From positions 186,001 through 250,000 of the forward strand of contig NZ_QGGB01000007.1 of assembly GCF_003150675.1 (NCBI RefSeq): a stretch of 64,000 bases of DNA, written 5' to 3'. A program made the translations under genes and the position numbers. Shown piece after piece: positions 1 to 64,000 of the stretch. Position 1 is the stretch's first letter; every line of letters starts with the position of its first letter. The notes under the pieces are model-generated. The model did no database searches. It had not been told where the DNA came from and worked only from the letters and a program-made list of their open reading frames with translations. The stretch comes from Rhodohalobacter mucosus. GTDB lineage: Bacteria > Bacteroidota > Rhodothermia > Balneolales > Balneolaceae.

Positions 1-2
1 TC

Positions 3-254
3 GCGGTTGTACTGTTCCTGCTGATCAATCATTATGGGCTGATACCGCCTTCATATCAAAACGGATGGCTCTATAATTTACTTACATCCATTGTGGTGTA
101 TCTAACATTCCTGATAGGATGCACGAACCTGATACGAGTCTACACATCATTGACGGGAAGCACGCAGCCGGCACAATCCTGGATTGTCGGGATCTCACTG
201 GTACTGTTTTTAATCATTTGCGGTCCTGCTATCGGCAGAATTGTGCGGTCATAA
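3..254 (+). CDS. C-terminal fragment of a small membrane protein, function unknown
   Basis: An open frame enters from the left edge and stops with TAA at 252-254, giving at least 83 residues. The visible part has a hydrophobic start, a short polar stretch with NHYG, a second hydrophobic segment around VVYLTFLIG, and a third around LVLFLIICGP, ending in a basic tail (GRIVRS). This looks like the last two or three transmembrane helices of an inner-membrane protein. No family could be recognised. The missing N-terminus lies outside the window. lysA follows 78 bases downstream on the same strand. Confidence 0.55.
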   Translation, partial: AVVLFLLINHYGLIPPSYQNGWLYNLLTSIVVYLTFLIGCTNLIRVYTSLTGSTQPAQSWIVGISLVLFLIICGPAIGRIVRS

Positions 255-332
255 TCGGATAGGGTCTGTTTTTCCATTTCGGGTATAGCTGAATTTTAAG
301 GGGTAATTCCGTATTCTTTATGCCCTTTCAGA

Positions 333-1514
333 ATGAACTATTACCTGATGTTTGAACCCGGCCTTATTGAAAAATTTAAGGAGTTAAAAACCCCTTTTTA
401 TTACTACGACCTGGAGCTGCTTAAGCGTACCCTGCAGGAGGTAAAAGTACACGGAATCGACAAGGGATTTCATGTACACTATGCAGTAAAAGCAAATTTT
501 AATGTTGAACTGCTTAAAATAATACGTCAGTCGGGGATGGGTGTCGACTGCGTGAGCGGTCCTGAAATTGAACGTGCTGTCGAGACGGGGTTCAGTCCGT
601 CCCAGATTGCATTTGCCGGGGTAGGTAAAACCGATGATGAAATTCGAACGGGGTTGAAGCACAATATCTTCTCTTTTAACTGTGAATCGCTTCAGGAGCT
701 TGAGGTGCTTAACGGGCTGGCTGAAAAAGAGGGACGCACAGCCAGTGTGTCAATTCGACTGAATCCAAATGTGGAAGCGAAAACGCATCGATACATCACC
801 ACAGGTCTCAATGAGAATAAGTTTGGTATTACAATCGAAAAGTTACCGATGCTATTTTCCATTCTGCCTGAACTGGATCATTTGAAACTGACGGGGATAC
901 ATTTTCATATAGGATCGCAGATCACCGAGCTGAAACCATACTACGACCTTTGCGAAAAAGTTGAAATTGTTCAACGCCTTTTTGAAAAGGAGGGACACAA
1001 ACTGCAGCACATAAATGTGGGTGGAGGATACGGCATTAATTATCTTGAACCGGATGCAGAACCCATTCCGGATTTTAAAGCATTCTTCCAGGTTTTTGAA
1101 GAGAATCTGACTCTTAGAAAGAATCAGCAGCTGCATTTTGAACTTGGAAGAAGTGTTGTTGGCCAGTGCGGGAGTCTTATATCGAGGGTACTCTATATCA
1201 AAGAAGGTCTTGAGACCAATTTTGCAGTACTTGATGCCGGGATGACTGAACTCATTCGGCCTGCTCTCTACCAGGCAATGCATCGTGTGGATTCGCTTAC
1301 ATCAAACATGTCACCAAAAATGTATGATGTAGTGGGCCCTATTTGCGAATCATCGGATACATTTCGTCAGGGAGTCTGGCTTCCGGAACTCAGGCGCGGC
1401 GATTTGGTGGCTATACGCAGTGCGGGCGCCTATGGGGAGGTAATGAGCAGCGGGTTTAATCTCAGGGAGAGGATTCGTTCATATTATTCGGATTTTGCAA
1501 AATCCACATTATAG
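333..1514 (+). CDS. lysA: Diaminopimelate decarboxylase
   Basis: This fold-type III PLP enzyme converts meso-diaminopimelate to L-lysine and CO2 in the cytoplasm, the last step of lysine synthesis. Residues 47-56 contain the PLP lysine motif HYAVKAN (K53). HFHIGSQ (190-196), the phosphate-binding GGGYG (230-234), ELGRS (270-274), the dimer-interface GPICESSD (C338) and AGAYGEVM (364-371) are all in family order. The length of 393 residues is slightly short of the usual 400-420. ATG at 333 is used; a second ATG at 348 would also leave the fold complete. It is not adjacent to lysC-dapB-dapA-dapD at 38851-42548, so the lysine pathway is split in this genome. Related PLP decarboxylases for arginine or ornithine are possible but less likely given the motif set. 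Confidence 0.88.
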   Translation: MNYYLMFEPGLIEKFKELKTPFYYYDLELLKRTLQEVKVHGIDKGFHVHYAVKANFNVELLKIIRQSGMGVDCVSGPEIERAVETGFSPSQIAFAGVGKTDDEIRTGLKHNIFSFNCESLQELEVLNGLAEKEGRTASVSIRLNPNVEAKTHRYITTGLNENKFGITIEKLPMLFSILPELDHLKLTGIHFHIGSQITELKPYYDLCEKVEIVQRLFEKEGHKLQHINVGGGYGINYLEPDAEPIPDFKAFFQVFEENLTLRKNQQLHFELGRSVVGQCGSLISRVLYIKEGLETNFAVLDAGMTELIRPALYQAMHRVDSLTSNMSPKMYDVVGPICESSDTFRQGVWLPELRRGDLVAIRSAGAYGEVMSSGFNLRERIRSYYSDFAKSTL

Positions 1515-1989
1515 AAACCGCCTGAATAAATAGTTACCGAAGATTTTATTTTTCCGGACCCATTTCAGGTCAGGGTGTGCTGTCTGGTGCAATCAATTTA
1601 CACCGGTATGCAGCTTATAAAAAAATATCTCCGTGTATGTTCTAAAGATATTGGTGATCGTATTCGAAAAGGGTAAACCATGAGCTCCTTCTTACGAAGA
1701 CCCTCTTGTAATCAACCGGATTCTGCATTGATTTATCTTTAAAAACTATATACAAAATCAAAAATTTTGCACTTTATGAAACGATCAGAAAAGCACCCTA
1801 TCTGCTGATATACAATAAAATATAGCAGTTTCACCTTTAAAAAAGCGCTTTTCTGACCACTTGTATATGAGATATATATATTGCGTTAACAATTCCGGGT
1901 GATTACTCTGTACATTATAACTGGTTGTAATATCAGTTGTATACAAATTCACACGTAATTGGTGAACAGATCAAACAAATGGGATTTTT
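1515..1989. other. 475-base intergenic regulatory region upstream of the beta-glucan locus
   Basis: No coding frame with family resemblance was seen. The stretch is AT-rich and holds a perfect 12-base palindrome (listed separately), TATCTTTA at 1734-1741, which resembles the TAnnTTTG element of Bacteroidota promoters, and several short TATA-rich tracts up to 1880. It is the longest non-coding gap in the window and lies directly before the first gene of the glucan locus, so it probably carries that locus's main promoter and operator. The promoter match is weak because no well-spaced TTG box precedes it. Confidence 0.5.
1841..1852. promoter_or_regulatory. Perfect CG-centred palindrome, possible LacI-family operator
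   Basis: The 12 bases AAAAGCGCTTTT form a perfect palindrome centred on CG, the form typical of LacI/CcpA-type operators that control sugar genes. A second inverted pair, TCAGAAAAGC at 1785-1794 and GCTTTTCTGA at 1847-1856, overlaps it and could form a 10-base-pair stem over a 52-base gap. It lies about 140 bases before the start at 1990. No LacI-type gene is in the window, so a regulator would have to act from elsewhere. Confidence 0.4.
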
Positions 1990-4900
1990 ATGAAAGCAAA
2001 GACATTCCTCTTTTCTCTGGCTCTTCTTTTTTCAACTGCTGCCATTGCATCAAGTTCGTATGCGCAATCCACAAATGTAGAGGTGGTGGAAAGCAGCGAT
2101 GGCTGGCGTTTGATGGTTAATGGTGAAGCGATGATGGTGAATGGCATGAATTGGGATTATTTCCCGATTGGAACCAACTTCGATTACAGCATCTGGAACC
2201 AGCCTCCAGATATCATCCAGATGGCTCTTGACAATGAAATGAGCATGCTCAAGGCCATGGGTGTTAACGCCATTCGCGTTTATACCGGGATTCCGAAACA
2301 GTGGATTGAGTATATCTATGATAATTACGGAATCTATACCATGCTTAATCACTCTTTTGGGCGGTACGGACTCACCATTGATGGTGTATGGATGCCAAAT
2401 ACGGATTATTCCGACCCTAAAGTAATTGACCTTCTCATTAGTGAGGTAACCGAACTTGCCGAAGAGTACAGAGGTACGCGCGGGCTGCTGTTATATTTGC
2501 TCGGGAATGAAAACAACTACGGGCTTTTCTGGGACGGTGCTGAGACTGAGGATATTCCGATCGAAGACCGCGCATCCACGATCAGGGCACGGCACATGTA
2601 CAGCCTCTTTAATGAAGGTGCGCTTGCTATCAAAGAAGTAGATTCATCTCGCCCTGTAGCCATGGCCAATGGAGACCTCCTTTTCCTCGATCTGATTACC
2701 GAACTGGTGCCGGACGTTGACATTTTTGGTGCAAACGTGTACCGCGGTGTTTCATTTACCGATATGTATACACGCGTACAAAATGAGTACGGAAAACCGG
2801 TGCTGCTCACGGAATTTGGTGCGGATGCATTCAATGCCAAGACAAATCAGGAAGATCAGGTTTGTCAGGCATACTATTTCCACGGCAATTGGAAAGAAGT
2901 ATATGAGTATGCGGCGGGATTGGGCAAAACCGGTAACTCAATCGGTGGATTCTCATTCCAGTTCAGTGATGGCTGGTGGAAGACTGGACAAACCGTGGAA
3001 CTGGATATTCATAACACGGAAGCCTCATGGGCAAACGGCGGGTATCAGTGCGACTACGTTGAAGGCCAAAATAATATGAATGAGGAGTGGTTTGGAGTAG
3101 CTGCGAAAGGTCCGACCGACCATCGCGGTATGTACGATCTCTACCCAAGGGCGGCATACTATGTATTGATGGAAGTTCATGACTTTGATCCGTATGCACC
3201 GGGAACCACGATGGGAGAGATTGAGGAATATTTTGAGTCGATATCCTTACAGGAAGCACGGCTGAGAGCCCGTAGTGATAAAGCAGCGCTAGAAAGTCAG
3301 CGCAGCAGTTTGATCAGGCTCAGTCGGTTTACTGCTGAATTTTCTACATTCAATACGGGAGGAAGTTTGCTTACAACCCCTGAGGAAGCCAATCCCCGTA
3401 ACCCGGTTTATCCCAATCAACAGGGTTTTGATCATATGCAGTCTATCTATCTCGGCGTTGAGGCCAATCCTGCTCCAAATGTGAGGGCAGAGGCGGAGTT
3501 TAACATTCTGGGAAACGTGGCTCAGAATCCAATTGATGAAATATTTTATGAAAACCGCGGACGCCCGGTATTATTGGAAGGAGTAAATGAGGAAGTTACG
3601 GTTGAATCACTAAAAAGGGTGCAGCTTTACAGGGCTACGTACGACTGGAACCATCAATGGTTCGACCTGACCGGTTTTTATCGAAGCGGAAGATATCACT
3701 GGGGGTATGAAGGGGACTTTTTTGGTCTGTACCCCGAAGCCAACTACGGCCCGAATATTGATATTTATAACGGTATAGCACCGTTCGGTTTTGAAATGGA
3801 AGGGAAGCAAAGTCTTGATGGTTTAAAGCTGGCTTTTGGACCGGAACTATGGTGGGGAGCGAACCCCGCTGTGCTTCTAAAATACACCAGAGAGGTGTCG
3901 GGATATGAGGTTACCGGTATATTTCATGAAGACATTGAAAGACAGTCAACGGCAGTCAGTTCGTTTGCCATACCGCAGCCCAAAACCAGAAGGTTTACGC
4001 TTGCCGTATCTAAAGAGATTGGCAAACTGGGTGTTGATGTTGGCGGCATGTGGGGAGGCCAGCCTCTGAACGGAAGAGTATTTCAGCTTGTAAGGGAGCA
4101 GGAGGACGGAAGCTTTCGGGTTTTCCAGGATGAGATCAAGCCGATGGATAACTGGGGCGGTAAAATCAAAGTTACCTATGAGGGCGGACGTTTTAACTGG
4201 TATGCACAGTCTGCACTGATGGGCCTTGTAGCAAGAGGCGGATACGATCAAACTCAGACATTTACCGGATGGAGACTGAAAGATACCGGAAGCGGAAATC
4301 AGTATAACGTTCTCTCGGGGCTTACATACAGTTTTGGGAATCTTCAGATCGCACCGAACTTCTTATGGCAAAAGCCGATTGAAGGTCCTATTCCGGGTGA
4401 TGTACAGGCACCGGGTCGTCCCAGGAATATCATCGACGACCCTTTTGCTGTTCGCGAAAACCGTGAGACCATTGCCGGAGAGATTCTTTTTACGTACGAC
4501 CCCACACCGGCTACCTGGATGTATCAATGGGATAGCGACAATGCAGAAAATGCAGACTTTGCCATCAGTGCGGGTTTCGTCTATCGCCACCATCCAACCA
4601 CACAGGATGCGGCTATTGGTATTTTCCCTGACGGACGCACCACGTTTGCCTTTCCGGGAGCACCATCCGCAGAAGACCTGTGGGAAGTGCATGCACGGGT
4701 AGTTTCAAAACCGACTCGCGAATTTGGGGTAATTGCTATGCTGTACGGTGGCAAGGGGCAGGCCAACGGTGACGATGAACGCATTATATACCGGTATGGC
4801 GCGGATATGCGTGTTCTTTATAAAAACCTTATGCTAAATTCTTTTGTCAGAGTGGATGACTGGGGTCCCTACGATTATCATCGTGACTTTAACCTCACAT

Positions 4901-5139
4901 TCCCGCTGCAGACGATGGCAGACCTTTCACTCACACTGGGTCAGCCAGACTGGTGGAATATGCCTGCAACACGGATTGGAGTACGGGGTACATGGCGCTC
5001 GCTCGACAGGTTTTCACCCCGGTACGCGCCTGTGCAAAGTGTAGATGCAAACGGAAATACAGTTATCAACCGTGATATCACCGGTTTCGATAACGGCACT
5101 GAGTGGGAATTCAGAACCTACGTTCAAATACATATTTAA
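1990..5139 (+). CDS. Clan GH-A glycosidase domain fused to a C-terminal outer-membrane beta-barrel
   Basis: A 26-residue signal peptide ends in SSYAQ. Residues 30-340 form a TIM-barrel glycosidase of clan GH-A. GVNAIRVYTG (91-100) and YGIYTMLN (113-120) recall the GH72/GH17/GH2-TIM group. The candidate acid/base is E174 in LLGNENN and the candidate nucleophile is E275 in LLTEFGAD. After a short helical linker (about 410-445), residues 450-1049 are rich in alternating aromatic and polar strands and end in the strand RTYVQIHI, as expected for an outer-membrane barrel. The enzyme part would then face the periplasm or the cell surface. A likely substrate is beta-1,3-glucan, from context. It heads the locus and is followed after 28 bases by a glycan-binding lipoprotein. 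The exact GH family is uncertain, and the barrel call rests on sequence pattern only. Confidence 0.72.
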   Translation: MKAKTFLFSLALLFSTAAIASSSYAQSTNVEVVESSDGWRLMVNGEAMMVNGMNWDYFPIGTNFDYSIWNQPPDIIQMALDNEMSMLKAMGVNAIRVYTGIPKQWIEYIYDNYGIYTMLNHSFGRYGLTIDGVWMPNTDYSDPKVIDLLISEVTELAEEYRGTRGLLLYLLGNENNYGLFWDGAETEDIPIEDRASTIRARHMYSLFNEGALAIKEVDSSRPVAMANGDLLFLDLITELVPDVDIFGANVYRGVSFTDMYTRVQNEYGKPVLLTEFGADAFNAKTNQEDQVCQAYYFHGNWKEVYEYAAGLGKTGNSIGGFSFQFSDGWWKTGQTVELDIHNTEASWANGGYQCDYVEGQNNMNEEWFGVAAKGPTDHRGMYDLYPRAAYYVLMEVHDFDPYAPGTTMGEIEEYFESISLQEARLRARSDKAALESQRSSLIRLSRFTAEFSTFNTGGSLLTTPEEANPRNPVYPNQQGFDHMQSIYLGVEANPAPNVRAEAEFNILGNVAQNPIDEIFYENRGRPVLLEGVNEEVTVESLKRVQLYRATYDWNHQWFDLTGFYRSGRYHWGYEGDFFGLYPEANYGPNIDIYNGIAPFGFEMEGKQSLDGLKLAFGPELWWGANPAVLLKYTREVSGYEVTGIFHEDIERQSTAVSSFAIPQPKTRRFTLAVSKEIGKLGVDVGGMWGGQPLNGRVFQLVREQEDGSFRVFQDEIKPMDNWGGKIKVTYEGGRFNWYAQSALMGLVARGGYDQTQTFTGWRLKDTGSGNQYNVLSGLTYSFGNLQIAPNFLWQKPIEGPIPGDVQAPGRPRNIIDDPFAVRENRETIAGEILFTYDPTPATWMYQWDSDNAENADFAISAGFVYRHHPTTQDAAIGIFPDGRTTFAFPGAPSAEDLWEVHARVVSKPTREFGVIAMLYGGKGQANGDDERIIYRYGADMRVLYKNLMLNSFVRVDDWGPYDYHRDFNLTFPLQTMADLSLTLGQPDWWNMPATRIGVRGTWRSLDRFSPRYAPVQSVDANGNTVINRDITGFDNGTEWEFRTYVQIHI

Positions 5140-5167
5140 TTCATTTCAAATTAAGCCGGTCAGAAAA

Positions 5168-7111
5168 ATGAAGACAGAAAAACAAAACGGTTATCAAAAA
5201 ATTATTTTTTCCGGTCTGATACTGCTTCTTGCAGTCTGGGGCTGTGAGCGGAGCGTTAGCGATCTGGAGGAAGCAGATTTTCCCGACAATCCGAACGTAT
5301 TCCTTGATACATTCAGTTCAAGCCTGAATTATGCTGTATTTGAGGGGGCCGTTCCTGAAGCGTTTCAGGTGGATGAAGAGGAAACCTACGACAACACCAT
5401 TGCATCCATGCGGTTCGATGTTCCCGATTTTGGCGATCCGAGGGGAAGCTATGCTGGAGGAGCATTTTTTACCTCTGTGCCACGGGATTTAACCGGTTAT
5501 AATGCACTTACCTTTTGGGCCCGCGGCGATCAATCAAGTACGATTGGTGTGATGGGGCTTGGTATTGATCTGGGTGAAAACAGGTTTCAGGCCTCGGTCA
5601 CAGACATTCAGGTATTTCGAAACTGGAAAAAATATATTATTCCGATTCCCGACCCGGAAAAACTGGTTGAGGAGAGCGGTATGCTGTTCTATTCTTCAGG
5701 TCCGATAGATGGTGAAGGCTACACGTTCTGGGTGGATGAAGTGAAATTTGAAAACCTGGGAACCATAGCTTTCAGATCGGCATCCATTTTCAATGGAGAT
5801 GACAGAAATGTAACAGCTCAAAATGGCCAGACGGTCAATATTGAGGGGCTTGTTTCGACACACGGACTACCTGACGGAACCGATCAAACCGTGAACACGT
5901 CACCATTCTATTTCACGTTTACATCTTCAAATGAATCAGTTGCCCAGGTAGCCGATAACGGTGAAGTTACCGTTGTGGGAGAAGGTCAGGCTGTAATTAC
6001 CGCACAGTTCAGAGGCAGTGATGCCAATGGCTCACTGACGGTAAATTCATCGGGTGAAGCTGTAGAGCCTGAGGATCTGCCCCCGGCGCCAACGCAGGAT
6101 CCGGCAGACGTCATTTCAATGTATACAAATGTCTACGATAATGTTACCGTTGACACATGGAATACAGGTTGGGAATTCTCTACGGCCCAGGAATCATTTA
6201 TCCAGATACAGGGTCAGGATGTAATTCGTTACCAAAATCTCAATTTTGTCGGAATTGAATTTGCATCAGAAACCATCGATGCCTCGGGTATGACACATTT
6301 CAGGCTCGATATCTGGACTCCGGATCCAACGGATCTGCCGAATGAGTTCAAAGTACTGCTGGTAGATTTCGGTGCAGATAATGTATTTGGCGGAGGGGAT
6401 GACTCGCAGCACGAAGTAACATTTACCAGCCCTGTGCTGTCCACAGAAAGCTGGGTTACACTCGATATTCCACTGAGTGATTTCAGCGGACTTCAAAACC
6501 GTGAAAACCTTGCGCAGCTTGTTCTTTCAGGGGATCTGCCGAATGTATATGTGACCAACGTATATTTCTACGCAGGCGAAACAAGCGAACCAGAAACACC
6601 TGAGGCGCCGGCGCCAACTCCTACTGAAGACGCTGCAGATGTAATAAGCCTCTTTAGCGATGCTTATTCTGACGTAGCTGTGGATACCTGGAGAACAGAC
6701 TGGTCTTCTGCTGTTCTGGAAGATATTGATATACAGACCAACGCAACGAAGAAATATTCAGCGCTCGATTTTGTGGGTATTGAAACCACAGGCCAGAATC
6801 TTGTGGATGCATCGAGTATGGACTTCATGCATATTGATCTCTGGACACCGAATATGACTACAGTTCGAATCAAGCTTGTGGATTTTGGTGCCAATGGGGC
6901 ATTTGATGGCGGTGACGACTCGGAACATGAAATTATATTCGACAACCTGCCTACTTCACAGTGGAATTCACTGAAGATCCCGATGTCTGATTTCACCGGG
7001 CTGCAGGCACAGTCGAATCTTGCTCAGTACATCCTGTCGGGCTTACCGGCCGGTCAGGGTATTCTGTATGTCGATAATGTTTACTTTTCAACGGAAAGTG
7101 CGCAGCCTTAG
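5168..7111 (+). CDS. Surface glycan-binding lipoprotein with Big2-like and duplicated CBM-like domains
   Basis: ATG at 5168 gives a lipoprotein signal with lipobox LAVWGC; the frame is open upstream to 5045, but that stretch overlaps the previous gene. Domains (647-residue numbering): residues about 30-200 resemble the N-terminal domain of Bacteroidota glycan-binding surface proteins; about 205-295 is a Big2-like Ig domain (SVAQVADNGEVTVVGEG); about 304-476 and 478-647 are two copies of one CBM-like domain, each starting with PAPT..PADVIS, sharing VDFGA..VF/AFDGGDDS, and ending in a VYF strand. No catalytic motif is visible. It probably binds beta-glucan at the cell surface, doing part of the job that SusD/SusE proteins do elsewhere. 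It sits between the glycosidase-barrel gene and a GH16 gene on the same strand. Confidence 0.75.
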   Translation: MKTEKQNGYQKIIFSGLILLLAVWGCERSVSDLEEADFPDNPNVFLDTFSSSLNYAVFEGAVPEAFQVDEEETYDNTIASMRFDVPDFGDPRGSYAGGAFFTSVPRDLTGYNALTFWARGDQSSTIGVMGLGIDLGENRFQASVTDIQVFRNWKKYIIPIPDPEKLVEESGMLFYSSGPIDGEGYTFWVDEVKFENLGTIAFRSASIFNGDDRNVTAQNGQTVNIEGLVSTHGLPDGTDQTVNTSPFYFTFTSSNESVAQVADNGEVTVVGEGQAVITAQFRGSDANGSLTVNSSGEAVEPEDLPPAPTQDPADVISMYTNVYDNVTVDTWNTGWEFSTAQESFIQIQGQDVIRYQNLNFVGIEFASETIDASGMTHFRLDIWTPDPTDLPNEFKVLLVDFGADNVFGGGDDSQHEVTFTSPVLSTESWVTLDIPLSDFSGLQNRENLAQLVLSGDLPNVYVTNVYFYAGETSEPETPEAPAPTPTEDAADVISLFSDAYSDVAVDTWRTDWSSAVLEDIDIQTNATKKYSALDFVGIETTGQNLVDASSMDFMHIDLWTPNMTTVRIKLVDFGANGAFDGGDDSEHEIIFDNLPTSQWNSLKIPMSDFTGLQAQSNLAQYILSGLPAGQGILYVDNVYFSTESAQP

Positions 7112-7271
7112 GCCGTTGGGGATGATTATTTGAACTACACGTAGTAAAAAGGATAGATTTATCCATTCAAGACAAAAGACAGATATTTCCGGGGAAGTCG
7201 GATCACGTACTGATACTTAACCGGGAATATCTTCATTTAAAAACAAGTTCTCAGAAACTAATAAGCATACA

Positions 7272-8108
7272 ATGACCAGATCAGCTTTATTTTGTGCAGT
7301 ACTCATATTGACATTTCTCACAACAGCTTGCGGAACGGAAAGCAGTTCTGAAACTGATGGGGAAGAAAGCTGGCAGCTTGTATGGAGTGATGAATTTGAC
7401 GGAACGGCCGGTACTGTTCCCAACAGTGATAACTGGACCTACGATATTGGAAGGGGCAGTAACGGCTGGGGTAATCAGGAGCTGCAATACTACACGGATC
7501 GTCCTGAAAATGCGTCACTCGACGGTGACGGAAACCTGGTAATTACCGCAATAAGAGAGTCATTTGGCGGTGCATCATACACCTCGGCCAGAATTCTGAC
7601 TCAGGATCTTTTCGAGCAGCAATATGGCCGATTTGAAGCGAGATTGAAAACTCCTTACGGACCGGGTATATGGCCTGCATTCTGGATGCTGGGTTCAAAT
7701 TTTGAAACCGTTGGCTGGCCAACGTCAGGAGAAATTGACATTATGGAACTGCGAGGCCAGGAGCCCAGTAAAATAGCCGGCTCCATACACGGTCCCGGAT
7801 TTTTTGCAGGTAATGCGATTACAAGATCCTATACTCTGCCGGACGGCCGGTTTGATACCGATTATCATCTGTTTGCCATAGAGTGGTCGCAGGATAAAAT
7901 TGATTTTTATGTGGATGACGTACGCTATCAGACGATTACCCGGGCCGATGTAAGCAACAGAAATGGTACGTGGGTATTTGATCAGCCATTTTTTATGATT
8001 ATGAATATTGCCGTTGGAGGTACTTATGTAGGTCCCCCGTCTCAGCAAACTACATTTCCACAAGAAATGGTCATCGATTACGTAAGAGTGTATTCTAAGG
8101 CTGAATAA
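7272..8108 (+). CDS. GH16 endo-beta-1,3-glucanase (laminarinase), lipoprotein
   Basis: The product is 278 residues with lipobox TTAC (C20), so it should be anchored in the outer membrane. The GH16 jelly-roll spans about 34-276. The catalytic ExDxxE signature is GEIDIME at 153-159, with E154 as nucleophile and E159 as acid/base. NQELQYYTDRPEN (68-80), YGRFEARLK (118-126) and WPAFWMLG (134-141) are typical of the beta-1,3-glucanase subgroup. The protein is a bare catalytic domain with no extra binding module. A 160-base gap separates it from the binding-protein gene. A second GH16 of similar size lies at 20891-21703 on the minus strand; the two share the YTDRPEN and YTSARI segments. Confidence 0.9.
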   Translation: MTRSALFCAVLILTFLTTACGTESSSETDGEESWQLVWSDEFDGTAGTVPNSDNWTYDIGRGSNGWGNQELQYYTDRPENASLDGDGNLVITAIRESFGGASYTSARILTQDLFEQQYGRFEARLKTPYGPGIWPAFWMLGSNFETVGWPTSGEIDIMELRGQEPSKIAGSIHGPGFFAGNAITRSYTLPDGRFDTDYHLFAIEWSQDKIDFYVDDVRYQTITRADVSNRNGTWVFDQPFFMIMNIAVGGTYVGPPSQQTTFPQEMVIDYVRVYSKAE

Positions 8109-8203
8109 AAGGGGACAATTCTGCCGGGGACGGGGTATATTAAAGGCTGGCTGTTTGGCTATTGTTAATCTATAAATACATTAATACTAAAACGGGATCT
8201 ATT

Positions 8204-11200
8204 TTGAGCAGCGACATTTCCATTCTGGAATCTGGAAACGAAAAATGGTTTAAAATTACCAATTTTGATCACCAGCGCCCTTTCTTTATGAGCGTGGTGA
8301 GCGATTCAAATCACTGGATGTTTATTTCAAGCAACGGTGGGCTTACCGCAGGCCGGAAAAATTCGGAATTTGCCCTGTTTCCGTACTATACAGATGACAA
8401 AATTACGGATTTAGCAGAAACTACAGGCAGTAAAACCATTTTCCGAGTTGGAACCGGTGATGCCGCACTGACCTGGGAACCCTTTTCAATCAGGAACCAG
8501 GGAAAATTTGACATTACCCGCAATCTCTACAAGAACAAGTACGGCAACAAGGTCCGGTTCGAAGAGGTAAATCACACCCTGGGGCTCTCTTTCAGCTATG
8601 AATGGAATTCAAGTAACCTGTTCGGATTTGTAAAAAAATCCGCCTTGCAGAATTTGTCAGGTGAGACTCAACATGTTGAATTGCTCGATGGTATTCAAAA
8701 TGTGCTGCCCTATGGAATTGAAAGTGCCATGCAGTCTGCCTCGAGCAACCTCGCTGATGCGTACAAGCGCAGTGAGCTGGTCAAAGATACAGGGGTGGGT
8801 ATCTTTGCACTGAGTGCAATTATTGTGGACAAAGCTGAGCCTAGTGAGGCACTCAAGACTAATATTGCCTGGTCGCTGGGCCTCGATAATCCGACGTATC
8901 TTCTCTCGTCACTGCAGCTAAAGCATTTCAGAAGCGGGGAGAACGTACAGCAGGAAACAGATATAAAAGGAGAGAAGGGAGCCTATTTCGTTCAAGCCGG
9001 CATAACACTTGGTTCTGACGAACAGAAACAATGGAACATCGTTGCCAATGTAAATCAAAATCAGTCGCAGATTATCGCATTGAATAAAGCAATCGGTGAG
9101 GACGAAGATCTGAAAAGCCGCCTGGAAGAGGATATTGACAGAGGAACGGATAAGCTCTTCAGGCTCACGAATGCAGCCGACGCCATGCAGCTCAGCTCTG
9201 ATGAATTGAAGAATGCGCGGCACTACTCGAATGTGCTTTTCAACATTATGAGAGGGGGTATATTTGATGATGATTACAGAATAGAGAAGCGTGATTTTCT
9301 GTCATACCTTGAGGGAGCCAGTCGTGACGTATACCGGAAGTACCACACTATTGCGGACTCCCTCGATGAGATATTTGACAAATCTGATCTTGAGCGCGTT
9401 ATATCTCAATATGATGACGCAGATCTGAAGAGGCTTGCGATAGAATATCTGCCACTGAAATTCAGCCGCCGTCACGGCGATCCTAGCCGCCCATGGAACA
9501 GGTTTTCGATTAACACGCGCAGCGAGGTTGATGGATCCAAAATCCTCGACTATGAGGGAAACTGGAGAGACATATTCCAAAACTGGGAAGCTCTTGTCCA
9601 CTCCTACCCCGACTTTATTGAAGGAATGATCTACAAATTCCTGAACGCCTCTACTTTTGACGGATACAACCCGTACCGGGTAACAAAAGGCGGATTCGAC
9701 TGGGAAACCATCGACCCGGATGATCCATGGTCGTACATCGGTTACTGGGGTGATCATCAAATTATTTACCTGCTCAAATTCCTGGAGTTTTACAGAGACT
9801 TGCAAGCTGATGCAGCAGACCGGCTTTTCAAAACGGACTGTTTTGTATATGCGAACGTACCCTATCGCATCAAGTCGTATGGAGAGATATCAAAAGATCC
9901 TAAAAACACCATCGATTTCGATGAAGAGAGCGATAGTGAAATTCGTCAGAAAGTTGATCAAAAAGGAGCCGACGGGGCCCTTCTGTCGAGTTCCCGCAAC
10001 GACATTCATCATGTAAATTTTCTTGAAAAGATACTTGCTACTGTCCTGTCGAAAGTATCCAATTTTATACCGGAAGCCGGTATCTGGATGAATACACAGC
10101 GACCCGAATGGAATGATGCCAATAATGCTTTGGTGGGGAATGGCGTTTCGATGGTTACCCTGTACTACCTTAGAAGGTTTTTGAATTTTCTGGAAGACGT
10201 TTTGACGGATTCGGATACGGATGAGGTTCTTGTATCGGAAGAACTGGCAGGTTTTTTCAACAGGATTTCTGAAATTCTCAGTCAGAACCGTGATCTGCTT
10301 GACGGTCATTTGGATGACGGGAGCAGGAAAGCTGTCACAGACGCTTTGGGAATGGCAGGAAGTGATTACCGGCACAACATATACGACAATGGATTCAGCG
10401 GCGACAAACAGACTGTTACCACAGATGAAATAGCTGAATTTGTTCGGATAGCGTTGGAGTGGACAGATCATACTATCTCTTTGAACCGAAGAGATGATCA
10501 TCTATTCCACGCATATAATCTGATGAGTATAAAACCGGACGGAATATCTGTTTCAAGGCTTGATGAAATGCTTGAAGGGCAGGTGGCCGTTTTGAGCTGC
10601 GGCATTCTTGATGCGAATGAGTCGCTGCAGCTCCTGGATGCTCTTCGAAATAGCAAGCTGTACAGGCCGGACCAAAACAGTTACATGCTCTACCCGAATA
10701 AGGATCTCCCCGGGTTTTTGGAAAAGAATACCATTCCAGAAGAGCTGGTCAAAAAATCCCGCCTGCTGATGCAGATGGTAAGTGATGACAACAAGAGTAT
10801 CATAAACAGGGATGTTGAGGGAGGGTATCACTTCAACGGGAATTTCAGGAATGCAGGCGACCTGAAAAAAGCACTCGAAAAACTCAAATCCACCAAGTAT
10901 GGAGATTTGATTCATGAAGAGGAGGAGTTGATACTCGATATTTTCGAAGAGGTTTTCAATCATAAAGCATTTACCGGCAGATCGGGGACTTTTTTCGCTT
11001 ATGAGGGTTTGGGCTCCATATACTGGCATATGGTATCCAAACTGCATCTGGCCGTAACTGAAGTATGCCTGAATGCGGTGGATAAGCAGGCTGATGCGGA
11101 TGTAGTCGGTCAGCTAAAAGAGCATTTTCATGAAATTGGAAAGGGAATAGGAATTCATAAATCACCTGAACGGTATGGAGCATTCCCGACAGATCCCTAT

Positions 11201-11623
11201 TCTCATACACCGTTTCACAGAGGAGCCCAGCAGCCCGGTATGACGGGGCAGGTGAAGGAAGATATTTTGGTACGACAGGGTGAACTGGGACTATCGATTG
11301 AAAACGGACAGCTGTTTTTTGAGCCTGTATTATTGCAAAAAGCCGAATTTTTACAGGAAGAAGCTTCTTTTAAAGCAGTTCCGGTCGGGAAAGATGAAAC
11401 GAGCATTGAGCTGCTCCCCGGATCTCTTGGTTTCACCTGTTGCCAGGTTCCGGTCATATACAGGATATCAGAAAAAGAAGGGATTGAGGTTCAGTTCGCG
11501 GACGGACAACGCAAGCGATTTGACAGCCTGAATATGGACGAAGAGACCAGCAGGATGATATTTGGGCGAACCGGTGATGTGCAGGCCATTCATGTTGAGC
11601 TGCATCAGAGCCGCTTATCATGA
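8204..11623 (+). CDS. Beta-1,3-glucan phosphorylase (GH149/GH161 type, GH94-related)
   Basis: This large protein of about 1139 residues has no signal peptide and so acts in the cytoplasm. It resembles the long GH94-related phosphorylases that cleave beta-1,3-glucooligosaccharides with phosphate to release glucose-1-phosphate. The key segment is QRPEWNDANNALVG with catalytic Asp near residue 638. RRHGDPSRPWNRFSI and SGTFFAYEGLGSIYWHMVSK are also typical. The length fits GH149 or GH161 and not GH94 (about 800). TTG at 8204, after CGGGAT, is chosen; the frame is also open from TTG 8162, which adds 14 residues. It captures energy from laminari-oligosaccharides brought in by the symporter at 14477. 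The exact family cannot be decided without alignment. Confidence 0.78.
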   Translation: MSSDISILESGNEKWFKITNFDHQRPFFMSVVSDSNHWMFISSNGGLTAGRKNSEFALFPYYTDDKITDLAETTGSKTIFRVGTGDAALTWEPFSIRNQGKFDITRNLYKNKYGNKVRFEEVNHTLGLSFSYEWNSSNLFGFVKKSALQNLSGETQHVELLDGIQNVLPYGIESAMQSASSNLADAYKRSELVKDTGVGIFALSAIIVDKAEPSEALKTNIAWSLGLDNPTYLLSSLQLKHFRSGENVQQETDIKGEKGAYFVQAGITLGSDEQKQWNIVANVNQNQSQIIALNKAIGEDEDLKSRLEEDIDRGTDKLFRLTNAADAMQLSSDELKNARHYSNVLFNIMRGGIFDDDYRIEKRDFLSYLEGASRDVYRKYHTIADSLDEIFDKSDLERVISQYDDADLKRLAIEYLPLKFSRRHGDPSRPWNRFSINTRSEVDGSKILDYEGNWRDIFQNWEALVHSYPDFIEGMIYKFLNASTFDGYNPYRVTKGGFDWETIDPDDPWSYIGYWGDHQIIYLLKFLEFYRDLQADAADRLFKTDCFVYANVPYRIKSYGEISKDPKNTIDFDEESDSEIRQKVDQKGADGALLSSSRNDIHHVNFLEKILATVLSKVSNFIPEAGIWMNTQRPEWNDANNALVGNGVSMVTLYYLRRFLNFLEDVLTDSDTDEVLVSEELAGFFNRISEILSQNRDLLDGHLDDGSRKAVTDALGMAGSDYRHNIYDNGFSGDKQTVTTDEIAEFVRIALEWTDHTISLNRRDDHLFHAYNLMSIKPDGISVSRLDEMLEGQVAVLSCGILDANESLQLLDALRNSKLYRPDQNSYMLYPNKDLPGFLEKNTIPEELVKKSRLLMQMVSDDNKSIINRDVEGGYHFNGNFRNAGDLKKALEKLKSTKYGDLIHEEEELILDIFEEVFNHKAFTGRSGTFFAYEGLGSIYWHMVSKLHLAVTEVCLNAVDKQADADVVGQLKEHFHEIGKGIGIHKSPERYGAFPTDPYSHTPFHRGAQQPGMTGQVKEDILVRQGELGLSIENGQLFFEPVLLQKAEFLQEEASFKAVPVGKDETSIELLPGSLGFTCCQVPVIYRISEKEGIEVQFADGQRKRFDSLNMDEETSRMIFGRTGDVQAIHVELHQSRLS

Positions 11624-11649
11624 TGATATGAACGAATAAAAATGAGATA

Positions 11650-12942
11650 ATGATGGTGAAATGTAAGCTTTTCGCAGCTGTGCTGGCAGCTTTCGTTATT
11701 ATGACATCCTGTTCGCAGGAACAGCACTCAGCAAATGATTCGGGTGGTATCACGGCAAGCGAGATACTGGGGGATCCCTACTATCGAGCGATTTCTTTTG
11801 GAGCGTATCGTGAAGACACAAGAGAGATTCAGCCTACAATTCCACAGCTTAAAGAGGATGTCAGGATTTTATCGGCTATGGGCATTCGGTTGCTCAGAAC
11901 CTATAACGTTCATTATGATGAAGCGGCCAATTTGCTTCAGGCAATCCGTGAAATAAAAGAGGAGGATCCGGATTTTGAAATGTATCTGATGCTGGGTGCC
12001 TGGATAGATGCAAAAAATGCCTGGACGGATCAGCCCGACAGAATACGCGATGAGGATGCTGAGCAGAATGCCGTTGAAATAGATCGCGCAGTATCACTTG
12101 CCATGGAGTACCCGGATATTGTTAAGGTGATCGCAGTGGGTAATGAAGCTATGGTGCACTGGCAATCGGAGTACTATGTAGAACCTCAGATCATTTTAAA
12201 TTGGGTGAAGCACCTTCAAAATCTAAAAAATGAAGGAGTGTTGCCTGAAGATCTGTGGATCACAAGTTCGGATAACTTTGCCTCGTGGGGTGGCGGCGAC
12301 AGTGTTTACCATAAAGAAGCCTTAAATGAGCTGATACGTGCAGTGGATTTTATCTCCATGCATACCTATCCCATGCACGACACTCATTACAATCCGGAAT
12401 TCTGGGGCGTTCGCGAAGGTGAAGAGAACCTTTCTGATATGGAAAAGATCGAATCGGCCATGCTCAGATCCCTGGATTATGCAATTTCACAGTATGAGAG
12501 TGTAGTTGATTACATGCAAAGTATCGGTGTGGACAAACCTGTTCACATTGGAGAAACGGGTTGGGCAACGATCTCAAATGAATATTATGGACCCGATGGG
12601 GCCAGGGCTACCGATGAGTATAAATCAGGGCGCTACCACGAGCTGATTCGTGACTGGTCTGATCAAAACAGGGTAACGGTTTTCTATTTCGAAGCATTTG
12701 ATGAGAAATGGAAAGATGCGGAGAACCCCATGGGATCAGAAAATCACTTTGGCCTCATTAATCTTCAGTCGCAGGCCAAATATCCAATCTGGGATCTTGT
12801 GGATGAAGGGGTTTTCGACGGACTCACCCGGGATGGAAAACCCATCACCAAAACGTATGGGGGTGATTTTGAGGCTATGATGCAGGATGTATTGGTTCCG
12901 CCCCATGAAAGCGAAATTGAGGCTAGAATGGAGGGCCAATGA
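11650..12942 (+). CDS. Exported GH17 beta-1,3-glucanase lipoprotein
   Basis: This 430-residue lipoprotein (lipobox MTSC, C21) belongs to GH17, a clan GH-A family of endo-beta-1,3-glucanases and transglycosidases. The acid/base is E166 in AVGNEAMV and the nucleophile E302 in HIGETGWAT. MGIRLLRTYN (77-86), FISMHTYP (234-241) and FYFEAFDEKWK are typical. The last 40 residues extend beyond the usual domain. Its stop overlaps the start of the GH30 gene by four bases (ATGA), so the two are translationally coupled. ATG at 11653 is an alternative start. It probably trims or rearranges laminarin chains outside the inner membrane, with the GH30 removing beta-1,6 branches. Confidence 0.85.
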   Translation: MMVKCKLFAAVLAAFVIMTSCSQEQHSANDSGGITASEILGDPYYRAISFGAYREDTREIQPTIPQLKEDVRILSAMGIRLLRTYNVHYDEAANLLQAIREIKEEDPDFEMYLMLGAWIDAKNAWTDQPDRIRDEDAEQNAVEIDRAVSLAMEYPDIVKVIAVGNEAMVHWQSEYYVEPQIILNWVKHLQNLKNEGVLPEDLWITSSDNFASWGGGDSVYHKEALNELIRAVDFISMHTYPMHDTHYNPEFWGVREGEENLSDMEKIESAMLRSLDYAISQYESVVDYMQSIGVDKPVHIGETGWATISNEYYGPDGARATDEYKSGRYHELIRDWSDQNRVTVFYFEAFDEKWKDAENPMGSENHFGLINLQSQAKYPIWDLVDEGVFDGLTRDGKPITKTYGGDFEAMMQDVLVPPHESEIEARMEGQ

Positions 12943-14441
12943 ACCGTCTTGTATTCAAACATATGGCATGGCTGGTACACCTCTCGTTGGCGTTGGTTTT
13001 TATTTCAGGGTGTGAAAATGAATCGGAACAAATGAATGCACAAATTTTTGAAACCTCAGCAAACGGGAACCAGCTAACAGAACTGACTGAATTTGTTGAT
13101 GCAGAGCAGCGTGTTGAGATATCGATTTTTCCAAACCAGGAGTTTCAAACAATTACAGGTTTTGGGGGCTCATTTACTGAAGCATCAGCTTATTTACTGA
13201 ATCGGCTGAGCAGGGAAAACCGAATGAAGATCATTGAAGCCTATTTTGGTGAATCGGGTGCGAGATACTCATTGACGCGTACCCATATGAATTCAAGTGA
13301 TTTTTCTCTTAGAAACTACTCCTATGCACCGGTTCCCGGAGATACCCAGCTTGAACACTTTTCAATTGATGAAGATCGTGAGGATATCATCCCCATGATC
13401 AAGGACGCCATGGCGGTTTCTGAAGAAGGGTTTAAAATCATTGCTTCACCCTGGACGGCACCACCATGGATGAAAGACAATAATGACTGGCGCGGGGGAA
13501 GGCTTTTGCCGCAATACTACGATACCTGGGCGCTCTTTTTTGAGAAATATCTTAAGGCATATCGTTCGGAAGGAATAGATATATGGGCATTCACAGTTGA
13601 GAATGAACCGTTGGGCAACGACAGTAACTGGGAGAGCATGCACTTCACACCAGAGGAGATGAATGAGTTTGTTAAGAATCATTTGGGTCCGGAGCTTAGA
13701 GACTCGGGTGAAGAGGTTAAAATTTTTGGTTACGATCAGAATCGTGATGCAGAATTGATTGAGTGGGTTGATGTGATGTACGATGATAAAGAAGCTGCAG
13801 CCTACTATGACGGAACAGCGGTGCATTGGTACGGAAGCACATTTAACTACTTTCCGGATGAACTTCAGTATGCACACAGCAAAGCACCTGAAAAGCACCT
13901 TATACAAACAGAAGCAACCGTAGATGCAGAAGTGCCAAGGTGGAGAGAGGATGCATGGTATTGGTCAAAAGAAGCGACAGACTGGGGCTGGGACTGGGCA
14001 CCTGAGGAGAGAAAACACCTTCATCCAAAATATGTGCCCGTGTATCGTTATGCGCGTGACATAATCGGCACATTGAATAACTGGGTTGACGGGTGGGTAG
14101 ACTGGAATATGGTACTCAACAGACAGGGTGGTCCCAACTGGGCCAAAAACTGGTGTGTGGCTCCTGTTATTGTAGATCCGGATGCGGATGAGGTCTATTT
14201 CACTCCCCTCTATTACACGATGTCACATTTCAGCAGATACATTCGCCCCGGAGCGGTTCGAATCGGTCATACCCATACTGATGAAGATCTTATGGTAACT
14301 GCCGTAAAAAATCCGGACTCCTCCATCGTAATTGTTGTGCTGAATCAACATGAGCAGCCAAAGGCTCTGAATATATCCCTTGAAGGAAAAACGCTGAACC
14401 TGGCTATCGATCAAAGGGCACTGCAAACCATTGTATTGTAA
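12939..14441 (+). CDS. GH30 glucanase/glucosidase lipoprotein (likely beta-1,6-glucan active)
   Basis: The product is 500 residues with lipobox ISGC (C25). The GH30 fold starts at about residue 55 with QTITGFGGSFTEA (70-82). The acid/base is E223 in FTVENEP and the nucleophile E325 in LIQTEAT. SPWTAPPWMKD (170-180) and VDGWVDWNMVLN also fit. A beta-sandwich tail follows after about residue 420. GH30 enzymes in laminarin loci usually cut beta-1,6-linked glucose branches; glucosylceramidase activity is a family alternative that the context does not support. It overlaps the preceding GH17 gene by four bases and is followed after 35 bases by the symporter. Confidence 0.87.
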   Translation: MNRLVFKHMAWLVHLSLALVFISGCENESEQMNAQIFETSANGNQLTELTEFVDAEQRVEISIFPNQEFQTITGFGGSFTEASAYLLNRLSRENRMKIIEAYFGESGARYSLTRTHMNSSDFSLRNYSYAPVPGDTQLEHFSIDEDREDIIPMIKDAMAVSEEGFKIIASPWTAPPWMKDNNDWRGGRLLPQYYDTWALFFEKYLKAYRSEGIDIWAFTVENEPLGNDSNWESMHFTPEEMNEFVKNHLGPELRDSGEEVKIFGYDQNRDAELIEWVDVMYDDKEAAAYYDGTAVHWYGSTFNYFPDELQYAHSKAPEKHLIQTEATVDAEVPRWREDAWYWSKEATDWGWDWAPEERKHLHPKYVPVYRYARDIIGTLNNWVDGWVDWNMVLNRQGGPNWAKNWCVAPVIVDPDADEVYFTPLYYTMSHFSRYIRPGAVRIGHTHTDEDLMVTAVKNPDSSIVIVVLNQHEQPKALNISLEGKTLNLAIDQRALQTIVL

Positions 14442-14476
14442 AAAGTAAGTAAGCAACTGAAATTTAATAGAAACTG

Positions 14477-16039
14477 ATGTCAAAATATAAAACGCCAAAA
14501 AAAGATAAGGTCCCGTTTTTTGAAAAAATGGCATTTGGTTCAGGGCACTTTGTAATAAATATGTTACCCGGTGCATTGGGCTTTTTTATGTTCTTTCTGC
14601 TCACGGCTTTTGGCATAGACCCTCTTTATGCGGGAATCCTGGGCGCTCTTCCCAGATTGTTTGATGCGATAAGCGATCCGATTATGGGCTTTATATCGGA
14701 TAATACAAAGTCGCGTTGGGGACGCAGGAGACCCTACATTTTTGTAGGTGCTATTTTAAGCGGGGTCTTTTTTGCACTCTCGTGGCAAATGTATCCCGAA
14801 AATTCCCAGCTGTATAACTTCTGGTATTTCCTGATTCTCTCCATTTTCTTCCTGGCCGGCAATACGATGTTTGCAACACCGCTGGTTGGGCTGGGTTACG
14901 AAATGACTCCCGACTATAACGAGCGCACACGACTGATGGCGTTCGCAAATACGATGGGGCAAATCGCCTGGATGATTGTCCCGTGGTTCTGGGTTATCAT
15001 AGCTGATCCCCAGGTGTACGCTGCACAGGACGTTGGGGTTCGGGAAATGTCGATAACGGTGGGAGCTATCTGTATCGTGCTTGGAATATTGCCGGCCATT
15101 TTCTGTAAGGGTATTGATTCATCGAAAATGGAGAACAGAAAGGAAATTAATTTTCATACACTTGCAAAAAATGTGAAAGAGCTTTGGGAGGGCATCAAAA
15201 TGGTGTTCCAAAATAAGCCTTTCGTGAAACTTTGCGGCGCCACATTTTTGGTTTTTAACGGATTCCAGATGGTGGCGGCATTCAGCGTATACATCATTGT
15301 ATTCTATATGTTCAACGGCAGTTATGAAAATGCGGGTACATGGCCGGCATGGTTTTCGACAATAACTGCAGTGATGACGGCGTTCGTCGTAATTCCCATC
15401 GTGACCTGGCTGGCCAATACGTTTGGGAAAAGAAAAGCATTTATCATCTCAACTGCGCTTTCCATTATTGGATATATCCTAAAGTGGTGGGGATTCAGCA
15501 ATGAGCTCAATGCCAGCTTCAATGAAACTCAGCTCGCAGCATTTCTCAACAGCTTAGTAGGTTCAATATTCAATTTTCTCAATCCAATGCTGGAATCTTT
15601 GGGAATGTCGTGGTTCAGTATTGATGCCAGTGCCGGTGCTCCCTGGCTTATCTTCCTTCCTATACCGTTTATGGCGTTTGGACTGGGAGGTTTGTTCACC
15701 CTCATGATGAGTATGACGGCCGATGTCTGTGATCTGGATGAACTGAAAAACGGAATGCCCCGTAAGGAGGGCACATACGGTGCAATCTATTGGTGGATGG
15801 TTAAGATTGGGCAGTCTGTAGCCCTTTTCCTGGGGGGACTTGTTCTGAAGCTGGTTGGTTTTGTTTCAGATGCTCCCACCCAAACCGCTGATACGATGTT
15901 CAGCCTGCGCATTGCTGATATCGTAATCCCGTCTGTAACTGCAGCAATCGCGATTTGGGTCATGTACAGCTACAGTCTTACGGAGGCAAGGGCACGAGAG
16001 ATTAAGAAAGAACTGGAAGCCCGAAGAGGTGAATTGTAG
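14477..16039 (+). CDS. GPH-family (MFS) sugar:cation symporter
   Basis: The product is a 520-residue inner-membrane protein with about twelve hydrophobic segments. The segment PRLFDAISDPIMGF (residues 55-68) followed by SDNTKSRWGRRRPYI is the conserved loop of glycoside-pentoside-hexuronide symporters. A long central cytoplasmic loop lies around residues 210-245, and a late conserved stretch DVCDLDELKNG..EG.YGAIYWW near 415-440 is seen. It would move glucose or short laminari-oligosaccharides into the cytoplasm with a cation. It stands between exported enzymes upstream and cytoplasmic GH17 genes downstream, which fits a bridge between the two stages. Substrate and coupling ion are inferred. 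Confidence 0.83.
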   Translation: MSKYKTPKKDKVPFFEKMAFGSGHFVINMLPGALGFFMFFLLTAFGIDPLYAGILGALPRLFDAISDPIMGFISDNTKSRWGRRRPYIFVGAILSGVFFALSWQMYPENSQLYNFWYFLILSIFFLAGNTMFATPLVGLGYEMTPDYNERTRLMAFANTMGQIAWMIVPWFWVIIADPQVYAAQDVGVREMSITVGAICIVLGILPAIFCKGIDSSKMENRKEINFHTLAKNVKELWEGIKMVFQNKPFVKLCGATFLVFNGFQMVAAFSVYIIVFYMFNGSYENAGTWPAWFSTITAVMTAFVVIPIVTWLANTFGKRKAFIISTALSIIGYILKWWGFSNELNASFNETQLAAFLNSLVGSIFNFLNPMLESLGMSWFSIDASAGAPWLIFLPIPFMAFGLGGLFTLMMSMTADVCDLDELKNGMPRKEGTYGAIYWWMVKIGQSVALFLGGLVLKLVGFVSDAPTQTADTMFSLRIADIVIPSVTAAIAIWVMYSYSLTEARAREIKKELEARRGEL

Positions 16040-16082
16040 GTTCAGCTTTTACTAATTTGAAAAACGATTAAAGGTATAAACC

Positions 16083-16991
16083 ATGTCATTTAGAAAAGAA
16101 AAATTCCTTTCATACCGTGAGTCGGATGTTATCTCACGGGTGAATTATCTGGACGACCTGTCGGATGATGAAATAAAAAACCTTTTTCTGGAAGTGCTGT
16201 ACAATGGAGTCCATGGATTTTGTTTCAGCCTGTACGAAGAGGGACAAAAGCCCGGCGACATCATATCCGGAGATCAGATTCGCAAGCGAATTGAGATCCT
16301 GAACAAATACACGGGATGGATACGGTCATTTTCATGTACGGAGGGTAACGAACTTATTCCAAAAATTGCGAAAGAGTACGGGATGAAAACACTCGTTGGT
16401 GCATGGCTTGGAAACGATGAAGAGAAGAACAGTGAGGAGATTGAAAATTTAATCAAACTGGCTGAAGAAGGTTATGTGGATATAGCCGCGGTTGGTAACG
16501 AAGTACTTTACAGGGGAGACCTGACCGAAAGCAAGCTTCTTGAATACATGAATCAGGTTAAGTCCGGATTACCGGATATTCCTGTAGGTTATGTTGATGC
16601 GTATTATGAGTTTGTACAGCGGCCTGAAATAAGTGAAACCTGCGATGTAATACTCTGTAACTGCTACCCCTACTGGGAAGGAACTCACTTTAAGCATTCG
16701 TTTCAGCATATGAGACAAATGTATCATCAGGTTGTAGATGCGGCACCCGGCAAGCGGGTTATTATCACCGAAACCGGCTGGCCAAGCAGGGGAGAAGGTT
16801 TGGGTAATGCAGAGCCATCCGAACGGAACGCGATGATGTATTTCATCAATACCGAACTTTGGTCCAATGATGAAGATATTGAGGTTTTCTATTTTTCTTC
16901 ATTTGATGAGGACTGGAAAGTGAGCGCAGAGGGTGATGTGGGCGCTTACTGGGGAATCTGGGATAAAGTCGGCAACCTTAAATACGGATGA
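16083..16991 (+). CDS. Cytoplasmic GH17-family glycosidase (first of tandem pair)
   Basis: This 302-residue GH17 protein has no signal peptide. The acid/base is E140 in AAVGNEVLY and the nucleophile E230 in IITETGWPS, and the C-terminal FYFSSFDEDWK is conserved. The ATG at 16083 follows an A-rich leader. Its stop overlaps the next gene's start by four bases (ATGA). Its location after the symporter and before a second cytoplasmic GH17 suggests that imported beta-1,3-oligoglucans are cut or transglycosylated inside the cell, next to the phosphorylase. Whether it hydrolyses or transfers glucose cannot be told from sequence. Confidence 0.82.
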   Translation: MSFRKEKFLSYRESDVISRVNYLDDLSDDEIKNLFLEVLYNGVHGFCFSLYEEGQKPGDIISGDQIRKRIEILNKYTGWIRSFSCTEGNELIPKIAKEYGMKTLVGAWLGNDEEKNSEEIENLIKLAEEGYVDIAAVGNEVLYRGDLTESKLLEYMNQVKSGLPDIPVGYVDAYYEFVQRPEISETCDVILCNCYPYWEGTHFKHSFQHMRQMYHQVVDAAPGKRVIITETGWPSRGEGLGNAEPSERNAMMYFINTELWSNDEDIEVFYFSSFDEDWKVSAEGDVGAYWGIWDKVGNLKYG

Positions 16992-17908
16992 TGAATACAT
17001 TTCAAAAACTGGGCTTAGAACCGGGTATGGCAATCTGTTATTCCGGTTTTAGGGAGGGCCAGAATCCAGGGGGTGTTTATCCTTCATATGATGAAGTACG
17101 GGAAGATCTTCAGCTGTTAAAGGGCCGTTGGAAATACCTGCGGCTATTTGATTGCGACAAGCATGGGGAAACCGTTCTGGAAGTCATAAAAAATGAGCAA
17201 TTTGACTTCAAAGTTATGCTTGGTTCCTACATTGAAGCGGAACTGAATAATTTTAACTGCCCCTGGAACGGAGGCGTATATTCAAAAAAACAGCTTGAAA
17301 AAAATGCTCGCGTTAATGAGGAAAAAATAGCCAAGCTGGCCGAATTTGCTAACCTCTATCCTGATATCATCTTTTCACTTTCTGTCGGCAATGAAGCCTG
17401 TGTTGACTGGACCGACCATTACGTACACGAAAGCAGGGTTCTGGAATTTGTCAAAACCGTGCAAAATAGAGCCAATCAGCCGGTCACATTTTGCGAAAAC
17501 TACGCTCCATGGCTCTACAAACTTGAAAAATTAGCCCACGGCGTCGATTTTATCTCTATTCACACATATCCCGTATGGGAATATAAACACATTAGTGAAG
17601 CACTTGATTACACAAAAGAAAATTACCATTCAGTTTCGCAAAAATATCCTGATATTCCGGTAGTTATAACTGAAGCAGGCTGGGCAACCAATTCCAATGG
17701 AAGGGGAATCCCGCCCGATAACGTAAACGAAGAATTTCAGAAAATCTATTTTGAAAAGCTGATGGAGTGGTCAGAAAAAGAGAACATTCTGGTCTTTTTC
17801 TTTGAAGCTTTCGATGAACCGTGGAAAGGCTCGCCTGAGCCCCTGGAGCCTGAAAAACATTGGGGATTGTATAAAATTGACCGTACTCCAAAGCTCGTTC
17901 TGAAATAA
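16988..17908 (+). CDS. Cytoplasmic GH17-family glycosidase (second of tandem pair)
   Basis: This 306-residue GH17 protein has no signal peptide. The acid/base is E136 in SVGNEACVDW and the nucleophile E229 in VITEAGWAT, and FFFEAFDEPWK is conserved. It is clearly different from its neighbour: it resembles the exported GH17 at 11650 more closely (HTYPVWEY against HTYPMHDT; EKHWGLYKI against ENHFGLINL). The pair may therefore have arisen by recruiting two GH17 subtypes and not by recent duplication. Two ATG codons open the frame (16988 and 16991). The gene ends the plus-strand catabolic run; a 192-base gap leads to the regulator. Confidence 0.82.
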   Translation: MMNTFQKLGLEPGMAICYSGFREGQNPGGVYPSYDEVREDLQLLKGRWKYLRLFDCDKHGETVLEVIKNEQFDFKVMLGSYIEAELNNFNCPWNGGVYSKKQLEKNARVNEEKIAKLAEFANLYPDIIFSLSVGNEACVDWTDHYVHESRVLEFVKTVQNRANQPVTFCENYAPWLYKLEKLAHGVDFISIHTYPVWEYKHISEALDYTKENYHSVSQKYPDIPVVITEAGWATNSNGRGIPPDNVNEEFQKIYFEKLMEWSEKENILVFFFEAFDEPWKGSPEPLEPEKHWGLYKIDRTPKLVLK

Positions 17909-18100
17909 GAATGTTCTGTAAAAAAACGGTTCAGGGTGTCATTGTAAATGAGACGGTAAAAAAGCGGAAATTATCTATTCTATCTCAACAGGTATTTGTG
18001 AACCGCTAACCGGATAGAAAGGAATAAAGGAGCAGGAGCTTGCATTTGCCGGATCAAATATTTTTCGGTCAGAGCTATAATCATTTATTACTTTTTATTC

Positions 18101-20794
18101 TTGAAAACAGCATTCATATATCTGATTTCGCTCCTATGCGGAATTGCAGCGGCATCCGCACAGCAGCTTCCCGAAAAAGGTGTACCTGAGCTAAAAAGTT
18201 ATACTCCTTCGGAATATAAAAACAGCGGTAAAATTTGGGATATTGATTCCGCTTCAAACGGTATTGTCTACATGGCAGCCGATAAAGGTCTTCTGGAATA
18301 TGATGGCAAGAACTGGAAGATTTATGAAGGAAGCAGCGGTTTCACCCGTTCTGTCAATGTAGTCAGCGATTCACTTATCTATACGGGATCGGATCTTGAT
18401 TTCGGCGTGTGGCAAAAAAATGTCTATCAGGACTTTGAATACAGATCACTCTATCCTTTCAGGGAAGATCTGGCCGAGATAAGTGAGGAATTCTGGGAGA
18501 TACATCGCGTTGGTGAAAATATCCTGTTTGTCTCAGATTTTAATATCTATGCTTACCGTGATGATGCCCTTACAAAGATTGCGGCTCCGGAGGAATTTGT
18601 TGGCAGCTACTCGCTTAACGGAGATGTCTATTTTGCAGACAAGAGCGGCGGCTTGTTCCGTATGATCGACTTGTCGCTGGAACAGGTGGCCAATTTGCCG
18701 GCAGGGTCCGATTTCGAAATTACCGGAATGTATGAACATGATGAGGCAATTGTGCTGGTGACCTACAACTCCGGGCTTTATCGATACTCATCGGGTAATT
18801 TAGCTCCTATAGACACCCCGTTGTCACAGGAGCTTAAAGCTGCAACAGTTTTTAGTTTTGAACCTGTTGAAAATAATTACCTTGCTTTTGGAACCGTACA
18901 AAAAGGGCTTTTTATCAGTGATCTGAACGGGAACATCGTACATCATATAAACCGGAACAAAGGCCTGCCCAATAATACAATTTTGAGTACCCACTTCAAC
19001 GTTGCAGGCCAGCTTTGGCTTGGAATGGATTACGGTATTTCATCCTTAAAGCTGCGCGATGAACTGACGTTCATTTACGATTACGAGGGTAATTTTGGAA
19101 CAGGCTATACTGCCTTGCTGAAGAATGGACGTTTCTACCTGGGTACAAATAAAGGGCTTTATCAATCCAGCTGGGAACAGCTAAACAATAATTCAGAAGC
19201 ATACAATTTTGAACTAATACCGGGAAGCGAAGGGCAGGTTTGGACCCTGGAAAATATTCGCGATGATCTCTTTGCAGGCCACGATCGCGGACTCTTTCTA
19301 ATTAACGATAACAGACTGGAAAGGTTAAGCAGAGAGAGGGGTTTCTGGACATTGGTTCCTTACAGAGATGTACTGCTAGGAGGCACGTACAATGGAATTT
19401 TTGCTTTTGAAAAAACAGGCGGTACCTGGTCATTTAAAAAGCAGATTGAACTTATTGCAGGATCAGCCAGCCAGATACTTGTCGAGGCGGATGATATCGT
19501 ATGGGTGAATATTCCAAACTACGGTATCATACGAATGGTTATGGACGATACCCTTTATCCGGAAGAGAGATCCATCTTTCTAAGCGATACCTTTCGGGGT
19601 GACGATCCATATCTGGTAAAAGAAGGGAACAGAATAACGGTACGTACGGATCAGTTTCAATACGCCTATTCTGCTGCCGACAGCACATTTAACGAAGAAA
19701 GGGTGCCCGATTTTACTGCGAAGCCAGAAAATTCACTACCCGGGATATTTCAGCCGGACAGTCTGAATTCACAATTTGAGTTCCTCCCTCTCTATAACGG
19801 TTTTGGATTAAAAAATACCGGTCAGGATCAGGATACGCACGTTGTAAACGGGGAAATTATCTTCCGCAGGTTCGAAGCATTCAATAACGAAGAGCGATTG
19901 GAACTACACCGCGGACAAGCCGTTCCATATCGCTATAACAATGTGCATATTACATATCTGATCCCAAACAGGGAAGATCTGCTCTACCAATACCGTCTTG
20001 GCGATGAAGGAAACTGGAGCTCCTGGTCTGCTGATACAGAACTTGAACTGGTTGACTTGCCCTACGGTGAACATCAGCTTTTTATCAGGGCAATGGTAAA
20101 CGGTTCTCCAACCGAGGCTGCTGTATTCATGTTTGAAATAACCTCTCCCTGGTATTTCAGCTGGTATGCCTACGTTGTATATGTTCTCCTGCTTATCACT
20201 ATGGGATATCTGATCTATTTGTGGCAAAGTGTTACACTTAAACGACAGGAAAAATCATTGCAGGAAAGTCAGCAACGGTCGCTGCGGGAGCAGGCCGAAA
20301 AACACAGGCGTGAGATACTTTTGATGGAGCAGGAGCGCCTTCAGACTGACTATGATAAACTGGAAAAGCAGTTAAAAAACAAAACAATAGAGTTAGCAAA
20401 TAAAGCAAAGGAAAATCAGGACAAAAACCGGCTTTTGGTACGGCTGAAGAACAAGCTGGAGGCTGCACAACAGAAACCGGAAGTACCGGCCTCTTTCTGG
20501 AATGAGATACACAGGCTTCTTGACTCTTATATCAATCTGGAGGACAATACATTTGAGATTCAGATGGATGAACTTCATCAGGAATTTTTCCAGAGGCTGA
20601 AAGATCGCTTTCCCGATCTGTCAAGCAATGATCTGCGACTCTGTGCATACCTGAAGCTTGGTTTCAGCTCCAAGGAGATAGCCGAATTTTCGAATATTAA
20701 GCCATCAAGTGTGTATATAAATCGCTCGCGCCTGCGGAAAAAACTCAACCTGGACGCTGACGAGGATTTGACTGACTTTTTAAATGCGATTTAA
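18101..20794 (+). CDS. SusR-like membrane one-component regulator (beta-propeller, Y_Y_Y, TM, coiled coil, LuxR-type HTH)
   Basis: TTG at 18101 gives a clean signal peptide (residues 1-21, ending ASAQ). Residues about 30-610 look like the two periplasmic seven-bladed propellers of Bacteroidota hybrid sensors, with short repeats such as IWDIDSASNGIVYMA. Residues about 615-680 form a Y_Y_Y-type domain (LLYQYRLGDEGNWSSWS), followed by one transmembrane helix (about 688-708), a charged coiled coil (710-795) and a C-terminal LuxR/GerE-like helix-turn-helix (about 835-890, LGFSSKEIAEFSNIKPSS). No histidine kinase or receiver domain is present, so it should sense a glucan fragment in the periplasm and bind DNA directly from the membrane. 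It lies at the end of the catabolic run and is the obvious candidate local activator. Confidence 0.8.
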   Translation: MKTAFIYLISLLCGIAAASAQQLPEKGVPELKSYTPSEYKNSGKIWDIDSASNGIVYMAADKGLLEYDGKNWKIYEGSSGFTRSVNVVSDSLIYTGSDLDFGVWQKNVYQDFEYRSLYPFREDLAEISEEFWEIHRVGENILFVSDFNIYAYRDDALTKIAAPEEFVGSYSLNGDVYFADKSGGLFRMIDLSLEQVANLPAGSDFEITGMYEHDEAIVLVTYNSGLYRYSSGNLAPIDTPLSQELKAATVFSFEPVENNYLAFGTVQKGLFISDLNGNIVHHINRNKGLPNNTILSTHFNVAGQLWLGMDYGISSLKLRDELTFIYDYEGNFGTGYTALLKNGRFYLGTNKGLYQSSWEQLNNNSEAYNFELIPGSEGQVWTLENIRDDLFAGHDRGLFLINDNRLERLSRERGFWTLVPYRDVLLGGTYNGIFAFEKTGGTWSFKKQIELIAGSASQILVEADDIVWVNIPNYGIIRMVMDDTLYPEERSIFLSDTFRGDDPYLVKEGNRITVRTDQFQYAYSAADSTFNEERVPDFTAKPENSLPGIFQPDSLNSQFEFLPLYNGFGLKNTGQDQDTHVVNGEIIFRRFEAFNNEERLELHRGQAVPYRYNNVHITYLIPNREDLLYQYRLGDEGNWSSWSADTELELVDLPYGEHQLFIRAMVNGSPTEAAVFMFEITSPWYFSWYAYVVYVLLLITMGYLIYLWQSVTLKRQEKSLQESQQRSLREQAEKHRREILLMEQERLQTDYDKLEKQLKNKTIELANKAKENQDKNRLLVRLKNKLEAAQQKPEVPASFWNEIHRLLDSYINLEDNTFEIQMDELHQEFFQRLKDRFPDLSSNDLRLCAYLKLGFSSKEIAEFSNIKPSSVYINRSRLRKKLNLDADEDLTDFLNAI

Positions 20795-20849
20795 AAGCAA
20801 CGTCAAAGAAAAAAGCCTCCACGTCAGGGTAAGTCAGTTATAAGATGAG

Positions 20850-20884
20850 GCACCTGTTACGCAACAGATAAATCATGCAGGTGC
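20850..20884. terminator. Hairpin between convergent genes, possible terminator
   Basis: GCACCTG (20850-20856) pairs with CAGGTGC (20878-20884) across a 21-base loop, between the convergent regulator and GH16 genes. On the plus strand a short T-run follows at about 20893-20898; none follows on the minus strand. The stem is only seven base pairs, so the call is tentative. Confidence 0.3.
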
Positions 20885-20890
20885 AGAATG

Positions 20891-21703
20891 TCATTTTTTA
20901 TATACCCTTACGTAGTCAACCTCAAGCGCCTGGGGAAACGGGGTGGTTTCGTCAGGGTTTGGTAAAAAATTACCGCCGACAGCCAGGTTCAGAATGATAT
21001 AAAATGGCGTGCTGAAAGGATCAAATCTGGCATCAATGTCAGTGAAGGGTACGTGCAAAAATTCGGTTTCATTTAAAAACCAATGCAGGCCTGATTCGTC
21101 CCATTCCAGCGCATAAATATTAAAGCTCTCGCTTAGTTTGGCTGACTGCACGGTATGTGTGTCGGTTATATATTTACGGCACTCAAGAGAGGTGCCTTCA
21201 CAACCGCCAACCCAAAAATGAACCGCAGCACTCGTTGTATAGGGTTCGTTCCCCCGATACTCCATGATATCAATTTCCCCGCCGCGCGGCCAGCCGTCAT
21301 CCCTCATAGGCATCAGCCAGAAAGCAGGCCAGAATCCTTTACCCTCAGGCATGCGTATACGGGCTTCAAAGCGGCCGTACTGCCATCCTATTGATGTACT
21401 GTCAGTCGATATCCGCGCGGATGTATACTCTTTCCCTCCGAATGCTTCGCGCTGTGCAACAAGGTGCAGAACCCCATCCTCAACGTATGAATTTTCAGGT
21501 CTGTCGGTATAATATTGCAGCTCATTGTTATATGCAGGCCCTTCCCAGTGAACCCAGGTTTCTCTGTCAATGCTGTTTTCCTCAAATTCCTCGCTCCACA
21601 CAAGCGTGTATTCCTGCCCGTTGTCCTGTACGCACGATGAGACGATAAAAAGAGAAATGATAAGGAGTGGTGTGGCGGAACCAAGGATTCTGGATCGGGT
21701 CAT
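20891..21703 (-). CDS. GH16 endo-beta-1,3-glucanase (laminarinase), lipoprotein
   Basis: The product is a 270-residue lipoprotein with lipobox VSSC (C24). The GH16 catalytic signature is GEIDIMEY at 142-149 (E143, D145, E148). NELQYYTDRPEN (60-71), YGRFEAR and WPAFWLMP are typical of bacterial beta-1,3-glucanases, and WVGGCEG with a second cysteine (SLECRK) may form a disulphide. Its ATG overlaps the GH3 stop by four bases, so the two are co-translated. It is the second GH16 in the locus; the other, at 7272, lacks the cysteine pair, which suggests different chain-length or branch preference. Confidence 0.9.
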   Translation of the reverse strand: MTRSRILGSATPLLIISLFIVSSCVQDNGQEYTLVWSEEFEENSIDRETWVHWEGPAYNNELQYYTDRPENSYVEDGVLHLVAQREAFGGKEYTSARISTDSTSIGWQYGRFEARIRMPEGKGFWPAFWLMPMRDDGWPRGGEIDIMEYRGNEPYTTSAAVHFWVGGCEGTSLECRKYITDTHTVQSAKLSESFNIYALEWDESGLHWFLNETEFLHVPFTDIDARFDPFSTPFYIILNLAVGGNFLPNPDETTPFPQALEVDYVRVYKK

Positions 21704-23961
21704 TTCAGTATAAATGTTTCTGTTAGCGGACCGGCATTAACCGTAAAACGGCCCGGTTCAAGTATGGGAATCCCCTTGCTGTCGGGATATGAGAGAATTT
21801 TTTCAGGTTGAATTTCAAATGTGAGAGTGGCTTTTTCACCGGGTGCCAGTTCTACTTTTTCAAAGTGTTTAAGTATTTTTACCGGGCGTGTAATTCGCCC
21901 CGCAAGATCGCTGATAAACCAGAGAACGCTCTCCTTGCCCGTAACATCACCCGTATTGGTAATTGTCACCGATGCAGTCAGTACCTTTCCGGCTGTAATT
22001 TCGGTAGCTGAAAGCACAAGATTATCGTATTCAAAGGTAGTATAGCTGAGTCCGTCGCCAAATTCAAAAAGCGACGTGGTTGCGTTGCTATCCTGTATGA
22101 TGACATTGGCCTGATCCCTGTTAAAAAAATAGACGGCGCTTGGTTTATGATGGTAGTTTACAAAATGGCCCGTATGCTGCGGGTAGGAGAAGGGCAGCTT
22201 ACCGCTGGGTACGGTTGTACCGCTCAGAAGGTTAGCAATGGCATCCGCACCTTCAAATCCGGGCAGACCGGCAAAGATAAATGCATCCGTTTCTTTGATG
22301 ATATCCGTAATGATTCGCGGCCTGCCTGCAATCATAATCAGTACGGTTGGTGAAGCTGACCGGTTCAAAAGGGCAATTTCATCAAGCTGGCGGCCCGGCA
22401 GCCGTAAGTCGGTAACATTGCCCACAAATTCCGTATAGGGCTCTTCTCCGGCGGCGTAAATAAGGAGGTCAGCACTTGAAGTACTTTCTAAAAAAGTTTT
22501 TTGTTCGGTTGGAGTACCGTCAACCGGAATTGAGTCCGCATAGTGAATTGAGGCATTTGGATACTTTTTCTGCAGTGCATCGCAAAGTGTATTCATCCCT
22601 TCAGGATACTGATCCTCACTGCCTCCCTGCCAGCCAATGGTCCAGCCACCTGCCAGGTTCCTTTTACTCTTTGCACAGGGGCCGAATAGAAGGATGTTGT
22701 CGGGATTCTTCAACGGAAGAACATTCCCGTCATTTTTTAAAACAACCAGTGATTCTTCGGCAGCCCTGAGTGCCTTCTGCCTATGACTTTCCATCCCGAT
22801 TCGGTTCATACGGTCGTTGCGCGGGTAGGGATGTTCAAAAAGTCCCAGATCAAACTTTAGTTTTAATATCCGCCGTACCGATTCATTAATTCGTTTCTTG
22901 CTTATCCGTCCATCTTTCACGAGCGACAGCAGTGCCTTATTGAATTCGAGGGTTGTCGGAGTCATATTCATATCAATACCGGCTTCAATAGCCATATAGG
23001 TAGCCTCCTGATAATCTTCGGCAACTTTATGAAAGTCGACCAGTTTTCCGATATCATCCCAGTCGGTAACCACAACACCGTCAAATCCCATCTTTTCGCG
23101 AAGCAGGCCGGTTACAATCTCTTTTGAAGCGTGAACAGGTACGCCGTTGATTTCACCGCTGTTCAGCATCACCGTTTTGAGGCCTGCATTAATAGCAGCC
23201 TGAAATGATGGCCTGTGCATCTCATGAATCATCTGCATGCTGACCTGTACGGGTGATCTATCCCATCCCGATGCAGGGTTCGAGTACGCAAGAAAATGTT
23301 TCGAGGTAGCTGCAGTACGATACGGTGCGATATCTTCATTATTCTGGTAGCCGCGTACATAGGCCGCTCCCATCACCGAGGCAAGATGAGGATCTTCTCC
23401 ATAGGTTTCCCAAAACCGCGGCCAGTAAGGGTTGAGCCCTAGGTCGAGTACGGGAGCAAATGTCCAGTGGTGGCCAAGATCTGCCGATTCAATTGCGGTT
23501 ATTCTGGCTGTTTCAAAACTGTGAGATTCATCAAAGGTGGCCCCCAGATTGATATTGTGGGGAAAAATTGTGCTTCCGCTCAGATAGCTTGCGCCATGCA
23601 TGTGGTCGATACCGTAAATAATCGGGATTTCAAGCCGGGACTCTTTTACAGCTATCCTGGTCAGACGGTTCATGAATTCGTACCACTGATCAGGTGCAAC
23701 AGCTTCACCGTTTAAGAATGAACCAATGTGATGGTCACGGATCAGTTCAACAGCTTTTTCTTCTACAAGCTCAACGTTGCGCTGGTTACCCGTTTTATTG
23801 ATTAGGGTAATGTCGAGCTGAGTCATCTGCCCGATCTTCTCATACAGAGTCATCCTCTGCAGAAGGTCTTCCACACGTTCATCGATGGGGGCGTCAGGAT
23901 TTTTATAGAGAGCTTGTGCAATCATCTGAGAGGGTCTGCAGGCAGTTATGGCCAATGGCAA
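21700..23961 (-). CDS. GH3 beta-glucosidase
   Basis: This is a full-length GH3 protein. The TIM-barrel domain (about 25-380) carries the conserved ATSKHFLAY and the nucleophile D300 in GVVVTDWDD. The second alpha/beta domain (about 410-620) and a C-terminal fibronectin-III-like domain (about 650-750) follow. It would release glucose from the non-reducing ends of beta-1,3- or beta-1,6-oligosaccharides. The start is unclear. TTG at 23961 gives MPLAITACRP, a truncated lipobox. The frame is open further upstream, with hydrophobic codons up to a stop at 23995-23997, but has no start codon. ATG at 23925 would give a protein with no signal. The GH16 gene follows by a four-base overlap. Confidence 0.85.
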   Translation of the reverse strand: MPLAITACRPSQMIAQALYKNPDAPIDERVEDLLQRMTLYEKIGQMTQLDITLINKTGNQRNVELVEEKAVELIRDHHIGSFLNGEAVAPDQWYEFMNRLTRIAVKESRLEIPIIYGIDHMHGASYLSGSTIFPHNINLGATFDESHSFETARITAIESADLGHHWTFAPVLDLGLNPYWPRFWETYGEDPHLASVMGAAYVRGYQNNEDIAPYRTAATSKHFLAYSNPASGWDRSPVQVSMQMIHEMHRPSFQAAINAGLKTVMLNSGEINGVPVHASKEIVTGLLREKMGFDGVVVTDWDDIGKLVDFHKVAEDYQEATYMAIEAGIDMNMTPTTLEFNKALLSLVKDGRISKKRINESVRRILKLKFDLGLFEHPYPRNDRMNRIGMESHRQKALRAAEESLVVLKNDGNVLPLKNPDNILLFGPCAKSKRNLAGGWTIGWQGGSEDQYPEGMNTLCDALQKKYPNASIHYADSIPVDGTPTEQKTFLESTSSADLLIYAAGEEPYTEFVGNVTDLRLPGRQLDEIALLNRSASPTVLIMIAGRPRIITDIIKETDAFIFAGLPGFEGADAIANLLSGTTVPSGKLPFSYPQHTGHFVNYHHKPSAVYFFNRDQANVIIQDSNATTSLFEFGDGLSYTTFEYDNLVLSATEITAGKVLTASVTITNTGDVTGKESVLWFISDLAGRITRPVKILKHFEKVELAPGEKATLTFEIQPEKILSYPDSKGIPILEPGRFTVNAGPLTETFILK

Positions 23962-24133
23962 AAGATGGGGAAATAATAAGCAAACGTTGCTATTTCAGTG
24001 CTGAAAAAACGGAGAATTGAGACATTGAAGACAGTTTCAACGGTTAGTATCAGTGAACCCCCGCAACAATGTAAAAAGGAATTCCTTCAGATGGTAAACA
24101 AACTGTTCCTTGAGGTGTCTGATGAGATTGATG

Positions 24134-24162
24134 GTGCGATGCCTCACAGGAAGGCATCGCAC
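24134..24162 (-). terminator. Strong hairpin downstream of the peptidase-MA gene
   Basis: GTGCGATGCCT (24134-24144) pairs perfectly over 11 bases with AGGCATCGCAC (24152-24162) around a seven-base loop. It lies 24 bases past the stop of the minus-strand gene ending at 24186 and before the GH3 gene. No U-run follows, so it could be a terminator or an RNA-stabilising stem that separates the housekeeping operon from the glucan genes. Confidence 0.5.
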
Positions 24163-24185
24163 TGTAAGTGAAATCAGAATCGGGA

Positions 24186-27100
24186 TTAAAAGTCGATCCC
24201 AATGGTGAAATAGTGAATTGGATTACCGCCAAATCCTCCTCTCTGATAAGGCCAGCCGATATCATACCGGAAGGGAAGTCCAAGCAGAATGGTTCGAAGT
24301 CCAAAACCGGCGCCAATCAGAACATCTCCGTCTACAAATGTAACCGGAATATCACCTTCCTGGGCGGGACCGTCGCGCAACAGTCCGGTTTGTGGATTCA
24401 GAAACTCGTTTCGTTTGTTACCAATCTTGAAATCAAGATCGGATTGGTTTTCAAAATAGACTACCGGATTCCCATTCTGGTCTGAGAAACGGGCGTAAGG
24501 GATGTCGAAACCCCAGGCGGCGCCTGCATCCACAAAAGCCACGGCGGTAATATTCCAGAGCGGCAGTATGGGAAGTGGGCCCGGAAGTACTGCGGCAAAC
24601 AGAGGAAATCGGAATTCAGCGTTGATAAGTGAAAAACGATCACCAAAAATGGTGTTGAACTCGTGGCCGCGGAGAGGTGTGGCCGGTAATGTGAAAAACG
24701 TATCGGCCAGACGCTCAAAAGGTATTTCCGCATCAGACCACTGCTGATTTATCCAGCCGAGCATACCTCCCATGAAGAAAGTTTGTGAATCACGGCCATG
24801 GCTGACCGCACCTGCTCCTCGAAGCGCGATGGAGTATTGTGAGCCGAGGTCAATGTATTTTCGATAGTCACCCAGCAGTGTGGCAAATTGTGGTGTTTCA
24901 GGCCCGAGCGGCGGACTTGCGGATAGCTGCAGGGAGTAGCGGCTGCCTCCGCGGGGTGTGATAAAGCCCGGAATGGTGTAGTCGCCTGTAAACGTAACCT
25001 GGGGATAGAGAAAATAGCTGCGGTCATTGCTCAGGGTTGCATCACCGAAACTTTGTACCGAGCTGAAATCACGCGCAATTCCGATCCCGGATATTCCGTA
25101 GTCGAATCGCTGAAAACGGTTCAGCGGGTACTGAAAGTCAACGGAAAACCCAAAGGTGCGAAAACGCAACAGCTCGCCAAAAAAGGTCTGATAATTCCTT
25201 GACTGATGGAAAAACGAGGTAAAGAAATTCGTACGGTTCTTCTTATACGCATACTGAACCGTGTAGTCACTATTTCTGAGATCAAAGACAAGGTTGGATC
25301 CGAACGAAAGTTCATGGTCCCCGAAAAGATCGGTAAGCGTTACAAACGCAAACGCTGATGATCCGTAATAGGTACTGAGCTGACCCGCTGCATAACTAAA
25401 GTCGGGAGTAAACCGAAGCCGGTACTCTTTTGGCTGATATAATCCTTCGTCGGTAACGTTATCGTCGGGCTCAAATTTTTCCGGATCGTCAGTAAGCTCA
25501 ATTGTTGAATCACGCACCACTGATTCACCAAACTGATAGTTCCGGAAATCAATCCGCTCGGTTTGGGGTCTCTCAGCCCGGACGGTATCCTGATTGGTTG
25601 TGTCCGGTGCGGCTTCAATCATCCTTTCAAATCCGGTGGGAGGTGCATCGGTAAGGGTTCGGTAGCTGATCATATTCCCGCGTTCACGATTATCAATCAT
25701 CTCCTGTGCAAATTCCACTGCAGGCACACGATCTCCCGGAGCAGTTGACGCGCGCTCCTGAGCCCATTGATTGGGTCTGAGCTGGCGATCCATTCTGCGC
25801 TCAAAAGGTCCGCGAAGCATGAAGATGTCTGGAAATCCTCTGTTCAGCGAATTAAAGGCCAATCGTGTACCATCGTTCGAAACGGAAACTTGCATCACAC
25901 CTGATTGCAGGTCGGTAATAGGATAAACTGTACGACTGGCCAGTTCATACTCATAAACATTGGGTATTCCGTTTTGATCGGAAACAAACAGCATTCTGCC
26001 ATCAGAGGTAACCGTTGGCTGAGTTTCAGACCAGGAAGGAGTATTCGTAAGACGAGTTATCCGGCCACCGCTGTCATTGATACGGTAAAGGTCTGTCTCG
26101 TAAAACTCGGCATCCTGCAGGATGGAAAACCCGGCCAGAGCATCACCTGGCTGAAGCTTATCGCTTCGGTTTGAAACGAAGAAAATTGTTTCGGAATCAG
26201 GTCCCCACTCCGGGTCGTTATCGCTGTACACGTCATTGGTCAGATTTTGAAAATCACCTGTTTCCAGGTTGTAGACAAAAATATCCTGATAGGGGCCAAT
26301 GTTTCCGTCAAAGGCAATTTTACGGCCGTCAGGCGACCATGCCACAGAATTAATGGCGTCCACGTCCGGAAATTTAATGGTTCTGGAATTGCCGGATTCA
26401 TATTCAACAATGGCCAGGTTATATGTGCCTTCAGATTTACTGGAAAGCGCCAATCGGGTACCGTCAGGAGACCAGGAGAGATTGGGAATCAGAATATTCA
26501 GTTCCTCAAACATTGGATTATCAGCGCTGCTTACCAGTGTCTTCAAACGTTCGCCGCTGTTTGCATCCACGACCACAATATCAAATACTCCTCTTCTGTT
26601 GGTGATCATTGCAATCCTGTCACCCCGGGGAGAGATTGTTGGGCTTGTGTTGTAGGAACCTGATCGGGCGCGAGTCGTAATCTGGGTAGCTACACTATTC
26701 AGTGACTGACGGTCGGCTACCTCGGGGAAATAGCGCTGCCGCCAGTATTCCAGCCAGCGGTCGGAAAGCTCATCTATTTCAAGCCCAAGCGATTGTACCA
26801 GGGATTGCTGAATATTTCTTGTGGTTTTTATTCTCTGAAGAATCTCAGTGATTTTCGGCCTGCCATATTGATCTGCAATGTAGTACCAGAAAGCCTGTCC
26901 GCCCCGATACGCAAAAAACCCACTGAGCTGGGTGATGGGAGGGAGGTACTGGTTCAGAACCGCGTCCCTCATAAACATATCGGTCTGAGTATCCCATCCA
27001 AGCGCCAGGTACTCTGCAAGTCCCTCTTCAAACCACAGCGGGAACCGCAGCTGAATATTGTTTTGCACGATCGACTGTACCGACCCCCCGTAGTACACGT

Positions 27101-27560
27101 CATTGATATAGGCATGGGTCAGCTCATGCTGAAGCGTCCGGCGGAAATCAGCATAATCGCCCATAAAGGGCTGTGTCATCCTGTTCTTAAATTTATCTGT
27201 AACACCACCGATACCCTGTGCATCGACCGGCAGCCTAACAACATTCGTTTGTGAAAAATCGCTGTGGGAATCGTAGATAATAACCGGAATCCGGTCGGTG
27301 AGCTGATCGCCGAAGTCCTGATTCAGCTGTTTGAGAGAACTTTCAAGTGTCTCGGCCGTAAACTGAGCCAGATGATAATTCTTGGAATCGTAATAGTATA
27401 TATCGAAATGATCGGTTTCGATATACCTCCAGTCAAATTGTTCGTACTGAACCCTGTTTTTGCCGAAGAAGAAGTACTGTGCAAAAAGGTTTTCAGCAGC
27501 CAGAGAGACTATGAAAATGGAGAGGAAACCGGCAATGAGTGATTTTTGAAGCAAACGCAT
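24186..27560 (-). CDS. Peptidase-MA-like metalloprotease with TolB-type propeller and C-terminal outer-membrane barrel
   Basis: ATG at 27560 gives a good signal peptide ending in NLFAQ; a GTG five codons upstream is possible. Counting from that GTG, residues 50-290 are a zinc metallopeptidase-like domain with HELTH (150-154) and WFEEGLAEY (181-189, likely third ligand). Residues about 300-590 contain repeated SPDG-type PD40/TolB propeller motifs (LSWSPDGTRLA, VAWSPDGRKIA, EWGPDSETIFF). Residues about 720-1129 are barrel-like and end in the strand IHYFTIGIDF, like BamA/surface-antigen barrels. The protein should sit in the outer membrane with its protease and propeller in the periplasm. It is the last gene of the rqcH-aroK-aroB-tamB-rnr operon, 27 bases after rnr. 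Its substrate is unknown. Confidence 0.75.
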   Translation of the reverse strand: MRLLQKSLIAGFLSIFIVSLAAENLFAQYFFFGKNRVQYEQFDWRYIETDHFDIYYYDSKNYHLAQFTAETLESSLKQLNQDFGDQLTDRIPVIIYDSHSDFSQTNVVRLPVDAQGIGGVTDKFKNRMTQPFMGDYADFRRTLQHELTHAYINDVYYGGSVQSIVQNNIQLRFPLWFEEGLAEYLALGWDTQTDMFMRDAVLNQYLPPITQLSGFFAYRGGQAFWYYIADQYGRPKITEILQRIKTTRNIQQSLVQSLGLEIDELSDRWLEYWRQRYFPEVADRQSLNSVATQITTRARSGSYNTSPTISPRGDRIAMITNRRGVFDIVVVDANSGERLKTLVSSADNPMFEELNILIPNLSWSPDGTRLALSSKSEGTYNLAIVEYESGNSRTIKFPDVDAINSVAWSPDGRKIAFDGNIGPYQDIFVYNLETGDFQNLTNDVYSDNDPEWGPDSETIFFVSNRSDKLQPGDALAGFSILQDAEFYETDLYRINDSGGRITRLTNTPSWSETQPTVTSDGRMLFVSDQNGIPNVYEYELASRTVYPITDLQSGVMQVSVSNDGTRLAFNSLNRGFPDIFMLRGPFERRMDRQLRPNQWAQERASTAPGDRVPAVEFAQEMIDNRERGNMISYRTLTDAPPTGFERMIEAAPDTTNQDTVRAERPQTERIDFRNYQFGESVVRDSTIELTDDPEKFEPDDNVTDEGLYQPKEYRLRFTPDFSYAAGQLSTYYGSSAFAFVTLTDLFGDHELSFGSNLVFDLRNSDYTVQYAYKKNRTNFFTSFFHQSRNYQTFFGELLRFRTFGFSVDFQYPLNRFQRFDYGISGIGIARDFSSVQSFGDATLSNDRSYFLYPQVTFTGDYTIPGFITPRGGSRYSLQLSASPPLGPETPQFATLLGDYRKYIDLGSQYSIALRGAGAVSHGRDSQTFFMGGMLGWINQQWSDAEIPFERLADTFFTLPATPLRGHEFNTIFGDRFSLINAEFRFPLFAAVLPGPLPILPLWNITAVAFVDAGAAWGFDIPYARFSDQNGNPVVYFENQSDLDFKIGNKRNEFLNPQTGLLRDGPAQEGDIPVTFVDGDVLIGAGFGLRTILLGLPFRYDIGWPYQRGGFGGNPIHYFTIGIDF

Positions 27561-27587
27561 GGTGATAAGGTTCACGAAATAATAATT

Positions 27588-29744
27588 TTAGGATCGGGAT
27601 AATTCCAGGTCAATCTGGCGTTTTTCAAGATCGGTTCGAACTACTTTTACGTTGATTGCATCGCCCAATCGATACTTCTTACCCTTTGATCGTCCTGTCA
27701 GGCAATGCAGTTTAGGGTGATAAATATAATAATCATCCTTCAGGTCGCTAACGCGAATCATGCCTTCACAGTATATATCATTGATCTGGACATAGATTCC
27801 GTTGTCTGTTACACCACTGATGGTTCCCGCAAATGTTTGCCCAAGTCGTTCAGATAGATATTCAACCTGTTTGAGTTTCACGGAGTCCCGTTCAGCTTCT
27901 ACAGCGTAACGTTCTCTTTCACTGCAATGTTCACCGTTTTGCGTAAGCTGTTCATAGGTATATTCGGTTGCACCTGCACTATACCTCTTCAGCAACCGGT
28001 GAACAATGACGTCAGGATAACGGCGTATAGGGCTTGTAAAGTGTGTATAATTTTCAAAACCAAGACCGAAATGCCCGATATTTTTTGGCGTATACTCAGC
28101 CTTCGCCATTGCACGAAGCATGAGTCCGTTAATAATCTTCTCCAGGGAGGTCTCTTCAACCTGCTGCAGGAGCGAGTTTATTTTTTTGGGAGTAACATTC
28201 CCATTCAGGTCAAAATTGATTCCGATCGGTTTTACGGTTTCCCTGATATTATTCAGCTTTTCAAGGTCGGGTTTATCGTGCACCCGATAGAGAAAGGGGT
28301 GGTCGTTTTTTGAGGTTTTACCCCCGCCCTTTTGTTTTCGCAGAGACTGTACATGTGTGGCAACGGTCTTGTTTGCCATCAGCATGCACTCTTCAATCAG
28401 GCGGTGTGCAAACAGTCGTTCTTTTACAATGACGTCCACAGGTTTCCCGTTTTCATCCAAAACAAATTTTGGTTCCGGTGTTTCAAAATTGATCGAACCC
28501 TCATTGAAACGCCTTTCCAATAGTGTTTTGGCGAGTTTCTCAAGAATCTGAAGTTCATTAATAAATGGATGATCTGCGTTGCCGTCCAGAATATCCTGTA
28601 CTTCGTCATAAACAAATCGCTGCTTGGAGTGGATTACGGTCTCCTCGATACTGTAATTGACCAGTTTGCCATTGGGTGCAATTTCCATGAAGCAGCTGTA
28701 GGCAAGCTTATCTTCATTGGGGCGAAGACTGCAAACTCCGTTGCTCAGGCGTTCGGGCAGCATGGGAATGACCCTGTCTACCAAATAGACGCTTGTGCCC
28801 CTGTGAAGGGCCTCTTCGTCGAGTATGGATCCGCGCGGCATATAGTGGGTAACATCTGCAATATGCACACCCAGGTAGTAGTTTCCGTTGTTCAGTATTG
28901 CGATGCTCAGGCCGTCGTCAAAATCTTTTGCATTGGCCGGATCGATGGTCATTACGACTTCATCGCGCATGTCTCGCCTGCGTGCAATCTCATCTTCCGT
29001 GATATGGTCCGGAATACGTTCCGCAAACTCCTCTACATGATCAGGAAATGAGGATGCAAACTGTTTCTCAGCCAGGATTGACAGTACATTGGCTTCATTG
29101 GTGCCGGCATCTCCCAGGGATTGTACAACACGTGCTTGAGGATATCCCCGAACATCATCCCACTGCACCAGGTTGAAAGTTACTTTATCACCCGGTCGTG
29201 CGCCGTTTAGATCGTCAGGGTCTACAAAAAAGTCTACACGTGAAGATTGCTGGTCCGACTTGATGAGGTATGTGTTTTGGGCAACCTTTTCAAGCGTACC
29301 CACAAAAAGGGTTCTTGAACGCTGTACCACTTCTTCAATGCGGCCCATCGGCTTATTGCTCTTACGGTGATAGCCCATCAGTTTTACTTTTACGATATCA
29401 CCATCCAGTGCGGTGCCAAGAAACTTATGGGATATTTTAATGTCCTGGTCACGCCCTTCCACAATCACATATCCGTCGCCATGACTTGTTACGTCGAGCT
29501 TACCCTGTACAAATGATTTGTCGGCCTCCGCAACTTCATTGAGCCGTACAAGATTACCTTTGGTAACCCTGATATGACCAAGCTGTTTTAGACGATTTAT
29601 CGATTTTTTTAGTTTTTGACCACCCTTCTTCTTTTTTAAAGAAAGGGCATCTTCCAGAAGGGGGATAGGTATGGATGCATCCGGGTAGGATTTGAGGAGC
29701 TCAATGATTTTACGTTCGAGGGAGCTCAATTTATTTTGACTCAT
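27588..29744 (-). CDS. rnr: Ribonuclease R
   Basis: The product is a 718-residue 3'-5' exoribonuclease of the RNB family, acting on structured RNA in the cytoplasm. An N-terminal winged-helix-like region (1-70) precedes cold-shock/OB domains (about 75-215). The RNB catalytic core has TIDPANAKDFDDGLS (266-280) with metal-binding D268, D274, D276 and D277. SPIRRYPDVIVHRLL marks the end of the core, and a C-terminal S1 domain (about 630-715) closes the protein. The length and order fit RNase R and not RNase II. It lies 23 bases after tamB. Confidence 0.93.
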   Translation of the reverse strand: MSQNKLSSLERKIIELLKSYPDASIPIPLLEDALSLKKKKGGQKLKKSINRLKQLGHIRVTKGNLVRLNEVAEADKSFVQGKLDVTSHGDGYVIVEGRDQDIKISHKFLGTALDGDIVKVKLMGYHRKSNKPMGRIEEVVQRSRTLFVGTLEKVAQNTYLIKSDQQSSRVDFFVDPDDLNGARPGDKVTFNLVQWDDVRGYPQARVVQSLGDAGTNEANVLSILAEKQFASSFPDHVEEFAERIPDHITEDEIARRRDMRDEVVMTIDPANAKDFDDGLSIAILNNGNYYLGVHIADVTHYMPRGSILDEEALHRGTSVYLVDRVIPMLPERLSNGVCSLRPNEDKLAYSCFMEIAPNGKLVNYSIEETVIHSKQRFVYDEVQDILDGNADHPFINELQILEKLAKTLLERRFNEGSINFETPEPKFVLDENGKPVDVIVKERLFAHRLIEECMLMANKTVATHVQSLRKQKGGGKTSKNDHPFLYRVHDKPDLEKLNNIRETVKPIGINFDLNGNVTPKKINSLLQQVEETSLEKIINGLMLRAMAKAEYTPKNIGHFGLGFENYTHFTSPIRRYPDVIVHRLLKRYSAGATEYTYEQLTQNGEHCSERERYAVEAERDSVKLKQVEYLSERLGQTFAGTISGVTDNGIYVQINDIYCEGMIRVSDLKDDYYIYHPKLHCLTGRSKGKKYRLGDAINVKVVRTDLEKRQIDLELSRS

Positions 29745-29767
29745 AGAGATATTTTGATATTAAATTA

Positions 29768-32700
29768 TTAATTAATGGCAGCAGAATTACCGGTAGAATC
29801 TCCGGTTTCATCTTCAGTTTCCTCTTTTCTCTGTATTCCGAAGAACTTTCTGATACTTTCAGATATATTTCTGCCAAAGTCTTTCCAGGTATTGAACTGA
29901 AAGCGGGCTTCAAGACCTACCCCGTTCATTTCCTGAGTTTGTGTATTGCCTGATGCAGCGTTTCCTTCACGTGCAATAAGCGTAGGATCCTGTCTGTGGA
30001 ACGCTGTGATTGAAAAAGTGCGGTTTATCCTGTAGGTGGCACCCAGGTCGCCAATATCGCCTTGTTCACCGGTAATCTGGCCTTCGCGCCTCAAAATTAC
30101 TCGATCGTCAAAAAGCCTGAGCGCAACACCCAGGTCAACTTCATCAAAAGCCGTCAGGTTCAGGTCAATATCGAATGTAATATCACTCCGCAAAAGGGAG
30201 TTGATCTGGTTTGACAGCAGCGGATTGATAACCTGACTTGTCAGAAGTGGATTCACCACAGCAGCCGTACCCGAGATGCCTTCAAGGCCAAGGCCCTGTG
30301 CCTGGGATGATGGCAGGAAATTACCGCTAAGCAAAATACTGGTGGCCTGGATCAGTTTTTCCTCCTCATTCTGATTCAGGCTGTTGATTTGCGTGGCGAG
30401 TGCGGGATCAAGTGTCCCCTCAATGCCGGTTGGTACACGGAAAAAGAAATTGTTTTCCACAGCCGAAATGGTGCCGCCAATCTGGAGAACAAGCTCAACA
30501 GGAATTCTCTGGCCAACCTGCTGCGTGCCGGTTGATCCGAGCAGGGATGAGATAGAAGGCCTTGCCCTGTACACAGCAGTCACATTAAGGCTTGCGTCTA
30601 TCAGATCACCCTGCCAGCTGATCGCCCCGCCTTCCTGAAGCGTAAACCGCCGTGTAAAGATGTCGCCGCTTACAAACTGATAGTCTCCGCCCTCAATATT
30701 GAAGCGGCCGAACATGCTGACATCCTGGTCTTCCAGCCGCAGACTGATCTGACCCGTACCGTTTGCGCTGAGAACTTCATTTGTAACGCGGTCAAAAATT
30801 AAATCAACATTGAGCGGATTGGGTGCGGTAAACTGAAGATCCATCGTAAAACGTTCAGCAAATGTGAGATCGTCAGGGATTTCCTCTCCGTCACCGTTTC
30901 CTGTTCCGCCGCTCCCGGAAGCCCGTCGCTGGAGGGCTTCATCGAAAGAATCAACAAACTGGATGAAACGCCTGTCCTGCTCAAATTCCGTCTGCTCCTC
31001 AAGAGGAATGGATATTCTGGAATTCTGTGAAAGTGTAACGGCAGATAAAGTCCGGATATATGGGCTGAAATTTGTACCTGTGATCTGAGCTTCCCCGGTC
31101 CCATAAAGCTCTCCGTAAAAGGGAATATCCGGATCATAGGGGTTGTTCATAAACTGAAGGTTGTTCAGCTCAAGATTCAGGTCGATATATGTGGTGGGTG
31201 AAAAGTTATCGAGGTCAACCTGACCTGTAAGCTCGCCGGTACCACCAAAATTATCAGTCAATTCAAGACTTCTGAACAGCAATCCTTCTGTCTTATTGAA
31301 CTCAATCAAGCCGTCAACCATGTACTCAACATTGGTAAATGCAGGCACACCATAGACGTCGGCGACGGTGAAGGTTGCTTCAAAATCAAAATCGTCTCTG
31401 TTCCCTCGAATAAACCCGGAGCCATTCGCATTGCCCTCCATATCCGTAATTATATTGGGAGTAATGACGGGAACGATCCACATATCGATTTCTCTCAGAT
31501 CAGCGTCAAAATAGTAGAGGTCTTCTTCGGAATTTGCGTCATCCGGAAGGCGGAAGTACCCGTTAAGTCGGATATCCTGGCCAATGCCGTCATTGCTGCG
31601 GATATAACCCGAATATTTATCGGGATCTGTAAATATTCGAATATCGGTATCAAATCGCTGTTCCTCTGAATTCAGCACACTGTTGAGGGACAGATCGCCA
31701 ACCAGCCGGCCGTTAAGACGTGTTTCTTCAACCTGAATATTTCCCTGAACGGAAGGTATTTGTGTAAGTGAACGTGTGGTAAACTCACCGTTCATGAATC
31801 CGGAGAACGAGACCCGGGCTCCGATCAGATTGGATATGCGCGACAGGTCCAGATTGGAGACACGATATTGTACCGCATCTTCGGGATCCGGACTGAGCGT
31901 ACCGCTGATTTCAATCAGATCTTCGTCACTGGTCAATATCATGTCGGTGACCGTAAGGGTGTTATTGTCACGGAACTGAAGAAGCGGGCTTCCCTGAGTA
32001 GCCCAGCTGTACTCTTCTGAGCCAAAATCGAACCGGTCAATCTGAAGTTCAATCAGGTTCTCGCTGAGCACACCGGTTATGGATGACCGTACACTGATAC
32101 TGTCTGACCGTACCAGCTGCTGCTCAAGCTCAATAAAATCATTCCTGGTTGTCAGGTTGAGGAAACTTTCGGTAAAGTTCATATCTGAAACCGATGCCGA
32201 AGAAGCATTTACCTGAAAATCGATCAGGCTGAATGCACGAAGCGGCCGGTCGTGACGCAAATTGAGCGTCAGGCTTGAATTCAGATTTTCAAACCGTGCA
32301 TTTTCAACTGTAAGTGATTCATCGAACAGGTTTCCCGAGAGCTGAAGCCGATTGGTGTTTGCGGTAAGAGAAGCACTGAGCCGGGAGCTGCTCTGCGTTT
32401 CGGGCAGTGCAGGCAGGTAATTACGGAGCAGATTAATATCCTTTAGCGTGATCATAAGATCCAGGTCAACATCCGCTATCTCTTCGGATTGTGGAGAGCC
32501 GGCTGCTCGGGCCAGGTTAAATGAAAAATTGTCGCTTAAGAGTATCTCTTCGTTGATCCTTTGTTCAAGGTATCTGCCCCAGTAATGCATCGCCTCAATC
32601 AAAAGTGAAGGGGAAAGGGTGCCTGATATTTCGCCATCAAAAAAAGAGCTGGTGAATCGAAGGGTTTTGTCGCGCGGATCAGGCTGATTGATGTCTGCAT

Positions 32701-34471
32701 AAAGCTGGTGAGCCCGGAGCCGGTTTGGGCCGATGGCAGAAGGGTTCATCTCCAAATTGATACGGCCCCAGATATCCTCGAAAGAGCTGCCCATGATGTT
32801 GGCCGTAAAACTGCCGTTCAGATCCGTTTCCTGTCCGTCAAAAAATTCTGTGTAGGGTAACAGATTCAGATTATCAAAAATGGTTTCTGCAAAAAGATGA
32901 TGCCGGGAGTCGTTGTTACTGTAAAAACCGCTGCTCCGGACCGAAGAAAATATATCCCGGGCTGAAAGGGTGTAGTCGTAACGGTTTTGGCTGTAATCTA
33001 CGCTGCCTTCAAGCTGTCGGAGCGTGTGTCCTGCAAGCACCGATTCATCCAGATTTACGGTAAGTGAGTATTCCGGAGAATCCGTAATACCCATTCCGGA
33101 ACCTGAGATGAGGCCCGTGAGCATTGTTGTTTGCACCGTATCGCGCAGAAATGGTGAGAGCGTAAGCGAATCGGCTTCAATGCTGAATTCATAGGCGGTT
33201 TTCTGACCCGCTGGCAGCTGAACAGAGGCATTCAGATTGAGGCCGCCCAGCCCGGTTTCCATCGAAAGTTCTGACCTGAGCTCTGTTTTGCTACCGTTCA
33301 GGTCACCACGAAATGTTGTTATGTCGTATCGTGAAAGGTCCGTTTCAGGCAAATAAGGCAACAAAGCGAATGTTAGGTTATCCGGGTGAAGTACCAGGTT
33401 TTCGAGCTGAATATCGTAGCTGAGATCATCGGTTAGCAAATCCCTGCCAACACCGCTGAACGTAAGAAAGGATTCGTCGACGGAAGCCTGAAAACGGTCG
33501 ATAAAAAATTCGTCTCTGTTCCCTTCAGCGATCAGTTCAAAACTCAGTTCTTGTTCAAAATCAGGATAGTCCGGAAAATATCTGCGGATAAATGGAGTAC
33601 TGAGAGTAGAGTTTCTGAACTCCGCAGTAATATCGGCATTGCGAAACTGCTCAGCCGGACTATTGCCAAAAAGGTTTACGGGAGTTGCTTCAAGGCCGAA
33701 TTGCAGCTGACCCAATCCGGTTCTGATCCTGAAACTGTTCAGTTCAAAAAAGCGATCGTCACTGTAAACTTGTCCGCTGGTGGTGATATATTCGTAGTCT
33801 GAGTCAGGTATTGTGGCGTTGATATTCAGAATATCTGCAAAAATCTGAGAGTCTGTAATTTCTATAAACAGAGAGGCATTAACTTCACGAAAACTGAAAG
33901 GGGTTCGGATCTCCAGACCTTCAGGTATATTGATCGATTCCTCAACCTGCACCGTGCCATTGATAATGTTCAGATTGGGTGCGAATATATTGAGTTCGCC
34001 AACAAGCACCGGTTCACCGGTTTCAAGCAGGTTTTTGCTTCGAAACTCTTCCTTTTCACGAACTGCCTGCCCAAAATTGAATACACCATCGGTTCTGTTG
34101 AGGACAATGGAGGGCTCGTAAAGTTCAAAGGATGAGATCGTAATATTCTGCTGAATCAGTTCCCACCAATCGAAGGTTGCTTCAGCCCGGCCGAAGGAGA
34201 GTACGGGATTCAATGTGTCGGATGGAGCAAAAATACGGCCGTTCGTTACCTCCGCCTTCAATGGAAGGAACCCCGAAACATTCTCTATCTCAAGCGTACC
34301 TTCATACTGTTCATTAAAACGGTCCACCACTTCATCTTTCATAAACTCCCTGGTTTGAGGCAGCTGCAGAATCAGAACGGTGGCCGTAAGGATACAGAAG
34401 GCAGTAAGCAGTACTACTGCAACCGTAATCCAGAAATATCGCCAAAGTTTATAAAGCCAGCGGTATATCAA
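29768..34471 (-). CDS. tamB: TamB-family translocation/assembly module protein (DUF490)
   Basis: This 1567-residue protein has one N-terminal transmembrane helix (about 12-34) and then a very long periplasmic region of repeated beta-strand segments, as in the AsmA/TamB group that bridges inner and outer membranes and moves lipids or helps barrel assembly. The C-terminal DUF490 domain (about 1180-1530) contains the typical ISLRLEDQDVSMFGRFNIEGG-like stretch and a final GVGLEARFQF strand. The start is TTG at 34471; the next in-frame ATG would remove the membrane helix. It follows aroB by 34 bases and precedes rnr. No tamA-like gene is adjacent, but the barrel protein at 24186 is in the same operon. 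Confidence 0.86.
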   Translation of the reverse strand: MIYRWLYKLWRYFWITVAVVLLTAFCILTATVLILQLPQTREFMKDEVVDRFNEQYEGTLEIENVSGFLPLKAEVTNGRIFAPSDTLNPVLSFGRAEATFDWWELIQQNITISSFELYEPSIVLNRTDGVFNFGQAVREKEEFRSKNLLETGEPVLVGELNIFAPNLNIINGTVQVEESINIPEGLEIRTPFSFREVNASLFIEITDSQIFADILNINATIPDSDYEYITTSGQVYSDDRFFELNSFRIRTGLGQLQFGLEATPVNLFGNSPAEQFRNADITAEFRNSTLSTPFIRRYFPDYPDFEQELSFELIAEGNRDEFFIDRFQASVDESFLTFSGVGRDLLTDDLSYDIQLENLVLHPDNLTFALLPYLPETDLSRYDITTFRGDLNGSKTELRSELSMETGLGGLNLNASVQLPAGQKTAYEFSIEADSLTLSPFLRDTVQTTMLTGLISGSGMGITDSPEYSLTVNLDESVLAGHTLRQLEGSVDYSQNRYDYTLSARDIFSSVRSSGFYSNNDSRHHLFAETIFDNLNLLPYTEFFDGQETDLNGSFTANIMGSSFEDIWGRINLEMNPSAIGPNRLRAHQLYADINQPDPRDKTLRFTSSFFDGEISGTLSPSLLIEAMHYWGRYLEQRINEEILLSDNFSFNLARAAGSPQSEEIADVDLDLMITLKDINLLRNYLPALPETQSSSRLSASLTANTNRLQLSGNLFDESLTVENARFENLNSSLTLNLRHDRPLRAFSLIDFQVNASSASVSDMNFTESFLNLTTRNDFIELEQQLVRSDSISVRSSITGVLSENLIELQIDRFDFGSEEYSWATQGSPLLQFRDNNTLTVTDMILTSDEDLIEISGTLSPDPEDAVQYRVSNLDLSRISNLIGARVSFSGFMNGEFTTRSLTQIPSVQGNIQVEETRLNGRLVGDLSLNSVLNSEEQRFDTDIRIFTDPDKYSGYIRSNDGIGQDIRLNGYFRLPDDANSEEDLYYFDADLREIDMWIVPVITPNIITDMEGNANGSGFIRGNRDDFDFEATFTVADVYGVPAFTNVEYMVDGLIEFNKTEGLLFRSLELTDNFGGTGELTGQVDLDNFSPTTYIDLNLELNNLQFMNNPYDPDIPFYGELYGTGEAQITGTNFSPYIRTLSAVTLSQNSRISIPLEEQTEFEQDRRFIQFVDSFDEALQRRASGSGGTGNGDGEEIPDDLTFAERFTMDLQFTAPNPLNVDLIFDRVTNEVLSANGTGQISLRLEDQDVSMFGRFNIEGGDYQFVSGDIFTRRFTLQEGGAISWQGDLIDASLNVTAVYRARPSISSLLGSTGTQQVGQRIPVELVLQIGGTISAVENNFFFRVPTGIEGTLDPALATQINSLNQNEEEKLIQATSILLSGNFLPSSQAQGLGLEGISGTAAVVNPLLTSQVINPLLSNQINSLLRSDITFDIDLNLTAFDEVDLGVALRLFDDRVILRREGQITGEQGDIGDLGATYRINRTFSITAFHRQDPTLIAREGNAASGNTQTQEMNGVGLEARFQFNTWKDFGRNISESIRKFFGIQRKEETEDETGDSTGNSAAIN

Positions 34472-34505
34472 AGGTTATGTCTGTAAATACATTAGTAATT
34501 GGATA

Positions 34506-35603
34506 TCAGAGGCGGTCAAAAACAACGTCCCACGACTCTTTCAAATAAGACTCCTTATTAACTGTCTTAACTACAGGATGTTGCCATGAATCGAGGAGCA
34601 CAAAATGAATATCCCGATTTTTGTTTTTTTTATCGGCTTTCATGTGGGCGACCAGCCTTTCATAAGATAAGGCATCTTTATCAACTCTGTAACTGTACAG
34701 GCTGCCGTACTTTTCGAGCTTGTCACCCGCGGCGTCACCGCCAGTCAGAAGTGAAAGCTTCTGTGCCGCCAGCATCCCCAGGTAAACGGCCTCCCCATGA
34801 CTGATGGTTTTATAGCCGCACTCTTTTTCAAGTGCGTGGCCAAAGGTATGCCCGAAATTCAGAAATGCCCTGACTCCCCGCTCATGTTCATCTTTCTCTA
34901 CAATATCGATTTTTACCTCTGCACACGTACAGATCAGGGATATCAGATCGTCATGATCGTGCTCATAGTAGGGGAGTGAGGAATCGAGAAAAAATCCGGT
35001 CTGCCTGAAAATTTCATCATCGCTGATGGCTGCATATTTCAAAATCTCGCTTAATCCATTAATCCACTCGTTGCGCGGCAAAGTCTCAAGAAAGGAGATA
35101 TCTGCAATGACACCGGCGGGCTGATAAAAAGAGCCGATCAGATTTTTCCCGATCTGATGGTTGATTCCCGTTTTTCCCCCGATGGAACTGTCGACCATGG
35201 CAAGCAGGGTGGTTGGAATGTGGTAGAGCGGTACACCGCGCAATGCCGTCGCAGCCGCAAAACCTCCCAGATCGCCGGTCACGCCCCCGCCTATTACAAG
35301 CACCGGTGAATTCCTGCGGACTTTATTTTCAAGCAGGAAATCAACAACCCTCTTCCATTCGGAGAACGACTTGCTGCTTTCGCCGGCGGGAACAATAAAC
35401 GTTGAAAAATTTTCAGATCGGTTTTCAATAATACCGCGAAGGCGTTCTCCATGAAGACGGTGCACGTTTTCATCGATAATTACAAACAGGTTCCGGCAAT
35501 CGTGACGGCTGCAAATGTCAGACAAAGCACGGCTGAGAATGCCATTGCCTGCTGAGTAAATGTATGTGCCCGTGCGGGTATTAACTTCGATGTCTCTGTT
35601 CAT
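34506..35603 (-). CDS. aroB: 3-dehydroquinate synthase
   Basis: This enzyme makes 3-dehydroquinate from DAHP, the second step of the shikimate pathway, using NAD and a divalent metal. The sequence holds the NAD-binding VIGGGVTGDLGGFAA and GVPLYHIPTTLLAMVDSSIGGKTGIN segments of the family, and the metal-ligand region FLNFGHTFGHALE. ATG at 35603 is preferred (365 residues), overlapping aroK by 23 bases; the frame also opens at TTG 35621. aroK and aroB are next to each other, as in many bacteria, which supports both calls. Confidence 0.93.
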   Translation of the reverse strand: MNRDIEVNTRTGTYIYSAGNGILSRALSDICSRHDCRNLFVIIDENVHRLHGERLRGIIENRSENFSTFIVPAGESSKSFSEWKRVVDFLLENKVRRNSPVLVIGGGVTGDLGGFAAATALRGVPLYHIPTTLLAMVDSSIGGKTGINHQIGKNLIGSFYQPAGVIADISFLETLPRNEWINGLSEILKYAAISDDEIFRQTGFFLDSSLPYYEHDHDDLISLICTCAEVKIDIVEKDEHERGVRAFLNFGHTFGHALEKECGYKTISHGEAVYLGMLAAQKLSLLTGGDAAGDKLEKYGSLYSYRVDKDALSYERLVAHMKADKKNKNRDIHFVLLDSWQHPVVKTVNKESYLKESWDVVFDRL

Positions 35604-36144
35604 AAAAAGCCAGTTTGTCAACGATCACTGCTGCGATTTTGGGCGGTGTAAGATCCCCGGTTTTAATTGTTAGATGCGCCTGCGAATAATACGGGATTCT
35701 TTGCTCCATTAATGAACTGATTTTATCGAACAGATCACTCTTTTCCGCACTATTTTCGGCAATCATGGGACGTCCGTCTTTACGGTGTAGCCGTTCTGCG
35801 ATGTCATCAATCGGAGTCTGGATAAAAACCAGCCAGCCGTTCAGCTTAATGTGATCGGTTAGGTGCTGGTTTTGCAGAGATCCGCCTCCAAGGGCAATCA
35901 CTCCGGAAAGACTTGCAGTAACATCAAGAATGGTTTCTCGTTCAATTTTACGGAATGCTTCTTCACCTTCTGTTTTGAAAATCTCCGGTATGGAATTTCC
36001 GGTTCTTTGTTCTATTAATCTGTCCAGATCATGAAAGGAAACATTCAGAAGTTTTGCGAGCTCCTTTCCAACGGTTGTCTTGCCTGAACCCATCATACCG
36101 CACAGGAAGACAGCTTGTTTAATTGGTTTAATGTTAACATTCAT
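35581..36144 (-). CDS. aroK: Shikimate kinase
   Basis: The product is a 187-residue P-loop kinase that phosphorylates shikimate with ATP. The Walker A motif is GMMGSGKTTVG (16-26). The shikimate-binding DLDRLIE (39-45) and the GGGS motif (ALGGGS, about 85-90) are in place, and the LID arginine lies in RLHRKDGRPM. The gene starts 4 bases after rqcH and overlaps aroB. The length is slightly above the 170-180 norm. Confidence 0.92.
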   Translation of the reverse strand: MNVNIKPIKQAVFLCGMMGSGKTTVGKELAKLLNVSFHDLDRLIEQRTGNSIPEIFKTEGEEAFRKIERETILDVTASLSGVIALGGGSLQNQHLTDHIKLNGWLVFIQTPIDDIAERLHRKDGRPMIAENSAEKSDLFDKISSLMEQRIPYYSQAHLTIKTGDLTPPKIAAVIVDKLAFYEQRHRS

Positions 36145-36148
36145 GCTA

Positions 36149-37738
36149 TCACGACAATTTATGAGGCTTCACCATTTCCACTTCTTCACGCTGTACCCGT
36201 ACAGTTCCGGCGGGGGCCCCTTTGGGTTTGGTTACGTATTTTCTTTTCGTAATGATTACAGGGGCGAGCCTGCTTCCTCTCGCTTTTGAGTTCCAAGCGG
36301 CGGCAGATGCTGCTTTTAGAAGCACAGATTTGGGAGGCATCTCTTTTCTGTTATCCATTCTGATAACTACGTGTGAACCGCTCACACCCCTTGCGTGCAA
36401 CCAGATATCTTCTTTATGAGCGCTGGTCGTAAGGGCATCATTGCTTTTCGCGTTTTTCCCGATCCAGACGTCAAAACCGTCAATCTCGGTTTTTCTGAAT
36501 GGAAGCGGGGCTTCGCTTTGTACTTTACTGAGAATGCCCAGCCGTTTCAGCGAATCTTCATAATGGCTGTACCAGTCGTCAAACTCGTAAACCCGTTGCA
36601 GTGAATCGAGTGAGTGCAGTAACTCCGTGAGTTCTTTATACTCTTTTTTCATCGTTTTCAGCCTTCGTTCCGATTCTTCCACGTTTCGAACAGCCTTGGC
36701 GGATTTATCGTAATATCTCTCCGCATTTTCAGCAATGGAGAGGGAGGGCTTCACCGGGATGTTTACCGGCTGATTGTTATTGTAGAAATCGGGCAGCTCT
36801 ATGGACCCAGACTCAGCAGGTAATGATTCATGGGCATGAGCCATCAGTATATGTCCGAATTTTTCATATTCATCCGCTCGTTGCAATCCTTTTTCAGCGT
36901 TCGAGAGCTGTGCAATGGCAGCTTCATGCTTTTTAACCGAGTGTTCAATTTTCGGGCGAAGATTGCTGATTTTAGCTGAAAGGCGCCGTTCGGAGGATGT
37001 TTTGTAGTATGCGAATTTTATCGCTTCGTTCACGTTTTCAAACTCCCTGCGTGTGGGTAACGGCAACAGCGATTCCGGAATAAGGCAGAGATTCCCGTCT
37101 TCAAGAATTCTGAATGCGGGCCTGTTTTCCATCGCATCTACAATCTTATCCGTTATGCTCAGTACCTCCCCGGCCTGCATGTCATCAAACTCATAGTGAC
37201 TGATTAGTGGATCAATAAGGTGGCGGGGGAAGGCGGGATATTTTGTTAAAATCATTTTGCGCGGCGAATCTTTTTCGGCCGCCCGCGGGGATGTTTTTCT
37301 TGGAGCTCTGGGCGATGGGGGAGGATTATCTTCAAAACGGATGCTTTGCTTAAAGGCTTCTGTAACGCGGTCATTTTGAATGAGAAATACGTTTGGATGG
37401 TTTCCAAAGGGTAAAAAAAGCAGTTTTAACCCCGACTGAAACAGAACGGTAACAAAACGGTCATTCTCTGCCAGTAAAATTTTTATTAATTTATCTTCAC
37501 TTAGTTGATCAAAAAAAGTTTTTACGTTACTCTTTTTAGGAGATCGGTAGTCATCAAGAAAAAGAGCTGTCTCACTTGAATTTGTGCTGAATATCAGCCT
37601 TTTTTTTAATGATTGAGAGGTCTCCAGATAGAGTTCCCATACATCCTTATGTGGAGAATAGCTGAACAGGTACCTGCCACCAGCCAGGGTGCTTTGGAGG
37701 TATTCTGACAAATGGTGTAATGCGTAGTAATTATTCAT
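36149..37738 (-). CDS. rqcH: RqcH-like NFACT protein (ribosome-associated quality control)
   Basis: The product is a 529-residue NFACT-family protein. The N-terminal NFACT-N domain (about 1-200) is followed by a helical and coiled-coil middle (about 230-390) and a C-terminal NFACT-R domain (DUF814, about 405-505) with DVWIGKNAKSND and IWLHARGVSGSHVVIR. Family members bind 60S/50S subunits with stalled chains and, in bacteria, add alanine tails for degradation; some are annotated as fibronectin-binding. A charged RAPRKTSPRAAEKD insertion lies near residue 145. It heads the minus-strand operon. The divergent gene at 37777 is only 38 bases away, so the promoter is very compact. Confidence 0.83.
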   Translation of the reverse strand: MNNYYALHHLSEYLQSTLAGGRYLFSYSPHKDVWELYLETSQSLKKRLIFSTNSSETALFLDDYRSPKKSNVKTFFDQLSEDKLIKILLAENDRFVTVLFQSGLKLLFLPFGNHPNVFLIQNDRVTEAFKQSIRFEDNPPPSPRAPRKTSPRAAEKDSPRKMILTKYPAFPRHLIDPLISHYEFDDMQAGEVLSITDKIVDAMENRPAFRILEDGNLCLIPESLLPLPTRREFENVNEAIKFAYYKTSSERRLSAKISNLRPKIEHSVKKHEAAIAQLSNAEKGLQRADEYEKFGHILMAHAHESLPAESGSIELPDFYNNNQPVNIPVKPSLSIAENAERYYDKSAKAVRNVEESERRLKTMKKEYKELTELLHSLDSLQRVYEFDDWYSHYEDSLKRLGILSKVQSEAPLPFRKTEIDGFDVWIGKNAKSNDALTTSAHKEDIWLHARGVSGSHVVIRMDNRKEMPPKSVLLKAASAAAWNSKARGSRLAPVIITKRKYVTKPKGAPAGTVRVQREEVEMVKPHKLS

Positions 37739-37776
37739 CTGAGTGAACGAGAACCATAGTCTTTAAAAAGCAATTT

Positions 37777-38427
37777 ATGCAATATCCGATTTTTCAGTCA
37801 GTGGTAAATAAAATAAACAGCTCACTGACCAAGAGAAACATCGACGTTTTGAAGTTAAAAACATGGGAAGAGTCAAAAATTAATGCTGCAGGTCTGGAAA
37901 TTGTCATTGACCTGAAAAAATCCACGAATCATCTGAAACAGCTCAATATTAATTTTGACTGGGACAGATTCAGGGAAGCAGCTCTTGCAAATCAGCTAAA
38001 TGGTACTGACGAGCATCCAATGCTCAAACAGAAGCATCTTACGTCTGCGCGTGTTTCACCGAGCATTGATGTTGAACTGGTATGGCATTTTGACGAACAA
38101 ACGTCGCAACCCGCAACTTCAAAAGGCGATGCAGACTATCGGATTCAAATGGCTGGTGAATGGATGGAAATTGTGAGCCGGGAGGTGAATGAGTTTCTTG
38201 CCAGCGATGACATCATAACCCGGTGGCACCTTGAAATAGATGGGGACGCAGAAGGACGATACCTTAGTGCCATAAATCTGATTTCCTATTTTCAGTTTTC
38301 CATGGAAAACCTGGAGAGCCTGAATGAAGTGCTCACATTTGTTGATCGTAAACTTACACACCTGCTATTTAAGGCAAACAGAATTATCAAGATTGCTGAC
38401 AAAAAAGTAGACCTGGCAGCAGCCTGA
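37777..38427 (+). CDS. Hypothetical protein, 216 residues
   Basis: No family was recognised. The protein is soluble, with no signal peptide or membrane segment. It is rich in charged residues and has alternating helix-like and strand-like stretches, such as AAGLEIVIDLKKST and VSPSIDVELVWHF. The C-terminal half contains an NLESLNEVLTFVDRKL helix. It is divergently transcribed from rqcH across 38 bases and ends before a terminator-like stem. Clean codon use and a good ATG support a real gene. Confidence 0.6.
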   Translation: MQYPIFQSVVNKINSSLTKRNIDVLKLKTWEESKINAAGLEIVIDLKKSTNHLKQLNINFDWDRFREAALANQLNGTDEHPMLKQKHLTSARVSPSIDVELVWHFDEQTSQPATSKGDADYRIQMAGEWMEIVSREVNEFLASDDIITRWHLEIDGDAEGRYLSAINLISYFQFSMENLESLNEVLTFVDRKLTHLLFKANRIIKIADKKVDLAAA

Positions 38428-38454
38428 TCTTATTCTGAGTTTCGGATATAAAAA

Positions 38455-38479
38455 AAGGACGCATGATCCATGCGTCCTT
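38455..38479 (-). terminator. Rho-independent terminator (11-bp stem)
   Basis: AAGGACGCATG (38455-38465) pairs perfectly with CATGCGTCCTT (38469-38479) around the three-base loop ATC. On the minus strand the stem is followed by a run of T, so it ends the small gene at 38502-38594. It lies between convergent genes and may also stop plus-strand reading from 37777. Confidence 0.75.
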
Positions 38480-38501
38480 AAAATCCTTGAAGCGCCTCAG
38501 C

Positions 38502-38594
38502 TTACTTTTTCTTCTTATGCCTGTTTTTTCTCAGGCGCTTTTTCCTTTTATGCTTAGCAATTTTTGCTCGTTTTCTTTTCTTTCCGCTTGGCAT
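38502..38594 (-). CDS. AURKAIP1/COX24-like tiny ribosome-associated protein (30 residues)
   Basis: The reading frame runs from ATG at 38594 to TAA at 38502. The 30-residue product starts MPSGKKRKRAKIAKHKRKKR and ends in NRHKKKK; about two thirds of its residues are Lys or Arg. This matches the short AURKAIP1/COX24-domain proteins of Bacteroidota and the bS22/mS38-type small-subunit proteins, which insert into rRNA near the decoding site. It is followed by an 11-bp terminator and diverges from lysC, so it stands alone. The call rests on the highly characteristic composition and MPSGKKRKR start. Confidence 0.8.
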   Translation of the reverse strand: MPSGKKRKRAKIAKHKRKKRLRKNRHKKKK

Positions 38595-38850
38595 GAATAA
38601 TCACCCGGTCTGTTACTGTTAAACTTGCAATTATGTTTACGTTAGGCAACTATGCCTTCGTACAGAATTACAAAATACAAAACTTTCCGGTAAAACGATA
38701 CCATCCATCTCTCAGCGTTCCGTACTCGCGAAGCCGTAAGATAATCAGGGGAGCGAGTATAATATTGGGAGAACACTTTTCAGACAATATGAGATTCAGA
38801 AAGAGAGGTTTTTTTTGTATTTTCTAAAGCTGTGAAAATTGATCAAAAAA

Positions 38851-40206
38851 ATGCCTGACCTGCTAAAAGTTGCCAAGTTTGGGGGTACCAGCATGGCCGA
38901 TCTGGACGCCATGAAACGCTGTGCCCGTATCGTCACTTCCGATCCCGATAAAAAAGTTATTGTTGTCAGTGCCACATCAGGCACCACAAATCTACTGTCC
39001 TCACTTTTCGATCATGTTGAGACCGATCAAAAAATGGAAATCGTAGATAAAATTCGCAAAAAACATCTTGAGATTTGCACCGGACTCGTTCACTCAACGG
39101 AGGTGGAAAAAGCAATTCTACAGGTGATGGATTCACTGGTCGCATTGGTTCAGAATCAGCATATGATGACACCGCGGATACAGGATGAGATCCTGTCACA
39201 TGGAGAGCTGCTGTCTTCGGCTATTTTTACGGGACTGCTGAAAGAGTATGATACGGGGGAGGTGGACACCAGGTGGCTGGATGCCAGAAAAATTATTACC
39301 ACAGATCGGTCGCACACAAAAGCTCAACCCGACATATCTGCGATTGCAGGCAATGCGGAAGATCAACTGATTCCGCATCTTGAATCGGTCCGTTTCGTAA
39401 CCCAGGGGTTTATTGGGAGTTCCCCCGATGGAACTACAACGACACTTGGGCGGGGCGGGAGTGACTATTCTGCAGCCCTGTTTGCAGAAGCCATACACGC
39501 AGATGTACTTGAAATATGGACGGATGTTACGGCAGTGTACACTACAGATCCGCGTGTGGTGCCGGCAGCCAGGCCAATCACTGAAATAAGTTTTGATGAA
39601 GCGGCCGAACTTTCCGTTTTTGGAGCGAAAGTTCTTCACCCGGCGACCATGGTTCCTGCTGTCAGGAAGAACATCAAAGTGTATGTGGGGTCAAGCATGA
39701 AGCCTCAAAAACCGGGAACATGGATCATGAAAGATACACGCAGCAAGCCGGTAATCCGAGCCATAAGCCTCAGGAGGAATCAGACTCTGGTTACGGTAAA
39801 AAGCCCCGACATGCTTCACCGCCACGGATTCCTTGCAAAACTTTTTGATGTATTGTCAAGGCATCAGGTGAGTGTTGACCTTGTTACAACCAGTGAAGTG
39901 AGCGTATCGCTGACCGTTGATACGGATATCCAGTCGACTGAACGCGATTCCCTGAACGAGGACGTTTTATCGGAACTTAGAACCTTCAGCCAGGTTGACG
40001 TAGAGAAAGACCTTTCGCTTGTTGCACTGATCGGTAATAACCTGCATGCAACCTCAGGGCTTAGCGGACCTGTTTTCGGTTTGCTTGAGGATGTCAACGT
40101 AAGGCTCATTTGTCACGGTGCAAGCTCACACAATCTCTGTTTTCTGGTAAGTCAGACAAGTGCGGAAAAAGTGGTTCAGGTACTTCATAATCGTTTCATT
40201 AAATAA
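38851..40206 (+). CDS. lysC: Aspartate kinase
   Basis: This enzyme phosphorylates aspartate, the entry step to lysine, threonine and methionine. The N-terminal amino-acid kinase domain starts LLKVAKFGGTSMADL. GRGGSDYSAALFA and the DVTAVYTTDPRVVP segment are typical. Two C-terminal ACT domains (about 300-451) should bind the feedback inhibitor. ATG at 38851 is preferred over the in-frame TTG at 38839. With dapB, dapA and dapD it forms a lysine/diaminopimelate operon: dapB follows after 10 bases. Confidence 0.93.
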   Translation: MPDLLKVAKFGGTSMADLDAMKRCARIVTSDPDKKVIVVSATSGTTNLLSSLFDHVETDQKMEIVDKIRKKHLEICTGLVHSTEVEKAILQVMDSLVALVQNQHMMTPRIQDEILSHGELLSSAIFTGLLKEYDTGEVDTRWLDARKIITTDRSHTKAQPDISAIAGNAEDQLIPHLESVRFVTQGFIGSSPDGTTTTLGRGGSDYSAALFAEAIHADVLEIWTDVTAVYTTDPRVVPAARPITEISFDEAAELSVFGAKVLHPATMVPAVRKNIKVYVGSSMKPQKPGTWIMKDTRSKPVIRAISLRRNQTLVTVKSPDMLHRHGFLAKLFDVLSRHQVSVDLVTTSEVSVSLTVDTDIQSTERDSLNEDVLSELRTFSQVDVEKDLSLVALIGNNLHATSGLSGPVFGLLEDVNVRLICHGASSHNLCFLVSQTSAEKVVQVLHNRFIK

Positions 40207-40216
40207 CAGGCCCGAC

Positions 40217-40891
40217 ATGAAAATTTCAGTAATTGGAACCGGAAAAACGGGAAGTTCCGTAGCCGAACTTCTGGGCGGAGATGCCGTCTGTTTTAACCGG
40301 TCAAATCCGCCGGATGCAGAGAAGGTCTCGAATACGGACGCTGCGATCGTATTTGTGCCGCCGGATGCCGCAGCCGAAATCTCGGATGTACTGCTCGAAG
40401 CAGCCATTCCGTCCGTCTGGGGAACCACGGGTTATGCATGGCCGGAAAATTTACCGGATCGCGTTAAAGATGCCAATTCAAGATGGATTATCGGTTCCAA
40501 TTTCAGCATGGGAATGAACCTGATCCGAAAAGCACTTCGGATGCTCGGCAGCGGAAGCAGCCTGCTCGATGATGCAGAATTTCATATTCATGAAGTTCAT
40601 CATAAAGAAAAAAAAGATGCACCCAGCGGAACGGCATTATCGTGGCAGGAGTGGCTGGGTCAGGATGCACATATTTCATCCGACAGGCAGGGTGATGTAA
40701 AAGGTATTCATTCTCTTCACATCAAAACCAAATATGAATCCATAACATTAAAGCATGAGGCGCATTCACGCAAATTATTTGCAGAAGGAGCCGTTTGGGC
40801 AGCTAAATATCTGCTCAGACATCCGCATATTGATCCCGGTGTATACACCTTCGCATCCATTTTTGATAAAGCATACAGGGGAGGTTTGTGA
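40217..40891 (+). CDS. dapB: 4-hydroxy-tetrahydrodipicolinate reductase
   Basis: DapB uses NAD(P)H to reduce the DapA product in lysine and peptidoglycan precursor synthesis. ATG at 40217 begins MKISVIGTGKTGSS, the dinucleotide-binding loop; upstream codons in the frame lie inside lysC. The catalytic segment EVHHKEKKDAPSGTAL and SNFSMGMN are conserved. At 224 residues it is a little short of the usual 240-270, because the loop after the Rossmann core is compact, as in other Bacteroidota. Its stop touches the dapA start. Confidence 0.9.
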   Translation: MKISVIGTGKTGSSVAELLGGDAVCFNRSNPPDAEKVSNTDAAIVFVPPDAAAEISDVLLEAAIPSVWGTTGYAWPENLPDRVKDANSRWIIGSNFSMGMNLIRKALRMLGSGSSLLDDAEFHIHEVHHKEKKDAPSGTALSWQEWLGQDAHISSDRQGDVKGIHSLHIKTKYESITLKHEAHSRKLFAEGAVWAAKYLLRHPHIDPGVYTFASIFDKAYRGGL

Positions 40892-41775
40892 TGACTGACT
40901 CACCCGTTCTTTGGACCGCACTTATCACCCCGTTTCATGAAGATGGGTCGGTTGACGAACAGACTCTTGTAAAACTTGCAGAATTGCAGAATAAATCCGG
41001 AAACGGAATTCTGCTGGCCGGCAGTACGGGCGAGGGACTGGCATTGACGCATGATGAAAAACGGCAAATTACAGAACTCGTATGCAATCTTGGGCTCAAC
41101 GTTCCGATTATGGCCGGAGTGGGTGGATTTAACCTGAAAGAACAAACAAGCTGGATAAAAGAGTGTAACCGGATTGGAGTGGACGCATTTTTGCTGGTTA
41201 CCCCTCTCTATGCAAGACCGGGTATTGAAGGCCAGACAGAGTGGTTTATGAAACTTATGGACGCTGCAGAAAAACCGTGTATGGTCTACAACATTCCATC
41301 GCGGACGGGGGTTAAGATGCCTGTCCAGGTTCTGAAGAATATACGGAATCATAACCGTTTTTGGGCTGTTAAGGAGGCGAGCGGAAGCATCAGCGACTAT
41401 CTGGAGTTTAGCGAAACCTGCCCTGATGTACCTCTTTTCAGTGGTGATGATGGCCTGCTCCCCTTTTTCTCAGCTGCAGGCTGCAGCGGACTGGTTTCTG
41501 TTGCTGCCAATGTTTGGCCCATGGAAACCGGGCTCTATGTTAAAAAATGCCTGGAGCGGAATACGGAAGATCTGTTTCCTGTATGGAAAAGAGCGTCCGC
41601 AGCCCTTTTTACCGCACCCAATCCGGTACCGGTAAAGGCGCTGATGAAAGAGAAAGGCATTATTCCGCGCATTCAACTCAGGCCGCCGCTGTCGGAAAAG
41701 GATTTGTCCGGTATTTCAGTTTTAAATGCTGCCGATATGAATGTTGCGGAGTGGTATAAAGAGAATACAGAATAA
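40891..41775 (+). CDS. dapA: 4-hydroxy-tetrahydrodipicolinate synthase
   Basis: This TIM-barrel aldolase condenses pyruvate with aspartate semialdehyde. The Schiff-base lysine is in FWAVKEASG (K161 with the ATG at 40891), and the catalytic tyrosine is in VYNIPSRTG (Y133). GSTGEGLAL binds pyruvate. A GTG at 40888 immediately precedes the ATG; the ATG overlaps the dapB stop by one base. It is the third gene of the lysC operon. Confidence 0.93.
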   Translation: MTDSPVLWTALITPFHEDGSVDEQTLVKLAELQNKSGNGILLAGSTGEGLALTHDEKRQITELVCNLGLNVPIMAGVGGFNLKEQTSWIKECNRIGVDAFLLVTPLYARPGIEGQTEWFMKLMDAAEKPCMVYNIPSRTGVKMPVQVLKNIRNHNRFWAVKEASGSISDYLEFSETCPDVPLFSGDDGLLPFFSAAGCSGLVSVAANVWPMETGLYVKKCLERNTEDLFPVWKRASAALFTAPNPVPVKALMKEKGIIPRIQLRPPLSEKDLSGISVLNAADMNVAEWYKENTE

Positions 41776-41801
41776 AAAACGAAACGACAGGTTGATAATT
41801 T

Positions 41802-42548
41802 ATGAGCTGGAAAGAGATTCTGGATAAGCTGGAAAGCGGTGAAATACGCGCTGCTGAACCTGAAGGTGAAGGTTGGAAAGCCAATGTGGAAGTGAAGCAG
41901 GGTATTCTGGACGCATTCAGGGAGGGTAAAAATGTTAACTATGGTGGAATCTATGAGGGTTTCGTAGACAAGAGCAACATTCCTCCCAGAATGTTCGAGG
42001 CAGAAGATGGAGTACGGCTTGTTCCGGGAGGTTCCTCCGTACGAAGAGGCGCCTACGTGGCAAAAAGTGTTATCATCATGCCGCCCGCCTACGTCAATAT
42101 CGGCGCATACGTTGATGAGGGATCAATGATCGACAGTCATGCGCTGGTCGGCTCCTGTGCACAAATCGGCAGAAATGTCCATCTTTCAGCGGGAGTACAG
42201 ATTGGCGGTGTTTTAGAACCCGTGGGCCTGAGTCCCGTCGTGATTGAAGACGATTGTTTTATTGGTGCAGGTTCGGTTATTGTGGAGGGTATACTGGTGA
42301 AAAAAGGAGCTGTAATCGCACCGGGAGTAACGCTCTCAAAGTCGGTTCCGGTTTATGACTGTGTAAATGAAAGGCTGCTTGGAAAAGGGTCACCTGTACC
42401 CAAACGTGCGGTAGTGATTCCGGGGTCACGTCCAATCAATAACGAATGGGCAAAATCGCAAGGTTTATCTGCTCAGTGTCCTGTTATTATTAAATATAGA
42501 GATGAAGGAAGTGATGCATCGCTGGAGCTTGAAACTGCACTCCGATAA
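41802..42548 (+). CDS. dapD: Tetrahydrodipicolinate N-succinyltransferase
   Basis: This enzyme transfers a succinyl group from succinyl-CoA in the succinylase branch of the diaminopimelate pathway. Residues about 90-200 are a left-handed parallel beta-helix with hexapeptide repeats (VNIGAYVDEGSMIDSHALVGSCAQIG, read as fragments), the form typical of DapD. GVLEPVGLSPVVIEDDCFIGAG also fits. The length of 248 residues is a little below the norm. DapH (acetyltransferase) is less likely because of these DapD-type segments. It closes the lysC-dapB-dapA-dapD operon. Confidence 0.9.
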   Translation: MSWKEILDKLESGEIRAAEPEGEGWKANVEVKQGILDAFREGKNVNYGGIYEGFVDKSNIPPRMFEAEDGVRLVPGGSSVRRGAYVAKSVIIMPPAYVNIGAYVDEGSMIDSHALVGSCAQIGRNVHLSAGVQIGGVLEPVGLSPVVIEDDCFIGAGSVIVEGILVKKGAVIAPGVTLSKSVPVYDCVNERLLGKGSPVPKRAVVIPGSRPINNEWAKSQGLSAQCPVIIKYRDEGSDASLELETALR

Positions 42549-42620
42549 AAAAGTGTGTAAGGGAATTGAAATTTTCAGTTCTTACAAATAGAACATTAAC
42601 AAAAAAATTGAGGATTCGAT

Positions 42621-43061
42621 ATGAGTTCATTAAACAAGGCAATGGTTATAGGAAGGCTTGGTGCAGACCCGGATGTGCGGTACACACAATCCAACACCGC
42701 TGTGGCTACCATGAGTGTGGCTACAACGGAAAGATATAAAGACCGTAACGGAGAGCTGCAGGAAAATACTGAATGGCACAGAATTGTAGCGTGGGGCCGA
42801 CTGGCTGAGATTTGCCAGCAGTATCTCAAAAAAGGATCTTTGGTTTACTTTGAAGGCCCTATTCAAACACGAGAGTGGGAAGATAAAGAAGGCCAAAAGC
42901 GGTATACCACTGAGATTAAGGCATTGAACATGCAGATGCTCGACAGCCGGGGTGACTCGGGCGGAAGCAGTGCACCGGCATCAAAAAGCAACAGGCCGGC
43001 GAAAGAGACTGTAGAGATAGACGACAGTTTTGACGATATGGACGATGACCTGCCTTTTTAA
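42621..43061 (+). CDS. ssb: Single-stranded DNA-binding protein
   Basis: The product is 146 residues with an N-terminal OB-fold (1-108; [52 protein letters not shown]) and a disordered acidic tail ending in DDDLPF, the conserved tip that binds replication and repair partners. ATG follows TTGAGG. A strong terminator lies 43 bases downstream, so it is a single-gene unit. Confidence 0.95.
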
Positions 43062-43103
43062 AGGTAATCTCCATAAAATTTGAATGAAGTTTTGTACATT
43101 CAG

Positions 43104-43140
43104 AGATGGCGTTCAATTTTTTTGATCGCCATCTTTTTTT
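43104..43140 (+). terminator. Rho-independent terminator after ssb
   Basis: AGATGGCG (43104-43111) pairs with CGCCATCT (43127-43134), with extra pairing TCAA/TTGA inside, followed by a T-run to 43140. It ends ssb transcription and precedes the next gene, whose TTG start is at 43182. Confidence 0.8.
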
Positions 43141-43181
43141 GATCATATTTCATCAAATCAAAGTTAATTCAGGACCAGTTT

Positions 43182-44597
43182 TTGGAAAAAAAAGACGAGC
43201 CTCCGAGTACGAGGTCGGGATTAAGCTTATTGTTTATCCCGGCATTCATTATTGCGGCCAGCGGCGCACAAGCCATAGTGATGTCAGAACTCGCCGTTCA
43301 AACCGCTCTTATGATTATCGGATTGGTATTGAGTGCAACATACTCGGGATCTGAAGTGGCATTCTTCTCCCTTGTCAATCAGATCGATAAACTGAATACG
43401 GATGGTGATTTTGGGAAGAAAGACACCCGCATTCTCAAAATGCTCCAAAAACCGAGAAAGCTGCTGGCCACTATCCTGATCGGAAATACATTTGCGAATA
43501 TTGTTAGCTCCGTTCTGGCTGCGGTGATAACCGGTAAAATTGTGGCCTATTATGGATTTCCCGCCGCGATAGTGTATACCGTTGAGATTGTGGTTCTCAC
43601 CTTTATGATTCTGATTCTGAGCGAAATCACACCAAAAATAATTGCAATCAATAACCCGCTGAAGGTGTCGCGGAGTATGAGCGGATTTATCTATGCCAAT
43701 TTTATTCTGTTTACCCCTGTTTCGAAACTGATTGCAGAAAGCACAATGAGCCTTGAGAAGTCTCTGCCTAAACCCAATATCAGAATGACGGCAGAAGACC
43801 TTAAAACAATGGCGGAAATGAGTGAACAGGAGGGGTCTCTGAAAGGTGATGAAAGGGAAATAATTGAGAATGTGATTGAGTTCGGAAACATTACCGTTCG
43901 TGAGATAATGACATCCCGCGTCAATATTGTGGCGGTTCCGGTTACCGCAGGCCTTCCTGAAGTACTGGAGCTCATACAGGAGAAGGGTCTGTCAAGAATG
44001 CCCTTATTTGAAAATGACCTGGACAATATTATGGGCGTAATTTATTCCAAAGACATACTGCCTTATATCAACACAGAGTTGATTGATAGCCCTATTAACT
44101 GGAAAACCATTGCCAGAAAGGCACTTTTTATTCCGGCAACGAAAAAGCTCGACGATCTTTTAAGAGATTTTCAGCAGGAAAAAACACACATTGCCATCGT
44201 TGTGGATGAATACGGCGGAACAGAGGGGATTGTAACCCTCGATGATATTCTGGAAGAGATTGTGGGGGATATTGGCGATGAATATGATGAACAGGAAGAG
44301 AAACTGTTTACCAAATTTAAAAACGGCGTTTATATTTTTGATGCCAAAATCGACCTCGATGATCTCGATGAAATTCTTGGAACAGAAATTTCAACGGATG
44401 AGGATGAATACGAAACCCTTGGGGGATTGGTCTATCATCTCACAGAGCGAATTCCAAATGTAGGTGAGAGGCTCAATTACAAAAACCTTGAGCTTACCGT
44501 ACATTCGGTGAAAAATAACCGTGTAAAAAAACTTCGCGTGAAACCGGATTTTACCATACAAGCCAAACCTGATAAAAGGCAGGATGAAGGCATCTGA
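43182..44597 (+). CDS. CNNM/CorC-like membrane protein with DUF21, CBS pair and CorC_HlyC domain
   Basis: The product is 471 residues. It has an N-terminal DUF21 membrane domain with four hydrophobic helices (about 15-200), including SATYSGSEVAFFSL. A CBS pair follows (about 220-345; FGNITVREIMTSRVN and VVDEYGGTEGIVTLDDILEEIVGDIGDE). The C-terminal CorC_HlyC domain covers about 365-450. Such proteins are linked to magnesium or cobalt export, and in Bacteroidota the GldE gliding protein belongs to the same family. TTG at 43182 gives an extra hydrophobic segment; ATG at 43279 is the alternative. It overlaps murB by 14 bases. Confidence 0.83.
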   Translation: MEKKDEPPSTRSGLSLLFIPAFIIAASGAQAIVMSELAVQTALMIIGLVLSATYSGSEVAFFSLVNQIDKLNTDGDFGKKDTRILKMLQKPRKLLATILIGNTFANIVSSVLAAVITGKIVAYYGFPAAIVYTVEIVVLTFMILILSEITPKIIAINNPLKVSRSMSGFIYANFILFTPVSKLIAESTMSLEKSLPKPNIRMTAEDLKTMAEMSEQEGSLKGDEREIIENVIEFGNITVREIMTSRVNIVAVPVTAGLPEVLELIQEKGLSRMPLFENDLDNIMGVIYSKDILPYINTELIDSPINWKTIARKALFIPATKKLDDLLRDFQQEKTHIAIVVDEYGGTEGIVTLDDILEEIVGDIGDEYDEQEEKLFTKFKNGVYIFDAKIDLDDLDEILGTEISTDEDEYETLGGLVYHLTERIPNVGERLNYKNLELTVHSVKNNRVKKLRVKPDFTIQAKPDKRQDEGI

Positions 44598-45639
44598 GTT
44601 ACCCGAAAAAGGTAAGCCGAAAATAAAACACCGGGTCAGTCTGCGCCCATTCAATACCCTCAGTGTGGAGGCCACTGCAGAGACCTTCATCGAGATTCTT
44701 GAAAAAGAGGATCTTCAGACTCTCTATCGTGAAGGTTTTTTCAGGAAATTTGACCCGTTTATCCTGGGAGGCGGCAGTAACGTGCTGTTCAGGGATAATC
44801 CTTCCCGGCCGGTTCTGAAAATCTCGCTGAAAGGAATCGACATCGTGGCAGAAAATGACAGCAGTGTTCAGGTTCGGGCCGGTGCCGGTGACGTGTGGCA
44901 TGACCTGGTTGAGTTTGCCGTACAGAGAGGATATGGCGGGATTGAAAATCTGGCACTTATTCCCGGCACAGTGGGGGCCGCCCCCATTCAGAATATTGGA
45001 GCCTATGGTTCAGAAATTGAACAGGTATTCAGCTCTCTTGAGTTTTTTGACGTGCAGGAGGGCACTTTCAGAAGCTTTACCCGCGAGGAGTGTCATTTTG
45101 GGTACCGTGACAGCATTTTTAAGCGTGATTTGAGAGGAAGGGCCATTGTTACCTCGGTTACGCTGAATCTTACGAAGAAAGATCATAACCTGATTACGGA
45201 CTATTACTCACTTACACAACGTCTCAGGGAAAAAGGAATTGAAGATCCGGGAATAAGAGATATTTTTGATGCGGTTGTTTTCATCCGGAAATCCAAACTG
45301 CCCGACCCGAAAGAGATCGGAAATGCAGGAAGCTTCTTTAAAAATCCTGTGATACCCCGCGATCAGTTTAAGCAGATTCAGAGAAATCATCCGGACATTC
45401 CCTTTTTTGAAGCTGCGGAAGGGTACATAAAAGTGCCGGCCGGCTGGCTTATTGAACAGTGTGAGTGGAAGGGAAAAAAAGTAGGTAAAACAGGCACGTA
45501 CGAGCACCAGGCTCTGGTTATCGTAAATCATGGTTCCGCTTCAGGAAAGGAAATTTATCAGCTTGCAGAGAGAATACAGTCCTCCGTATTCGAGAAGTTT
45601 GGCATTGCACTCACACCGGAGGTTAACATTGTGGGTTAA
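44584..45639 (+). CDS. murB: UDP-N-acetylenolpyruvoylglucosamine reductase
   Basis: This FAD enzyme makes UDP-MurNAc in peptidoglycan synthesis. The FAD-binding segment LGGGSNVLF, the PCMH-type GAGAGDVWHDLVEFA-like stretch, the LIPGTVGAAPIQNIGAYG segment, the catalytic serine region GYRDSIFK and a final TPEVNIVG are all present. The length of 351 residues and the domain-3 region match the type I (E. coli-like) form. It overlaps the CNNM/CorC-like gene by 14 bases, so the two are likely co-transcribed. Confidence 0.93.
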   Translation: MKASELPEKGKPKIKHRVSLRPFNTLSVEATAETFIEILEKEDLQTLYREGFFRKFDPFILGGGSNVLFRDNPSRPVLKISLKGIDIVAENDSSVQVRAGAGDVWHDLVEFAVQRGYGGIENLALIPGTVGAAPIQNIGAYGSEIEQVFSSLEFFDVQEGTFRSFTREECHFGYRDSIFKRDLRGRAIVTSVTLNLTKKDHNLITDYYSLTQRLREKGIEDPGIRDIFDAVVFIRKSKLPDPKEIGNAGSFFKNPVIPRDQFKQIQRNHPDIPFFEAAEGYIKVPAGWLIEQCEWKGKKVGKTGTYEHQALVIVNHGSASGKEIYQLAERIQSSVFEKFGIALTPEVNIVG

Positions 45640-45658
45640 AACCAAATCAGACATATAG

Positions 45659-47536
45659 ATGCGGATTTATGACAATACATTTCAGCAGGCAATATCGTGT
45701 CCTCTGAAAATGTACCATGTTGCTTCTAAATCCGGGGGTTCAAACAGCAAGGTAGCTTTCCGGCACCGGAATAAGCTCCTGCTCAGGGATGTGATTTCAC
45801 TCCAATTCAATAACCGCAGGTTCACTTCCGACTCTCTTTCCGAAGCGGAAAAAGAAACATCTGAATGGCTTCAGGAAGATTCGGTGACCATCTGCGGAGC
45901 GGTATTGAGAAAAGGTATTTTTGTTACCAGAATACCGATTCTGGTTAAAGAAAAGGATAACTATACCATTATTCAGGTTCATGGTAAACTCAGGAAAAGA
46001 TCAGAGCATGATGAAGTACAATTTCCTGTAAGGAGCCGCAGTATGGCAAATTATCTGTTAAAAGCCGCATATCGCTCATTTGTGCTGAATGAGTGCATGC
46101 ATGCCTCATCCTTGCACACCACGCTCTGTTTTCCCAACAAAGCATACCGCAGTACCGATGCAAATCTTTTTCAATCATTGAGCCGGATACGGGAGAATTC
46201 AGATACTTCTGATCTTGCGGAACAAACAGAAGAACTTTTTGTGACTGTTGACGCCACCAAGGCCGTAAATAATGTTGGAAATGCCATTCCCGAGTTGGTC
46301 TCACATCGAACATTTACAGGAATGTCTGTGAAAGAATCCTGCAAGTTTATCGAAGACACACCGCTTGAGGACGGCAATATTCTTGATATAGGCATTCACA
46401 GAGAATGTAAATACTGTGATTTCAGGCGAATGCCTGCCGGGAAAGGAGATGGTGACGGGTGCTGGAGGTTGTTTTTTCCGAATCATTCTGTTGTTTTTCC
46501 CGACCTCCACGTATATGAGCTGATTGGCCATGGCAATGACACAGAGACTGCAAACGGATTTTATTATCAGGAGCAGGTACCCGCTTCGGAGCCCTTCAGT
46601 TCCTTCGGAAATATTGAAAAACTCAGCGGTGAGAAGTTTACGATTCATAAGAGACGCATGCTTCAGCTACTGAAGTCGAAAGAGGTCCGGCTGCCTTCCC
46701 TTTGGGCCCGGGCAGGAATCCGTGAATTAAACCGGTTAAACTATCCGCTTCATTTTCTGGATTTTGAGGCAGCTACCTTTGCATTGCCCCTTGAACGCGG
46801 CGAACACCCGTATCAGCCCGTTTATTTTCAGTTTTCCTGCCATACACTTCACAAAAATGGCACCATTCATCATCATGACTGGCTTGACCTGGATCCGGAA
46901 CGGACCGATGTGCACGTATCATTAATTGAAAAACTGAGTTCAGTGCCTGGAATCGAAGAAGGAACGGTAATTCAGTATTCTCAATTCGAATATCGCGCCA
47001 TGAAGAATATTCTGAAACGCTTCAAAAAGAATGCAATGCGATATGAAGCCGGAATAGATGCCCTGGAGCAGTTAATGAGAGGTGCCGGATCAGGCAATCC
47101 ATCAAGATTTCTTGACCTGAGCCGGGTAATTGAGGAGTACTATTACAACTGTTACATGAATGAGGGAATCGGACTAAAACATGTTCTGAAAAGCATTTTG
47201 AACTGGCAGAAGCATGAGGGATCCGATACTGAGAAAAATGTTAAGATACATGACGTGAATATTGACCTCTTTGAGGCTCATTCACCGGATGGTCAGCCCG
47301 ACCCCTATTTATCACTCTCTGAAAACGATGAGAGGATCGGTGACGGTTCGGAAGCGATGAACGCCTGGCTCAGTCTGAAAAGCGGTTTGCTCGGCAGTGA
47401 AGAAATGAACGTGATTCCGGCGCTTCTTCGAAGATATTGTGCTCTCGACTCCTATGCACTGGTAATCCTTTTCAGGCATCTTCGTAGTTGTTCTGTACAG
47501 GTAAAAGGAGATAAGGATCTCATTATTTTTAAATGA
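45659..47536 (+). CDS. DUF2779-type protein: Cas4-like Fe-S domain plus DEDD exonuclease-like domain
   Basis: The 625-residue protein starts with a RecB/Cas4-like domain. C14 in ISCPLKMYH and a later cluster C250, C253 and C268 (ECKYCDF, GDGCWR) would bind an Fe-S cluster. The usual PD-(D/E)xK core looks degraded: the position of EVK reads QVH (105-109), and the preceding D-box reads RIPIL. Residues about 360-620 are the DUF2779/RNase-H-like part, with HFLDFEA (365-371; D368, E370), YSQFEYRAMK and RRYCALDSYALV (conserved Asp). It may act on nucleic acid, but no partner is in the neighbourhood. A short leader separates it from murB. Whether the first domain cuts is doubtful. Confidence 0.7.
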   Translation: MRIYDNTFQQAISCPLKMYHVASKSGGSNSKVAFRHRNKLLLRDVISLQFNNRRFTSDSLSEAEKETSEWLQEDSVTICGAVLRKGIFVTRIPILVKEKDNYTIIQVHGKLRKRSEHDEVQFPVRSRSMANYLLKAAYRSFVLNECMHASSLHTTLCFPNKAYRSTDANLFQSLSRIRENSDTSDLAEQTEELFVTVDATKAVNNVGNAIPELVSHRTFTGMSVKESCKFIEDTPLEDGNILDIGIHRECKYCDFRRMPAGKGDGDGCWRLFFPNHSVVFPDLHVYELIGHGNDTETANGFYYQEQVPASEPFSSFGNIEKLSGEKFTIHKRRMLQLLKSKEVRLPSLWARAGIRELNRLNYPLHFLDFEAATFALPLERGEHPYQPVYFQFSCHTLHKNGTIHHHDWLDLDPERTDVHVSLIEKLSSVPGIEEGTVIQYSQFEYRAMKNILKRFKKNAMRYEAGIDALEQLMRGAGSGNPSRFLDLSRVIEEYYYNCYMNEGIGLKHVLKSILNWQKHEGSDTEKNVKIHDVNIDLFEAHSPDGQPDPYLSLSENDERIGDGSEAMNAWLSLKSGLLGSEEMNVIPALLRRYCALDSYALVILFRHLRSCSVQVKGDKDLIIFK

Positions 47537-47598
47537 TCATCGATAATGCGGAGCTTAACCCGTAACTTTACTGCGAATTCTTATACAAAGCCAATATC

Positions 47599-49089
47599 AT
47601 GAAACAGTTATTGTTACATCTGATTGCCACTCTTACTCTGTTTGCGTTTGTATCGTCCTGCTCGATTCAGGAAAGCCCGATTACAGGATCAAAAAGAGCT
47701 TATGCCTACAGCTGGGAGCAGGAAATAGAATTAGGACGAAATGCCGACAGTGAAATTGTAGCACAGTTTGGGGAATATCCTGACGAACAGGTGGCTGGTT
47801 ATGTTGACAGGCTGAGCCGTGAGATTCTCGGTGAAAGCCATCTTCGCAGGGAGGATGTACCGGAAAAATATCAGAATACGGAGTTTACGTTCCGAGTTCT
47901 CGACAGCCCGGTTGTAAATGCATTTGCCCTGCCGGGCGGTTACGTTTATGTAACAAGGGGGCTGCTTGCCCATCTGAATAATGAAGCCCAGCTGGCTGTT
48001 GTTCAGGGGCATGAAATCGGACATGTTGCCGCCCGGCATGCTTCCCAGCGAGGGCTTCAGCAAACGATCGGGCAGTTTGCAGTTGTTGGAGGTGCAATTC
48101 TGGGCCAGGAACTTCTGGGGCTGCCGGGTGAAAGCCTGCTGAACCTGAGCAGTACTGCTGCACAGCTCCTTTTTCTCAGCTACAGCCGTGACAATGAGAG
48201 AGAATCTGACAAACTGGGAGTGGAATATGCCGCGATGAACGGTTATGCGGCAGAAGAGGGAGCTGAATTTTTCACAAGCCTGAAAAGAATCTCGGAAGAA
48301 TCGGGGCAAACCATACCAAATATGCTATCGAGCCACCCGGATCCCGGTGAACGCGAGCAGAATATTCCGCGTATGGCCCGTGAGTGGGAGGAGAAAGGCT
48401 ATGAACAAACCATTCGCAACACGGAAAGCTACATGCAGATGCTGGATGGTATCATCTATGGTGATAATCCGCGGAATGGTTATGTAACCGATGGGCGATT
48501 TGTACATCCTGAAATGCGTTTTCAGTTCAATGCGGCCGAAGGATGGCAGGTGATAAATGAAGCATCGCGTGTAATACAGGTGAATGAAAATGGAAATGCA
48601 GTCATCATTTTCAGTATCGATTCAGAAGCAGACGGTGCGCGGCAGTCGGTTGAGAAGTATGAGGGTGAGGAAGGCTTCACAACGCTTGAAAGCGGAGACG
48701 TGGTGACAAGCGACAGATGGCCGGCATACCGCGGGGTCTACAGCGTTCAAACTGACAGCGGGGAACTGACTGTGCATGTAGTCTCGGTAGAGTTTAACTC
48801 CAGGGTGTATCAATTTTTGAGTTATACAAGTTCTGAGGCCTATGATGATTTTGAACCCGCATTTGATGGTGTGTCACTCTCTTTTGATGAACTGAGTGAT
48901 CCGTCAATACTGAATATTGAGCCTGTTCGCCTGCGGATTGAAAGAACATCAGAGTCCGCACTGTTCCGCAATCTGCTTCCCGGAACCCTGCCAATGGATA
49001 TTACACCCGAGGAGATTGCCATTTTGAACCAGGTAAATCTGGACGAGCGGATTGAAGCGGGCACCTTTATTAAAATTCCAACTCAATAA
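47599..49089 (+). CDS. M48-family metalloprotease lipoprotein
   Basis: This 496-residue lipoprotein (lipobox VSSC, C21) has an M48 peptidase domain at about 30-265, with HEIGH (H138, E139, H142) and the downstream metal-ligand segment RDNERESDKLGVEYA. Related proteins (BepA, LoiP) handle outer-membrane protein quality in the periplasm. Residues about 300-430 are an added domain without a clear match. The tail (about 440-496) has PGTLPMDITPEEIAILNQV and FIKIP, which resembles a LysM-like or similar short module. It stands upstream of purB with no functional link visible. Confidence 0.85.
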   Translation: MKQLLLHLIATLTLFAFVSSCSIQESPITGSKRAYAYSWEQEIELGRNADSEIVAQFGEYPDEQVAGYVDRLSREILGESHLRREDVPEKYQNTEFTFRVLDSPVVNAFALPGGYVYVTRGLLAHLNNEAQLAVVQGHEIGHVAARHASQRGLQQTIGQFAVVGGAILGQELLGLPGESLLNLSSTAAQLLFLSYSRDNERESDKLGVEYAAMNGYAAEEGAEFFTSLKRISEESGQTIPNMLSSHPDPGEREQNIPRMAREWEEKGYEQTIRNTESYMQMLDGIIYGDNPRNGYVTDGRFVHPEMRFQFNAAEGWQVINEASRVIQVNENGNAVIIFSIDSEADGARQSVEKYEGEEGFTTLESGDVVTSDRWPAYRGVYSVQTDSGELTVHVVSVEFNSRVYQFLSYTSSEAYDDFEPAFDGVSLSFDELSDPSILNIEPVRLRIERTSESALFRNLLPGTLPMDITPEEIAILNQVNLDERIEAGTFIKIPTQ

Positions 49090-49104
49090 CGTAAAGACCT
49101 ATTT

Positions 49105-50397
49105 ATGATTGATCGATATTCCAGAAAAGAGATGACCGATATCTGGAGTGAGCGTAACCAGTTTCAGGCATGGCTCGATGTTGAACTGGCAGCTTGCAAG
49201 GCGTGGAGCCGGATTGGAAAAATTCCTGAATCAGATGTTGAGAAACTCTACGAAAAGGCTTCCTTTGATATCGACAGGATCCATGAAATTGAAAAGGAGA
49301 CACGTCACGATGTGGTTGCCTTTACGCGTGCTGTATCGGAAACGCTGGGTGATGAGAAAAAATGGGTTCACTACGGATTAACATCCACAGATGTTGTGGA
49401 TACTGCAAACGGATTTCGGCTGAAACAGGCAAACAGTCTTCTGCGGAAGGGTTTGGAGAGGTTTTCGGAAGCACTCGCTGAAAAGGCAAAAGAGCACAAG
49501 TTTACCGTAATGATGGGCCGCACGCACGGTGTGCATGCTGAACCAACCACTTTCGGACTCAAGTGCGCCCTCTGGTATGCTGAGATGCAGCGGAATATGG
49601 AGCGATTTGAGATGGCTGCAGAAGGCGTCGAATTCGGAAAATTGTCGGGAGCGGTAGGTACGTTTGCGCATATACCACCCGAAGTTGAGAAACTGACGTG
49701 TGAATTTTTAGGCCTGAAACCTGCACCGGTTTCCACACAAACGCTTCAGCGCGACCGGCATGCCTTCTACATGGCTACCCTGGCACTGATTGGCGGCACC
49801 CTCGAAAAAATTGCCGTCGAAATCCGTCATCTTCAGCGAACGGAGCTGCGCGAAGCAGAAGAGTTTTTCAGCAAAGGCCAAAAGGGTTCATCGGCTATGC
49901 CTCACAAACGAAACCCGATCAGCTCGGAAAACATCACCGGCTGTTCACGTGTTTTGAGGGGGTACATGATGTCTGCATATGAGAATGTACCGCTATGGCA
50001 TGAACGGGATATTTCACACTCCTCCGTTGAGAGGATTATACTCCCGGATGCAACGATATTGCTTGATTACATGCTTCACAGGTTTTCCGGTGTGATTGAG
50101 AAGCTGATGGTGTATCCTGAGAATATGCTTCAGAATATGGAAAAAACGCACGGTCTTGTATTCTCCCAAAGACTTCTGTTGATGCTTATTGAAAAAGGAT
50201 TATCCCGTGAACGGGCATACGATACAGTGCAGCCCCTGGCAATGAAAGCATGGGAGGAGAAACGGCCATTCAGAGAGTTGGTCCAATCGGATAGTGTAAT
50301 CAGCCGGAATCTCAGCTCTGATGAAATCGAGGAAGCTTTCAATACGGACCACCATACCCGCAGGGTGGACGAAATCTTCAGGCGGGCAGGATTGTAA
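49105..50397 (+). CDS. purB: Adenylosuccinate lyase
   Basis: PurB cleaves adenylosuccinate and SAICAR in purine synthesis. The fumarase/ASL superfamily signature [11 protein letters not shown] is clear. [15 protein letters not shown], the [16 protein letters not shown] helix region and the C-terminal ADSL-type domain (DERIF-like end [12 protein letters not shown]) fit. The length of 430 residues is standard. guaB lies 517 bases beyond it, with a small hypothetical gene between, so both arms of IMP metabolism are close together. Confidence 0.94.
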
Positions 50398-50438
50398 AAA
50401 ACCGGTTGAAAACATCTCTTAAAAAAATCTGAGAGGGG

Positions 50439-50456
50439 GTGACACATAGATGTCAC
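50439..50456. repeat. Short inverted repeat upstream of hypothetical gene
   Basis: GTGACA (50439-50444) and TGTCAC (50451-50456) form a six-base inverted repeat around a six-base gap, in the 106-base gap between purB and the gene at 50504. It could be an operator half-site pair or a weak terminator; it has no T-run. Confidence 0.3.
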
Positions 50457-50503
50457 TTAGCGGATTTACATTGTGAATAAAACATAAACAAACGGAGTTC
50501 ACA

Positions 50504-50827
50504 ATGACAAATCAGGCTGTTAAAACAAAACCGGTATTCAGGGCAGAGCCCATTCTCAGAAGCATATTCAGGAAAGCGGAGGTTGAGTACAAAAAAACGG
50601 ACGAAACGTTCCGCATGCTCGGATGGTCGGAGCTGCCGACAGAATTAAAAATCGCAATTGAAGATGATGTGAAAGGATATGTAGAAGAGCTGGCCGGAAG
50701 CTATTCAACGAACTGCCCGTTTGTTCAAAAAAGACGGGAGAGCATCGACTTCTGGATAAACAGTTATCTTGACGGTATCTGCACACTTGACACCGCAATG
50801 GAAGCACTTCGCCTGAAACGTTTGTGA
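50504..50827 (+). CDS. Hypothetical protein, 107 residues
   Basis: No family was recognised. The protein is soluble with no signal peptide. It contains a helix-rich pattern (ILRSIFRKAEVEYKKTDET, LGWSELPTELKIAIEDDVKG) and ends DTAMEALRLKRL. A GGAGTT ribosome-site-like sequence precedes the ATG, and a short inverted repeat lies upstream. It stands alone between purB and guaB. Confidence 0.6.
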   Translation: MTNQAVKTKPVFRAEPILRSIFRKAEVEYKKTDETFRMLGWSELPTELKIAIEDDVKGYVEELAGSYSTNCPFVQKRRESIDFWINSYLDGICTLDTAMEALRLKRL

Positions 50828-50913
50828 TGGTGTTTTAAATCATGGAATTGGGGTGAAGAAGTTCATGATGATTTGTTATCTTTACCAAAACGTGAACGAA
50901 GCGAAGTATTTTA

Positions 50914-52389
50914 ATGAACAACTCTTCTCCTTTCTCAAGGATAACCCGCCAGGGGTTAACCTACGATGATGTATTGCTTGTACCCAATCATTCCAAAGTA
51001 TTGCCCCGCAATGTGGATACGTCCGTGCAGCTTACACCAACGCTCAGGCTGAATGTGCCCATTTTCAGCGCGGCCATGGACACCGTTTCCGAATACAGGA
51101 TGGCTATTGCGCTTGCAAGGGAGGGTGGAATTGCCATGCTCCATAAGAATATGACAATCGAGGAACAGGCCGAACATGTACGGCTTGTGAAACGGAGCGA
51201 AAGCGGAATGATCGTGGACCCTGTAACCCTGCCGGCAGACGCCACCGTCAAAGATGCCAGGGCATTGATGCAAAAGCATAAAATTGGCGGAATTCCCATT
51301 GTTGAGAGCGACAACCGCCTGATAGGAATTGTGACCAACAGGGATCTGCGTTTTGAACATTACGTAGATAAAAAGCTGGGAACCATCATGACCAGCGAAA
51401 ACCTGGTAACGGCCAAGGAGAATACCAATTTGGAGGAGGCGGAAGAAATTCTGCAGAGGTATAAAGTTGAAAAGCTGCCAATCGTTGACAGTAAAAATAT
51501 TCTGGTCGGCCTGATCACCTTTAAAGACATTGAGAAAAAGATGAATTTTCCCAACGCCTGCAAAGACGATATGGGAAGACTACGCGTGGGAGCTGCGGTT
51601 GGCGTAACGCCTGATACCATGGATAGGGTAAATGCCCTGGTCGATTCCGGTGTGGATATTATAACGGTGGATACGGCCCACGGCCACTCAAGCGGCGTAA
51701 TCGATATGGTTCGAACCATTAAATCTGCTTATAAAGATCTGAACGTGGTAGGAGGCAACATTGCCACCCGATCGGCAGCCGAAGCTCTTGTAGAAGCGGG
51801 GGCTGACGTGGTGAAAGTAGGGGTTGGGCCCGGATCGATTTGTACCACACGGGTTGTAACCGGTGTAGGGGTTCCGCAGCTTTCGGCCGTGATGGAAATA
51901 TCAGAATTCACTTCCAAAAAGGGGATTGGTCTCATTGCTGATGGCGGGATCAAACAAACAGGTGATATTCCCAAAGCAGTGGCCGGCGGAGCGGATGCGG
52001 TGATGATGGGTTCCATGTTTGCCGGTGTGGATGAAAGTCCCGGGGAAACGATTATTTACGAATCCCGCAAGTATAAATCATACAGAGGTATGGGCAGCCT
52101 CAGTGCCATGAGCAGAGGGTCGAAAGACCGGTATTTTCAGGATGTAGAGGACGATCTGAGAAAACTGGTGCCTGAAGGTATCGAAGGCAGGGTGCCTTAC
52201 AAAGGCTATCTGAGTGAAGTGGTTCACCAGATGATCGGAGGCCTTCGTGCAGCTATGGGCTATGTTGGTGCTGCCAATATCGATGAGCTGAAAAACTCTG
52301 AATTTGTCCAGATATCGGCAGCCAGTTACCGGGAAAGCCACCCTCATTCAGTTCAGATTACCAAGGAGGCTCCCAACTATTCTGTCTAA
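50914..52389 (+). CDS. guaB: IMP dehydrogenase
   Basis: This enzyme oxidises IMP to XMP with NAD, the committed step to GMP. The TIM-barrel core is split by a CBS pair at about 95-210. The catalytic cysteine is C310 in [33 protein letters not shown] and the active-site flap ([10 protein letters not shown]..) are in place. The length of 491 residues is standard. The start has no strong ribosome-site match. Confidence 0.95.
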
Positions 52390-52450
52390 TTGGTAACGAA
52401 TACCGCATAAATCTCTCTTTTATGAATAGACTGTACAACCAGACAGAGTT

Positions 52451-53299
52451 ATGTGGGATTTTCTGAGAAAAATTTTTTCCGAGCGTGACGGAGACGTAAC
52501 CGTTGTGGTTATTGATGAACAGGATCCAAATGGGTCCAGCTCATTTAAATTGAGAGCGGCTGATCTTGTAAAACTGGCGCTGCTTGTGGTGATGATTTCG
52601 GTGACTATCACGATAGTCATGTTTTTTGCGACGCCTCTCGGATCTCTCTATCAGCACCAGCAAGACGCCGACCTGAGACAGAGTGTCCTTGATATCAGCG
52701 ATAGGGTTATAGCATTGCAGGATTCGCTGGAGGCAAGAGACAGCCAGCTAGCAAATATGAGAGAAGTACTTCGGGGCTCGCGAGACACCACATTTGCGGT
52801 GAACAACAGTGAACTCCAGATGCAGGATAATGAAGTTGTTTCTGTTTCGGCTGGCGAGGATCTTGTACAGGCTTATGAGATGCTGTCGCAAAATGAAATT
52901 ATTCTTTCCGGAAATGTTGGCAGTACGTCCGACTTCCCCGCAGACGCACCTTTGCAGGGTACCCTCACTCAGGGATATGATGCATCGGTTGGCCACTATG
53001 GATTGGATATTGCAGCACGACCGGGTACGGAATTCAGGGTTCTGGCAGACGGTACCGTTATTGACCACGGCTGGTCGGTGAACTATGGCTATATTGTATA
53101 TGTACAACATGCGGGCGGTATCATCAGCGTCTACAAACACGGTGCAAGATTATCGAAACAAAAAGGGGATTTTGTTTTAAAAGGTGATATTCTGGGCGTG
53201 ATTGGCGATACGGGAGTGGTTAGCTCCGGTTCTCACCTTCACCTCGAAATCTGGAAAAACGGCGTTCCCCAGAATCCATCAATGTATCTGCTTAACTGA
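52451..53299 (+). CDS. M23-family peptidoglycan metallopeptidase
   Basis: The 282-residue protein has a cytoplasmic N-tail, one transmembrane helix (about 38-60, VKLALLVVMISVTITIVMFF), a coiled-coil segment (about 70-110) and a C-terminal M23 (LytM) domain at about 175-280. The zinc motif is complete: H182 and D186 in HYGLDIA, and H262-L-H264 in HLHLE. It should trim or regulate peptidoglycan in the periplasm. The bactofilin gene follows after 15 bases; pairing of an M23 peptidase with a bactofilin is well known in cell-shape control, which supports a joint role. Confidence 0.88.
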   Translation: MWDFLRKIFSERDGDVTVVVIDEQDPNGSSSFKLRAADLVKLALLVVMISVTITIVMFFATPLGSLYQHQQDADLRQSVLDISDRVIALQDSLEARDSQLANMREVLRGSRDTTFAVNNSELQMQDNEVVSVSAGEDLVQAYEMLSQNEIILSGNVGSTSDFPADAPLQGTLTQGYDASVGHYGLDIAARPGTEFRVLADGTVIDHGWSVNYGYIVYVQHAGGIISVYKHGARLSKQKGDFVLKGDILGVIGDTGVVSSGSHLHLEIWKNGVPQNPSMYLLN

Positions 53300-53314
53300 G
53301 TATCAATTAATCTT

Positions 53315-53761
53315 ATGTTTAACAATAAAAACGACAATAAAGTGAACGGAACACAATCATCTCAATCACCAGCACTGAACATGGTCAGTGAGGGAACGAC
53401 ATTCAAAGGTACCATCGATTCATCCAACGACATTCGCATAGCCGGTGTGGTTGAAGGTGAAGCCATAACAAAAGGAAAGCTTATTATCACCTCTTCCGGT
53501 GTGGTAAACGGCGATTCAAGGGTAGGAGATGCTGACGTAGCCGGTAAAGTGGAAGGCACCCTGCACGTGGGAGGCAAACTCAATTTGCGGCAATCTGCAG
53601 TGGTAAATGGTGATGTGTACACGAAAACACTGATCGTTGAAGAAGGCGCGCAGATTAACGGAGCTTGCAGAATGGGGACTGAGGGCAAAACATCATCTTC
53701 CGCCGGTTCCACTGTTTCAAAATTGGGCGCCGATTCCAAGGAAAGAACAGAGAGTAAATAA
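53315..53761 (+). CDS. Bactofilin (polymer-forming cytoskeletal protein)
   Basis: The 148-residue protein has a disordered N-tail, a central right-handed beta-helix (about 25-118; EGTTFKGTIDSSNDIRIAG, VEGEAITKGKLIITSSG, AQINGACRMG) and a disordered basic/serine tail. It is typical in length. It lies immediately after an M23 peptidase gene, a common arrangement for bactofilins that place peptidoglycan enzymes. The downstream ATP synthase genes start directly after it. Confidence 0.9.
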   Translation: MFNNKNDNKVNGTQSSQSPALNMVSEGTTFKGTIDSSNDIRIAGVVEGEAITKGKLIITSSGVVNGDSRVGDADVAGKVEGTLHVGGKLNLRQSAVVNGDVYTKTLIVEEGAQINGACRMGTEGKTSSSAGSTVSKLGADSKERTESK

Positions 53762-53974
53762 TTGCTGCGGGGACCCGGATTTAAGTCATATCTGCAATAT
53801 GTGTCATTCGGCACTGAGATTGCTGTTGCAGTGGGTGCCCCGATACTATTGGGTTACTGGCTCGATACAGTTTTTGATACATCACCCTATCTTACACTTT
53901 CAGGGGTGCTGTTGGCGGTGATTTTGTTCATACTCATGCTGATCCGTCTTATTCGAAAACTAAACGAAGAATAA
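53762..53974 (+). CDS. AtpZ/AtpI-like small membrane protein
   Basis: The 70-residue protein starts with TTG at 53762 immediately after the bactofilin stop. It has two hydrophobic segments: FGTEIAVAVGAPILLGYWLD and LTLSGVLLAVILFILMLIRL. The GYWLD motif marks AtpZ-type assembly proteins encoded upstream of the ATP synthase. It may help Mg or Ca uptake or c-ring assembly. The following gene begins one base after its stop. Confidence 0.8.
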   Translation: MLRGPGFKSYLQYVSFGTEIAVAVGAPILLGYWLDTVFDTSPYLTLSGVLLAVILFILMLIRLIRKLNEE

Positions 53975-54361
53975 ATGGGGAACTCTCAGAAGCAGATTCC
54001 AGCCCGGATTGTTGCTGCTTTGGGTATATACGCATTTTTACATCTGATTACGGCTTTATTCTTACCCGAAGGAACAGTTGCCGGATGGATAGCGGGTTAT
54101 ATTCTTGGATTGCTGGCTGTTATAATGCACTATTTATTCTCACTCTTTACCCGCAAGGTGGATGACGCCCATTTTGCTCCGGTCTTTTTGGCGGGTCTGC
54201 TGCTTCGCTTTCTGATAGTACTTTCCCTGTTTCTCGTTTTAATTCTGACTGAAAAATTTGATCAATTTAGCTTTACTGTTGGTTTCTTAATTTCTTATAT
54301 TTTCCATTCTGTAAACGACGTGATTTTATTAAATAAGAAACTAACAAACCTTTCAGGTTAA
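53975..54361 (+). CDS. ATP synthase subunit I-like membrane protein
   Basis: This 128-residue, four-helix protein lies between atpZ and atpB. Its hydrophobic segments are at about 10-28, 33-55, 68-90 and 98-118. Position and topology fit the AtpI (Unc I) assembly factor, although the sequence is divergent and no diagnostic motif is seen. It starts directly after the previous stop and ends 15 bases before atpB. Confidence 0.65.
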   Translation: MGNSQKQIPARIVAALGIYAFLHLITALFLPEGTVAGWIAGYILGLLAVIMHYLFSLFTRKVDDAHFAPVFLAGLLLRFLIVLSLFLVLILTEKFDQFSFTVGFLISYIFHSVNDVILLNKKLTNLSG

Positions 54362-54376
54362 AATCCTGCTGTTGTA

Positions 54377-55692
<1,316 letters not shown>

Positions 55693-55727
55693 TTAACTGA
55701 TACAACACTCAATAAAGAGGATGTAAG

Positions 55728-56246
55728 ATGCTACACTTTTTGGCAGGTGGAGGGGGACTTCTCTCATTTAATACAGGATTTGGAATCTGGGTGGCAATTT
55801 CCACTCTGGTGTTTCTGTTTTTGATGAATAAATACCTGGTTCCCCCCATCATGAAAGCACTGAATGAGCGGGAAACGAGGATCAAGGACTCTCTTGAATC
55901 TGCCGAAAAAGCTCTTGCTAAAGCAGAGCAGGTCTCAAAAGACAATGAGAAAGCACTGCGGGAAGCAGAACAAAAGGCACAAAAAATTCGCAAGCAGGCT
56001 TTGGAAGACGCAGAGCTGATGCGATCTGAAAAGATCGAAAAAGCAAAAGAGGAAGCTGAAAAGATTCTTGAAAATGCGCGAACAACCATCGAGCAGGAGA
56101 AGCAAAAAGCACTTGTTGAATTGCGGAATGAAGTGTCGGAACTGGCAATTAATGCGGCTTCGATGATTATGAAATCAGAGCTGGATCAGGCAAAGAATAA
56201 AAAACTGGTTGATTCATTCATCAACGACCTGTCTAAACAGAACTGA
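55728..56246 (+). CDS. atpF: F0F1 ATP synthase subunit b
   Basis: The 172-residue protein has one N-terminal membrane helix (about 12-36) and a long charged coiled coil (about 45-145) rich in Glu, Lys and Ala, the stator stalk form. KYLVPPIMKALNERE is the typical junction. It follows atpE by 35 bases. Confidence 0.95.
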   Translation: MLHFLAGGGGLLSFNTGFGIWVAISTLVFLFLMNKYLVPPIMKALNERETRIKDSLESAEKALAKAEQVSKDNEKALREAEQKAQKIRKQALEDAELMRSEKIEKAKEEAEKILENARTTIEQEKQKALVELRNEVSELAINAASMIMKSELDQAKNKKLVDSFINDLSKQN

Positions 56247-56257
56247 TCGATATAATT

Positions 56258-56800
56258 ATGGTTTCCAAAGCAGCTCGCAGATACGCCAATGCCCTTCTTG
56301 TTACAGCCATCGAGCAGGATATGCTTGAGGATATCAAGGAAGATATGGAGTTAATTCATGAGACCATTGCAGGTTCCTCGGAACTCTCCCTGTTTCTGAA
56401 GAGCCCGATCATCAGGAATGATGTCAAGAAATCGGCACTCGAGATGATATTTGACGACAAGGTTCAGCAACTGACTTCCAGCCTCATTGCTATCCTTTCT
56501 GATAAGAGCCGGGAAGGACTGCTTTTCGGCATAAGCGAAGGATTTATGAAGCTCTATAATGAGCATCACAATATCATTGAGGTGGATGTTGAAACAGCAT
56601 TTGAGCTCAACGAGGCACAGCAAACAAGCCTGAAAAACGAATTGGAAACCGTTACAGGCAAAACCATTAAAATGCGGATCGAAAAAAATGAAGACCTCAT
56701 TGGAGGTCTCTCTGTCCGCATTGAAGATACCGTTTACGACGGTTCAGCCAAGTATAAATTAAATCAGCTTAAACGAAAGTTTACTACTGCTGTAGAATAA
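56258..56800 (+). CDS. atpH: F0F1 ATP synthase subunit delta
   Basis: The 180-residue protein belongs to the OSCP/delta family, which links the stator to the top of F1. [11 protein letters not shown] at the start and the terminal [24 protein letters not shown] segment ([13 protein letters not shown]) are diagnostic. It lies 11 bases after atpF and 19 before atpA. Confidence 0.94.
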
Positions 56801-56819
56801 AAACCATTTAGGATACAAA

Positions 56820-58436
56820 ATGAGTCAAGTCAGACCAGACGAAGTTTCGGCCATTTTACGAAAACAGCTTTCCGGATTTGAATCTGAAGCCGATGTTTAC
56901 GATATGGGTACCGTTTTGGAAGTGGGTGACGGTATCGCCAGGGTATACGGCCTGTCGAAAGTACAGGCGGGTGAACTGGTTGAGCTTCCCGATTCCATTG
57001 ACAGTGAAGGCCAGCCGGTGCGGGGTATGGTACTTAACCTTGAAGAGGACAATGTGGGTATTGTACTCTTTGGTTCCTCGAGCGTTGTTGAGGAAGGTCA
57101 TACCGTAAAGCGTACAAAAAGTATTGCATCACTTAATGTTGGTGACGGTATTCTGGGACGTGTTATTGACCCGTTGGGTCGTCCGCTTGACGGACAGGGA
57201 GAAATCACGGGCGATACTATAGAATCACCGCTTGAAAGAAAAGCTCCGGGCGTAATCTACCGGGAACCGGTAAGTGAGCCGCTTCAGACCGGTATCAAGG
57301 CTATCGACTCCTTAATCCCCATCGGGCGAGGTCAGCGTGAGTTGATTATTGGTGACCGTCAAACCGGTAAAACGGCGGTAGCTATCGATACGATAATTAA
57401 CCAAAAAAATACACAGCAAACGGACAAGCCTGTATTTTGTATTTACGTGGCCGTAGGTCAGAAAGGATCCACCGTTGCGTCTATTGTGAATACCCTGAAA
57501 GAGTATGGTGCCATGGATTATACCGTGGTTGTATCCGCACCTGCCAGTAGTTCTGCTCCGATGCGCTACATTGCACCCTTTGCCGGTGCCGCGATTGGTG
57601 AGTACTTCAGGGATACCGGACGACACGCCCTTGTAATTTATGATGACCTCTCAAAGCAGGCTGTTGCCTATCGTGAACTCTCCCTGCTGCTGAGACGTCC
57701 ACCGGGACGTGAAGCGTATCCGGGTGACGTATTTTATCTGCACAGCCGCCTTCTGGAAAGAGCGGCCAAAATCATCGACAATGATGAAGTGGCGAAAATG
57801 ATGAATAACGTTCCGGAAAGCCTGATGCCCAAAGTGAAGGGCGGTGGGTCTTTGACGGCCTTGCCGGTTATTGAAACGCAGGCGGGCGACGTTTCAGCGT
57901 ATATTCCGACCAACGTAATTTCGATTACTGACGGTCAGATCTTTCTGGATACGGATCTTTTCAACAGCGGTGTACGGCCTGCCATTGACGTGGGTATTTC
58001 CGTATCGCGTGTGGGTGGTTCTGCACAGGTGAAGTCGATGAAGAAACTGTCTGGTACGCTGAAGCTGGATCTTGCACAGTACCGTGAACTGGAGGCGTTT
58101 GCCAAATTCGGTTCAGACCTGGACGCTGCTACCCAGCGCCAGCTGAAGCGGGGTGAGAGAACGGTGGAACTGATGAAACAGGGCGAATACCAGCCGCTGC
58201 CTGTCGAGCAGCAGATTGCTCTGCTGAAAGTTAACAGTGAAGGTATCCTTGATAAGCTTCCTGTAACCAAAATTCAGGCGTTCGAATCGATGTTTCTTGA
58301 AACACTCAGTGTGCGTTTCTCCAAGAAACTGGATGCACTGGCCGACAGCGGGGTTCTGGATGATGCGTTTGGAGAAGAGATCATCGAGACTGCCAATACA
58401 ACCGTAGATCAATTGATGGCAGAGGTTGAGGCATAA
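56820..58436 (+). CDS. atpA: F0F1 ATP synthase subunit alpha
   Basis: The 538-residue protein carries the non-catalytic nucleotide site. The P-loop is GDRQTGKT (178-185). The segments [38 protein letters not shown] and the arginine-finger region [10 protein letters not shown] are conserved. It is slightly longer than the E. coli form. atpG follows by three bases. Confidence 0.96.
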
Positions 58437-58439
58437 CCC

Positions 58440-59333
58440 ATGGCAAACCTTCGTGACATACGGAACCGGATTTCATCCATTGAAAACACGCAGCAAATCA
58501 CAAAGGCTATGAAAATGGTTGCTGCTGCCAAGCTCAGAAAAGCGCAGCAGCGTATGCTGGCAACACGGCCTTATGCCAACAAGATACAGTCTGTTGTCGG
58601 AAGGTTGGTGGATGGGTCAGGCTCGGATAATGTGTTACTGCGACAGCCCGAGTCAACCGAACGCGTCCTCATGATTGTAATAGGATCCGACCGGGGTCTT
58701 TGCGGTGCTTTCAATAACAATTTGTTCAAGGTGGTTGAGGAAAAGATCCGTACCAAGTACGCTGAGTTTCACGAAGAGGGCAATCTTGATATTATCACTG
58801 TTGGCCGCAAAGCAGATGCGTATTTCAAAAAGCGTAAATACAATGTTACCGGATCGAATGTAGGTTTCTTTGATAAGCTGAATTATGAGTCGACGGCTGA
58901 AATCATGGAGAATGCGATTGCATGGTTCAGCGATGGATCATATGACAAAGTGGTTCTTGCCTACAATGAATTCAAATCTGTGATTGCGCAAAATAGATTG
59001 GTTGATGAAGTACTGCCGATTCAGCCGGATAAGATCGCAGGAGATAACGAAGAGCCCGATTCCGGCAACGGTGATTACTTATTTGAACCGGATACGGAGA
59101 CCATTTTGCGTGATATTCTTCCTGCACACCTTAATATGCAGCTTTGGCGTGCGGTATTGGAATCCAATGCCTCCGAGCAGGGAGCTCGTATGGCGGCAAT
59201 GGACAACGCCACCGAAAATGCCAAGGAACTTGAGCGTGAACTGAGACTCGAGTACAATCAGGCTCGCCAAAGTGCTATTACAACAGAGATATCTGAAATT
59301 GTATCAGGTGCTGCAGCTCTGGAGGATGCATAA
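58440..59333 (+). CDS. atpG: F0F1 ATP synthase subunit gamma
   Basis: The 297-residue rotor shaft has the N-terminal MANLRDIRNRISSIENTQQI helix, the SDRGLCGAFN segment and the C-terminal MAAMDNATENA...NQARQSAITTEISEIVSGA helix. No atpD or atpC follows; the tRNA-Ser module and TolC gene come next, so beta and epsilon must be elsewhere, as in many Bacteroidota relatives. Confidence 0.95.
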   Translation: MANLRDIRNRISSIENTQQITKAMKMVAAAKLRKAQQRMLATRPYANKIQSVVGRLVDGSGSDNVLLRQPESTERVLMIVIGSDRGLCGAFNNNLFKVVEEKIRTKYAEFHEEGNLDIITVGRKADAYFKKRKYNVTGSNVGFFDKLNYESTAEIMENAIAWFSDGSYDKVVLAYNEFKSVIAQNRLVDEVLPIQPDKIAGDNEEPDSGNGDYLFEPDTETILRDILPAHLNMQLWRAVLESNASEQGARMAAMDNATENAKELERELRLEYNQARQSAITTEISEIVSGAAALEDA

Positions 59334-59413
59334 AAAGCTTTTTTGCAAGGTGATTAGGTAAAAATTATACAACCTGTTATTTTTAGTTTTTCCGGAGGGA
59401 TGGCAGAGTGGTC

Positions 59414-59435
59414 TCCCATAGGGATCCCTTCGGGG
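59414..59435. repeat. D-loop insertion: two tandem hairpins including a CCC-UUCG-GGG stem
   Basis: This 22-base insert contains TCCC-ATA-GGGA (59414-59424) and CCC-TTCG-GGG (59426-59435), the latter with a very stable UUCG tetraloop. It shares the layout of the second insertion: a small triloop hairpin, then a hairpin starting at GATCC. Confidence 0.75.
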
Positions 59436-59452
59436 GAATGCGGCGGTCTTGA

Positions 59453-59479
59453 CACGTAGTGATCCGCCGGTTGGCGGAA
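59453..59479. repeat. Anticodon-loop insertion: two tandem hairpins including TCCGCC-GGTT-GGCGGA
   Basis: This 27-base insert contains CAC-GTA-GTG (59453-59461) and then a perfect six-base-pair stem TCCGCC (59463-59468) with GGCGGA (59473-59478) over a GGTT loop. The alignment TAG-N-GATCC followed by GG-N-GGA is common to both inserts. Its GTG at 59459 opens the nuclease reading frame. Confidence 0.75.
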
Positions 59480-59776
59480 AAACCGTTGAGGCGCAAGTCT
59501 CCGGTAAGCTCTTTAAACATACTGAGGTTGAGCTTGTACAGCGCGTATATTTTGCAAAGTGAGAAAAATTTGTCTCATTACTATGGTCACAGCGGTGACT
59601 TAGATAAAAGACTTAAAGAACACAATGCTGGTAAAGTGCGTAGCACGAAAGCTTACAGACCCTGGAAATTGATCTATTTTGAAGAGTTTCTGACGAAATC
59701 GGAAGCATACAAAAAAGAACAATTTTTCAAAATTATTGATGGTTATAACTATTTGAAATCAAGTGGTATAATCTGA
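59459..59776 (+). CDS. Small GIY-YIG endonuclease
   Basis: The open frame gives up to 105 residues. Residues 27-105 form a compact GIY-YIG (URI/UvrC-type) nuclease domain: YSAYILQSE (Y30), HYYGHSGDLDKRLKEHN (Y42, G43, R51, H55, N56), YRPWKLIYFEEF and a conserved E87 in YKKEQFF. All expected catalytic positions are present, so it looks active. Residues 1-23 are read from the tRNA insertion and tRNA-like sequence, so the real start is more likely TTG at 59528 (about 82 residues, MSLYSAYIL) or TTG 59534. The domain begins at the point where the tRNA copy stops. It lies between this copy and the intact tRNA-Ser, a homing-like setting. The wider family includes uncharacterised nucleases found near tRNA genes; its substrate is unknown. 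Confidence 0.8.
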   Translation: MIRRLAEKPLRRKSPVSSLNILRLSLYSAYILQSEKNLSHYYGHSGDLDKRLKEHNAGKVRSTKAYRPWKLIYFEEFLTKSEAYKKEQFFKIIDGYNYLKSSGII

Positions 59777-59803
59777 TTTAGTAGTTAACGAATCTCTATT
59801 TTT

Positions 59804-59888
59804 GGAGGGATGGCAGAGTGGTCGAATGCGGCGGTCTTGAAAACCGTTGAGGCGCGAGTCTCCGGGGGTTCGAATCCCTCTCCCTCCG
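59804..59888 (+). tRNA. tRNA-Ser(UGA)
   Basis: The 85-base gene folds as a class II tRNA. Acceptor GGAGGGA (59804-59810) pairs with TCCCTCC (59881-59887), with discriminator G at 59888. The anticodon loop is CTTGAAA with anticodon TGA, and a long variable arm and T-arm GGGGG-TTCGAAT-CCCTC follow. CCA is not encoded. It is the complete partner of the broken copy at 59394. Confidence 0.97.
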
Positions 59889-59893
59889 CTTTT

Positions 59894-59930
59894 AAAAGCC
59901 CCGGCTTTCAGCATGGGGCTTTTCTTTTTA
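59894..59930 (+). terminator. Rho-independent terminator after tRNA-Ser
   Basis: AAAAGCCCC (59894-59902) pairs perfectly with GGGGCTTTT (59915-59923) over a 12-base loop, followed by a T-rich tail. It starts five bases after the tRNA end. Confidence 0.85.
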
Positions 59931-59987
59931 AATAAAACTGAGGTATTTGCGTTTGTGGCTTTGAAATGTGAACACCAATCCTCCACC

Positions 59988-61370
59988 ATGATCAAAAGAA
60001 TTCTGCTTGTCCTGATGCCTGCAGTATTGTTTATACAGCCGCAAATCCGAGCACAGGATACAGTTCGTGTAAATCTAACTGAATTTATTCAGCGCGGTCT
60101 TGAGAAATCCGGACAAGTTGCCTACCAAAGGGGTGCAGTCGATCTTGCAGAAAATAGAAGCGATCAGGTTCGGTCCCAGCGATTTTTGCCCAGCTTCCAG
60201 CTGAGTACCCAGCATGGTGTGGTGCCGGGTGTTAATTCGCCCCTGGGACTGCCTGACAGCCAGCTCTATCTGGATCCAAATTTGGAAAACGACTGGGAAA
60301 ACTGGGCGGTTTTTACACGGGCTGAAGTTCGTGCAGTACAGCCTGTTTTCAGTTGGGGAGCCATCACAAAAGCGATAGAAGCAGCTGAAGCCGGTGCTAA
60401 AGCGGCCCAACATCAATTTAGTGCCGCCCGATCGGAGGCAGAGATACAGCTTTATGATCTGTACTACAGTTTTCTCCTGGTAAAAGAGATTCAGGTTATT
60501 TTGGATGATGCATCTGAACAGATTACCAGGGTGGAAGAGCAGATAGAAGAGATGCGCGAAGAGGGTAACCCGGATCTGGAAGAATCTGACGTATTCAAAT
60601 TCGAAATATACCGGTCAGAGTTTGAGATAAGAAGAAAAGAGGTGGAGGAGAGTGCTGCTAGAGTGCGCAGGGTCTGGGAATATATACTGGGTGATGAAAA
60701 CAATGAGGTATTCAGGCCCGCTCAGCAATTTCTCGACCCGGTTCCTTTTGAACTTGAAGCTTACAGCTACTATCAGCAGATGGCTATGAATGAACGTGCA
60801 GAGCTGAAAGGTGTTGAGTACGGCATTGATGCACTCCAGAAAACATCTGAAGCGGTGCGTTCTCAGCAATATCCGCTACTATTTATGGGCTTGTCGGGCA
60901 GCTACGCCAACACACCGAATCGACCGCGACAAACCAATCCGTTCATTATAAACAGTACCAACTACGCATCTGCAGCGGTTGGCTTCGGAATAAGGCAAAA
61001 CCTCAATTTTGGATCCATGAAAGCTTCCGTGGAAAAAGCCGATATTGAATACAGAAGGGTCCGGGACCTGAAAAAAGCACTTACGGACGGCATTGTGCTG
61101 GAGCTCACTGAATCTTATCAGGAAGCTGTTGTTGCCGATGAAAGGGTTAAGCGTACAGACGAAGCGCTGGTCACAGCACGTAACTGGGTTAGAAATGAAC
61201 AACTTAACTACGATATCGGTTTTGGAGACGTGGAGAACCTGCTTGAAGCTGTTCAGAAAGAATTAGAATTACGTGTTGAGCTGAAACAAAATGTGTTCGA
61301 TTTTAATAAGAAGGTTGCAGCACTGTATAAGGCTTCGGGTATCCCCATTTATCAATTGAGCACGAATTAA
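59988..61370 (+). CDS. TolC-family outer-membrane efflux/secretion protein
   Basis: ATG at 59988 gives a 460-residue protein with a signal peptide ending at about residue 23 (IRAQD). The frame is open back to 59847, but those codons lie in the tRNA and terminator and are not used. The long periodic helices (residues about 45-240 and 265-450), separated by short barrel strands, are typical of TolC/OEP channel proteins, with the repeated AVQPVFSWGAITKAIEAAEAG and LNFGSMKASVEKA segments marking the two halves. No membrane-fusion or inner-membrane pump gene is in view on this side; an mlaC-like gene follows after 17 bases. Confidence 0.85.
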   Translation: MIKRILLVLMPAVLFIQPQIRAQDTVRVNLTEFIQRGLEKSGQVAYQRGAVDLAENRSDQVRSQRFLPSFQLSTQHGVVPGVNSPLGLPDSQLYLDPNLENDWENWAVFTRAEVRAVQPVFSWGAITKAIEAAEAGAKAAQHQFSAARSEAEIQLYDLYYSFLLVKEIQVILDDASEQITRVEEQIEEMREEGNPDLEESDVFKFEIYRSEFEIRRKEVEESAARVRRVWEYILGDENNEVFRPAQQFLDPVPFELEAYSYYQQMAMNERAELKGVEYGIDALQKTSEAVRSQQYPLLFMGLSGSYANTPNRPRQTNPFIINSTNYASAAVGFGIRQNLNFGSMKASVEKADIEYRRVRDLKKALTDGIVLELTESYQEAVVADERVKRTDEALVTARNWVRNEQLNYDIGFGDVENLLEAVQKELELRVELKQNVFDFNKKVAALYKASGIPIYQLSTN

Positions 61371-61387
61371 CCATCAGGAATAGCGAC

Positions 61388-61984
61388 ATGACAAAGAAAT
61401 TCTTCTTTTTAATTACAGTTTTTATGTTCATTGGCAGTACGCTGATTGCGCAATCTGCAGAGCAGGAAATCAGAAGCATGCTGGATGAGCGTGACGAAGA
61501 GATAAAGGAGCTTCTTGGTCCCGAAGGAAATCAGTATTCCCAGGAACAGCGCGACAGGTTAAAAACCATTATCAATGATATTATAGATTACAGGGCCATG
61601 GCAAGGCAGGCTCTGGGATCTACCTTTGATGAGATTTCCGATGAGAAGAAAGATGAATTCGTTAACCTTTTTTCCACAATTATCAGAGACAATTCGCTTA
61701 ACAGGCTGGATATCTATCGCGCAGAAGTGACCTACGACGAAATCAACATAAGCGATGGAAGTGCAAATGTGCGAACCACCGCACAACTCGACAATGTTCG
61801 AACTTCCGTTGATTATGTAATGGAACGCAACAATGGCAACTGGGTTATTACGGATATGTCGATAGATGAAGTTTCCACTGCAGAATCGTATAACCGCCAG
61901 TTTCAGAGCATAATCAGACAGCACGGGTTTGACGCACTCATGGAAAGCCTGCAGCGCAGAGCTGCCAGATCCTCCACTACGTAG
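61388..61984 (+). CDS. MlaC-like phospholipid-binding periplasmic protein
   Basis: The 198-residue protein has a signal peptide (about 1-22, LIAQS). The mature part resembles the MlaC/Ttg2D family that ferries phospholipid between outer and inner membranes. DYRAMARQALGSTFDEIS, EFVNLFSTIIRDN and the VDYVMERNNGNWVITDMSIDEVS strand region are typical. It is coupled to a TolC gene and not to mlaD/mlaE here, so the partner complex must be elsewhere. Confidence 0.82.
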   Translation: MTKKFFFLITVFMFIGSTLIAQSAEQEIRSMLDERDEEIKELLGPEGNQYSQEQRDRLKTIINDIIDYRAMARQALGSTFDEISDEKKDEFVNLFSTIIRDNSLNRLDIYRAEVTYDEINISDGSANVRTTAQLDNVRTSVDYVMERNNGNWVITDMSIDEVSTAESYNRQFQSIIRQHGFDALMESLQRRAARSSTT

Positions 61985-62107
61985 CAATTGCCTGAATACA
62001 TACTGCTAAATGCTCGATAAGCTGTCAGAAATATTCGCTGCCCGAATGCGGCCAGCCTCAGGTTGATTGAGAGATAACTGATCGTCCGGACACAACCGGT
62101 ATCAAAG

Positions 62108-62875
62108 TTAAAACTTATACGAAACCGTACCTTCTGCCTCGTCCGTGCTCTTCTTGTAGGTCTTTTCGGTGAACGTGTTTAATTTCCCGGTATTTGAACC
62201 GGCTTTGATTAGCGTGGAACAGCGCGTTCCATAGGATTCGGATGTGATAAATATCGATGATACCAGCCGTTCCATCTGCGGCGATAAGCCTGTTGACGGA
62301 AGGCGATCGTCGGGAAAAATTTCCCGGTCTCTTAATAGCTCAAAAACTTCATTGTCCAGGTCTGCCCGCCTGTGCTTAAGGATTTGCCTGAAACAGCCTT
62401 TAGCCTTTTCTGTTTTTGGCCAGGGTGTGTCCAGAAAAGCATTGCTCAGGGTATGTATACCGGGCGCTACTTTTGATATTTCGTCAAGCTCATTTGAGTA
62501 GTACCAAAGTTCGGTTGTTGTACCGGCAATAAGATTAAACCCGTTATACTGATCCGCAGTGCCTCTGAGTTTTTTTAAATAATCCGGTGCCTCCATTCCG
62601 GATGTCAGATAGGCGGTTACGATATCGCCGCGACTGGGTGCATTGTCCTTGATATTCTCAATGTCTCTGTAGTTGGTGATTGCAGCAAAACGATGATCAC
62701 TGGTGATCCCCAGCCAGGTGCCGCCGGCCTTAAGATCCCGTCCCGCAAGCAAGCCGGGGTGATCATACCAAAACGTTGCAGGCTGGGCGGGCCGGTCGTA
62801 AAATTCATCCCGGTTGGATGCAAAAATCAGAGGATAATCGGGGTCTGCCTGAAATGCAAAAACTGTAAGGCACAT
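62108..62875 (-). CDS. NRDE-family protein (TANGO2-like)
   Basis: The 255-residue protein begins MCLTVFAF, with Cys at position 2 as usual, and contains ASNRDEFYDRP (19-29), the NRDE motif that names the family. GGTWLGI, AITNYRD and SRG follow in the usual order. The catalytic role is not established; an Ntn-like hydrolase fold is proposed for the family. It is convergent with the MlaC-like gene and divergent from the edge gene. Confidence 0.88.
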   Translation of the reverse strand: MCLTVFAFQADPDYPLIFASNRDEFYDRPAQPATFWYDHPGLLAGRDLKAGGTWLGITSDHRFAAITNYRDIENIKDNAPSRGDIVTAYLTSGMEAPDYLKKLRGTADQYNGFNLIAGTTTELWYYSNELDEISKVAPGIHTLSNAFLDTPWPKTEKAKGCFRQILKHRRADLDNEVFELLRDREIFPDDRLPSTGLSPQMERLVSSIFITSESYGTRCSTLIKAGSNTGKLNTFTEKTYKKSTDEAEGTVSYKF

Positions 62876-62988
62876 TTTGAATAGAAACCGTTTTTTATAA
62901 ACTTAAAAATTATGAAACATATCCATGTAAAATACGATGTAATCCGGCGGATATCATTTTTTAAGAATCGGGATTAAAAAAGAATAGT

Positions 62989-64000
62989 TTGGCCACTTTC
63001 AGTGATAGTACAAAACGGGATTGGGGACTGGTAATAGCCGGCTTTTTGGGCCTAGGTCTTTTCTTTTGGTTTTATGGCATCTACCATCCTTTGAGTGTAT
63101 CTGAGAATCAACTCTCAGAAACCGATGCTATTCAAAAATCGGAAGTAGTTTTCAGAAGCCTGGGCTACACGTCCGATTTTGAACCAAAAGCAAGGTTTAT
63201 GGCGAATCCGCGGCTTCTGGATTCCCTGCAGGTAAGGATGGAACTGGACGAATACGGCGAAAATAATGAGATGCGCAGGCGTCTTCCTGCATACTTTTGG
63301 GAGTCCTCTTTTTTCGTAGGTGAACCGCAAGGCGATAATCCGCTTCTCGATTTAAGCGCCACGCGAGTAGTTCAGATCCTTCTGAATGAGGATGGCGATT
63401 TTCTGGGTATCAACAATAACACCAACGTACTGCCATCAGCAGGATTTAATTCTGATCTTCTGGAGGGAATATTGGGTACAGAGATATCCGGCTCATTGCC
63501 TCCCGATTCACTCCCGGTAAACCGCATTCAGTTCAGGTTCGACCCGGATGATGAAGAAACGGAGACTGGTCCGTCTTCAATTGATCTCAGTCAGATCAAT
63601 TATCTGAACAGGGTAGCTGCTGAAGATATTGCGCGTTATTACCTGGGTTTGTCTACCTGGGAAGAACAGGAATTGATCGTCTCGAATGTCGAGGCTGTAA
63701 ATGCGGATGGAACAGGAGCCGCCCTGGTTACATTTGTCAGGGACAATGAGATACCAGGGTATCCTACGGAAGTAAACCTGACGGTTCTGGCAACGGGTCA
63801 ACTGATCTCGATGGGTTACACGCTTTTGGAAAGTCCGCCTACCGGTATCGCTCAGAGCGAGCTTGTGAATAATATTCGCATAGGAGCTGTACTTCTGGGG
63901 ATATTCTGGATTTTAATCCTGTTGATTATTCGTTTCCGGATGAGGCTTATCGACATGAAGGCTGCAGTGCTTGTTGCCGTTCTTGCTGGATTCACTCTTC
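62989..64000 (+). CDS. Membrane protein with large extracytoplasmic domain, truncated at the window edge
   Basis: TTG at 62989 opens a frame that remains open to the last base, giving at least 337 residues. A first transmembrane helix is at about 12-32 (LVIAGFLGLGLFFWFYGI), an extracytoplasmic domain covers about 35-290, and two hydrophobic helices start at about 297 and 324. This layout is seen in some CPBP-type intramembrane proteases, but the diagnostic motifs would be beyond the edge. The call is tentative. Confidence 0.6.
   Translation, partial: MATFSDSTKRDWGLVIAGFLGLGLFFWFYGIYHPLSVSENQLSETDAIQKSEVVFRSLGYTSDFEPKARFMANPRLLDSLQVRMELDEYGENNEMRRRLPAYFWESSFFVGEPQGDNPLLDLSATRVVQILLNEDGDFLGINNNTNVLPSAGFNSDLLEGILGTEISGSLPPDSLPVNRIQFRFDPDDEETETGPSSIDLSQINYLNRVAAEDIARYYLGLSTWEEQELIVSNVEAVNADGTGAALVTFVRDNEIPGYPTEVNLTVLATGQLISMGYTLLESPPTGIAQSELVNNIRIGAVLLGIFWILILLIIRFRMRLIDMKAAVLVAVLAGFTL

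Follow-up and report, generated by a model that had tools for sequence, protein, structure and literature searches.

A tRNA-Ser-linked GIY-YIG nuclease gene of Rhodohalobacter mucosus and what looks like a family of selfish elements living on bacterial tRNA genes

Few DNA sites in life are as conserved as tRNA genes, which are also known landing sites of mobile elements. The closest described system that we found is SegB of T-even phages, a free-standing GIY-YIG nuclease that is reported to make its cuts within tRNA genes, to occur together with tRNAs, and to promote the tandem or segmental amplification of tRNA and nuclease via recombination (PMC13096335). The survey in that paper extends over phages and archaeal viruses, describes no favoured tRNA isotype, and gives the motif RAWTSGAAC (PMC13096335). 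By our reading, this motif would be the reverse complement of the tRNA T arm GTTCGAATC, and several inserts in the tRNA-linked loci described below sit in this T-arm stretch. Group I introns that carry homing endonucleases have been described in tRNA genes (PMC3984707), and dispersed double-hairpin or repetitive hairpin elements in organelle genomes (PMC2800124).

Here we analysed a GIY-YIG nuclease gene in a 64,000-nt stretch of R. mucosus DNA (the window). Like SegB, it belongs to nucleases that sit beside tRNA genes and recur in tandem tRNA-nuclease units; unlike SegB, its family is chromosomal, consists of a single 80-residue domain, branches largely by tRNA isotype, and is accompanied by tRNA copies broken by hairpins. 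As with the group I introns of tRNA genes, an endonuclease gene is associated with a tRNA gene, but the window tRNA is uninterrupted and the nuclease lies outside it. The hairpins resemble the organelle elements in being short, single or double, and dispersed over the genome, but they occur on a bacterial chromosome and inside dead tRNA copies beside a nuclease. Among the titles and abstract beginnings of the best-ranked open-access matches, we found no chromosomal GIY-YIG genes sorted by tRNA isotype and no hairpin-broken tRNA copies, which is weak evidence of absence.

The tRNA-Ser(UGA) locus and its nuclease

The sole tRNA that ARAGORN found in the window is a tRNA-Ser(TGA), preceded by three pieces of a second tRNA-Ser that lie in order, upstream of it and on the same strand (Table 1). 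The first-pass annotation had reported both a complete tRNA-Ser from 59804 and a copy ending at 59504, and our mapping agrees with it. It had also described 20 identical bases followed by interrupted identity, correctly so, although the interruption consists of two inserts and not of scattered decay. The 22-nt insert lies between tRNA positions 20 and 21 with zero tRNA bases lost, and the anticodon-loop insert measures 26 to 27 nt, one base being ambiguous. The atpG gene lies outside the element and was used as the syntenic marker for the comparison with empty sites.

Table 1. Features of the tRNA-Ser(UGA) locus, in window positions
Feature	Position	Strand	Evidence or remark
atpG, ATP synthase gamma subunit	58440..59333	+	PF00231, 336.6 bits
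Broken tRNA-Ser(UGA) copy, tRNA positions 1-62	59394..59504	+	Without the 3' part
Broken-copy piece, tRNA 1-20	59394-59413	+	100% identity to intact tRNA-Ser
D-loop insert, 22-nt double hairpin	59414..59435	+	Core CCC ATA GGG AT CCC TTC GGG
Broken-copy piece, tRNA 21-37	59436-59452	+	100% identity to intact tRNA-Ser
Anticodon-loop insert after position 37	59453..59478	+	Hairpin CAC GTA GTG plus 16-nt hairpin TCCGCCGGTTGGCGGA
Broken-copy piece, tRNA 37-62	59479-59504	+	96% identity to intact tRNA-Ser
GIY-YIG endonuclease gene, 80 residues, tRNA-Ser-linked clade	59534..59776	+	Likely TTG start, TGA stop
Intact tRNA-Ser(UGA)	59804..59889	+	ARAGORN, Rfam

The small GIY-YIG gene that had been placed at the end of the broken copy is confirmed by PF01541 (53.1 bits, the cut-off being 22.6), but it probably does not begin at 59504. 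Its mechanical ORF opens with a GTG at 59459, within the broken tRNA; we placed the likely start at the TTG at 59534 because a TTG occupies that alignment column in the window gene and in each of six Ser-type relatives. Elsewhere in the Ser clade, L032 reads V at the presumed start column, and L009 has no start there and an ATG slightly upstream. The TTG start shared by these seven genes may mean low expression.

We rejected the idea that a group I intron or some other known RNA occupies the site: over 59300-60000, Rfam listed no group I introns at E values up to 1, and only the tRNA exceeded its family's gathering score. An integrase-type island was rejected as well, the nuclease being the sole forward ORF of at least 50 aa between the two tRNA-Ser copies, with no integrase or tyrosine recombinase among the ORFs of at least 50 aa in this interval. 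One antisense ORF overlaps the intact tRNA-Ser. In a DNA search of plasmid records, the best 20 of 53 match around the intact tRNA-Ser stretch.

The window protein is a single GIY-YIG domain. An alignment of 24 sequences shows no variation at Y16 and R26 and at least 90% conservation at Y5, G18, and E62; besides the PF01541 domain, the protein has the two Tyr motifs, the Arg, and the Glu of the superfamily, the last two of which we take to be catalytic. Its AlphaFold2 model (mean pLDDT 97.8) predicts the GIY-YIG fold. The first eight Foldseek matches of this model are UPF0213 proteins and Slx1, followed by I-TevI in ninth place (E 0.64); UPF0213 BH0048 is the top match with a TM score of 0.55 by query, and Slx1 reaches 0.70. 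The best sequence matches with solved structures are EF2693 and BH0048. The protein thus resembles the small UPF0213 proteins in fold and size and has Slx1 as a fold neighbour; Slx1 is a eukaryotic, multi-domain repair enzyme with an Slx4 partner and is not tied to tRNA genes.

Between the window gene and the six Ser-type relatives, we found 0.14 to 0.26 differences per non-synonymous site and 0.72 to 0.93 per synonymous site (0.14 to 0.27 and 0.72 to 0.96, respectively, over all 21 pairs of the seven genes). As non-synonymous differences are far fewer than synonymous ones, the protein is under strong purifying selection, which rules out a decayed gene. No PHROGs family matches it at E 0.01 and NCBIfam gave no match; among four other linked proteins, three match only the NCBIfam group I intron endonuclease, far below the cut-off. 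An origin as a phage or plasmid gene was rejected, all tblastn matches being below 60% identity (seven phage records, four from Listeria, two from Staphylococcus, and one uncultured, and two plasmid-collection records from Listeria). Unlike SegB, the window gene encodes the GIY-YIG domain alone, and neither its length nor PHROGs indicates homology to SegB beyond that domain. On present evidence, the window unit would work like a SegB-type free-standing homing endonuclease and would not be a member of the SegB family.

Linkage of the nucleases to tRNA genes and their isotypes

We collected PF01541 matches from 58 genomes (the source genome and 57 relatives, among the matches listed) and took from them 69 small-frame loci and 11 UvrC controls, leaving out about a dozen small-frame matches (mostly near contig ends), one tandem partner, and frames of 270 to 374 aa. 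One locus, L095, was UvrC-like and was moved to the UvrC group, which then numbered 12; L017, nearly a copy of L018, and L035, the twin of L029, were dropped. The loci L003/L004 and L005/L007 overlap, tandem genes being counted separately; L018 and L022 hold the same protein in one assembly, and five of the atpG loci considered below recur here as L026-L028, L030, and L031. In a tree of 101 proteins and 90 columns, many forks of which are unresolved, a clade of 29 other small GIY-YIG genes splits off with 97% SH-aLRT.

Of the 56 genes on the remaining, linked side (source genome and relatives, among the matches listed), 48 lie no more than 700 bp from a tRNA and share its strand in every case (48 of 48); the corresponding linkage counts are 2 of 29 genes in the other clade and 0 of 12 UvrC genes. 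The tRNA lies upstream of the nuclease in 42 of the 48, and at 26 to 81 bp in 30 of these. The source genome itself has eight matches to the window protein, seven of them within 560 bp of a tRNA. Loci found by protein similarity alone (17 fetched, 16 analysed) were tRNA-linked in 12 of 16 cases, all on the same strand, with linked loci in Bacteroidota, Ignavibacteriota, Patescibacteria-type lineages, Verrucomicrobiota, and one further bacterium. The two sides of the tree were named after the tRNA labels were known, and new genes served as the test: with the 25 best-scoring loci of a phylum-wide sample of 148 genomes added to the tree, a tRNA was found within 700 bp of six of seven genes on the linked side and of none of 18 on the other. 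The only linked-side miss, L191, lies 51 nt from a contig end. One genome of the collection, G108, holds 25 PF01541 matches in 3.0 Mb, an unusual GIY-YIG expansion.

The link between nuclease and tRNA suspected in the first-pass annotation is therefore strongly supported, as the side of the tree predicts tRNA linkage and, largely, isotype; the search that it had proposed, for other tRNA genes with a similar small nuclease, found them in quantity. GIY-YIG genes away from tRNAs, which it had taken as a possible refutation, do exist, but nearly all of them in the different clade. That clade probably holds the UPF0213 proteins proper and, unlike the linked side, comes near tRNAs in 2 cases and has tRNA pieces in 0 of 29. 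Neither tRNAs nor tRNA pieces lie near the linked-side genes L010, L033, L053, and L057. A hidden tRNA or other RNA near unlinked loci was rejected, Rfam giving no match at gathering score near 20 such loci.

The nuclease branches are sorted largely by tRNA isotype. The isotype label changes 27 times on the tree, compared with 58.6 times in shuffles and as rarely in 0 of 200, a statistic inflated by near-copies and orthologous loci. Isotypes and clades do not correspond one to one: rows of Met, Pro, Ser, Leu, and Val occur in more than one place, the two Ser(GGA) rows adjoin Met rows, and for Asn and Asp the label table shows no clustering beyond that of the shuffles, although the three Asp rows share a starred clade with L090 and L100, which have Asp pieces only. 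Other types are Val at L044 and Gly at L005. The Ser clade (98% support) comprises genes at tRNA-Ser(UGA), (CGA), and (GCU) whose neighbours differ, namely atpG in the window, BrkB in Litoribacter ruber, a 23S-intervening-sequence protein at L029, and a phosphoribosyltransferase at L032. This match of clade and isotype is independent of orthology, and so is the outcome for the new genes: among the six that are linked, L194, L199, and L200 (tree distance below 0.75) share the isotype of a close classified neighbour (Ser, Leu, and Asn), and L182 and L201 (Lys) and L190 (Pro) have no close classified neighbour and differ in isotype from the nearest one. The L029 neighbour, a 23S rRNA-intervening-sequence protein gene (PF05635), lies at 65-439 of that locus, near the tRNA-Ser(CGA) nuclease units.

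Broken tRNA copies, hairpins, and empty sites

Of 73 linked-side genes (56, L035, and 16 others), 53 had same-strand tRNA pieces at a distance of at most 700 bp, as against 0 of 29 in the other clade and 0 of 12 UvrC genes; the piece library consisted of 55 tRNAs from the loci themselves, and isotypes absent from it could be missed in the controls. Five genes that have no intact tRNA nearby have pieces fitting the isotype of their tree neighbours (L028, Ser; L034, Met; L069, Asn; L090 and L100, Asp). Where copies reach the variable arm and the intact tRNA is visible, they have the variable-arm type of the resident tRNA, with one mismatch in the window, which suggests local duplication rather than a foreign fragment.

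The single insertion into one tRNA envisaged in the first-pass annotation gives way here to a recurrent unit of broken tRNA and nuclease, often tandemly repeated. As in SegB-driven amplification, tRNA-nuclease units are repeated in five locus sets (L003/L004, L005/L007, L018, L029/L035, and L190). Isolates with the unit include Litoribacter ruber and Roseivirga thermotolerans. L190 has three units of 317 bp, of which the first begins with different bases, and L018 (3001-6069, in a Patescibacteria assembly) has nine copies of a 357-bp unit of tRNA-Ser piece and nuclease, possibly a real amplification or possibly an assembly effect.

Broken tRNA is repeated upstream of some nucleases (L005), and the nuclease clades track tRNA isotypes, both of which would suit a tRNA-cleaving toxin with pseudo-tRNA transcripts as decoys or antitoxin, loosely like the repeats of type III toxin-antitoxin systems; a survey from 2006 also describes the fusion of a GIY-YIG domain with a TrmH-like tRNA methyltransferase and proposes a part in RNA metabolism (PMC1564403). 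We consider such an RNA target very improbable, however: the copies in the window and at L029 have no tRNA 3' part and should not fold as tRNA, the copies of other loci lie downstream of the nuclease, and SegB, Slx1, and I-TevI act on DNA.

Many of the breaks carry hairpins. The AT-linked double hairpins measure 22 nt and interrupt D, anticodon, or T loops, with no tRNA base lost at the insert. Insert sites include GTTC^GAA in the T loop and CTTG^A in the anticodon loop. By hand count of the double hairpins, with orthologous sites collapsed, there are nine distinct cases, including L028, L029, L006, and a third copy in G010. A second kind, mostly of 16 nt (e.g., TCCCGANNNNTCGGGA), replaces about 8 nt of a tRNA arm. 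By eye, GC-rich hairpins occur at breaks in several phyla: double hairpins sit at CTTG^A in the tRNA-Ser copies of L018 and L020, on Patescibacteria-type contigs, their first stems differing in a compensatory manner (CCCGCC/GGCGGG versus CCCTCC/GGAGGG), and in the tRNA-Ala D loop of Roseivirga L015, and TCCCGACAGGTCGGGA replaces the anticodon arm of tRNA-Pro in Bacteroidota L190. Counting hairpins of at least 5 bp that start within 5 nt of a break edge, where both edges of one insert can count and L035 and L007 are left out, we found them at 49 of 121 edges, as against a mean of 3.4 (sd 1.8) and a maximum of 9 in 300 shuffles, and at 50 of 2280 random positions. At least one such hairpin was found in 31 of the 49 loci with broken edges, and none of at least 5 bp in the other 18.

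The hairpins also occur dispersed away from tRNAs, which counts against the targeting-element reading given below. The double hairpin is a dispersed repeat of 20 to 22 nt with the pattern CCC NNA GGG AT CCC TNY GGG (e.g., window 59415-59434 and L142 1001-13277); the window type has about 60 sites in the source genome (60 forward and 62 reverse matches with at most 2 mismatches), as against 0 for the reversed pattern. Two 16-nt types occur there at 41 and 24 sites, each against 0 in the control, and the latter has the pattern of the 16-nt hairpin in the window. Some dispersed double hairpins sit at the tip of another inverted repeat. Outside intact tRNAs, 9 of 25 double hairpins lie between flanking stems of at least 7 bp, and the mean flanking stem is 5.0 as against 3.24 (sd 0.30), a value reached in 0 of 2000 re-pairings.

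These flanking stems and the insertion of 22-nt double hairpins into tRNA loops at no cost in tRNA bases, together with UPF0213 and Slx1 as the nearest folds, would fit a structure-specific nuclease that, like Slx1, acts on the tips of hairpins or cruciforms, with tRNA arms as one case, and directly drives the insertion of hairpins into loops. The clades that follow isotype argue for sequence recognition instead, and we regard a structure-specific enzyme as quite unlikely.

Among 28 genomes of the genus searched, 24 gave the atpG locus: six have the nuclease gene, two have remnants, 15 are empty, and one, cut off, is uninformative. The first-pass annotation had asked for a comparison with strains that lack the block; all 7 informative genomes with the gene or a remnant had broken tRNA-Ser copies, and none of the 15 empty genomes did (Fisher 5.9e-6, ignoring relatedness; the 7 include related genomes and so represent fewer independent events). 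The eighth such genome, G001, is cut at its contig end. Occupancy changed five times on a poorly resolved atpG tree, three of the changes being forced by starred branches, and the orthologous site thus shows the patchy presence by which homing endonucleases are recognised. One genome empty at atpG, G011, has a Ser-type nuclease elsewhere, at tRNA-Ser(CGA) (L029). The unrelated tandem duplication and decay that the annotation had named as an alternative is therefore right about duplication and decay, but at the atpG site these go with the nuclease.

In the source genome, all five nuclease-linked tRNAs have broken copies, compared with 8 of the 35 others (hypergeometric 0.002, or 0.003 if 9 of 35, a ninth, tRNA-Ala(GGC), appearing at a laxer threshold). 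Two arrays of dead tRNAs have no nuclease match nearby, namely L127 1306-1854 (C8, tRNA-Asp; 5.4 units of 101 bp) and L129 719-1213 (C1, tRNA-Arg; 4.1 units of 121 bp), and their units consist of tRNA pieces and terminator-like sequence carrying hairpins. Relatives carry a nuclease at tRNA-Asp and tRNA-Val. Such arrays may be relics of lost nucleases, or the process may need no nuclease; given the 8 of 35 nuclease-free tRNAs with broken copies, the nuclease may be dispensable, or was lost there.

On a rival reading, tRNA loci would duplicate in tandem by ordinary slippage, dead copies would gather dispersed palindromes, and small GIY-YIG genes would passively hitch-hike in these safe, transcribed flanks, as the nuclease-free broken arrays and the dispersed nature of the hairpins would allow. 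Passive hitch-hiking predicts neither the isotype match, nor the outcome for the new genes (6/7 versus 0/18), nor the restriction of broken copies at the atpG site to occupied genomes, and the difference between 5/5 and 8/35 in the source genome also speaks against it; we judge it unlikely.

A possible mechanism and its meaning

We think it probable that the window unit is a tRNA-gene-targeting GIY-YIG element, one of a family, whose free-standing nuclease is specific to the genes of one tRNA. Support for this comes from the same-strand linkage, the match of clade and isotype, the co-occurrence of nuclease and broken copies, the hairpins at many breaks, the purifying selection on the protein, and the patchy occupancy of the orthologous site. 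A bare single-domain nuclease would recognise the genes of one isotype, here tRNA-Ser, and reside beside them on the same strand. It would cut the tRNA gene within its conserved arms, and recombinational repair would then copy the nuclease beside the tRNA and tandemly duplicate the tRNA-nuclease unit, in keeping with the repeated units seen; the unit would move by homing. One tRNA would stay intact because the cell needs it, and the extra copies would be broken at D, anticodon, or T loops or arms, where the GC-rich hairpins seen in them would kill the tRNA and presumably the cutting site.

The dead copies are altered within tRNA arms, and the intact tRNA-Ser has one and the same sequence in two occupied genomes (G020 and G010) and three empty ones (G018, G008, and G023); occupied G015 and empty G011 likewise share an identical tRNA-Ser. 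Nothing visible therefore protects tRNA-Ser from the nuclease, and resistance of the host tRNA through sequence change was rejected. A much wider version of the targeting-element reading holds that these are minimal selfish elements spanning phyla, each made of an isotype-specific GIY-YIG gene and a hairpin-carrying tRNA copy, that the capture of hairpins at loops is integral to spread and to immunity from re-cutting, and that the same nucleases built the arrays of dead tRNAs and seeded the dispersed hairpins; we put this forward tentatively and with considerable doubt.

What emerges looks like a family of selfish elements, apparently undescribed, that live on the tRNA genes of many bacteria. 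If so, these 80-residue nucleases would be the smallest parasites of tRNA genes known to us. They raise the testable question of how an intact tRNA gene can persist in a cell next to a nuclease expected to cut it, a question that the SegB paper also raises for phages (PMC13096335). If the reading is true, the isotype-sorted 80-residue proteins would be natural sequence-specific nucleases with predictable targets, and the family would explain arrays of dead tRNAs and form a chromosomal counterpart to the SegB-driven amplification of tRNAs in phages.
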